Shown: positions 1 to 35,221 of the stretch, one piece after another
Layout of the letters: each line of letters opens with the position of its first letter
How positions within the stretch are numbered: the stretch's first letter is position 1
IMG/VR virus record: IMGVR_UViG_3300004807_000067
Span: 1-35,221 of that record
From: a virus
DNA length: 35,221 nt
Direction: 5' to 3' (one strand)
Notes under the pieces: generated by a model
What the model was told of the DNA's origin: nothing
The model's input: the letters and a program-made list of their open reading frames with translations, nothing else
Database searches by the model: none
Position numbers and translations under genes: made by a program

Positions 1-509
1 TTGTAGCCCTGCGTCAGCAGCGGCGAGATAGCGTTGCCAAAGGCCAACTGCTGCTGGCCTGCGAGGTTCGCCGCGGCGATGCCCGCGCGGTCGCCGCCGA
101 AGGCACCCTGCTGAATGGCGTTGCCGGTTTGGCCCGACATCTGGGCCTGCTGCTGCTGGTTGAGTAGCGCGGCGGTGTTGCCGACCACAGTCCCCAAGAA
201 GGGGTTCATGTACTGGCCGATCTGCTGCGCGCCGATTTGGGTGGGATTAACGGCATTGCCGCCAGCAAGCGCGTAGTTGGTGGCCGCCCCGTAATAGGGC
301 TGAGCCTGATTGGCCGCGGCGTTTGTGTTGGCAATGCCGTAGTTCTGGGTCTGATTGAGCGGCGCGACAAAGTCGTTCGGGTCGTTCGAGTACGGCTGGA
401 ACGCCTGCTGATCGATCTGATTGGCGCGCTCAGTGACGGCCCGGTACTGGGCAAGCACCTCTGGCGGAATCGAGACCGTCTGTGTACTCTGTGACGACTT
501 ACCGCACAT
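1..509 (-). CDS. Gln/Asn/Ala-rich phage structural protein, C-terminus beyond window
   Basis: An open frame starts at an ATG at 507-509, preceded by GGAG nine bases upstream, and runs without a stop to the left edge (169 codons read). The protein begins MCGKSSQSTQTVSIPPEVLA and is rich in Gln, Asn, Ala and Gly, with QQQQAQ and a stretch containing GAFGGDRAGIAAANLAGQQQ. I recall this N-terminus and the GGDRAGIAAANLA stretch from proteins annotated as structural or DNA-transfer proteins in other phages; this is memory of a family, not a search. The composition suits a protein that is carried in the head and leaves with the DNA, or a tail component. It is the last gene of the leftward late block in view, just after the GNAT gene. 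The true length is unknown because the gene leaves the window. Confidence 0.8.
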   Translation of the reverse strand, partial: MCGKSSQSTQTVSIPPEVLAQYRAVTERANQIDQQAFQPYSNDPNDFVAPLNQTQNYGIANTNAAANQAQPYYGAATNYALAGGNAVNPTQIGAQQIGQYMNPFLGTVVGNTAALLNQQQQAQMSGQTGNAIQQGAFGGDRAGIAAANLAGQQQLAFGNAISPLLTQGY

Positions 510-523
510 TACTTACTTCTCCG

Positions 524-1012
524 TCACTGCAGTTCCCCGGTCTTCGCCCCGTAAAGGAAGAACGCCCCGGCCGGTTCACCAAACTGTCGCCTGTAAAGGC
601 GAATTTTTGCTTCAGTACGCTGGTTCGACACCACCCCGATGATCAAGGGTAGACCAAGAGAATCTGCGACTTGCTTGGAGAACTCACAAAGTCTCCGAGC
701 CCTTCCACCCTTTGCACTTCTGTACTCGGGGCGAATAAAAACCGCCTTTTCCTCGATCACCGGCACATCCGAATACCACATTGTGCCGAGGCGTAGAAGT
801 ACCACGCCTTCAATAATATCTCCGGGCTTGCCGATGACTCCGACAATCCCGTGATCTTGGACCAAACCGTGCCAGAAGTCTTCGATCAGCTTCTCTGGGT
901 TCGACTTCACGAAAGCATTTTCTTCTGCGCCTTGGAGCGCGATCTCGACAATTTGATTCAAGTCTTCAGGCGTCCCCACTCGGACGACAATATCGTCATA
1001 AGAAGTAGTCAT
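524..1012 (-). CDS. GNAT-family N-acetyltransferase
   Basis: This 162-residue protein has the single-domain GNAT layout. Its N-terminus carries a strand and helix pair (RVGTPEDLNQIVEIA), and residues 91-111 fit motif A: beta strand 4 (EEKAVFIRPEYRS) followed by the pyrophosphate-binding turn KGGRARRL in place of the usual Q/RxxGxG/A. GNAT enzymes move an acetyl group from acetyl-CoA to an amine; no substrate can be read here. The start is set at the ATG at 1010-1012, because GGAG lies six bases upstream of it, whereas the ATG at 1016-1018 would touch the Shine-Dalgarno sequence. The gene sits among virion genes, so it could modify a virion or host protein; that is inference. Phage GNATs are known, but their targets are mostly undefined. 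Confidence 0.8.
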   Translation of the reverse strand: MTTSYDDIVVRVGTPEDLNQIVEIALQGAEENAFVKSNPEKLIEDFWHGLVQDHGIVGVIGKPGDIIEGVVLLRLGTMWYSDVPVIEEKAVFIRPEYRSAKGGRARRLCEFSKQVADSLGLPLIIGVVSNQRTEAKIRLYRRQFGEPAGAFFLYGAKTGELQ

Positions 1013-1029
1013 TTTCATCTCCAAATATA

Positions 1030-1632
1030 TCAGTCTTTCTTCGGTCCGGGCAGGTTCTGCAGGGTCTTCACAGTCTCCTTGCGCATGCGCTTCACAAATT
1101 CGTCGAGCACTCGGTGCCCAGTTTCCATGTCGCCGTCGCCGATGCGCATCACCTGCTCAGGCGAAACGACGTGCTCGCCGCCAGCGGCCACAATCGGGAC
1201 TGTCGCAACGCCGCCTGCGGCCTTGCCGGGCAGCGGCTCATTGTACGGGGAGCTTGACTGGCCATAGGGCATCGCCTTGCCACTGTAGGGGATGCCGCCG
1301 AAGATCCGACGCATGACGCGGAAGCCGGCCATCGTGTTGCCCTCACCTGCGGCCGAGACGATGTCGGCGGGGATCACGTAAGAGCCCGAAGGGACGTGCA
1401 TCGGCAGGTGGTCTGTCCGGCCAGCCACGGAGCTGTGGATCGGGCCGACATGCACGGTCTGAGAGCTTGTGCCCTCTTGGCTGTCGTCGGGCATGCCGCC
1501 GCCCGCCGCGCGGCCCTTGCGCGCCACGTTCAGGGCTGCCGCCACCGCCTGATTTTGCGGGTGACCGGCGCGAACCATCTCGGCGATGTTCTTGCTGATG
1601 GTCTTCTGGCTTGAGCCCTTCTTGAGAGGCAT
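1030..1632 (-). CDS. Conserved phage protein with PLKKGSS...KTIS N-terminus, likely virion-associated
   Basis: The 200-residue protein opens with [19 protein letters not shown] followed by [20 protein letters not shown] and a Gly-rich linker. This opening is a recurrent block in phage proteins. The C-terminal half (about 75-200) has [20 protein letters not shown], then [17 protein letters not shown] and a helical end [20 protein letters not shown], which I also recognise from late-region phage proteins of unknown function. AAGGE-type and ALxxARK motifs recur in the large polyvalent protein at 22435-27108. The ATG has AAGGA seven bases upstream. It lies between the tail-hub gene group and the GNAT gene. 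The name is descriptive; the role (minor virion or assembly factor) is inferred from location. Confidence 0.75.
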
Positions 1633-1642
1633 GACGTGTTCC

Positions 1643-2422
1643 TTATGCGGCCGTGTTGGAGATCAGGACGCCCTCGACGCCGATGCCGACAGAAAAGGTG
1701 CCGGAAGCGGGATTGCCCGCAGCCTGCCATTGAATGTCGGTTTTTTGCGGGTACGCCCGAGGAGAGACGCGAAGAGTCTGGTAGTTGGTTGTGAACGGGG
1801 CCTGCAGTACCGTCTGGACGAGGCCTGTCGAGGTGAAGGTCTGCACGCGGTAATTGGCGTAGTTTCCTGCGGTGTTGCCGTTCAGGCTGGAGTAGGCGTT
1901 CGAGCGCGTCAGGTAAAAGGTGTACCCATTCGGCACGGTGTACACCATCATCTGGCTCTTGCCATTGCCGACCGTGATTTCGGCGTATTGAACTGTTTTC
2001 CCGGCATTGCCGAGGTTGATGGTGCCGACCGCGTTGACGGAACCAGAGGTTTGGATGCCATTGATCCGCAGGTAACTGTTGACCGTTGTCACGCCCGTCG
2101 TTCCGTTGGTCAACGTCAGCGTTTCGGAAATTTGATTGTACGAAGCATCGAGGCCTTGGATCAGAATCGACACGTTGGTGTCAGACGCCGACGACGACCA
2201 CAAGAGCATAGTCGTAGCCGATGCGGGATATGTGTACGCGGTCGCGTTTTCCCAGACCGGGTAATAGGTTGCGCCGCTGCTGGAGGGCAACGCGCTCTGA
2301 AAGCCATAGATATTGACCTCCGAGCAGCCGGGGACGAGGCCGCGGGCCACCTGCATGTACCAAGGTGCCGCGACTGAGCTGGACGTCGAGACCGGTGCGG
2401 GAGGAAATGAGGTAATACTCAT
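1643..2422 (-). CDS. Predicted virion structural protein ([12 protein letters not shown] family)
   Basis: This 259-residue protein is rich in Ser, Thr, Asn and Gly and is predicted from composition to be all-beta. Residues 21-40 ([12 protein letters not shown], then VNIYGFQ) and the later [14 protein letters not shown] resemble a family seen in tail regions of environmental phages. A middle block ([21 protein letters not shown]) matches the pattern of the proteins at 13904-14563 and 15465-16706, where a 'GxDixGxPxTEVxxL' stretch occurs, so these may share a fold. The start ATG overlaps the stop of the upstream gene (ATGA), implying translational coupling. The likely role is a tail or decoration protein; no enzymatic motif is visible. 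Confidence 0.7.
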
Positions 2423-2835
2423 GTTGCGCTGCCCCCAGCAATCGAGAACGTTACCGTGGCGGCCGAGGCGCTGCCCTGCAGCGTGCCGCCGGTGGGGATC
2501 ACCAAAACGCCAGTCCAGAGCGTGGTCGTGCTGGCCAAGATCTGGCAGTTGTAGAAGATCGCGTTCGAGGCCGAAGGCGTGCCGCCCGAGGGGACGATGT
2601 ACAGCGAAAACGTCGCCGAGGTTCCGGCCGTGTTGCAGATGTTGATCGTATTCACATGCGAATTTGTCGCACTATTCGCAGTGTACAGGACCGATGTCGA
2701 AGTAGTCGCAGCGCCCTCGAAAAGAGAAACGGTGGCGATGTTGTTGTACAGCGAAAGAACATTGGTCGCGATGTTTGACAAAGCGACCACCACGTTCTTC
2801 ATCGCGGTCAGAATATCTGTAACCGATGCCGTCAT
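2419..2835 (-). CDS. Small Ser/Thr-rich virion protein
   Basis: A 138-residue protein. It starts with an amphipathic helical stretch (about 1-35, DILTAMKNVVVALSNIATNV) that could be a short coiled coil. A beta-rich, Thr/Ser/Ala-rich remainder follows, including SHVNTINICNTAGTSATFSL and IPTGGTLQGSAS. A helical anchor followed by a beta sandwich is a common design for trimeric fibre or collar proteins. Its start overlaps the stop of the tail-hub gene (TGATG), and its stop overlaps the start of the next gene (ATGA), so all three are probably made as a unit. I do not recognise a named family; structural function is inferred from neighbours and composition. Confidence 0.65.
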   Translation of the reverse strand: MTASVTDILTAMKNVVVALSNIATNVLSLYNNIATVSLFEGAATTSTSVLYTANSATNSHVNTINICNTAGTSATFSLYIVPSGGTPSASNAIFYNCQILASTTTLWTGVLVIPTGGTLQGSASAATVTFSIAGGSAT

Positions 2836-5633
2836 CAGAACTTCCCATCCTGCGTCACGCGGTAGCGGATATTACCAAGTCGCCAAAAAGAACCAACGTC
2901 GTTGCTTGAAACGCCGACGGAGACCAGACGTCCGCGGAAGCGCGGCGAGATGTACTGGGTGCTTTGCGTCACCGCGTAGGGGCCGTAGACCTGCGGCGTC
3001 TGGCCGGCATAGTCGGCCACGTAGAAAGTCAGGTTGACCGTTGCGTTCTGGCTGCCGCCGAAGAAGCCCCACTTCATGTCCGGGCGGACCTGATCGACAT
3101 AGGCCTTTTCATCACTCTCTGAGATAGCAAAATAACCCGTCTGCAGCGAAGACTGCATGGCCGTGCCGGCCGCGTCGTTCGATGTCTCGTGCTGATAAAG
3201 GTAAAGACTCTGGGGATCCGCGCCGATGGGGGCGCCGAGAACCGACTGGTCGATCCACGCCGACCGGCCAAGGGTGCCATAGTCCCAGATGTTGAGCGCG
3301 GAATTGTACTTGGCGTAGGCCGTGACCTCGCCGCCCGACGACACGGTCGGGTAGTACCATGTGATCTCTTCGAAGCGGGCATTCACCGCAGTGCGGATCT
3401 TGTATAGGTTCGCGCCGTTGTTGCTGTTGTCCAGCTCTTGGAAGATCACGTCCCAGATCGGGCACAGGATCGGCTCAACGCCGCCGCCAGACAGCCTGTA
3501 AAACTGCGTCGGCCCCATCCAGTAGACCACGCCGTTCAGCGACCCAGCGGCCTTGCGCGCGATCAGGCCGCAGTTCGAGCCGATCTCGTTGAAGCTATAG
3601 ACATACGGCTGGCCGACGTACTGCATCGCCCAGAGGTTGAGGTCGGTCCAGACAAGGCCCTGCTGCGGACCCTGCATCGCGCCGACGATTTTCGACCCCT
3701 TGGGCAGGCGGTACGAGCCGGCCTGATTCGTGACCGTGCCAACCCATGAGTTGAAGTTGTTGACGTCGCACCAGCGGATCAGCAGCGGATCTTGAATGCC
3801 GGTGAAGGTCGAACCCCAAGCAATGATCTGGCGCTGAGGCATCGCAACGAACATTCCGTCGTTGACCGGCGGAGCGTTCGGGATGACCGTCGCCGTCGAT
3901 GACGAGGAAAGCGGGTTCCACTGATAGATCGGCTGGTAAGGCGCGGTGCTCCACGTCACGGTCCCCACAACGGTGGCGGTGGTCGTGGTGGTCGAGAAGC
4001 TGATGGTATTGGTGGTCGATGCAGTCACCGTCTGGACGGTGTTCAGGCTGCTCGGAGACCAGCCAGACAGCGTGATCTGCGAGCCGACCGGGATCGGCGA
4101 GGCAAGGTACTGCGAGAGCGTGATGGCGCCGACCGAACCGGTGCCCGAGAACGACGCGCAAGCGATGTTCTGCGTCGAAGGCATGATCGGGCAGGCCACG
4201 AGGATCTCGCCCCAGTTGTCCAGCGTCCAGTCCACGGCCGGGATTGCGTAGCCCGTCGAGGCGACGACGCTCGAGCCGGTGCCGTAGCCGCCCGAGCCAT
4301 AGCCGCCGATGCCGTAACCGGTCGTCGTCGGGGTCGATCCAACGCCGTAGCCATAGATGTAGAGGGCGTTGCCGTTGTTCAGATAGCCCGTGCCGCTTGA
4401 GGCGGGGGTGAAGTTCGGCGCGATGGTGAAGTCGGCCGTATCGATCACCGACGTGACGACATAGTTCCCGTAGAAGGTCACGCCGGCCACGGTGGTCGAG
4501 GCGAGGACGGGGAAGGTCGATCCGACGCTATAACCGTGGTTCGGCAGCGTCACGGTGACGCTCGAGGATCCCGACGCCACGGTGAACAGCGGCAGCGTCA
4601 CAGGGGCGCCGGTGATGGTCGTGCTCGAGACGGCCGTGGAGGTGTTGACGGTCCACGAAGTGCCGCTGCCCGACAGGATCACGGTGCCGGCCGGGACGCC
4701 AGTGCCCGAGAGGGTCTGGCCGACCTGAATGGTACCCGTAGGAGAGCCTGTGACGGTCATCACGCCGCCGGTGATCGAGGCGGTGAAGCTCGAGGTCGCG
4801 GCTGTCAGCGTGGCCGCCTGCGGCGAACCCAGAATGTTCGCGGCTTGGATGGTGTACTGGGTGCTGCTCAGGTAGCCGTTCGGGTCGCACGCGTAGAGGC
4901 CGAACAGCACCACGCCAGCGACCGCAATCGGGGTGGCGATGTAGACCGTGTCGTACTGGGTGATGCCGGTCGTCGTGCTGTCGGTGATGACGAAATAGGT
5001 ACTGCCGGCCGTCGAGGAGACGGTCGGGGTCACGTTGTCGGCAATGTATCGCGGCGTCTTCGACAACATCGAGCCGTTGGTGATGACGTTCAGCAGGGCG
5101 TTGTTGGTGTACACCGCCGCGGTCGTCACCGAGGCCGAGCCGCCGCCGGTATTGGTCTGGCTCAGCGAGTACGTGCCAGCGCCGCCAGAGGTGCCCGACA
5201 CCTGCCCCGTGATCGTGACTGTGGTTGGCGAAGAGAAGGTGCCGCCGGTGATCGTCCCCAGAGTCATGCCGACGTAGATCGTGCCGCTCGAGACGCTGCT
5301 GACCACGAGCGACGACGAACTGGCCGCGATGGTCGCGGTGAAGGTCGCATTGTTCGAGGTGTTGTTGGCGTAGCTCTGCATGCCCACGGCGAGGTGGGTG
5401 ACCGCGTTCGTGTCCTCCCACGGCCAGAGGGCGCGGGTGATCGAGGCCATCGCAATCGGCGAGGTCGAGCTCTGGTAGTAGGCCGTCCACCCACCCAGCT
5501 TCTGCGGCAGCGCGCCGTTGTGGCCATCAGAGATGAACCGGATCAGGTTGCTATAGGAAATGCCAGCTTCATTGAGGGCCGGCGTCGTGTTCTCGTTGAC
5601 GCCGGGCAGAAGCTTGAGGCTCGAATATGCCAT
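2835..5633 (-). CDS. P22 gp10-like tail hub / packaged-DNA stabilisation protein with Ig-like insertions
   Basis: This 932-residue protein has a conserved beginning (AYSSLKLLPGVNENTTPALNE, then LIRFISDG and LGGWTAYYQ) and a conserved end from about 560 onward. The end includes IRWCDVNNFNSW, GSYRLPKGSKIVGAMQ, LIARKAAGSLNGVVYWMG and SPRFRGRLVSVGVSS. These blocks match the beta-propeller family typified by P22 gp10, which plugs the portal and adaptor after packaging and links to the spike. Between about 100 and 560 lie low-complexity Ser/Thr/Gly modules that look like immunoglobulin-type insertions, including a GYG-rich segment near 437-456 and a module near 280-345 nearly repeated in the gene at 11672-13888. 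The start has AGGG close upstream. The next upstream gene encodes an adaptor, as expected for a head-tail junction. Confidence 0.75.
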   Translation of the reverse strand: MAYSSLKLLPGVNENTTPALNEAGISYSNLIRFISDGHNGALPQKLGGWTAYYQSSTSPIAMASITRALWPWEDTNAVTHLAVGMQSYANNTSNNATFTATIAASSSSLVVSSVSSGTIYVGMTLGTITGGTFSSPTTVTITGQVSGTSGGAGTYSLSQTNTGGGSASVTTAAVYTNNALLNVITNGSMLSKTPRYIADNVTPTVSSTAGSTYFVITDSTTTGITQYDTVYIATPIAVAGVVLFGLYACDPNGYLSSTQYTIQAANILGSPQAATLTAATSSFTASITGGVMTVTGSPTGTIQVGQTLSGTGVPAGTVILSGSGTSWTVNTSTAVSSTTITGAPVTLPLFTVASGSSSVTVTLPNHGYSVGSTFPVLASTTVAGVTFYGNYVVTSVIDTADFTIAPNFTPASSGTGYLNNGNALYIYGYGVGSTPTTTGYGIGGYGSGGYGTGSSVVASTGYAIPAVDWTLDNWGEILVACPIMPSTQNIACASFSGTGSVGAITLSQYLASPIPVGSQITLSGWSPSSLNTVQTVTASTTNTISFSTTTTTATVVGTVTWSTAPYQPIYQWNPLSSSSTATVIPNAPPVNDGMFVAMPQRQIIAWGSTFTGIQDPLLIRWCDVNNFNSWVGTVTNQAGSYRLPKGSKIVGAMQGPQQGLVWTDLNLWAMQYVGQPYVYSFNEIGSNCGLIARKAAGSLNGVVYWMGPTQFYRLSGGGVEPILCPIWDVIFQELDNSNNGANLYKIRTAVNARFEEITWYYPTVSSGGEVTAYAKYNSALNIWDYGTLGRSAWIDQSVLGAPIGADPQSLYLYQHETSNDAAGTAMQSSLQTGYFAISESDEKAYVDQVRPDMKWGFFGGSQNATVNLTFYVADYAGQTPQVYGPYAVTQSTQYISPRFRGRLVSVGVSSNDVGSFWRLGNIRYRVTQDGKF

Positions 5634-5638
5634 AGGCC

Positions 5639-6460
5639 CTACCTCGGCAGCGAGGCGGCTGGGGCCGGTGCCATCGATGTCCAGCCGGCCGAGGCGAACC
5701 TCTTGCGGGCCTCTTCGGTGGACGATCCCTTGAGCAGCATTTCGTACTGGGCTTCGTAGGTGCCCGGCATCTGGGTGTCGTTGCCGACGGCGCCGAAGTC
5801 GCGTTGGTAGGCGCTGATGTAGATCATGCTCGCCATCAGCAGCATGTCCGGATAGTACGTGCTGATGAAGGTGGTGCCGGTGCCCAGAGTCGGCCAGCCG
5901 TCGCTGCCGACTGCCGGGTACAGGGTCTTGAGGCGCACGGTGCCCGTAATCGTCAGGGGATACGAAACGCTTGGGTACGGGCCGACAATGATGTTGTTGT
6001 AGGCCGTGCCGCCCGTGGTCAGATCACCGCCATACATCGCGAAGAAGCGGGGCGTGCCCAGCGACGACGAGTCGTTGTAGGTGTTCTGGATGTATTCCTT
6101 CGACGTCGGCACCAGCGGGGTGTTGGCTGTGCCGTTCAGGATGCTGACGGTCTGCACCGTCACGAAGTCGTTCGTCTGCAACTGCAGGAGGTTCGATCCC
6201 GCGGTCAGGGAATACGAGGTGTTCGAGGTGAGGGACGGCAGAAGGTCCAGATCGCGCTGAATACGAAGCTCAGCGTAATTCAGCATCTGCGGAAGGATGG
6301 TGTTGAAAGGCGAGGTGGGCGATGTCGGACTCGTGTCCGTACCGACCACAATAGAGTTCGAACTGACGTTGGTGATCGTCCCGTAATTGACAACAGCCAT
6401 CGTCGCCACTTGCGCGACGTACCCATTATAGGTCAGCGGAGTTGTCTGCGGCGTCGTCAC
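5639..6460 (-). CDS. Head-tail adaptor / connector protein (SU10-adaptor or T7 gp11-like)
   Basis: This 273-residue protein has the usual features of podovirus adaptor proteins. An N-terminal region contains ILPQMLNYAELRIQRDLDLL, a mostly helical block with an Arg/Asp-rich face. A beta-rich middle follows (YSLTAGSNLLQLQTNDFVTV and TVRLKTLYPAV). The helical C-terminus has YYPDMLLMASMIYISAYQRDFG and YEAQYEMLLKGSSTEEARKR. Adaptor rings of this type bind the portal and extend the DNA channel. The frame opens at a GTG (6458-6460); no better ATG is available and the N-terminus starts MTTPQTTPLTYNGYV. It ends just before the tail-hub gene, the partner expected next in the assembly. A second adaptor-like gene lies at 10969-11661. 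Confidence 0.7.
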   Translation of the reverse strand: MTTPQTTPLTYNGYVAQVATMAVVNYGTITNVSSNSIVVGTDTSPTSPTSPFNTILPQMLNYAELRIQRDLDLLPSLTSNTSYSLTAGSNLLQLQTNDFVTVQTVSILNGTANTPLVPTSKEYIQNTYNDSSSLGTPRFFAMYGGDLTTGGTAYNNIIVGPYPSVSYPLTITGTVRLKTLYPAVGSDGWPTLGTGTTFISTYYPDMLLMASMIYISAYQRDFGAVGNDTQMPGTYEAQYEMLLKGSSTEEARKRFASAGWTSMAPAPAASLPR

Positions 6461-6525
6461 TTTACTATGTCTCGCCTTTCAATTTCCGCCCTTCTACCAA
6501 GAAAAAGGCGAAGGCGCCAGCTTGC

Positions 6526-6717
6526 TTAGGCCGCGGGTTCTTCAGCGTGCGGCGCTTCGACTTCTGCTGCAGGAGCCTTCGAGGCAGCGACGGCCATGTC
6601 GATCTGCATCTTGACGTTCTGCATCAGCGGAAAGGCGCCGCTCGCGGTCGGAAGCTGGCCGAGGACGTTGACGATGTCGTTGGCGGAGTCCAGATCAAGG
6701 GTAAGGGTGACGTTCAT
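6526..6717 (-). CDS. Small phage protein with LDLDSANDIVNVLGQLP core
   Basis: A 63-residue protein starting MNVTLTLDLDSANDIVNVLG. The core is a short strand, a helix and GQLPTASGAFPLMQNVKMQI, followed by an acidic, Ala/Glu-rich tail. I recognise the pattern (a strand, then 'VxxALGQxP' and a helix) as a small conserved phage protein of unknown role. The start is the second of two adjacent ATGs, because GGAG lies six bases before it; the first ATG would leave only three bases. The upstream gene's stop is embedded in the same ATGATGA, so translation is coupled. Nothing suggests an enzyme. Confidence 0.65.
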   Translation of the reverse strand: MNVTLTLDLDSANDIVNVLGQLPTASGAFPLMQNVKMQIDMAVAASKAPAAEVEAPHAEEPAA

Positions 6718-7043
6718 CATTCGCTCCAAGGAAGTGGCGGGCTGACAATGGGAGGGTTGGCCTGAATATCGATTTGGGCCGCCACAGACGCTTCATACGC
6801 GGCGGCCCGTTCGTTGCCAAGCGCCTCCTTCACCCATCCGATCACCTGATCCTTGGTCAGGCTCTCATAGGGGGTGAAGGCATCATCCGCCTCATACGCG
6901 ATGGGCGTGGCACCGTAGGCGTAGCTCGAATAGGTGCCGTCCGTGCCGCTGAGCGTCCAGTGGCAGGTGGAAACCACCTTATCGTGCCCATCGTGCTGCG
7001 GAGAGCACTCCATTTTCACGATGTCCCAAGTGATGACGCTCAT
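6717..7043 (-). CDS. Conserved phage protein, 'LTKDQVIGWVKEALG...PPLPW' type (DUF7936-like)
   Basis: The 108-residue protein begins ITWDIVKMECSPQHDGHDK, continues with VVSTCHWTLSGTDGTYSSYAYG, and ends with FTPYESLTKDQVIGWVKEAL and a terminal PPIVSPPLPW motif. I recognise this layout as a small conserved protein found near tail fibre genes in many phages; I believe it is catalogued as DUF7936, but that name is from memory. The fold is a small beta sheet with a C-terminal helix, and its place beside fibre genes suggests a chaperone or accessory role for the fibre. The stop overlaps the next start. Confidence 0.7.
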   Translation of the reverse strand: MSVITWDIVKMECSPQHDGHDKVVSTCHWTLSGTDGTYSSYAYGATPIAYEADDAFTPYESLTKDQVIGWVKEALGNERAAAYEASVAAQIDIQANPPIVSPPLPWSE

Positions 7044-7052
7044 GTTCTTCTC

Positions 7053-7370
7053 CTATGCCCAGTCTTGACCGATCATGCGCTCAAGGTGTGGCCTGTAAGT
7101 CCGGTAGACGTTCGCGACAACCGCGTGCCCCGAAAGGGAAATGATCTGGTGGCTCTGCCTGTCGTCTGGCAGGACGCAGAGCTCGCCCTCGTTGACGTCG
7201 ATGAACCACTCAAGGTTCTCGCCTGCAATGCGGACACTGCCCCCATCCACGGCCACGTCGTGGTAGTTGTCGGGGGTGTGCTCGTGGTACTCAAGAACGT
7301 CGCCATCTTCAAAGTGGAGGAGAAGCGCGATCTTGTCGCCTCGGCGCACGAATTTCTGCTTCGGGATCAT
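7053..7370 (-). CDS. Hypothetical protein in the fibre operon
   Basis: A 105-residue protein with no family that I can name. It is rich in charged residues and predicted beta strands (KIALLLHFEDGDVLEYHEH and GELCVLPDDRQSHQIISLSG), with several His residues. The pattern of short strands around HEHTPDNYHDV and SHQI loosely suggests a small beta barrel such as a cupin-like fold, but no metal-binding motif is complete. The start ATG overlaps the stop of the glycine-rich adhesin gene (ATGA), so the two are coupled. Unlike its neighbours it is not Ser/Thr/Gly-rich, which argues against a repeat-type structural protein and for an assembly helper. Confidence 0.6.
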   Translation of the reverse strand: MIPKQKFVRRGDKIALLLHFEDGDVLEYHEHTPDNYHDVAVDGGSVRIAGENLEWFIDVNEGELCVLPDDRQSHQIISLSGHAVVANVYRTYRPHLERMIGQDWA

Positions 7371-8002
7371 GTGTAGCTGAACTTTACTGTGCCCGTGGCG
7401 CCCGCGCCGCCAGTCCCCGGAGGAGCGCCGAAGTTGCTACCCGCGCCGCCACCGCCCGGAGGGTTACCGGCGGCAGCGGCCGTGTTCTGCGTTCCGCCGC
7501 CATTGGGCGAGGCACCGCCGGCCTGTGTGCCGGCTGCGCCGCCCGTACCGGACGTGTTGGTGTCGCCGCCGCTGGCTGTGCCGCCAGTGCCTTGGTTACC
7601 GCCGCTCGCGCCCGCCACGCCGCCACCGCCACCACCACCGGTCAGAGACGTAGCGGTGCTGAAAGTGCCCTGCACGCAGGTGCTATTGCTGCCTGCCGTG
7701 CCGTTATTGACTGTGCCGCCCGCGCCGCCCGCGCCGACTGAATAGGTGAAGGTCTGCCCCGCGTTGCCGCCAGTCAGCGCGTAGGTCTTCTTGACGTAGC
7801 CGCCGCCGCCACCACCGCCGCCGGGGATACCGATACAGTTGTTGGATCCTCGGCCACCGCCGCCGCCGCCGCCCCAGACCTCGATCACCACCTGTGACGC
7901 ACCGGTCGGGATCGTCTCGGTGCCCGAGCCGCTCGTGTAGGTGTTGGTCACGGGGGTAAAGCTGGTGACCGCTCCTGCGATGGCGCAGAGGATCCCGGTC
8001 AT
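7367..8002 (-). CDS. Glycine-rich tail adhesin / receptor-binding tip protein
   Basis: This 211-residue protein begins with a short hydrophobic stretch and a beta block (TETIPTGASQVVIEVWGGGG). Long glycine runs follow: GGGGGGRGSN, GGGGGGGGYVKK, GAGGAGGTVNN, GGGGGGGVAG and GNPPGGGGAGS. It closes with GATGTVKFSYT. Glycine-rich sandwiches of this kind, entered by an 'IPxGAxxVxIExWGGGGGG' strand, are well known at tips of tail fibres (the T4-type gp38 adhesin is one example) and set receptor specificity. Its TAATG overlap with the fibre gene immediately upstream supports a fibre-tip or adhesin role. The first 20 residues could be read as a weak signal sequence, but a virion protein makes this unlikely. 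Confidence 0.7.
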   Translation of the reverse strand: MTGILCAIAGAVTSFTPVTNTYTSGSGTETIPTGASQVVIEVWGGGGGGGRGSNNCIGIPGGGGGGGGYVKKTYALTGGNAGQTFTYSVGAGGAGGTVNNGTAGSNSTCVQGTFSTATSLTGGGGGGGVAGASGGNQGTGGTASGGDTNTSGTGGAAGTQAGGASPNGGGTQNTAAAAGNPPGGGGAGSNFGAPPGTGGAGATGTVKFSYT

Positions 8003-10227
8003 TACGAGACGCCCGCGCCGCTGATTGCCCAGACAGTCGATGACACCTTGACCAGCGTGGCGAGGCCGTACTGGGCCAGCGTGCGGCTGCCGGTATTGGC
8101 CGTGCCGGCCTGCCGCAGCGTGTCCGTAGTGATCGAGATCGTCTGGTTCGAGCCGCTGTTGTTGAAGACAACGACGGTCGCGCCAACTGGGAACGCCACC
8201 GAACCGTTGGCAGGGATAATCACGCCGCCGGTGGTGATCGAGATGTGCTTGCCCATGTCGGTGAGGGCAAGCGTGTAGGACGCAGTCTGAGAGTTCTGCG
8301 GCATGCCCTTGTAACCCACGGCGTCAGCCAGTGAGGACGAGGTGATCGAGCCGGAGGAGGCCACAATGAAAAGGCCGCCGCCGACATCGAACTTGCCGCC
8401 CGGATTGTTGGTTCCGATGCCGAGGTTGCCTGTGGCAGTCAGGCGCATCAATTCGGTCGGCGTGGCGGTCCCAAGGAACGTCAGGTCGCCGTAGGAGTAC
8501 AGCCTGCCAATAAACGTCGAACCATTCCAGTAGTGGCCAATACTGGCCACTTCGGTCGTGCTATAGAAGCTGGAAAACTTCGCGCCGTCGTTGGTGGCAG
8601 CGTTCGAGTTGGAGACTGCGGCCGTGGTGACACCCGTGGCGTTCTTGACGGCAGCGAGAAGGCCGAAGGTGCTCGGCGACGAGGTGCCAATGCCGACGTT
8701 GCCGCTGGAGTCAACGCGCATGCGCTCGGAGCCATTGGTATACCAGATGGCGGGGTTCGCGCCGTAAACATAAGTGATGTAGCCAGTTCCGCTACCCACT
8801 GCCGCCGCTGCGTCCCCAATAAACCAAGTGGCCGAGCCGTTCTGCTGGCCTTGAATCGCGCCGCCATTTGCAGCGTTGTTCGTCGCGTTGATGATAAAGG
8901 TGGTGTTACTGGCGGCCGTGCCGCCGACCCCAAGGCGCATGCCCGCGCCAGCCACATCCAGCTTGTAACTGGGCGAAGTCGTCCCAATTCCGACATTGCC
9001 GCCAGAAGTAACGCGAAGATTTTCATTAGAGCCTGTGACAACGCGCCAGTCGTTGCCCACAGAGCCAATGTAAAGCGAGCCGGCCGTGGTGCCTGCGTCT
9101 TCCATGTAGAATGCGTTAAGGGCACCGCTAGTCTTCACGCGACCGGAAATAGTTCCGGTCGCCGACACATCCAGCCTATAGCTGGGCGAACTCGTCCCGA
9201 TGCCGACATTGGTGCCGTCATCATAGACCACGGACTGAGCCAGCGCCGAGGTACCTGCACCTTTGTACAGGTAGTTCGAGGTCAAGGTCGTAAGGCCGGT
9301 GCCCCCATTGGCCACAGCCAAGGTGCCCGCAAGGGTGATCGCGCCGGATGTAGCCGACGAAGGGGTCAGGCCAGTCGTGCCGCCGCTGAACGTGGTGACG
9401 GCGATGCTCGAAAGCGTGGACCAAGTCGGAGCCGCGCTCGTGTTCCCGACCAGCACCTGACCGGTGGTACCAACCGACACCGAGGACAGGGCCGAAATAC
9501 CGTTACCAAGCAGAAGGCCGTTGGCGGCAAGCGTTGTGGCGCCGGTGCCGCCATTCGCCACATTCAGCGTGCCCGACATTGTCAGCGTGCCGCTGGTGGT
9601 GATCGCGCCACCGGTAAACGTCATGCCGGTCGTGCCGCCAGACGCATTGACCGAGGTGACGGTGCCGCCCGAAGAGGTGGCCGCGATGGTGATCCCGCCC
9701 GCGCTGTTTGTGATGGTGATGCCGCTGCCCTGAGTCAGGGTAGCGAGCGTGAAGCCCGAGCCGTTCCCAATCAGCAACTGGCCGTTGGTAGCCGCCGTAC
9801 CAGTGCCAGTGCCGCCATTCGAGACGCTCAGCGTGCCAGTGATACCGGTCGAGAGCGGCAAGCCGGTCGCGTTGGTCAGGACGGCGGCCGAGGGCGTGCC
9901 CAGCGCGGGTGTCACAAGCGTCGGCGAGGTAGCCAGCACCACAGCTCCCGAGCCCGTGGTCGAGGCGTTCGAGATGGCCGTGATCTGGCCACGCGCGTTC
10001 ACGGTGAAGTTCGGGACGGTGTAGGATCCCGCGGTCACGCCGGTGTTGGTGATGCTGAACTGGGTGCCGGACAGCGTCAGCCCCGGACCGGCCGTGTAGG
10101 ACGCAATGAACAGCGAGAGCTGGGAAACTGTCATGCGGCTCGAAGTACCGCTCTGAACAACTTCCATCATCTCCGTGCCGTTCAAAGAAATGACAGGAGG
10201 CAGATTGGGGATTGTGATGTTCGCCAT
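8002..10227 (-). CDS. Long tail fibre protein with tandem beta repeats
   Basis: The 741-residue protein begins ANITIPNLPPVISLNGTEMM followed by VVQSGTSSRMTVSQLSLFIA, a phage-fibre N-terminal block that probably attaches to the tail. Next come repeats of the type VANGGTGxTTLxxNxLLxGN (for example at about 135-160, 220-245 and 305-330). Then there are repeats of NVGIGTSSPSYRLDV and NVGIGTTSPSYKLDVAG, a motif widespread in trimeric fibre shafts. The C-terminus (TDMGKHISITTGGVIIPANG to the end) is a beta-rich tip rather than the auto-cleaving S74 peptidase domain often found after VGIGT repeats. The downstream gene is the glycine-rich adhesin, so fibre and tip are encoded together. Confidence 0.8.
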   Translation of the reverse strand: MANITIPNLPPVISLNGTEMMEVVQSGTSSRMTVSQLSLFIASYTAGPGLTLSGTQFSITNTGVTAGSYTVPNFTVNARGQITAISNASTTGSGAVVLATSPTLVTPALGTPSAAVLTNATGLPLSTGITGTLSVSNGGTGTGTAATNGQLLIGNGSGFTLATLTQGSGITITNSAGGITIAATSSGGTVTSVNASGGTTGMTFTGGAITTSGTLTMSGTLNVANGGTGATTLAANGLLLGNGISALSSVSVGTTGQVLVGNTSAAPTWSTLSSIAVTTFSGGTTGLTPSSATSGAITLAGTLAVANGGTGLTTLTSNYLYKGAGTSALAQSVVYDDGTNVGIGTSSPSYRLDVSATGTISGRVKTSGALNAFYMEDAGTTAGSLYIGSVGNDWRVVTGSNENLRVTSGGNVGIGTTSPSYKLDVAGAGMRLGVGGTAASNTTFIINATNNAANGGAIQGQQNGSATWFIGDAAAAVGSGTGYITYVYGANPAIWYTNGSERMRVDSSGNVGIGTSSPSTFGLLAAVKNATGVTTAAVSNSNAATNDGAKFSSFYSTTEVASIGHYWNGSTFIGRLYSYGDLTFLGTATPTELMRLTATGNLGIGTNNPGGKFDVGGGLFIVASSGSITSSSLADAVGYKGMPQNSQTASYTLALTDMGKHISITTGGVIIPANGSVAFPVGATVVVFNNSGSNQTISITTDTLRQAGTANTGSRTLAQYGLATLVKVSSTVWAISGAGVS

Positions 10228-10230
10228 TGA

Positions 10231-10965
10231 CTAGATCCCTGTCTGCGGAAGCTGAGCGTAGTTGTACGGAAGGCCGATATTGACAGGATACACCAGAGTG
10301 GTGCCCGTCAGCAAGGAGCCGGAGGGGACTGTCTTGTTGGTCAGATAGGTCAATGCCACCGCGGACACCACAGTTACACTGTACGTGCCATTGGCATTTG
10401 CCGAGGACGATGCATCGACCGTGATCTGATTGTTCGTGACGAGGTTGTGCGGCGCGCTCAGCGTGATGCTGACCGTGTAGTTCCCGTCGCCGGTGACCGA
10501 GAGAAGCGACAGCGGCGGAAAATAATTACCCTCGCCGAAGGCTGGCATAGCCGGCGAGGAGCGCGTCCCTGTCGGCGGCCCGTAGGGCTGCGTCGTCAGG
10601 TTCTGACCATCCTGCGTGACCAACTGGTTGACCGTGTACACCGGCAGGCCAGTGGTCGGGTCAATCGTGGGCACCGACGAGGTGGCACGGTAGTCGGTCT
10701 CGGCATCAGCCCAGTTCTCGACGCGGGGGTTGTTGATCGGCACAGGGTCGGCCGGCACGACAATCGCGCGCTGCTGCTCCTGAGGCTCGTCCAGACACTC
10801 CCTGCAGACCAAGATCCGCGTGTTCTGCAGGGTCGATCCGCGCCAGTCGAACTGCCACTGCAGATTGACGTGGTTGTACGTGAAGCCGCAACGGTCGCAA
10901 ATGGCCAAGGCCTGCGGGTTGCTGGCGCTGATTCTGGCCTTACCCGCCCTCGAAGCATACGCCAT
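10231..10965 (-). CDS. Zinc-ribbon phage virion protein with Ig-like C-terminus
   Basis: The 244-residue protein starts AYASRAGKARISASNPQALA and has two CxxC pairs, C23/C26 (CDRC) and C54/C57 (CREC), spaced as in a small treble-clef or zinc ribbon. The segment between them (NHVNLQWQFDWRGSTLQNTR) and QQRAIVVPADPVPINNPRVE are conserved in tail-region proteins that I recognise from other podovirus-like phages. The C-terminal part (about 150-235, SVTGDGNYTVSITLSAPHNL) is a Ser/Thr-rich Ig-type module with the same plan as modules in the genes at 2835 and 11672. AGGA precedes the ATG by eight bases. It lies between an adaptor gene and the fibre gene, so a head-tail connector or fibre-attachment role is likely. 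Confidence 0.7.
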   Translation of the reverse strand: MAYASRAGKARISASNPQALAICDRCGFTYNHVNLQWQFDWRGSTLQNTRILVCRECLDEPQEQQRAIVVPADPVPINNPRVENWADAETDYRATSSVPTIDPTTGLPVYTVNQLVTQDGQNLTTQPYGPPTGTRSSPAMPAFGEGNYFPPLSLLSVTGDGNYTVSITLSAPHNLVTNNQITVDASSSANANGTYSVTVVSAVALTYLTNKTVPSGSLLTGTTLVYPVNIGLPYNYAQLPQTGI

Positions 10966-10968
10966 AGC

Positions 10969-11661
10969 TTACGTCCTATAATAACCAGTGATGCCCGGTG
11001 AGATGTAGAAGGCCGAGGTTTCGACGTTCTGAGCTGCAGCGATGAGATATGCCTCGTCGGCCAGCCCCTTCAGGCCGGCAGCCTTCTCAGGCGCCCAAAT
11101 CGTCGCCAGACGCTGCCCAAGCCCGTAGGCGAAGGCCTCGAGGAAGTAGACGGGGACATTGACCGTCTGGCCGTTCGAGAAGTTCGCATCGTCGATCTGG
11201 CAGACCTGATAGAACACCAGAGACGTCTGAGAGCCGTCAGGAACGGGCCACAGCGTCACGGTGCTCGAGATCAGGCGATCCTGCCAGTAGGTCGTCGGGA
11301 AGCCTTCCTGAGCCTTATTCGGGTACGAGGCGTACTCCGAGCGGCTCATCGGCAGGATCAGGCGGTCGGTGCTGTTGCCTGAACTGTCCGTCGTGCGGAT
11401 ATAGGTGTCCAGCATGACGATGTTGTTCGACGGCAGGCTGTACGTCGCCTGCCCAGCCACCAGCGGGATCGTCTGCTGGTTGACCATCCACAGGTTGACG
11501 CCCTGACTGCTCCAGCGACCGAGCAGCAGGTTGGAGGCCATGCGGGCCGACTCCATATGCTCCTGCACGATCTCCGTGTTCCGGATCCCGCACAGATTGA
11601 AGGCATAGAGAGTCAGCTCGCCAAGCGAGGGATTGTACGTGTATGTCCCGCTCGCCGTCAT
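10969..11661 (-). CDS. P22 gp4-like tail accessory factor / head-tail adaptor
   Basis: The 230-residue protein has the helical N-terminus of the P22 gp4 family (SLGELTLYAFNLCGIRNTEI, then MASNLLLGRWSSQGVNLWMV). A beta segment follows (TIPLVAGQATYSLPSNNIVM, then SSTVTLWPVPDG), and a helical C-terminus with YFLEAFAYGLGQRLATIWAP and LKGLADEAYLIAAAQN. In P22, gp4 is the first ring added to the portal and is needed to close the packaged head. The ATG is preceded by AGGA. Together with the second adaptor-like gene at 5639-6460 it gives two candidate rings; this one keeps the gp4-type 'LxxALxxLGxxRxxE...W...G..LW' pattern more clearly. Confidence 0.75.
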   Translation of the reverse strand: MTASGTYTYNPSLGELTLYAFNLCGIRNTEIVQEHMESARMASNLLLGRWSSQGVNLWMVNQQTIPLVAGQATYSLPSNNIVMLDTYIRTTDSSGNSTDRLILPMSRSEYASYPNKAQEGFPTTYWQDRLISSTVTLWPVPDGSQTSLVFYQVCQIDDANFSNGQTVNVPVYFLEAFAYGLGQRLATIWAPEKAAGLKGLADEAYLIAAAQNVETSAFYISPGITGYYRT

Positions 11662-11671
11662 TTACCGTCCT

Positions 11672-13888
11672 TTACGACATCGCTTCCTGAGCGATGATGC
11701 TGGCGCCGACCGTGTTCGTACCGAAGCCGGAAGGCGTCGTGATGGCCACTGTCAGGATGTCGGGGATGTTGCCCTGCACCGTATTGTACAGCGGGAAGAA
11801 GTTGGTGAGGTCGAACGCCTGCAGACCGCCCGAAGGCAGTGGGGAGTTATAGACGACTTCGCCGCCGCTCAGCGCCGTGGCGCTCACGTCGCGCTCGGTG
11901 AAGCTGTTCAGCGAGCCTAGCGAGTACATCGTGCTAAACGACGCGCCCGTCAGCGTCACCGGCGACTGGTAGGTCGAAGCAATCAGTTCCAGCGTGCAGT
12001 TGGCGCTCGAGTAAATGCTCAGCGTCTGCGGCAGGATCTGGCCACGGTCGATCAGGCCGATGATGTAGTTCGCGCTGGCGCCCGGCTGGGCGACCATCGG
12101 GTACGGAATGCCGGCTGTGGTCATCGTCTGCGAGGCGTAGGTGCCGCCCAGCGACACAACCCACGAGTTGCCCGAGCCGCTGACAATGGTCCCCAGCGAC
12201 ACGCCGGTCGAGGAGAACACGTTCTGTCCAGCGACGAGCGCGGGGTTACCGGTTGTCGTCAAGGTGGTGCCCGAGCACGAGGCCGTGAACGCAATCGGCA
12301 GAGAGCCGAGCACGTTGTCCACCACAGTGAGGGTGTTGGTGGTGTTCGAGGCGATGCGGCCAATCGGACCCAGACCCTGCGTGTAGGTCAGCGTACCGCC
12401 CGGCGTGCCCGAGCCGCTCGGGACGTTATAGGTGAAGGTCGTCGGGCCGGTCACGGTGATCGGGAAGACGCCGTTCGGCGAGCCTGTGCTCAAAGTACCG
12501 CCGGCGAAAGTCAGGATCTTGCCCGTGGTCAGGAAGTGCGCCGACGAGGTCGTCACAGTCACCACGTTGGCGGCGGCGGTAAAGCTGGCGGCCGAGGCCG
12601 TTGTGCCGCGCGACCACACGTACTTGCCCTGCCACTGGTTGGCCGTCCAAGGCGTGCCGGACACGGTGATCACGGTGCCGGCCGTCATGTACATCGTGGT
12701 CGAGGCCACGGTCTGCGAGACGTTCACGGTCCATGTCGAGCCGCTGCCCGACAGGATCACTGTGCCCGCGGCAACGCCGGTGCCGGCGACAAGCTGGCCA
12801 ACCGCCACGGTGCCCGAAGTGACCGAGCCGACGGTGAGGGTTGTGCCGCTGATCGTCGAGGTCGCGATCTGGGCTGCAAGCACGGTCGAGCCAGTGATGG
12901 CTGCGCCACCAGTCGGCAGGGTGCCGTTCGCGCCCGAGTAGTTCGTATCGACGCCGTATTCCAGCGTGCCCATTGTGCGGTAGCGGATCGAAAGCAGCGG
13001 GTAGCGGGTAGCCGAGGCACCGGGGGCGCGCACAGGCGTACCAGCGGCCATGCCGTAGCCGTAGGTGAAGCCGCGCTGCGTATCAATCTTGCCCTTGGCC
13101 AGCACCGACACACCGAAGTGGGTCATCGAGCCAGCGGTCGAGGGACCGATGTTGCGCAGCTCATAGCGAATCGGAAGGTTGCCCGTGCGCGACCAAGCAA
13201 CGAGCTGGCCGGGCAGGTTACCGATACCGATCTGATGCAGCACGTAGGGCTCGCCACCGATCAGCACGCCCCAGCGCAGCAGGCCGGCGCCGTACCAAGC
13301 GAACTCCACCCACCACATCTGGATGTTGTTGACGTTGAAGACGCCGGTGATCGGGTTGATGCCGCGGAACACGCCCTGCGGGTCGCTCCAACTGTTGGCA
13401 TAAATACGGGTCTCGCTGACGCCGTTGCCGCCGTTGTCGGTGCGGTAAACGGCGGTCATGCCGCTCGGGTTCGCCGCGGTCGGGTCGCCCTGCTCGAAGA
13501 AGACGCCATTGCCGTCATCGAAAAAGCCAAGGCGCTGACGCTGGTTGGCCACCGCGGCGCCGAACTGCAAGCCGCTCGACATGTAAAGCGTCTTGCCCGG
13601 CTGGTAGCGCACATACGGACGGGTCTGGCGGATGGCCACGTCGCCCGAAGCCGACGTCACGCTCATCACCACGCCGCCGAGGGTCGAGGAGGCCGAAATG
13701 GTCGCGCCACCCGAGGTGTACTGCTCCCAGCGCATCGGCTGCGCGCTGTACTCGAAGTCGGCCTCGAAGAGGTTCTGGACTTCGGAGACCTCGAGCTTGC
13801 CGAGGTTGTCGCGCAGACGCTGCGGCGCCGAGGCAATCGCGCTCGCGTCAGCAGTGAGATTGGAAGGAGAACCCGAAAAGCCGGACAT
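11672..13888 (-). CDS. Large virion protein with beta-sandwich head and Ig-like repeats
   Basis: This 738-residue protein has a conserved N-terminal region (about 1-300), with LGKLEVSEVQNLFEADFEYS, then TRPYVRYQPGKTLYMSSGLQ and WWVEFAWYGAGLLRWGVLIG. This is recognisable as a family found in head-tail regions of environmental phages and probably folds like a lectin-type jelly roll. From about 330 it carries Ser/Thr/Gly-rich modules; one near 340-400 and another near 530-595 have the pattern of an immunoglobulin-like 'VGQxxxGTGVxxGTxILSGSG' unit also present in the gene at 2835. The C-terminus (EVVYNSPLPSGGLQAFDLTN, then VAITTPSGFGTN) resembles a tip domain. The likely role is a major tail or neck component. 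No catalytic site is visible. Confidence 0.65.
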   Translation of the reverse strand: MSGFSGSPSNLTADASAIASAPQRLRDNLGKLEVSEVQNLFEADFEYSAQPMRWEQYTSGGATISASSTLGGVVMSVTSASGDVAIRQTRPYVRYQPGKTLYMSSGLQFGAAVANQRQRLGFFDDGNGVFFEQGDPTAANPSGMTAVYRTDNGGNGVSETRIYANSWSDPQGVFRGINPITGVFNVNNIQMWWVEFAWYGAGLLRWGVLIGGEPYVLHQIGIGNLPGQLVAWSRTGNLPIRYELRNIGPSTAGSMTHFGVSVLAKGKIDTQRGFTYGYGMAAGTPVRAPGASATRYPLLSIRYRTMGTLEYGVDTNYSGANGTLPTGGAAITGSTVLAAQIATSTISGTTLTVGSVTSGTVAVGQLVAGTGVAAGTVILSGSGSTWTVNVSQTVASTTMYMTAGTVITVSGTPWTANQWQGKYVWSRGTTASAASFTAAANVVTVTTSSAHFLTTGKILTFAGGTLSTGSPNGVFPITVTGPTTFTYNVPSGSGTPGGTLTYTQGLGPIGRIASNTTNTLTVVDNVLGSLPIAFTASCSGTTLTTTGNPALVAGQNVFSSTGVSLGTIVSGSGNSWVVSLGGTYASQTMTTAGIPYPMVAQPGASANYIIGLIDRGQILPQTLSIYSSANCTLELIASTYQSPVTLTGASFSTMYSLGSLNSFTERDVSATALSGGEVVYNSPLPSGGLQAFDLTNFFPLYNTVQGNIPDILTVAITTPSGFGTNTVGASIIAQEAMS

Positions 13889-13903
13889 AAGCTATAACCC
13901 CTA

Positions 13904-14563
13904 TTAGAACGGAACGACGCCCGACTGAGCGAAGATCGCGGTGACCGAGCCCGAGCCGTTGTTGAGGGTGACCTTGGCAAAGGTCGGCGTGGAGACGTAG
14001 GTGCTCTGCATCGTGGCGCTGGCGTTAACCATGTTCGGATCCGAGATGTTGATCCAAGCCACCTGATACGGCGAGACGGGGTTTGTCGGGCTGTTGGGAT
14101 CCTGCATCGTCTGCTGCACCGTGTAGCTGACGGTGCCGCTCGCGGTGGCCTGAATCGAGGTCTGGGCCGAGGCCCATTCGTCCAGCCGGACCCACATCGA
14201 CGAGGCCACGTTGTTCGTACCCACGGTGATCGCGCCGGCGGCAGCCGACCCCATCGTGATCGAAGAGACCTTCGAGTAGTCGAGATTGGTGTACGCCGTC
14301 GTCACGCTGTTGGCGTTGACGAGGGTCAGCACCTCGGTGATCGGAGCGCCGTTGATGTCCGACCCCACGAGCGTCACGGTCTTGCCGTTGTCGCTGGCCG
14401 AGGTGGTGGTGAAAAGGACGCGCCGGGCGGTGTCCATAACGGCAACGCCGCCAGAAACCAGCGAGCCGTTCAGCGTAAAAGTCGAGTTCGGTGTCTGAGA
14501 GAGACAGATAGCGTTCGCACTCGGCGTGGCGAGCGGACCCACTGTGACAGTAATCGGGCGCAT
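13904..14563 (-). CDS. Predicted virion structural protein, all-beta
   Basis: A 219-residue protein with LNGSLVSGGVAVMDTARRVL, then VTLVGSDINGAPITEVLTLV and a beta-rich remainder. The 'GxDINGxPITEVLTL' block recurs in the protein at 15465-16706 (GYDIYGYPMTEVIALT) and, more loosely, in 1643-2422, so these may be paralogues or members of one structural superfamily. AAGGGA lies about eight bases before the ATG. It sits between small basic proteins and the large jelly-roll protein. The likely role is a head fibre or decoration protein; no named family was recognised. Confidence 0.65.
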   Translation of the reverse strand: MRPITVTVGPLATPSANAICLSQTPNSTFTLNGSLVSGGVAVMDTARRVLFTTTSASDNGKTVTLVGSDINGAPITEVLTLVNANSVTTAYTNLDYSKVSSITMGSAAAGAITVGTNNVASSMWVRLDEWASAQTSIQATASGTVSYTVQQTMQDPNSPTNPVSPYQVAWINISDPNMVNASATMQSTYVSTPTFAKVTLNNGSGSVTAIFAQSGVVPF

Positions 14564-14564
14564 A

Positions 14565-14738
14565 TTATTTTCCCTTCGTGTGTCCTGCTCTGGACGCAGC
14601 CAAATTATCTACTAGGTTTGGGTACGGTCGTCCAGCGGCGCGAGCCTTGGCCTTGGCCATTTTCACGCCTTCGCGGTCCAGATGCTTGTGCATCACGTCT
14701 TTGGGGGCGTCTTTGTCCCAGAATGGCTTCTTCAGCAT
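14565..14738 (-). CDS. Small basic protein
   Basis: A 57-residue protein beginning MLKKPFWDKDAPKDVMHKHL and ending in a Lys/Arg-rich tail (AKARAAGRPYPNLVDNLAAS, then RAGHTKGK). The start at 14736-14738 has GGGA seven bases upstream; the longer frame needs a GTG inside the upstream gene. It overlaps the stop of the upstream gene by a few bases. Small, basic and helical, it could bind DNA or the acidic face of a capsid protein, but no family was recognised. Confidence 0.55.
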   Translation of the reverse strand: MLKKPFWDKDAPKDVMHKHLDREGVKMAKAKARAAGRPYPNLVDNLAASRAGHTKGK

Positions 14739-15001
14739 TTCACGTCCCACCGCTTGAGTGCGAGATTGATCCGGCTGTTCGGATCATGAGCCGTCTTCGA
14801 CGACGTCAGCTTCTCCTTCATGCCGCACATGCGGGTCCGGAAATTCTCGCGCCGCTGCGCAGCCTCAGGGCTGTGGCTCGCTTCCTTGGCCGTTACCGGC
14901 CGCTTGATGTCGTGGCCCTCGGCACGCAGGGACGCGCGCCCCTTCTCGTTCAAGCCACCCTTCGAAGACTGACCAGCCTTCTTCTGCCATGTATCAGACA
15001 T
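14732..15001 (-). CDS. Small conserved phage protein (DUF6321-like)
   Basis: The 89-residue protein starts MSDTWQKKAGQSSKGGLNEK, then GRASLRAEGHDIKRPVT, and ends with FRTRMCGMKEKLTSSKTAHD followed by PNSRINLALKRWDVKC. I recognise this as a small, widely distributed phage family that I believe is catalogued as DUF6321 (from memory): GGLNxKGR near the start, and 'RMxGMKxKLTSxKTAxDPNSRINxxLxxW' near the end. Function is unknown. The ATG at 14999-15001 is preferred because GGAG lies six bases upstream. It begins just after a hairpin terminator (15018-15043), so its transcription needs readthrough or a promoter I could not identify. Confidence 0.7.
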   Translation of the reverse strand: MSDTWQKKAGQSSKGGLNEKGRASLRAEGHDIKRPVTAKEASHSPEAAQRRENFRTRMCGMKEKLTSSKTAHDPNSRINLALKRWDVKC

Positions 15002-15017
15002 CGCCATCTCCGATGGC

Positions 15018-15043
15018 AAAACGGGGGCTGTTACGCCCCCGTT
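15018..15043 (-). terminator. Rho-independent terminator, minus strand
   Basis: On the minus strand a nine-base stem (AACGGGGGC with GCCCCCGTT) closes a six-base loop and is followed by a short T run: the last two stem bases plus two more, TTTT in all. It lies directly after the stop of the basic protein gene at 15069 and before the next Shine-Dalgarno sequence. The T tract is short, so partial readthrough into the virion genes is plausible. Confidence 0.7.
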
Positions 15044-15068
15044 CGCTTCGTGGACTAAGGCCTAAGCC

Positions 15069-15452
15069 TTACTCAACTTCACCGTCCATCTTGCGACCCT
15101 TGGGGAACTCCCCCTTACGGGCCGAAGAGAACGGGCTCGATTCGCACGAGCCGCCGCTCTTGCGGGGCTTGCGGCCAGCGTGGTGCATAGCCTTCTCGCC
15201 CTCAGCTTCGCCGCCATGCTTGCGCTTGCGACGACGCTTGTGGCCTTCGTGCTCCTTGTGCATCTCGTGCTTTTCGTGATGGGCGACGTGGCCCCCATGA
15301 CGACGCTTTTCGCGATGCTTGGCGCGGCCACCATGCTTGCGTTCTTCAGCCTCGCCTTCGACGCGGCTCTCGTTGTAGCGTTCCGGCTTGCTCTTGAGGT
15401 CTTCGTCGGCCTCATTCACTCCACCGGTCTCGCGATGCTTACGACCTTTCAT
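15069..15452 (-). CDS. Highly basic His/Lys/Gly-rich protein
   Basis: The 127-residue protein is dominated by Lys, Arg, His, Glu and Gly, with RKHGG, RRHGGH and KRKHGG repeats and a block EAEGEKAMHHAGRKPRKSGG. Almost the same block ([20 protein letters not shown]) occurs in the protein at 20900-22360, and the DNA is similar too. Such composition suggests binding to DNA or to an acidic partner. A strong AAGGAGG seven bases before the ATG predicts high expression. It is the last gene of the capsid operon, followed by a terminator. No enzymatic family is visible. His-rich tracts could bind metal, but this is only a composition remark. Confidence 0.65.
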   Translation of the reverse strand: MKGRKHRETGGVNEADEDLKSKPERYNESRVEGEAEERKHGGRAKHREKRRHGGHVAHHEKHEMHKEHEGHKRRRKRKHGGEAEGEKAMHHAGRKPRKSGGSCESSPFSSARKGEFPKGRKMDGEVE

Positions 15453-15464
15453 TTACAGGCCTCC

Positions 15465-16706
15465 TTATGCCTGAGTAACGCCAAACAGGCCCGTTGCCGA
15501 GCTGATGTTGTACAGGGCGGGCGACTGACGGACAATCAGTCGGTTGGTGTTGGTCGAGGACGCTGTCTGCACAGTGTATGTCCCTCGCACGTCACCGGTG
15601 GTGGAAGTGGCCGTTGTGGTCACTGCCGCTGTGTAACCAGTCACCGAGGTCACCACGTTCGTGGAGCCGGTTCCGGGGTACACGATCAAGGTATCGCCGA
15701 AGAAGTCCGAGCGGATCGGGAGACCAAACGTGTCGGTGGTGCCGACAGAATAGGTCACAGTGTCCGTCACCGAAGGAACGACCGAGGAGATGAACTTGAA
15801 CGCCTTCTTGCCGCTGACGGCCGTGTTCTGTGTCGAACCGGTCGTCAGAGCGATAACTTCGGTCATCGGGTAGCCATAGATGTCATAGCCCGAGACGGTG
15901 AAGTTGATGCTGGCAGTCGGAGTGCCCGAAGTCGGCGTGACGCTGACCGCGCGAGCCGTCAGGGCCATCGGGTTCCAGAGCTGAACGGTACCCGCCGAAC
16001 CGAACGGAGTGCGTTCGGCAGCGATGGCGTTCAGCGTCGAGTTCCCCAGCGAGGCAGTGATCGTGATTGGCGAGCCGCTTGTGCCCGCGGCCACCGGAGC
16101 GCCGCTGACAGTGTACGAGCCGGTCAGGCCAGCGCCAGCGCCACCGTTGGAGACGTTGACGGTCGGGCCGTAGCCAGTGATCACCACGTTGCTACCGATG
16201 CCGGTGCCGCTAATCACCATGCCAATCGTCAGCGGGGCGGCCGAAGCCGTCGAGACGATCAGAATGTTGCCGGCGGTGCCGCTGGTGCCGTTCGAGATGT
16301 AGCCAGTCACCGAGGTGTAGGCGTCGATCCCGATCAGGCCAGTGACCGTCGCACCGGTATCGGCGCGAGTGATCGACTGGTTGATGGCGATACCGGTGGT
16401 GGCCGACGACGCCGCAGCCAGAGTCATCGCCGTGTTGGCGGTGACGGCGACAGCGGTGGTGACAATCGCAGTCTTGCTCAGCGTGTAAGGGAGGATGTTC
16501 AGAGACACCACATCCTGCACGCCGAGGAAGCCAGCGGTGGCCGCACCGAAGTCTTGGCCGGGGTTGTATGTGTACGGAGTGCGGGGATCAAGGATCCCCG
16601 AACCCGCGTAAAACAGCGACGGACCAATCTCCGGGTTGTAGTCACTCGCCGGATAAGGCGACTGCCCGAAGGAAACGAGCGGACCCGCAAAAGCAGAAAT
16701 AGACAT
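15465..16706 (-). CDS. Capsid-operon surface protein with Ig-like modules
   Basis: This 413-residue protein starts SISAFAGPLVSFGQSPYPAS and contains DYNPEIGPSLFYAGSGILDP, a conserved beginning. A Ser/Thr/Gly-rich centre (about 75-220) follows with repeats such as MTLAAASSATTGIAINQSIT and PLTIGMVISGTGIGSNVVIT. The more conserved C-terminus has MALTARAVSVTPTSGTPTAS, then GYDIYGYPMTEVIALTTG and FKFISSVVPSVTDTVTYSVG. The Ig-like centre resembles modules in the genes at 2835 and 11672. It lies immediately downstream of the coat gene, with AAAGGAGAAG upstream, consistent with a head decoration or fibre protein made in large amounts. Confidence 0.65.
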   Translation of the reverse strand: MSISAFAGPLVSFGQSPYPASDYNPEIGPSLFYAGSGILDPRTPYTYNPGQDFGAATAGFLGVQDVVSLNILPYTLSKTAIVTTAVAVTANTAMTLAAASSATTGIAINQSITRADTGATVTGLIGIDAYTSVTGYISNGTSGTAGNILIVSTASAAPLTIGMVISGTGIGSNVVITGYGPTVNVSNGGAGAGLTGSYTVSGAPVAAGTSGSPITITASLGNSTLNAIAAERTPFGSAGTVQLWNPMALTARAVSVTPTSGTPTASINFTVSGYDIYGYPMTEVIALTTGSTQNTAVSGKKAFKFISSVVPSVTDTVTYSVGTTDTFGLPIRSDFFGDTLIVYPGTGSTNVVTSVTGYTAAVTTTATSTTGDVRGTYTVQTASSTNTNRLIVRQSPALYNISSATGLFGVTQA

Positions 16707-16729
16707 TTTGCTTCTCCTTTCTGCTTAAG

Positions 16730-17644
16730 TTACGAAGTCGGGAACGAACCGTACACAGAACGCCAGTTGTAGTAACCGAAGCTGTAACGCTCGTAGCCCT
16801 TGACAAGAAGGTTGTCTGTCACAAAGTCAACCTGCATGTCCATTTCAAACTTCATGCGTTCCATGTACGACAGACCGTCGATGTTGGTCAGCAAGAACCA
16901 AGCATACGACGAGGTCAGGAAGTCGTTGACCAAGTAGCCTTCCGACAGGCCGCCAGCGACTGTGTGCAGCGCGTTGACGTCGTTGTCCGAAGTACCCGGA
17001 CGCAGTTCGGTCTTGGTCAGACGGACGGCGACGGGTTCGAGCTGAGGCGGAACGATCAGCTTGCGGCCACGGGCGTGGATCTTCAGGTTCGCCTGATCGC
17101 GGAAGTTGGTGCGGATGCCGATCAGAGCGTTCAGCAGGGTCGATTCGTTAAGATCGACGTCCACCACCGGCTTGTTGGCAATCGTACCGCCGTCAATCGG
17201 GTGAGCGGTTGAGCACAGGGCCACACCGTCACCACCGACCGCCGCGTTGTAGGTCTGGGCGAAGTTGAAGATCGAGGCGCCGTAGATTTCCTTGGTCTGA
17301 CGGAACGACTCGATGAGGCCCATGTTCGAGGGATGGAACTGGGTCTTGTACAGGTTGTCGTCGATGGCCTTGCGGGTGATCGCGTAGCCAAGGCCAATTT
17401 CATTGTGCTCTTGGTTGTACACGAAACGCTCGCCAGCGCCGTTGTCGAACGAGGTCTGACCGCCTTCATTCTTCAGTGCGGCAAGACCAAGGAAGCGCAT
17501 CTCGACGGTGCGCTCAAGCGCCATCTTCGAGTCGTGCTTCGTGAAGATCTTGTCGTACTGAGTTGGGATCATCTCGTACTTGCCTTCAACCCCACGGAGG
17601 CCGGGGAGCAGAAGGTCTTTAATTGCTGAAAGATTGACAGCCAT
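16730..17644 (-). CDS. Major capsid (coat) protein, Mu/HK97-fold type
   Basis: The 304-residue protein begins AVNLSAIKDLLLPGLRGVEG. It continues with the coat-like blocks YEMIPTQYDKIFTKHDSKMA, FVYNQEHNEIGLGYAITRKA and the P-domain-like SFRQTKEIYGASIFNFAQTY. Later comes HARGRKLIVPPQLEPVAVRL and the ending DGLSYMERMKFEMDMQVDFV. This arrangement matches Mu-like (gpT-type) HK97-fold major head proteins of about 300 residues. It has a strong Shine-Dalgarno (AAGGAG) and lies with a decoration candidate upstream and the scaffold candidate two genes away, the expected head-gene setting. No maturation-protease gene was seen nearby. Confidence 0.8.
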   Translation of the reverse strand: MAVNLSAIKDLLLPGLRGVEGKYEMIPTQYDKIFTKHDSKMALERTVEMRFLGLAALKNEGGQTSFDNGAGERFVYNQEHNEIGLGYAITRKAIDDNLYKTQFHPSNMGLIESFRQTKEIYGASIFNFAQTYNAAVGGDGVALCSTAHPIDGGTIANKPVVDVDLNESTLLNALIGIRTNFRDQANLKIHARGRKLIVPPQLEPVAVRLTKTELRPGTSDNDVNALHTVAGGLSEGYLVNDFLTSSYAWFLLTNIDGLSYMERMKFEMDMQVDFVTDNLLVKGYERYSFGYYNWRSVYGSFPTS

Positions 17645-17657
17645 TTTGCCTTACTCC

Positions 17658-18578
17658 TTAGATACCAGCGCCGGGGCGGTTGGGCATCGCGTTGTTGAAG
17701 CCAACAACGATCTTGTTGTACGCGGTGGTCGGGTCGCTACCGTTGATCGAGACCAGCGGGCTGGTCTGACCGGGAACGTAGTTCAGGAGCGAAACGATGC
17801 GGAACGGCAGGACGGCGTTCGCGTAGTAGCCCTGAGCCGAGTTGGCCGACAGGGTGTACTGGTCCGCGAAGTAGGTCGAGATGCCTGTAGCGGTGTTGCC
17901 GTTGGTGGTGGTCACACCCGACTGCGAGTAGCTGAAGCCGATGTTCTGGCCGACGTTCGCAAGACCAACCGCAGTGGCGGTGGTGTTGCTGTTGCCGGTC
18001 TGAACAACGAACTGCGCGTTCGGGTCAGTGATCGCGTAGGCGGTGACGTCACCGTTGGCGTCCGAACCCGGCCAGTAGTTGCTCCAGACAGTGCGCTTCT
18101 GCGATGTCGAGAGGTACTTGCAGCCTGTGAACACGCCGGCAACCGGCACGTACACGGTGGCAGCACCGAAGGTCAGGGTGCTCGAGAAGGCGCCGTTGAC
18201 GGTGAAGGTGACGGTCGTGGTCGAGGAGGCTGTGATCGTGTAGGCGCTGTTGAAGCTACCGCCGGTGGCGAAGCTTGTACCAGTGAACACGACAGTGGCG
18301 CCGACCGGCGGGGCGGCCGACAGGGCTGTGAAGGTCGCGACGGCAACGCCGGCGGTAACCACGATACCCGAAACGGCCAGCGACACGGGAGCAGCAGCCT
18401 GCGCGATGTAACCAGTGCCGACACCAGTCGAGGCGCTCGAAGCCTGAACGATGGGGTCGTTGAGGAAAATCGGAGTAGTATTGGTCGAGGCAATGGCCAT
18501 CGCGGTCTGTTCGTAAGACGGCGTTGCGCCAGTCCCCTGAAACTGAGCGAAACCATTGGGCGCAAAAGTATTCGCCAT
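17658..18578 (-). CDS. Predicted capsid decoration / stabilising protein
   Basis: The 306-residue protein starts ANTFAPNGFAQFQGTGATPS. Its conserved end includes AGVFTGCKYLSTSQKRTVWS, then NYWPGSDANGDVTAYAITDP and AQFVVQTGN. The opening 'ANTFAPxGF' and the 'GxxYxxxxxxxxxSxYWPG' block are familiar from phage head proteins next to the coat gene. Between them is a Ser/Thr/Gly-rich insert (about 65-150) that looks like an immunoglobulin-type module. The chosen ATG at 18576-18578 has AGGAG eight bases upstream; the longer frame's extra residues lie upstream of that site. It is the first gene after the promoter at 18672-18701. Confidence 0.7.
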   Translation of the reverse strand: MANTFAPNGFAQFQGTGATPSYEQTAMAIASTNTTPIFLNDPIVQASSASTGVGTGYIAQAAAPVSLAVSGIVVTAGVAVATFTALSAAPPVGATVVFTGTSFATGGSFNSAYTITASSTTTVTFTVNGAFSSTLTFGAATVYVPVAGVFTGCKYLSTSQKRTVWSNYWPGSDANGDVTAYAITDPNAQFVVQTGNSNTTATAVGLANVGQNIGFSYSQSGVTTTNGNTATGISTYFADQYTLSANSAQGYYANAVLPFRIVSLLNYVPGQTSPLVSINGSDPTTAYNKIVVGFNNAMPNRPGAGI

Positions 18579-18671
18579 TTTGGTGACTCCTGTGGGATGA
18601 CCGTTGTCGCGCTCCGGGGCAACTGAGGCCAAATAAATACGAGTCTCCCACGCCGGGGGGAGTGATCACGA

Positions 18672-18701
18672 CTCATACATCTACAGAAGATACTCTGTCA
18701 A
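18672..18701 (-). promoter_or_regulatory. Candidate promoter of the capsid operon
   Basis: On the minus strand a perfect -35 box TTGACA (18696-18701) is followed after 18 bases by TATGAG (18672-18677), four of six matches to the -10 consensus. It lies just downstream of a terminator (18709-18731) and about 95 bases before the start of the decoration protein gene. An 8-bp palindrome GTGATCAC sits at 18662-18669, near the expected transcription start, and could be an operator. The -10 is weak, so an activator or a phage-specific holoenzyme may be involved. Confidence 0.45.
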
Positions 18702-18708
18702 TAAACAA

Positions 18709-18731
18709 AGGCCCGGCTTTTGACCGGGCCT
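18709..18731 (-). terminator. Rho-independent terminator, minus strand
   Basis: On the minus strand AGGCCCGG pairs with CCGGGCCT across a seven-base loop and is followed by TTGTTTATT. It lies 25 bases after the stop of the gene at 18756-19367, so it separates the portal/scaffold unit from the capsid operon. Confidence 0.8.
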
Positions 18732-18755
18732 CTGTAGTATTCATTTCGAAACGAC

Positions 18756-19367
18756 TCAGTTCTCTGGGACCATGATCGGTTCGAAGGAGCTCTTGATTTT
18801 GTGTAGCGAAGAGTCCTTGTTCCTGCGCTCGAAAGTCCCGCGCGGGCTTTCTCCGGCCAGTTGGTGAGGAAGGCGCTGCAGTTCGCGCGCTTCGTTCAAT
18901 TCCATCCGGCGAACGGTCTCGGTCACTTCGGCCGGCCGCTCCATCAGGATCATGCCGTTGCGGGTGATCGTTTCGTCGCGGACGCCCGGAGGCATCAGCT
19001 CGGGGTGACGGCCCGAAGGGACCGGCTCCCAGCCGTTGCGGCGCAGTTCGATCCCATAGGCGTCTTCGTTCTTGTTGACCGTCTGAGCGCGCTTCCACTC
19101 GTAGGTCCAGCCGTCGGGGATCGAGTCCGGATCGATGTAGAACTGGTCGGACGTGCCGGCCGAGAACGAGCCGTGGCCCAAGATCTCCTGCGCGCGGCGA
19201 TCAGCGCGAGCGCGCGGGTCTTCCTCGCGGATTGGGGCGCGAAGGTCTTCGCGAACGATCACAATCTCGGGTTCAGCCTCGACAATGACTTCTTCTGCAG
19301 CCCGATTGGCCGCCGCCCGCTGGGCGGAGAGGCGCTTCACGGGCGATTTACGGGGGACGCGTGCCAT
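18756..19367 (-). CDS. Conserved head-region phage protein, unknown function
   Basis: The 203-residue protein has a basic, Ala-rich start (ARVPRKSPVKRLSAQRAAAN), an acidic stretch (EEVIVEAEPEIVIV) and a conserved core: DPRARADRRAQEILGH, DQFYIDPDSIPDGWTYEWKR, GIELRRNGWEPVPSGRHPEL and TRNGMILMERPAEVTETVRR. The end has GESPRGTFERRNKDSSLHKI. I recognise this core from phage head regions, where it is usually called hypothetical. The chosen ATG has AGGAG seven bases upstream. It follows the scaffold candidate and precedes a strong terminator, so it belongs to the head-assembly unit. The DGWTYEWKR core may be a protein-binding module. Confidence 0.7.
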   Translation of the reverse strand: MARVPRKSPVKRLSAQRAAANRAAEEVIVEAEPEIVIVREDLRAPIREEDPRARADRRAQEILGHGSFSAGTSDQFYIDPDSIPDGWTYEWKRAQTVNKNEDAYGIELRRNGWEPVPSGRHPELMPPGVRDETITRNGMILMERPAEVTETVRRMELNEARELQRLPHQLAGESPRGTFERRNKDSSLHKIKSSFEPIMVPEN

Positions 19368-19379
19368 CTGTAACTCCTG

Positions 19380-20249
19380 TTAAATGATGCGCCCTTCACG
19401 GCGCATTTTGATGAGGCTCTGGGCGTATTCCTTGTCGGTCATCCCCGACATCCTCGCAGCCTCGCGCTGCGCCGGTGTCAATGTGACGTGGGTCGGGCGG
19501 GAGCCGCCCGTGCCCGAAGCGCCCCGGCTGACCGGAGCGGCCGGCGGTGCGCTGGCCCGCTGCCGCGGGGTCTCGTGGCCGCTGTCGTCGATGCCGAGCA
19601 CGCGCTCAACGGCCGAGAAATAGGCCGGGCTATCGACCGGATTGCCCGAGGCCACAGCGAACTGGTGGGCCGCGAACATCTGCTGCTGCAGGGCCGGGTT
19701 GGTCACGTAATCGGGGTGCGCGCGAACCCAGTCGGCCGAGCGCGGCGTGCACTGAGCAGCGAAGGCCTCGACGGGATCCGAGGGCTGCGGGGGCTGATAA
19801 GTCGGCGCCTGCGGCTTGGGCGCCGCCTGCATCGTGTCACGGCCCTGCTCGAGCATGAGAAGCTCGGCCGAGTTGCGCGCCATCGCTTCCTGAATCGCAG
19901 CGGCTTGGCTGTAGTCGCCGTTCTCCATCGCCGAGGCGTAGTTCGCCTTGAGCACTTCGGAGTTCTGGCGGTAGCTGTCGATGCTGTTGCTGATCAGGTG
20001 CAACTGCGTGGTCTGGGCTTCGTTCTGCGCGCGGAAGGCGCGCTCCGATTCAGCCTGAGCGCGGCGCTCAGCCTCGATGCGGGCGTTCTGCTCGGCCTCA
20101 AGGCGCTGGCGCAGGGCTTCGATGCCCTTTTCCGGCTCGATCATATCCGGCTTCGGCGGATCCTGTTCGACCTGAACCTCAACCTTGTCGGCCTCGGGGG
20201 CTTCGTCGTCGAGGATGACCTCGAGCGGCTCCATCACTTCTTCTTCCAT
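19380..20249 (-). CDS. Scaffold-like head assembly protein
   Basis: A 289-residue acidic-to-helical protein. The N-terminus is acidic (EEEVMEPLEVILDDEAPEAD). A long helix with coiled-coil character runs about 50-140 (IEALRQRLEAEQNARIEAER). The Pro/Gln-rich middle leads to DPVEAFAAQCTPRSADWVRA, then HPDYVTNP. The end is TLTPAQREAARMSGMTDKEY, then AQSLIKMRREGRII, a helix-turn-helix-like tail that I know from scaffold-type proteins upstream of coat genes. Scaffolds guide coat assembly and leave or are degraded. AGGA lies nine bases before the ATG at 20247-20249. The gene sits between the co-chaperonin and the capsid operon, fitting this role. Confidence 0.6.
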   Translation of the reverse strand: MEEEVMEPLEVILDDEAPEADKVEVQVEQDPPKPDMIEPEKGIEALRQRLEAEQNARIEAERRAQAESERAFRAQNEAQTTQLHLISNSIDSYRQNSEVLKANYASAMENGDYSQAAAIQEAMARNSAELLMLEQGRDTMQAAPKPQAPTYQPPQPSDPVEAFAAQCTPRSADWVRAHPDYVTNPALQQQMFAAHQFAVASGNPVDSPAYFSAVERVLGIDDSGHETPRQRASAPPAAPVSRGASGTGGSRPTHVTLTPAQREAARMSGMTDKEYAQSLIKMRREGRII

Positions 20250-20260
20250 AATCGTATTCC

Positions 20261-20653
20261 TTACCAAACGGCGTCAGGGGCGGGGACTCGCATGTTGATC
20301 GAGGTGTCCTTGACCATCCGGCAGGGCACGCCATTGATGGTAATGGCCCAGCCATCAGACGGCCGGTAGACCACCCAATCGTTCACGTTGATGTCGAAGT
20401 CGGCGAACCACTCGGGGTTCTCTTCCTTGAAGGCGACAGGCCCCTTCTTGAGGACGAGGGCGGCCTTCGACTGATACCGGTCTTCGTCGCGGTAGTTGTC
20501 GGGGAGGACGATGCCCGACTTGGTCTTTTCGGGGCGGATGTAGATGGCGACGAGAACCTGATTGTTCGCAATCGCAAAATCCTCGAGGCTCCCGACCTTG
20601 TCCCAGATTTGCTTCTTCGGATCCGTTTCATGATCCATAATCATATGAGGCAC
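20261..20653 (-). CDS. GroES-like co-chaperonin
   Basis: The 130-residue protein resembles Cpn10. Residues 30-40 (NNQVLVAIYIR) match the first strand. Residues 43-55 (TKSGIVLPDN) fit the mobile loop, whose GIVL contacts the GroEL apical domain. QSKAALVLKKGPVAF corresponds to the strand carrying 'GxVxxVGxG', and NDWVVYRPSDGWAITINGVP to the 'GDxVxF...I.G' region. The N-terminus is 15-20 residues longer than in GroES. The frame opens at a GTG (20651-20653) with AGGAG six bases upstream. T4 gp31 and similar phage proteins replace host GroES so that the coat protein can fold in the GroEL cage; the place of this gene among head genes supports the same job. No GroEL gene is in the window. Confidence 0.75.
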   Translation of the reverse strand: MPHMIMDHETDPKKQIWDKVGSLEDFAIANNQVLVAIYIRPEKTKSGIVLPDNYRDEDRYQSKAALVLKKGPVAFKEENPEWFADFDINVNDWVVYRPSDGWAITINGVPCRMVKDTSINMRVPAPDAVW

Positions 20654-20662
20654 TGTATTCTC

Positions 20663-20863
20663 CTACTTCTTGGCAATAATTTCATTCACTTCGTCGCAGG
20701 CGTCCAAGATCCATCGCAGGGCGGCGACTCGCCCCGTCTCGTGCTTATATTGGCCCATGTCGTCAATTGAAAAGCCCACGAGGAGTTTTTCTGCAATTCG
20801 CTGCAGCTCCTCGTCGATCATCTTCTTCAGTTCGGCTTCGAATAGTGTGCTGATATTCATCAT
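20663..20863 (-). CDS. Small helical phage protein
   Basis: A 66-residue mostly helical protein (STLFEAELKKMIDEELQRIA, then EKLLVGFSIDDMGQYKHETG and RVAALRWILDACDEVNEIIA). I recognise this pattern as a small conserved phage protein near head genes, function unknown. The start is one of two adjacent ATGs (20861-20863 or 20858-20860). No Shine-Dalgarno sequence sits directly before either; instead AGGAG lies 30 bases upstream, separated by a perfect hairpin (20871-20892). Expression may depend on this structure. Confidence 0.6.
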   Translation of the reverse strand: MMNISTLFEAELKKMIDEELQRIAEKLLVGFSIDDMGQYKHETGRVAALRWILDACDEVNEIIAKK

Positions 20864-20870
20864 AATGAAT

Positions 20871-20892
20871 GGGCGCCCCCTCGGGGACGCCC
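20871..20892 (-). promoter_or_regulatory. Hairpin between AGGAG and a start codon
   Basis: On the minus strand GGGCG TCCC and GGGG CGCCC form a 9-bp stem with a G-T pair and a four-base loop, seven bases before the ATGATG start of the small gene. AGGAG lies just on the far side, so folding would bring it near the start. A transcription terminator is a second reading, but the downstream bases (ATTCATT) make a poor T tract. Confidence 0.45.
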
Positions 20893-20899
20893 TTTCTCC

Positions 20900-22360
20900 T
20901 TACTTCTTGTGGAGCAGGCGATGCTCCTTGTGAGTGCTGCGGCCACCGAACTTGCGACCCATCGGAGGTGCCCCGGCAGGGGCGCCCGAAGGCATCGGCA
21001 TCGGGATGGGCATCGGCATCGGAGCGCCGGCGGCCGGAGCACCAGCCGGAGGCGCGACAGGCACAGGGCGGCCCATCGGCTGCTGAGGCGGCATGCCGGG
21101 CTGGGGGCCAAGGCCGCCCATCGGCTGCTGGCCCTTGCCAGTCGCGATCACGATGTTGATGTTGGTCTTGCCCTTGGCGCGGCCACCAGCCTTGCGGGCG
21201 AGGCGGTCACCGGTCGGACGAGTGCCTTCCAATTCACCGTCACTGACCGAGAGAGAGCCTCCACCCTTCTTGTGCGGGAGCTTCTTCAGCGTCTCGGCGA
21301 GGCGAGCGCGCTTGGCCGTCACAGGGTTGCTGCTGTGTTCGGCGCGAAGGAGCTTCTTCTCCGGGATCTTTTCGCCCGCAGAGACGCCCAGCGACTTGTG
21401 AAGGGCTCCGGGATGCTTGACGGCTTCCTTGATCCAGTTGCCGCCGCCCGAGGCGCGCTTGGCGCGACCGCCCCAGCACCGCTCGCAGCGGCAGCCGTGG
21501 GGATGGTCAGCCGAGCCGCCGCGCTTCAGGCCCTTCATGTTCTGCTGCTTGTCGTGCTTCTTGTCGAGATCCGAAGCTTCCCACTCCTTGAAGGTCATGT
21601 AGTGCTTCTTGGCCAGCTTCTTATCCTCGACCAGATCCTTGCGCGAGCCCTCCCACTCCTTCATGGGCATCTTGCCGCCGCGCTTATAGCCCATCATGCG
21701 CTTGACGTCGGCGTCGGTGGGGATGCGCTCGCCATCGGGATCGTTGAACGGGCGCGGCTTCGGCTGCTGGCTGGGCAGCGGCCGGGTCTTGATCGGGGTC
21801 TTCGGCGGGTAGATGGTCTTGACGTCACCGCGCTTGGCGGCGCCGAAATCCATGCCGTCATCCATGTCAGAATCGTCGTAAGCTTCGCCGCCGGCAGCGC
21901 GGCCGCCGCGCTTCAGGCCGGCGGCCTTGCTCATGCGGCTCGAAGTGGGCTGGCTTTGCATGCCATACAGGCCCGGCCCCATCAGGCCGCCGTCAGCCTT
22001 CTTGGTACGCCCGCCGCGCTTGTAGGCGCCGAGGTGCTTGACGCCCTCGCGATCTTCGTTGGCTTCGCGCTGGTCGCGGTTGATGTAGTCCTTGACTACA
22101 CTGGCGCCACCGCTCTTGCGCGCCTTGCGGCCAGCGTGGTGCTTGGCCTTCTTGCCTTCGGCTTCGGTGCCCGTAGCCTTGACCGAGCCTCCGCGCTTGT
22201 ACAGCTTGCGGGTCAGCGGCCGAGCGCCGGTCTTCACGCCCACGTTCAGGAAGTCGGGGACGACGTACCCCGAAGCGTCAACCGCGCCCTCGCCCTTTTC
22301 CATGTAGCGCGAGATCTTGTCCTTCATGGACTTGCGGGCTTGCTTCAGGTGTTCGGACAT
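20900..22360 (-). CDS. Basic KRGG-repeat protein
   Basis: The 486-residue protein is rich in Lys, Arg, Gly and Pro. It has KRGG at 55-58, 114-117, 150-153, 226-229 and 279-282, with related RKSGG, KKGGG, RKAGGR and RKFGGR units elsewhere. A CxCxxC cluster (C290, C292, C295) follows HPHG. A conserved block at about 310-361 ([20 protein letters not shown], then [10 protein letters not shown]) is a module seen in many phage proteins. The C-terminus is Pro/Gly/Met-rich ([12 protein letters not shown]). One 21-residue stretch at about 66-86 is nearly identical to part of the protein at 15069-15452. Charge and low complexity suggest DNA or protein condensation in the head. GGAG lies seven bases before the ATG. 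Confidence 0.65.
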
Positions 22361-22434
22361 TACTGTCTCCGTGTAGTCACCGCGTAGTGGGCAAGTGCGG
22401 TATAGTTGAAAACTGGAAGAAGAGGCACAACGCG

Positions 22435-25400
22435 TCAGCTATACCTCATCTTTCGCGCAATAAGAAGTGCTCTTTCGACGGCATCCTTTGGCACATGAAG
22501 CGGCGCTCGGCTTGTCAATCCTCCCCCGATGTACTTCTTGGGGCGAGGAGCCGGTCTATTGGCGGCGTACTGCGCGAGCATCTTGGCGGCGGCGTCAGAG
22601 TAATCCGCAGGCTTCGCCTTCTCGGATGCAACCCCGAGCTTGTTGAAGAGGTCTTTTTCATGAAACCACAGCGCGGCCTGAATGTCCGCGACACTGATGT
22701 CTAGGCCTTGCTTCTTGAGCTTTTTCTGGGCCTTTTCGATGGTGTTCTGCTGAAAATCTCGCTCAAGGTCGCCGCGCGGCGCAGCAACGGGGTTTTCGCG
22801 ATTCTCGATCCAGTTCTTGGCTCGACGCCGAAGGTCGCTTTTGCCCTTGTACCCGCCCTTCCGGTACAGGTCGTTGGCCTGCTGCGCCAAGCTCAGCATC
22901 TTCTCCGGATCATTGACAAGGCTGTCCATCTCGTCACGGCCCAAAGACCCCACGTCATTGCCGTGCAGCCAAGGTTGCGGGCGGCCGCTGGTGTCCATCT
23001 TCACCTTGCCCGCAGAGGTCTTGTATGGCGATGCCTCAGGCAATGCCTCGTCTGGATTGTGATGGGCATGCTCGGCGACGAGGGCATCGCGGAAGTCGCG
23101 ATACTGCTTGGCCTCGACTTCTGGGGTGTGAATAAAGTTGTGGCCCAGCAGGCGGTTCCAAGTGCGGCTGAACCAAAGGTCGGCCGTCAGGGTGGAATAG
23201 TCGCCATTCAGGTTGTTGATGAACGAACCGATCTTCGGGCCAAAAACCGTCCAGCCGGTGACTTTCTGATTGCTACCCCCCTTCATCCCCAACGGCTCTC
23301 CATCGAAATGGAGGCTTGGGTTGTTTTTCAGGTACTTGTTCCAGTCTGAGACGCTCATCTTTTTGTTGAGGACATTGCTCAACGCGTCGTAGCCGCCCGC
23401 CTTCTGGGACAGGTCGTGCAGCTTCATGAGGTTGGTCTCAATCGCTCGGGTCTTGTCTCCAAAGGTGCCGCGAAGCTTTTTGACGACATCAGGGATTGGG
23501 ACCCCCTTGCGCAGCAAGTCATATGCGCGAATGGTATGGCCCGAGTTCTGGAAGACATCCTGCCCCTGCGAGGTGATCCCAAGGATCGCCTTGAAGGCAG
23601 CTTGCGCGTCCTTGTTGTTCTTCAGCTCTGGAAAATGATCCTCGTACTGCGACATCGCTTTTTTGAGGGCGCTGTCGTACCAACCGATGGCCGACTTTCC
23701 GGCCGTATCGGTATGATACTTCACCTCTTTGGCCACGTCCGAAGCGATTCTATCCATCGCCTGAGGGCTGTGGTCGCCGGGGTTGATCGTGCCGTGACGC
23801 GCGGCACGATTTTGCAGTGCGAAAAGAACGTCGCCGACGTTGGCTTTGCCGTTCGCCCCGGTCGGGCGGACATCGAGCGGCTCCTCACCGTTCATCAGGG
23901 GAACGGTGGTTCGATCAGCCGATCCTTTCGGCAGCATGGCCGTGCGGACCTTCTCCGTCTCCTCCGGAGTCAGCCCGTATGTCTCCGCTAGCCTTTCGGG
24001 TGAGATCCGGTACCCTTCCGATGCGACGGCTTTGGCGTATGGTGCAAGAACGTGATCGACGATCCTTCCGAATAGATGGGGTGATCGTGCGGGGCGTGAG
24101 TCCATCCCCTCGCCTTCGCCCGCTCCTCCCACCGAGCCAAAGATTGCGGGGAGATAGTCCTGCGCATTTTGAAGGTCTCCTGAAGTCTTAACGATATGCC
24201 TGTGCGGCAAGCCCGATGCGTTGGCGATGTTATCGACAGATCTGTCGAACCTGTCAAGGTCTTCGCCATCATCACCGAAATGCAAAAACTTTACACCCCT
24301 GCCATCAGAAGTTTGCGAGTAATCAAGCCCCTCCTTCTGGGCGGCTTCCGTGATCCTCTGCAAATCCTTAGGGGAAAGCTTTGACCCCTTCCCGATATAA
24401 TATGCCGGGATGCCGTCACCCTGCTGGTCCGCGTTGTGGTGATGGTGGACCACCGCATCCTGCTGGAAACCAAACCCCAGCAACGGCGCAAGCTTGCTGA
24501 CATGCTCGGCAGTCAGGTCGGGGTGACTGATATGAAAAGAAGGCTCGGCCTCGCCCTTCCACGTCCCATGAATCGGGCTGACCTTCAGGTTGCGAAGGCC
24601 GGTCAGATCATAAACGAGGTCGTTGAAGCCCTTGCTTTTGAAAATTGGCGCCGTCAGCCTGTGCAGGCGATCAAGGCGCGGAGAATTGTACACCGGCTCC
24701 TGAATTGGAGGGGGCGAAGGCATGTGCTCGCCCGGCTCTGCTGCGTATGTCCAAGGCTCATGCTCATCCATTGTGCCTTCACGGACGGGGTAGCCACCCA
24801 TCTTGCCGGGGCGCGGAGAAACAGTGATGCCGGGTACATTTTCGCGAGCAGCAGACATGGCCATAGGCGCGTCGGTCTCGCCGCCGTCAGCGCGGGTCAA
24901 AACCGAACTAGCCTTTTCCTGCGGATCATAGGCAGCGTGCTTCATCCGCAGGGGGTACCAGCCGGTCTGCTTGTCACGCTGAGGGAACACGATGTAGCAC
25001 TTCCTGTCTTCGGCGTTCGCGGTTTCGTCATCGTCGGTGTTGATGTAGCTGAGGCCAACGTATCCCCGATCCCGCATGCGCTTGCGAAAATCCTTCACCA
25101 CCTTCTTGATATTGCGCTCACCCGGCTTCAACGTCCTGTGGCTTGAGAGGAAGTGCTCAATATCCCGATACGGAAACCGGGAAGAACCCATGTAGGGGTC
25201 GGCAAAGGGTTTGCCGGACTGGAAGCCCTTCACATATTCGCTGGCCGTCTCTGGGTCGTACCCGTGACCTGTCAAAACTTCGTGGGCAAGTTTTGGGTTG
25301 TGTCGGAACACGTCCGCATAAACGGTGTTGTAAACGGCATTGTCGTCATTGTCTTCTCTGAAGCGAATAGGCGATCCGTCGTCATTGAGCTTCTGCTTGA

Positions 25401-27108
25401 CGGGGAAGAACTTCTCATCGGGGAAGGTGTTGAGCATCATCACCTTACCTTGGGCGTACAGCGGCTTGCGCCCGCCTTCTTTGTGCTCCTCCCCCGTGGT
25501 GAAGCGGTAGTCGCCGGAAATGTTGGGGTCACGCGCAACGTGCGGCCCAAGCGCGAGAGCCGTCACGTTCTCGGCATTGTAATCCAGTGAGGGATGCTGG
25601 GCGTCAAACATCTCCATATTGAACCCGCTGGCCATCGGGGACGAAACCGATTCGCCCTTGGTGCCGTGATAGACCGGGTTGGTCAGCGGGTGAGGTTCAG
25701 GCGTGCCGCCATCCTCATATCCCTCGACCGAGCCACCGCTGGCGTAGGCCGAAAAGCCGTGCTTGAGAATGCTCTCGCGCATCCGCGGCGTGATCTCGAG
25801 CGAGGGAAGGGTGTAGGAGCCGCGAGGGTCGCTGGAAGCGCGTTCCGGTTCCTTGGTCTGAACGGTTCCCAGACGCGCTTCGGGATCGTGCATCCGCGCC
25901 AGCTTCAGCAAGCGGTTCGGCACGATCTCGTTGTAGAACTTCTGCATGCCCTTGACGCGGGCAGCCTGCTTGGTCTCGTTGTCTTCACGGTAATGGGTCG
26001 CCTGCATGTCACCCGGCGTCCACGCCAGATGCTCATGGCCATTCGCCGCGGCGTGCGAGAGCAGGTGCTTCAGGCCGAGATCGACCCAGTCGTTGGTGCT
26101 GCCGACATAAGGGCCTTCAACAGGCACGTTCAGGCGGCGGAGGTTGGCTTCTCTTTCCGCCTTCACGTTACGGCCATGCTCGAAGACCTGTTCCAGCTCC
26201 CCCGTCTTTCTGGCAGCATCGTAAATATCGGGATAAGGGCGCTCGGGCTCGATGTGCATGCCCGTGCGCTGCGACAGGTCGCGGATGTAATCCTTGAAGC
26301 GGTCCTGCGCCTCGGTATCCTGCCGCACCTTTCTCCAATCCGGGTCGCGGAAGCCGCCGGTCCCGTCGCTTTTCTTGCGCCCCTCCTGCCCCCAGTCGCT
26401 CTGCAGCTCCTCGGCATGCAGAACCTTCTTTCGGTCGGGTGTTTCGCGATCCTTCAGGCGGGCGTGAACGTAGACGTCGGGAATATCTTCGGGTTCATCC
26501 GTGTCATCCCAAGGATTATAATTTCCGCCGACCTGCGTCCAATGCGAAGACAGATGGCGCGTTTCGTCCGGATTGGCTTCGTGGAGCAAAACCTCTCGGT
26601 ATTCCTTACCCCCCGGCAAGGTGTGTGCACTGTATTTCGTGTCAGGCCCGCGCAGTTCGGTCTTGTGGATGTCGGGCTGATAGATGTCGAAGTGGCGCGC
26701 GACTTCTTCGCGGCTCACCGTCGGCTTGTCTCCGAGCCGCCTGTCGAACTCGGACCATTTGAGCTCAGCCGGCTTCACGCCCTTGTTCAGGAGCGTGGCC
26801 TTCCACTGCTCGGGCGAGGCCTGCTTCATCGGCAGCTTGGAGGCAACGTCGGCCGCCTTGCTGTACATGTTCATGTAGCTGTCGGGAGCGGAGTAATCCG
26901 GCTCAGGTTCGGCATGCTGCTGGCCCAGCCGCGGGTCGCCCTGTGAGCCGCCGTCGGAGTACCCCGTGCGCCCACCGGACTTGCGCACCAGAGGCACGCC
27001 AGTTCCCACCTTGGGAAAATTGACGCCCCCAAAGCCGGGGTCGATGTTCTCCCCGATCCGCTTCGCAATGTTCAGCGCGCGGGAGATGGCTTTGGGGTCG
27101 AGCTTCAT
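22435..27108 (-). CDS. Large polyvalent protein with ADP-ribosyltransferase-like and 'SDWxQxGR' domains
   Basis: The 1,557-residue protein has several recognisable segments. Residues about 150-390 carry [19 protein letters not shown] (about 228-246), [14 protein letters not shown] and [15 protein letters not shown], a domain known from large polyvalent proteins (LPPs). About 477-725 fits an ADP-ribosyltransferase of the PolyVal type: [26 protein letters not shown], and [12 protein letters not shown] with [13 protein letters not shown]. About 800-1000 is a further domain of unknown role. About 1110-1500 is helical, with [29 protein letters not shown] and [18 protein letters not shown]. Phage LPPs are thought to be packaged and injected to protect the genome or modify host proteins. 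GG-rich tags ([27 protein letters not shown]) mark the linkers. The start overlaps the portal stop, so the two are coupled. Confidence 0.75.
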
Positions 27109-29435
27109 TCGCTGACGTCCTTCTTGAGCTTGCTGACGCCACGCTCGGCGCCTGCAACGCCTTCAGGGTGGGTCAAGACTTCCTTGGCCAACTGCATCAG
27201 CTCGACACGCTCGCGGCTCTGGCGGTCCAGATCGCGGTTCTGGTCCTCGACCATCGTGTCGTGGTGCTTGATCCCGACGGCCTCAGCGCGGGTCGCAGCA
27301 TCCATCTGCTTGATCTTGAGTTCCGCAAGCTGCATCGGCGTCGGTTCCTGCGGCTGAGCCGGGCCACCCAGCCCGCCCTGCGGCTTCGGCGCGAAGGCGC
27401 CCTGCTGGATCTTGGCCTGCGTCTCGGCGACTTTGGCCTGCGCCTCCATCATCCGCGCCTGAGCGTCCGTCTCGTCGTTCTTCATCTTGGCCTGAGCTTG
27501 GATCAACTCGGGCGGCGGCGCGGCCTGCGCGTTCGGCGGCACGAGGAACTGCTCGGGGTTGCTCCAGCCGATTGCCTGCAGCGCCGCGGTATCGACCGCA
27601 ATCGGGTCGTACATCGACGGGTTTTGCTGCTGGAGCTGCTTCAGGGCCATGATCTTCATCACCCGCTGGCCGTGCGAAGCGGTGTTCGGGTCGGCCTGCG
27701 GGACGAGATCGCAGTTCTCCAGCGCCTGCAGGAAGGTCTGCTGATCCCAGTCCTGATTTGGCCGGTTGTTGCGCTCCCAGAAGCTGTTCGGGTACTCGCG
27801 GAACCGCTGCTTCAGGGCCTGAAACTCCTGCGCCTGAGCCGCGTGCATGCGCTTGTGCACCGAGTCCAGAACCTTGGTGGCCTGCTCGATCAAGGCCAGC
27901 GTTGTCCCCACTGGCGCGTCAGCCCGGCCTTCGCCGACCTGAAGCTCCGACGTGCCACCAATCCGCATGCCGGTCTGGGCCATGTCCTGCACCAACTGCA
28001 TCATCGCGACGTTGGGCGGCTGGTACGGCAGCGGCATGATGGCGTCCTTGATCGGCAGGCCGCCTGTCTTCACCAACGCGCCACCCCCCGGAGGAACGCG
28101 GAAGATGTTCGTGTTCTGCCTCGCCCCCGTGTCGGCCATGAGGAAGCCGGGGAAGTTCGAGTACATCCCCGCGTCCAGCAGCTCACGCCAAGCAGCCGTG
28201 ATAGCGTTTGTCGTGTTCCCCAAGATGTGGAGCAGGCCAATGTCGTAGAACCCGATGCCCGGCACGAAAGTATACTTGACGAATACTTTGCGTGCTTCGG
28301 GCAGATTGTCGGGATCCTCTTGATCGTAGTTGCGTACAATCGAAAGGATCTCGCGCGACGAAACGTCAATAGTAACACAGTAGGGCACTTCGAGGCCGGA
28401 GACTTTGCCCTTGTACTTGTGCTCGAACCCCTTGAGGTCGAGCTCGCAGTAGCACTCGTAGATCTCGCGGTCGCGGTCCTCGGGGTTCGATGCCTCAGGC
28501 GCCAGCCCCTGCTGCTCCTTCTCCTCGCGCTGGAACGAGTCGAGGTTGCGCGGCTTGGCCTCGCCCAGCGACACGTCGCGGTAGACGCCGAGGATCTGCA
28601 TGCGGCGCACAACGGACGGCCGCATGATCAGCCGGTGCGTGATGCGCTTAGCGTTGTCGAGGTCGGTCGCGTCGTTGTTGACGATCAGGTCGTCGGCATC
28701 GACGGTCTCGGACACCGGCCGGTTGCGCAGCGGGCAGTAGTAGACCTTCTTGAAGGACGTGCCGCCGAAGCCCAGCATCAGCAGCATGCGGTCGGTGTCG
28801 GGATAATACTCGGTGGCCGTGGAGGTCAGGTAATGGTTGAAGTCGCGCTCGAGAGCGTTGGCCAACTGGTCGGTCTGTAGGGTGTCGGACACCTGATCGA
28901 CGCGGATCTTCACCGGACCGTCGGTCGGAAGCATCTCGGAGCGCGCGTTGGCCTGAAAGCGCAGCACGGCCTCGAGCAGAAGCGGGTGGCGGACGCGTGA
29001 CATACCCTCGACAGGGGCGCCGTCGGAGGCGCCAGAGACGCCCGGCAGCTCGACCTTGAGGCCAAGCAGCTTCAGGCCCTGCGTGCGGTCCTCGATCCAG
29101 TCCTTGCGGCTCTCGATGTCCTCTTCGATGCCGCGGATCAGGGTCTCGGAGATGGCCGAGAGCTCCATCGGGTCGATCTTGTCCACCAGATTGTCGAACC
29201 AGCCGCCATCGTCGCCGGCACCGCCCTCGCCCGAGATCAAAGGCGAGTCATCGAGCGAGATTGTCACCGATCCATCGGCGTGCTCGATCTCGATGACGTT
29301 GCCCTTGTCGTCTTCCTTGTGGGTGTCGGGCTCGGGATCGGCGTCGGAGATAACAATCGAGTCCAGATCGGGGTCTTCCTGATCCGGCCCCGGCATTCGC
29401 ATGTTCATCAGGGGAGCACCGAGGCCGTTATCCAT
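27105..29435 (-). CDS. Portal protein (P22 gp1-like)
   Basis: The 776-residue protein has an acidic N-terminus and a core typical of podovirus portals: MELSAISETLIRGIEEDIES, then DWIEDRTQGLKLLGL. RVRHPLLLEAVLRFQANARS and the wing/stem region TDRMLLMLGFGGTSFKKVYY follow, and later GFYDIGLLHILGNTTNAITA and a Gln/Ala-rich coiled-coil end (about 650-720). The portal ring occupies one head vertex and is the channel for DNA packaging and ejection. The ATG at 29433-29435 has AAGGA six bases upstream; a TTG two codons earlier is not needed. The length fits the P22 family (about 725). It lies downstream of the terminase genes with two small genes between, as in many phages. Confidence 0.85.
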   Translation of the reverse strand: MDNGLGAPLMNMRMPGPDQEDPDLDSIVISDADPEPDTHKEDDKGNVIEIEHADGSVTISLDDSPLISGEGGAGDDGGWFDNLVDKIDPMELSAISETLIRGIEEDIESRKDWIEDRTQGLKLLGLKVELPGVSGASDGAPVEGMSRVRHPLLLEAVLRFQANARSEMLPTDGPVKIRVDQVSDTLQTDQLANALERDFNHYLTSTATEYYPDTDRMLLMLGFGGTSFKKVYYCPLRNRPVSETVDADDLIVNNDATDLDNAKRITHRLIMRPSVVRRMQILGVYRDVSLGEAKPRNLDSFQREEKEQQGLAPEASNPEDRDREIYECYCELDLKGFEHKYKGKVSGLEVPYCVTIDVSSREILSIVRNYDQEDPDNLPEARKVFVKYTFVPGIGFYDIGLLHILGNTTNAITAAWRELLDAGMYSNFPGFLMADTGARQNTNIFRVPPGGGALVKTGGLPIKDAIMPLPYQPPNVAMMQLVQDMAQTGMRIGGTSELQVGEGRADAPVGTTLALIEQATKVLDSVHKRMHAAQAQEFQALKQRFREYPNSFWERNNRPNQDWDQQTFLQALENCDLVPQADPNTASHGQRVMKIMALKQLQQQNPSMYDPIAVDTAALQAIGWSNPEQFLVPPNAQAAPPPELIQAQAKMKNDETDAQARMMEAQAKVAETQAKIQQGAFAPKPQGGLGGPAQPQEPTPMQLAELKIKQMDAATRAEAVGIKHHDTMVEDQNRDLDRQSRERVELMQLAKEVLTHPEGVAGAERGVSKLKKDVSE

Positions 29436-29437
29436 GT

Positions 29438-29647
29438 TCAATCCTTCGATTTGCCTGCGCGGACGTCTTCCATCTCCGCGGTGAAGCGTTCGATGCCCTC
29501 GAACGCGGCTGAATTATCATCTTTCGCCGTCAGAGTATAGATTCTGGTGACGTCAAATGGACTTTCGCCCCAGACGGTCACCTCCCAAGTGCAATCAGAC
29601 ACACTGTCAACCGTCGCATGACACAGGATGCGATTATTCGGGTCCAT
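29438..29647 (-). CDS. Small conserved phage protein
   Basis: A 69-residue protein starting MDPNNRILCHATVDSVSDCT with a beta-rich body (TWEVTVWGESPFDVTRIYTL, then TAKDDNSAAFEGIERFTAEM). The 'SDCTWEVTVxGxxPFDxTRxYTLxA' pattern is familiar as a small phage protein beside terminase and portal genes, function unknown. The ATG at 29645-29647 is preferred; the longer frame would overlap the upstream gene by 70 bases. AAGGG lies five bases upstream. Its stop is three bases from the portal start. Confidence 0.6.
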   Translation of the reverse strand: MDPNNRILCHATVDSVSDCTWEVTVWGESPFDVTRIYTLTAKDDNSAAFEGIERFTAEMEDVRAGKSKD

Positions 29648-30023
29648 CAACGCCCTTTTCCTCTTCTTTTTCGCCGACCATCTCAAGAAATGCGACCGGT
29701 ATAGCAGCAAATTCGGTCCAGAGGCGACTCATTCTTGCACTTTGTTCGGTGACGAGCCCCGCAATATGGTCAACGCGGCCGATTTCTTCGAGCAACCGCC
29801 GGCGCAGGTCTTCGGTGCGCTGCGCGTTCAGTCGTGCGGTGAAAATTGCCCCGCCAACCGCCTCGCGGACAGCCTCGCGGTCGGCCGCAAGGCGCGCATC
29901 CATCTGGTCGGACCGCTCAATCCGAAATTCGACGCCCGCCTCCTCAAGGGACGCATTCGTCTTCCCCAAAACGCCGGAAACCACCTTCTCGAAGGCAAAG
30001 ATCCCACTCTCATACTCGTTCAT
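29634..30023 (-). CDS. Helical protein downstream of terminase
   Basis: A 129-residue, largely helical protein with heptad-like stretches (SDQMDARLAADREAVREAVG and AQRTEDLRRRLLEEIGRVDH) that suggest a coiled coil. GGAGG lies five bases before the ATG at 30021-30023, which fixes the start; the longer frame begins inside the terminase stop region. It ends with a charged Glu/Lys tail. No family was recognised. Position between terminase and portal suggests a packaging or assembly accessory, which is inference. Confidence 0.6.
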   Translation of the reverse strand: MNEYESGIFAFEKVVSGVLGKTNASLEEAGVEFRIERSDQMDARLAADREAVREAVGGAIFTARLNAQRTEDLRRRLLEEIGRVDHIAGLVTEQSARMSRLWTEFAAIPVAFLEMVGEKEEEKGVDGPE

Positions 30024-30034
30024 AACGCCCTCCA

Positions 30035-31759
30035 TCACGCCGGATATAGCGGCACCGGCCCCTTGCCGGGGTACACCTTCAGCGACTCAAGTTCCTCCAT
30101 TCGTTCCGCGGTGCGGGTCAGAAGCCCCAGATCGCGCAAGTGTCGGATCGACATGCTCACAGTATCGACCAAGTCGTCGTGCTTCCCCTTCGGGAACATC
30201 GCGACCTGATTGATGACTTCCTGCGCCCACGAATAGTCAGGCGCAAAGATCAAACCCTCTGCAAAAAGATGCTGAATAGAAATGAGGCGCGATAGCTTGT
30301 CCATACTCTTCGGATCGGACAACTGAACAGCCCAGCTTGCGCTGCTATACAGTCGCCGCATTTCCTGCGACACAGAAATACCCGCGGCCTTATTTTCAAT
30401 CAGCAGCTTATCTACACGCAAACGCCGGCAGGTGTCGGCCACCTTCTCGATCAGTTGGTGAAACTCGAGCCGCTCCTGCCACGCGTGCATCAGCATCAGC
30501 TTCGGCGAGCCCTCAACGTAGGTGCGCTCGACCTGTCTGGCCCCCGATCCCTTCATAAAGGACCGGATCTCCTGCGCCTTGAAGTCTTCGGTGAACACAC
30601 CCCAGACGGTCAAGGCCGAGAAGTCATTGGAATTGACGGTGGTGTAGGCGGTATCGAGGGATGCCAAGATGAAATCCATCCCCGGATAGGCCTTGTGCTC
30701 CCACAGGTTCCACCACTCCTGCTTGATCACGCCGCCGCCCGGCGGGTCGGGGCGCTGCTGCAACTGGCCGGCGGCGCCATACGGCCCCAGCACGCGCTCC
30801 AGACGGGCCACTTCCTTCTCGCCGAACCGCTCATCCCACAGCAGTTCGCCCTGCCGCTCCTTCAGAGCCACCTCGGCCTTGTGCGAGACAGGCTCACGGA
30901 CCCCTGTCTCACCGATCTTGACCAGCGGCTCTCCGTCGTCGTCGCAGCCGCGGGGGTCTTCCCAACCGATGACCGTCGAGCAGTGGCGCTCCCACTCGTA
31001 CCGCATCGGCAGCACAAGGTGGGTCCACTCGCCCTCGGTGTCGTTGTCGAGGATGTGGCCGGTCAAGTCGTTCTCGGCCAGCCTCTGCTGGATCACGATC
31101 ATCGCGCCGGTCTTCTGGTCGTTGAGGCGGGTGCTCATCGTCCCGTCCCACCAGTCAATCGTGGACTGGATGTTGGCCTCCGAGAAGGCCTCATTCGCCG
31201 CGTTCGGGTCGTCCACAATGATGATCGAGCCGCCCTCGCCGGTGATCTTCGCATCGACCGAGGTGATCAGGCGCTCGCCGCGCTGATCGTTCAGGAAGCG
31301 CCCCTTGGTGTTCTGGTCGGACGTCAGCTTGAAGCGGTCGCCCCAATACCGCTGGTACCACGGGCTCTCGATCAGTCGGCGGCACTTCACGGAGTCGCGC
31401 ATCGCCAGAGACGAACCGTATGAGGCGCAGAGGAACTGGACTTGAGGCCCCGAGGTGGCCGACCGTTCCGTCTGCGCCCACGTCCAAGCCGGGAAGGCCA
31501 CAGACGTGATCGATGACTTGCCCATACGCGGAGGGATGTTGATCACCAGCCGCTTGATGTCGCCATCGACCACGGCCTGCAGGTGCTCGGCCACAGCCTC
31601 AATCGGCCAGCCGTCCTTCCACGGCGAGGCGTCAATGTGCTGCCACGCGCCGACCAGAAAGTCATAGAGGCTGTTCTCGTAATCGTACCGCTCGAGAAGC
31701 CGAAGCTGCTCGCTCGGGTCGATCAGAACCCCACCCCCAATGTCGATCAACCGGCTCAT
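30035..31759 (-). CDS. terL: Terminase large subunit (packaging ATPase and nuclease)
   Basis: The 574-residue protein has an ATPase domain: NIPPRMGKSS at about 74-83 is the Walker A loop, IIIVDDP at 179-185 is Walker B, and MIVIQQRLAENDLTGH at about 210-225 is a coupling-motif-like stretch. The C-terminal nuclease has LASLDTAY (D369), LLIENK (E455) and KHDDLVDT (D528, D529, D532), the acidic residues expected of the RNase H-like fold. The enzyme pumps the genome into the head through the portal and cuts it. The start ATG overlaps the stop of the small subunit (ATGA). Length and motif spacing are normal. Confidence 0.95.
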   Translation of the reverse strand: MSRLIDIGGGVLIDPSEQLRLLERYDYENSLYDFLVGAWQHIDASPWKDGWPIEAVAEHLQAVVDGDIKRLVINIPPRMGKSSITSVAFPAWTWAQTERSATSGPQVQFLCASYGSSLAMRDSVKCRRLIESPWYQRYWGDRFKLTSDQNTKGRFLNDQRGERLITSVDAKITGEGGSIIIVDDPNAANEAFSEANIQSTIDWWDGTMSTRLNDQKTGAMIVIQQRLAENDLTGHILDNDTEGEWTHLVLPMRYEWERHCSTVIGWEDPRGCDDDGEPLVKIGETGVREPVSHKAEVALKERQGELLWDERFGEKEVARLERVLGPYGAAGQLQQRPDPPGGGVIKQEWWNLWEHKAYPGMDFILASLDTAYTTVNSNDFSALTVWGVFTEDFKAQEIRSFMKGSGARQVERTYVEGSPKLMLMHAWQERLEFHQLIEKVADTCRRLRVDKLLIENKAAGISVSQEMRRLYSSASWAVQLSDPKSMDKLSRLISIQHLFAEGLIFAPDYSWAQEVINQVAMFPKGKHDDLVDTVSMSIRHLRDLGLLTRTAERMEELESLKVYPGKGPVPLYPA

Positions 31760-32361
31760 TCGTCGTCGATCTCTTCGACTTCCGCCTCGTCGGTCCCGTC
31801 CGAAATCATCGTGTAGTCAGCCTCCGGAACCTGAGACTGCCGATAGCCGCTGGCCTCGTCGATGGCCTCGCGCAGCACGCCGGACACCGCCTCGCGCAGC
31901 GCGTAACGCTGCTCGTCGGTCAACTGGTAAGGGTCGAGCGTGGTCGTCTGCTGAGGGTCAATCGGCCGACCGTCCTTGCCCAGAAACTGGATCTGCTGCT
32001 TCTCGCTGAACACCTCGGGCATCAGCCGGCTCAGCATGAACTTGCCGGCCACGACAGACTGCTTGTGCCCCGGATCCTGCGCGATGACGGCCATGTTCGA
32101 GGCGATTTTCGTCATCAGGGACGACGTGCCGGCCTGCATCTCTTCGCCGTAATACTTCTCGACCGTGGGCAGGCTCACCCCGACCAGCTTGGCCACCTGA
32201 TCCTTGCGCAGGCCACCAGCGCGCAGGCGCTCGACCATCGCGGCCGTCACGTCGTCGTATTCGTGCGCAGGCGTAGGGAGCGGAATAACCCCGCCGTCAG
32301 GGCGCATGCGCGCCAACGGGCTCTTCGAGAGTCTCGGCTCGGCTGGTGGTTTTTTGGGCAT
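31756..32361 (-). CDS. terS: Terminase small subunit (DNA recognition)
   Basis: The 201-residue protein has a helix-turn-helix-like segment at about 48-72 (GGLRKDQVAKLVGVSLPTVE, then KYYGEEM), a helical centre (LMTKIASNMAVIAQDPGHKQ, then SVVAGKFMLSRLMP) and an acidic tail (TDEAEVEEIDDE). The N-terminus is basic. Small terminases bind the packaging start site and stimulate the large subunit. Identity rests on the HTH, the size and the ATGA overlap with the large subunit, since small terminases are poorly conserved. The Shine-Dalgarno sequence is weak (GAGAG), so expression may be modest. Confidence 0.75.
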   Translation of the reverse strand: MPKKPPAEPRLSKSPLARMRPDGGVIPLPTPAHEYDDVTAAMVERLRAGGLRKDQVAKLVGVSLPTVEKYYGEEMQAGTSSLMTKIASNMAVIAQDPGHKQSVVAGKFMLSRLMPEVFSEKQQIQFLGKDGRPIDPQQTTTLDPYQLTDEQRYALREAVSGVLREAIDEASGYRQSQVPEADYTMISDGTDEAEVEEIDDE

Positions 32362-32456
32362 AGCTCTCGTCTCTTCGCGTAACGGCCCAATATGTAATGG
32401 ATCAGCCGCCTCTTGGGAAGTGACAGAAGAGAATGGTGCCGGATGTGGGGATCGAG

Positions 32457-32532
32457 TGGTGCTTCAGGAGGGAATCGAACCCCCTGTCTCCGGGTTACAA
32501 ATCCGGCGCATCGCCAGCAATGCTTCTGAAGC
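32457..32532 (-). tRNA. tRNA-Thr (anticodon UGU), CCA encoded
   Basis: The 76-base minus-strand cloverleaf has a perfect seven-base acceptor stem (GCTTCAG with CTGAAGC), D stem GCAT/ATGC with GG in the loop, anticodon loop TTTGTAA (TGT at 34-36), a five-base variable loop and T arm GGGGG/CCCTC with loop TTCGATT. Position 31-39 is A-C, so the anticodon stem has four pairs. Position 8 is A and position 14 is T, a swap of the usual U8-A14. The gene begins at the base after the HNH stop codon and reads ACA codons, rare in GC-rich DNA. Confidence 0.9.
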
Positions 32533-32925
32533 CTAAAAACTCTTTTTCTCGGCGTACCGCACCCTTCTCTGGTGACGGCCGTTACCCCTATTGCGGATTT
32601 TGTACGTATCCGTCTGCGAGTGGCAGTTCGGGCATAGTATCAATAGGTTGATAAGGTTGTTATTGTCCCCGTTCCCGTCAATGTGCTCAAGCTCGAATGT
32701 CAGCGCCTTGCCGTTCCATCCTTCAATGCCGCACTCTTGACATTGCCTCCCGCGAGTGTCCAAAAGGTACCGCCTGACGGAGGCATGGCTTGCTGTTCCG
32801 CAAGTGACTTTCTGCGCTCTGGTGTGCGCATGCTGGCACTTGTTCGAACAATACTTGCCCATCGTGTTCACCCGAGTAACTGTGACTCCGCAGTTTAGGC
32901 ATGGGTACGTTTTGTGCGTGGGCAT
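32533..32925 (-). CDS. HNH endonuclease
   Basis: The 130-residue protein has two zinc-ribbon-like pairs at the N-terminus (C9/C12 and C26/C30). An HNH domain follows: CQEC (C62/C65), FELEHIDGNGDNNN (H81, D83, N88-90) and CPNCHSQT (C98/C101, H102). The basic tail NRGNGRHQRRVRYAEKKSF fits DNA binding. Such free-standing HNH enzymes in phages are often homing endonucleases, or they assist cos cleavage when placed near terminase. It is close to terS, so both readings stand. GAGGA lies six bases before the ATG. The stop codon is directly followed by base 1 of tRNA-Thr, an unusual fusion of coding and tRNA transcripts. Confidence 0.85.
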   Translation of the reverse strand: MPTHKTYPCLNCGVTVTRVNTMGKYCSNKCQHAHTRAQKVTCGTASHASVRRYLLDTRGRQCQECGIEGWNGKALTFELEHIDGNGDNNNLINLLILCPNCHSQTDTYKIRNRGNGRHQRRVRYAEKKSF

Positions 32926-32990
32926 AATACTTCCTCGCCGAGAGGAAGAACACTACCTTAAAGTGAGATGCTCTGCTACAAGAAAATAAG

Positions 32991-33212
32991 CTAATCCGGC
33001 GAAACACGACGCCCATAGTCTGACAGCTTCTTCATCGCAACCATCTCGCCCACGCCGAGGCGCTGCGCCACGCGACTGAGGGGAACCTCGGTGCCGGCGT
33101 AATAAGCGTACAGCTTCTCCATCCGCTCATTGTGCTCAGCCTCAAGCCGGCGCTTCTTCATGGCCGACTGCAGCTTGCGGTTGGACTTCATCGCTTCGAC
33201 ATCGTCGCCCAT
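32991..33212 (-). CDS. Small basic protein with helix-turn-helix-like end
   Basis: A 73-residue basic protein beginning MGDDVEAMKSNRKLQSAMKK, with a long helix (RRLEAEHNERMEKLYAYYAG). It ends in TEVPLSRVAQRLGVGEMVAM, then KKLSDYGRRV, which has the spacing of a helix-turn-helix. The ATG at 33210-33212 is chosen because GAGGG lies about five bases upstream; the frame is open to 33251, but that start has no ribosome-binding site and lies in a repeat of the tRNA-Pro end. It could be a small regulator of the late genes; this is inference. Confidence 0.6.
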   Translation of the reverse strand: MGDDVEAMKSNRKLQSAMKKRRLEAEHNERMEKLYAYYAGTEVPLSRVAQRLGVGEMVAMKKLSDYGRRVSPD

Positions 33213-33229
33213 AACTACCCTCGATATGT

Positions 33230-33244
33230 TGGTCTGGGTGATAG
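33230..33244 (-). repeat. Duplicated 3' end of tRNA-Pro
   Basis: These bases match 33443-33457 at 14 of 15 positions (12 identical in a row, TGGTCTGGGTGA). The copy in the tRNA is the acceptor 3' strand, discriminator base, CCA and the start of the T stem. Both copies are in the same orientation, 213 bases apart. Confidence 0.7.
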
Positions 33245-33442
33245 CTTCCATAAAAGAAGATAGATCGTGGGTATGTGGGCCTCAGGTCCTCAGTTATTCC
33301 CCGGATCGGAGGACTCCACGGGACGCTTTCGCGTTTCATGCCATCTCAGGCAATCGTCAGCCGTTTCGGGTTCCGGGCCAGATGTGCGCTGTACTCCCAC
33401 GCGCACCCACGGTCTATCTTCTCTTCTACTTCGATTTCAAAC

Positions 33443-33518
33443 TGGTCTGGGTGACAGGACTTGAACCTACAACCTCCTGCTCCCAAGGCAGGCGCTCTAC
33501 CACTTGAGCTACACCCAG
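33443..33518 (-). tRNA. tRNA-Pro (anticodon UGG), CCA encoded
   Basis: A 76-base cloverleaf with acceptor stem CTGGGTG/CACCCAG, T8 and A9, D arm GCTC/GAGC, anticodon stem CCTGC/GCAGG with loop CTTGGGA (TGG at 34-36), five-base variable loop, T loop TTCAAGT and an encoded CCA. The C1-G72 pair and A73 are typical of bacterial tRNA-Pro. It reads CCA codons, rare in GC-rich genomes, and is the first element of the leftward block. Confidence 0.95.
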
Positions 33519-33524
33519 ATCCGA

Positions 33525-33543
33525 GCGTAGCCAGTGGCTACGC
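33525..33543. repeat. Inverted repeat upstream of tRNA-Pro
   Basis: GCGTAGCC and GGCTACGC are perfect 8-bp arms around a three-base centre, ending six bases before the tRNA 5' end on the minus strand. It may be an operator or a leader hairpin that affects tRNA processing. Confidence 0.6.
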
Positions 33544-33717
33544 CCTCAGGTCGTCGGTCGAGGCGCTGTCGTGTTCATGGCCATTCCTGTAGCCGGCCTG
33601 TGCGTGGGTGTAAAGGGGGCAGGGCAGTGCGCCTGTTACGATACGCATCCAGCCCACCCGGAGATGGACCATGAGAATCCCCGCCCCCTAGACGCAAAGG
33701 CGCCGTCCGCCGCCGAC

Positions 33718-33833
33718 ATACCCCCACCCCGCCCTCACAGTCAATTGGGGGTATACCCCCTTCGGCGGATAGGCATGTTTTTCCTAGGAAAAATATACCC
33801 CACCCCCGTTTTGCTCCAGTTTTTAGGGGGTAT
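33718..33833. repeat. ATACCCCC / GGGGGTAT motif cluster
   Basis: Copies occur at 33718-33725 (ATACCCCC), 33747-33754 (GGGGGTAT), 33753-33760 (ATACCCCC), 33795-33801 (ATACCCC) and 33826-33833 (GGGGGTAT). The middle pair forms a perfect 14-bp palindrome. Two copies continue as ACCCC or ACCCCC. The spacing is irregular, so these look like protein-binding sites (iteron or operator type). Confidence 0.6.
33778..33793. repeat. 16-bp perfect palindrome
   Basis: TTTTTCCTAGGAAAAA is a perfect palindrome lying between copies of the ATACCCCC motif. It is a plausible dimer-binding site. Confidence 0.6.
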
Positions 33834-33843
33834 GTGGGTTTGT

Positions 33844-33872
33844 GGCACCGGCCCCTACGGTGCCTTTTGTTT
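33844..33872 (+). terminator. Rho-independent terminator, plus strand
   Basis: GGCACCG pairs with CGGTGCC over a seven-base loop and is followed by TTTTGTTT on the plus strand. No plus-strand gene precedes it here, so it either ends a short RNA starting to its left or blocks rightward readthrough toward the control region. Confidence 0.65.
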
Positions 33873-33883
33873 CCTGTTGTCAA

Positions 33884-33916
33884 GGGGGGTGCCACCCCCC
33901 AATGCAAGTTTTTTTT
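33884..33916 (+). terminator. Second terminator-like hairpin with distant T8
   Basis: GGGGGGT pairs with ACCCCCC across three bases; eight bases later come eight T residues. The gap between stem and T tract makes this weak as a terminator, and the T run may instead belong to the AT-rich origin DNA. Confidence 0.35.
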
Positions 33917-33922
33917 ATTTAG

Positions 33923-33931
33923 TTATCCACA
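33923..33931 (+). promoter_or_regulatory. Consensus DnaA box
   Basis: TTATCCACA matches the bacterial DnaA consensus exactly. It lies in AT-rich DNA with a T8 run on the left and a T7 run at about 33963-33969, in an otherwise GC-rich genome. This would fit a replication origin that uses host DnaA; a single box is only modest support. Confidence 0.5.
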
Positions 33932-34013
33932 AAAAGTTAACGCAGCAACTTGTCAAGGAAAATTTTTTTACTGTCAGCGCGCAGAGTATTACTTGAGCGA
34001 TACTTAGTGCACG

Positions 34014-34032
34014 CTCGTCAATACTTGACGAG
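34014..34032. promoter_or_regulatory. Operator-like inverted repeat
   Basis: CTCGTCAATACTTGACGAG has perfect 8-bp arms and a three-base centre, typical for a dimeric repressor site. A related half-site, ATTACTTGAGCG, lies at about 33989-34000. Confidence 0.5.
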
Positions 34033-34045
34033 GCAGCCGCGCCGT

Positions 34046-34233
34046 CGAGCCTGACAGCCTGCGGCTGACGGGCGCGTCGGCGCGGTGGCTGGGGGAGCTG
34101 CGTCCTCGAGCCAGCCTGCCGCAGGCTGTCAGGCTCGAGGACGCAGGCGCAGAGGGCGCGGCGGCTGGGGGAGCTGCGCCCTCGAGCCAGCCTGCCGCAG
34201 GCTGTCAGGCTCGAGGACGCAGGCGCGGAGGGC
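34046..34233. repeat. GC-rich tandem hairpin repeat with inverted partial copy
   Basis: Two 76-base units (34082-34157 and 34158-34233) differ at only three positions. Each contains a long hairpin: in the first, a 15-bp outer stem (34098-34112 with 34132-34146) and a 7-bp inner stem (AGCCTGC/GCAGGCT), interrupted by a four-base bulge. In the second unit one outer pair is lost. A 20-base piece (34046-34065) is the exact reverse complement of 34118-34137 and 34194-34213. A degenerate beginning of a third unit follows at 34234. Confidence 0.85.
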
Positions 34234-34397
34234 GCGGCGGCAGGGCGGCTCAGAGGCCCGTACAGCGCGTCGGCCTGCCGTCCGCAGCATAGCCCCACGG
34301 CAATCGATCTTCGCGCTGTAGGGCGCGTTTCCGGGGCGAGAAAAGGCTATCTAAGGCTGATGTTGAGTGGGCGGCCACCAACCGACAGCCCTTCCGC

Positions 34398-34449
34398 TCA
34401 TGCAGCTTTCAGACAGGCGAGCGCAATGAATGCGTGCTGAGCTGCATGA
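34398..34449. promoter_or_regulatory. 10-bp inverted repeat upstream of the rightward promoter
   Basis: TCATGCAGCT (34398-34407) and AGCTGCATGA (34440-34449) are perfect reverse complements with 32 bases between. The right arm ends five bases before the -35 box at 34455, where an activator or repressor could act. The looser pair TACAGCGCG (34261-34269) and CGCGCTGTA (34312-34320) lies further left. Confidence 0.5.
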
Positions 34450-34454
34450 ATCGT

Positions 34455-34483
34455 TTGACTTCGGGGTCGAGGTATGAGATAGA
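34455..34483 (+). promoter_or_regulatory. Candidate promoter of the rightward genes
   Basis: TTGACT (five of six to consensus) is followed by 17 bases and GATAGA, a weak -10 sequence, about 40 bases before the start codon at 34526. The weak -10 suggests that a regulator helps, and the inverted repeat just upstream is a candidate site. Confidence 0.45.
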
Positions 34484-34525
34484 TTTGCCACCGGGCGAGG
34501 AACGCCCAGCGCACAGGAGCCTACC

Positions 34526-34783
34526 ATGACCGAAGCGACCTTCACCTACGAGAACGCCAACAACGCCAAGTTCGAAACCCTGCGCGACGTCCGCGAAGCC
34601 CTCTTCTGCATCCGCGCCCTGACGTCGGCTCTCTCCGACCGCCTGTACGACGAGCTCCGTGAGCGCAAGCTGCAGGCTGGCACCGCCGAGTACGAGCAGT
34701 TCCGCCAGATCCAGAAGCTGATCGACGACAAGTGCTGGCTGGCTGCGCGCGAAGCCTGCCTGCTGCTCGAAGACTTCGTCTGA
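34526..34783 (+). CDS. Small rightward protein, unknown function
   Basis: An 85-residue helical, charged protein starting MTEATFTYENANNAKFETLR, with RDVREALFCIRALTSALSDR, then DELRERKLQAGTAEYEQFRQ and a C-terminal EACLLLEDFV. AGGAG lies six bases before the ATG, a strong site. It is the first gene of the rightward unit and is followed 43 bases later by the next gene. No family was recognised; early small proteins in phages often act on host regulators, which is only a guess here. Confidence 0.7.
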   Translation: MTEATFTYENANNAKFETLRDVREALFCIRALTSALSDRLYDELRERKLQAGTAEYEQFRQIQKLIDDKCWLAAREACLLLEDFV

Positions 34784-34826
34784 TCCACGCCTGACCATCG
34801 ACCCTGACCTGACCGGAGACATGACC

Positions 34827-35221
34827 ATGAACGCCATCACCACCTTCGCCCGCCCGTGGATCGCTGAGCGCACCGCCGAGATCAACGCCGCAGCCGACGC
34901 CATCAGCGCCCTCGACATCGGCGACGGCGTCAGCGTCTCGGTGTGGTCCGACATCGAAGCCTACACCATCATAGCCAAGACCCCGACCACGATCACGCTG
35001 CGCGGCGACCACGCCAAGCTGGTCAACGGCGACGAGCTGATCTTCGAAGCCGGCGGTTTCTGCGCCAACTGCGTCAACCCCGAGATCCAGCGTTACGAGT
35101 ACACGCGCAACTCCTGCGGGCATGTGATCAAGATCAGCCTGCGCCGCTGGACCGACGAGGATGGCAACGAGCGCCGCAAGTGGAAGCGTTCGGGCACCAA
35201 GACCTTCGAGCAGGGCGGCGA
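34827..35221 (+). CDS. Conserved phage protein, C-terminus beyond window
   Basis: An open frame of 131 codons starts at ATG 34827-34829 (GGAG eight bases upstream; the ATG at 34821 leaves only two) and runs off the right edge. The protein has ALDIGDGVSVSVWSDIEAYT, then IIAKTPTTITLRGDHAKLVN, then FEAGGFCANCVNPEIQRYEY and a Lys/Arg-rich end. A 'DIGDxVSVxxxSDxxxYTVIxxTxxTxTxR' start followed by 'GGFxxxCxN' is a pattern that I recognise from short phage proteins of unknown function, probably a small beta barrel. The second gene of the rightward unit, likely cotranscribed with the first. Confidence 0.7.
   Translation, partial: MNAITTFARPWIAERTAEINAAADAISALDIGDGVSVSVWSDIEAYTIIAKTPTTITLRGDHAKLVNGDELIFEAGGFCANCVNPEIQRYEYTRNSCGHVIKISLRRWTDEDGNERRKWKRSGTKTFEQGG

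Follow-up and report, generated by a model that had tools for sequence, protein, structure and literature searches.

A family-conserved array of strand-specific mini-hairpins in the control region upstream of the terminase genes of an environmental phage

We describe a locus of small hairpins that, judged by sequence comparison, is real and conserved across a phage family. The window, by which we mean the whole stretch of 35,221 nucleotides analysed here (positions 1 to 35,221 of IMGVR_UViG_3300004807_000067), is part of a circularly closed freshwater phage genome of 60,193 bp, and the hairpins lie in its control region, upstream of the terminase genes. The array itself, its position, its strand, the covariation of its stems and the rule followed by its loops are the demonstrated part of the explanation that we propose. 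As for the function of the array, we tentatively favour a structural hairpin site that would act at the DNA level and would most likely be linked to replication start.

The genome closes to 60,193 bp because the G001 assembly (60,313 bases) overlaps itself by 120 bases, corresponding to window 34012-34131; the break of this assembly falls inside the hairpin array. Four further assemblies, G001 among them, contain the window phage together with the hairpin element and are 99.95-100% identical across shared stretches, and in a fifth (L010/L016) terS and terL are 100% identical and the contig stops short of the element. When terS and the 85-aa gene described below were used as search probes, no phage was recovered beyond the window phage. 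The hairpin site sits inside a 1.27-kb non-coding gap, with the leftward terS/terL operon on one side and a rightward operon of small genes on the other, the operons and coding strands being those given by our own simple gene caller. The rightward operon starts with an 85-aa gene of unknown function (34526..34783, plus strand). The leftward genes include the putative small terminase subunit gene terS (31756..32361, minus strand), which lies downstream of the control region and is assigned from its position beside terL and its homology to the TerS-position proteins of relatives, the large terminase subunit gene terL (30035..31759, minus strand), which was the anchor for finding relatives, and the portal and major head protein genes. 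Elsewhere in the genome are genes for a 693-aa primase/helicase-like protein and for a RuvC-like resolvase, and no RNA polymerase or replicative DNA polymerase was recognised among the phage proteins searched. Two tRNA genes are found on the minus strand of the window, tRNA-Pro(TGG) within the control region (33443-33518) and tRNA-Thr(TGT) (32457-32532), which adjoins an HNH endonuclease gene (32533-32925); no tRNA was present at the equivalent position in the relatives scanned. A GroES-like co-chaperonin gene (20261-20653, minus strand) is located amid the structural genes.

The most conspicuous part of the array is a tandem repeat. The preliminary description had claimed two near-identical 76-base units, each carrying a hairpin, and both claims are borne out. 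Unit 1 (34079..34154, plus strand) and unit 2 (34155..34230, plus strand) follow each other at a spacing of 76 and are identical at 73/76 positions (96%), with 3 differences, and each forms a hairpin whose 23-nt arms are separated by a 3-nt gap. In unit 1 the hairpin spans 34098-34146, its arms are 87% complementary and it encloses the inner palindrome CAGCCTG-CCG-CAGGCTG (34112-34128); the corresponding hairpin of unit 2 spans 34174-34222 (83% complementary), with the inner palindrome at 34188-34204. TRF reports a period of 76 and 2.2 copies over 34079-34245, including a partial third direct repeat that extends from the end of unit 2 to 34245. With RNA parameters, the minimum free energies of the 76-bp units range from -42.6 to -46.1 kcal/mol, and the strongest 80-nt fold in the 60-kb phage genome is located at 34081. 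Folding of both strands, as the preliminary description had proposed, placed three of the four unit strands and the third hairpin (see below) well below shuffled sequences; the minus strand of unit 1 reached z = -4.5 as RNA and -5.4 as DNA, folding with DNA parameters having been applied to unit 1 and to the third hairpin. The exception was the plus strand of unit 2, which as RNA is unexceptional for its composition (z = -0.5). The tandem units are confined to the window phage (the window and the four matching assemblies); no relative outside this phage species has them, not even L021 (TerL 75%). At the equivalent place, TRF finds no tandem array in L035 and only unrelated short repeats in L021, the clearest being an 18-bp duplication. 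The tandem is the window phage's own recent local expansion of its hairpin set.

It is the inverted copy to the left of the tandem that relatives share. This copy had been described as a 20-base exact match, and 34046-34065 is indeed the reverse complement of both 34118-34137 and 34194-34213. These 20 bases form the core of a third hairpin, inverted and diverged (34036..34086, minus strand), and 34039-34083 is 80-82% complementary to each 76-bp unit. The part conserved in relatives (34047..34074, minus strand) consists of the mini-hairpin CAGCC-GCA-GGCTG (34055-34067), which has a GNA loop and lies on the terS/terL sense strand, and its flanks. In the minus-strand reading, GTCAGCC-GCA-GGCTGTC, the third copy matches the first hairpin of relatives, and L021, the closest relative with this region, has GATCAGCC-GCA-GGCTGTC at this position. 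The idea that the repeat would be kept at the same place in relatives is thus correct for the inverted third copy at 34047-34074 and fails for the tandem 76-bp units. A further hairpin, overlooked in the preliminary description, is the perfect 8-bp hairpin CTCGTCAA-GTA-TTGACGAG (34014..34032, minus strand), which also has a GNA loop and is located on the same strand as the mini-hairpin of 34047-34074, about 38 bp apart; its sequence was not found in the relatives examined.

The relatives were gathered with TerL probes and comprise about 76 contigs, most of them 60-85% identical. Where a contig extends far enough upstream, a long non-coding region precedes terS, and in the L048/L043/L047-like, L053/L067-like and L054-like groups this region opens with one to three short hairpins, a pattern that L021 shows in a weaker form. 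The mini-hairpins of relatives occupy a place equivalent to that in the window, upstream of terS, and are always on the terS/terL sense strand. The array is not in every group, as other structures are found at the hairpin place in L022/L023 and in L035/L051/L058. A nucleotide search of the hairpin element against named phages and plasmids gave no match, and no description of it was found in the literature.

Several observations bear on selection. Across 18 elements, 97.2% of the pair counts were paired, and this value falls to 15-41% when the partner is shifted by 1-3 columns; hairpin 34014 was omitted from the counts because the first MAFFT alignment had displaced it by two columns. In the same elements, both sides had changed in 5/6 pairs, with no one-sided changes and no G-U, although these pair-change counts overstate the number of changes because related sequences are not independent events. 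A covariance model of these elements, applied to 632 kb of family and comparison sequence, produced strong matches in control regions alone, in every case on the terS/terL sense strand. When the model was built without the window and L021, 34047-34074 (minus strand) ranked first in the phage genome with a modest E-value of 0.027, followed weakly by the two tandem units, and L021 was missed. Moreover, the motif of the second (B-type) hairpin occurs in 19 stretches among 2.9 million IMG/VR viral contigs, all of them from this family and roughly 400-700 bp upstream of terS. Since position, strand and covariation hold family-wide, they indicate selection and argue against a parasitic repeat.

The loops of these hairpins follow a rule of their own. 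Loops of the form G...A are present in 16/43 distinct control hairpins, compared with 75/696 hairpins elsewhere, and the control loops are mostly GNA or GNNA with closing pairs that are mostly C-G. In PMC4686876, which cites Hirao 1994 and Yoshizawa 1997 for mini-hairpins of the d(GCGAAGC) type, GNA and GNNA loops closed by G-C are the rule for very stable DNA mini-hairpins. The likeness extends to the loop type, the mostly C-G closing, the presence of at least two G-C pairs and the freedom of N, and what is known as a chemical motif appears here as a family-conserved genomic array. The first hairpin, in the window and in relatives, and many second hairpins have such loops; unlike the described mini-hairpins, some loops here are AAA, as in the third hairpin of several relatives, and the larger hairpins of the tandem units have CGG/CCG loops, outside the rule.

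Could the array work instead as RNA? An RNA-level element would be part of the leftward (terS-sense) transcript, with the small early genes on one side and the terminase operon on the other, and could be a leader, a 3'-end protector, a processing site or a put-like antiterminator. We regard this, the main rival to our reading, as possible but somewhat unlikely. Without exception the array lies on the terS/terL sense strand, a terminator unit lies downstream in the same region, and an RNA role keeps some plausibility because many relatives have the array immediately behind a small sense-strand gene, starting just past its stop codon. The put RNA of phage HK022, a stem-loop pair in early leaders (PMC9378689), offers a precedent with two or more stem-loops in a phage operon control region; however, put is about 70 nt long and has bulged stems and non-canonical pairs (PMC9378689), whereas the stems here are short and perfect and their RNA is only putative. 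We favour the DNA level because G-U pairs are absent, the loops are not GNRA and the array lies between divergent genes, or operons, in the window and in L021. Specifically, G-U accounts for 0/105 pairs in the hairpin stems and 44/240 pairs in intrinsic-terminator stems of the same regions, an absence that is partly built in because the hairpin scan required perfect pairing, and the loops GTCA, GACA and GGTA fit GNNA rather than the RNA-type GNRA. TTGACA-like hexamers downstream of the array also speak against the RNA level, as do an Rfam search in which only two tRNAs were above threshold and the hairpin element was unmatched, and a consensus scan that found no sigma-70-type promoter.

A separate feature of the control regions is a small transcription unit, conserved between the hairpin array and terS. 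In L048 it lies about 1070-950 bp upstream of terL (locus coordinates roughly 8930-9060), and it is also found in L031, L035, L043, L050, L055, L058, L063, L090, L116 and L164. The unit consists, in order, of a promoter-like TTGCAC-N17-TATACA, UUGCUCCUU and a strong intrinsic terminator, whose stems differ among relatives and include G-U pairs. The ribosome-binding site AAGGAGCAA, to which UUGCUCCUU is complementary, is present 6 times in the complete genome G014, with ATG or GTG within 14 nt after 6/6, and the unit is a candidate phage small RNA directed against the phage's own translation starts. This unit is not evident in the window phage. On the plus strand of the window, 33844-33864 holds a terminator-like GGCACCGGCCCCTACGGTGCC-TTTTG, with TTTTGCTCCAG before it, possibly corresponding, on the plus strand, to the small RNA unit of relatives. 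The control region of the window also contains the palindrome GGGGGGTGCCACCCCCC followed by TTGACA on the minus strand (33884..33900), an arrangement with a similar counterpart in L022, and the palindrome GGGGGTATACCCCC (33747..33760); palindromes of the type G-run/TA/C-run recur in the control regions of relatives.

For a DNA-level structural site linked to replication start, we propose the following mechanism. The ancestral hairpin 34047-34074 (minus strand) would have been kept in the window phage, and its inverted copy would have grown into the two 76-bp tandem hairpins. The strand may be exposed by negative supercoiling, or when the AT-rich stretch next to the array opens, and the hairpins could then extrude. 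Once extruded, they would form a structural site for landing or loading, most probably in replication start (helicase/primase loading), and might also organise divergent promoters. The setting of the array in the window phage is consistent with this proposal: the 60-150 bp with the highest AT content and the lowest stability anywhere in the 60,193-bp genome are at 33897..34005, TTATCCACA (33923..33931, plus strand) is the only perfect DnaA box of this genome, and neither is more than about 150 bp away from the conserved hairpin. The earlier view of a cis-element in the control region beside a DnaA box is supported, with equivalents at the same place in relatives, and the phage family itself encodes a primase/helicase-like protein. 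The suggestion of an origin hairpin fares less evenly. It fits the only DnaA box and the AT maximum adjoining the array, but this pattern does not recur in the complete relative G014 or the near-complete G006, in which no DnaA box was found and the AT-richest stretch is elsewhere; GC-skew extremes are also away from the control region. A similar site is known from RSF1010, in which ssiA and ssiB (PMC4434180) are strand-specific hairpins of a replicon with its own primase/helicase-like replication protein. In contrast to the ssi sites, each a lone element of 40 nt that has a defined 5' tail and a 3' GTG (PMC4434180), there are one to three short hairpins here, and their sequence can be swapped alongside a nearly identical helicase. 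L058 and L048 are 99% identical in TerL, 91% in TerS and 92% in the helicase, but their hairpin arrays differ, and the GNA sequence can therefore not be a requirement of the helicase/primase. We had also considered that the hairpins are tied to TerS or to the helicase, and rejected it, as the hairpin sets swap independently of both. In the same control region of L022 and L023, about 1150-1060 bp upstream of terL, there are three direct repeats spaced by 45 bp, origin-like iterons that each hold a perfect DnaA box (TGTGGATAA); clusters of DnaA boxes at a spacing of about 11 or 22 bp are found upstream of terL in L070, L074, L075, L080 and L081.

It is quite unlikely that the hairpins are a REP-like or parasitic repeat, inserted and duplicated without any phage function. 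In favour of such a repeat, the tandem is of recent date and occurs in one phage only, and the 17-mer GTCAGCCGNAGGCTGWC core, found in 63 stretches of which many are unrelated, is not specific to the family and recurs in unrelated contigs in a GGGGGAGCTGTCAGCCGNAGGCTGACTGAGGGGG context (L120, L146). Like bacterial REP elements, the hairpins are GC-rich imperfect palindromes, and some REP-like repeats have an identical CAGCCGNAGGCTG core; unlike REP elements, they occupy one fixed locus per genome, with position, strand and covariation kept family-wide, and they are not dispersed in the species genomes searched. The scatter through host chromosomes that an ordinary REP-type element would show was not seen, as the 20-base core has two isolated matches in 84,980 species genomes; one of these matches, in an alphaproteobacterial MAG, falls where an apparent reading frame begins and is taken as coincidence. 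Among unrelated viral contigs, L120, L146, L148, L129, L131 and L142 carry REP-like hairpins of the GGGGGAGCTGTCAGCCGNAGGCTGACTGAGGGGG type with the same GNA mini-hairpin core, in several copies in some of them.

Positions next to terS are a common place for pac and cos sites, and the array lies beside terS in a large non-coding region. The packaging site that had been suggested is nevertheless disfavoured in both forms, and we consider a pac site recognised by the small terminase subunit highly unlikely. The GNA hairpins are kept when TerS is only 41-47% identical (L053, L054 and L067 against L048, L043 and L047; 41-44% against L048), and the hairpin sets are swapped at 91% TerS identity (L058 against L048); because hairpin type and TerS sequence vary independently, a TerS-specific pac is disfavoured. 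Furthermore, G001 and four relatives can each be closed to a circle, and the genes at which they break differ, so that there is no sign of a fixed (cos) end at the hairpin site. An N4-type promoter, at which a phage single-subunit RNA polymerase would read an extruded DNA hairpin, is barely plausible. The N4 early promoter hairpins (PMC4496689) have the same form, being small, with a 5-7-bp stem, a 3-nt loop and a sheared G-A type closing, in a phage control region, but N4 requires G at -8 and a purine in the middle of the loop (PMC4496689), whereas the middle base of the loops here is A, C or T and C usually takes the equivalent stem position. No gene for a polymerase was recognised either: the window's largest proteins gave no match to a polymerase family, and PF00940 has no match in 7 family genomes, a weak negative as the control genomes were silent too.

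Beyond its possible link to replication start, the array may, as we suggest with more reserve, represent a new phage control element, a strand-specific array of GNA/GNNA DNA mini-hairpins that would act as folded single-stranded or extruded DNA. Hairpin sets of such an element would swap between near-identical phages and expand by tandem duplication, as in the window. Among the kinds of element compared here, few natural DNA elements act as folded hairpins beyond the N4 promoters and the ssi sites. With covarying, loop-restricted mini-hairpins at one fixed position, the use of extruded DNA hairpins by phages becomes directly testable. Finally, the swapping of hairpin sets might mark compatibility between phages, an idea that can be tested in this environmental phage family.
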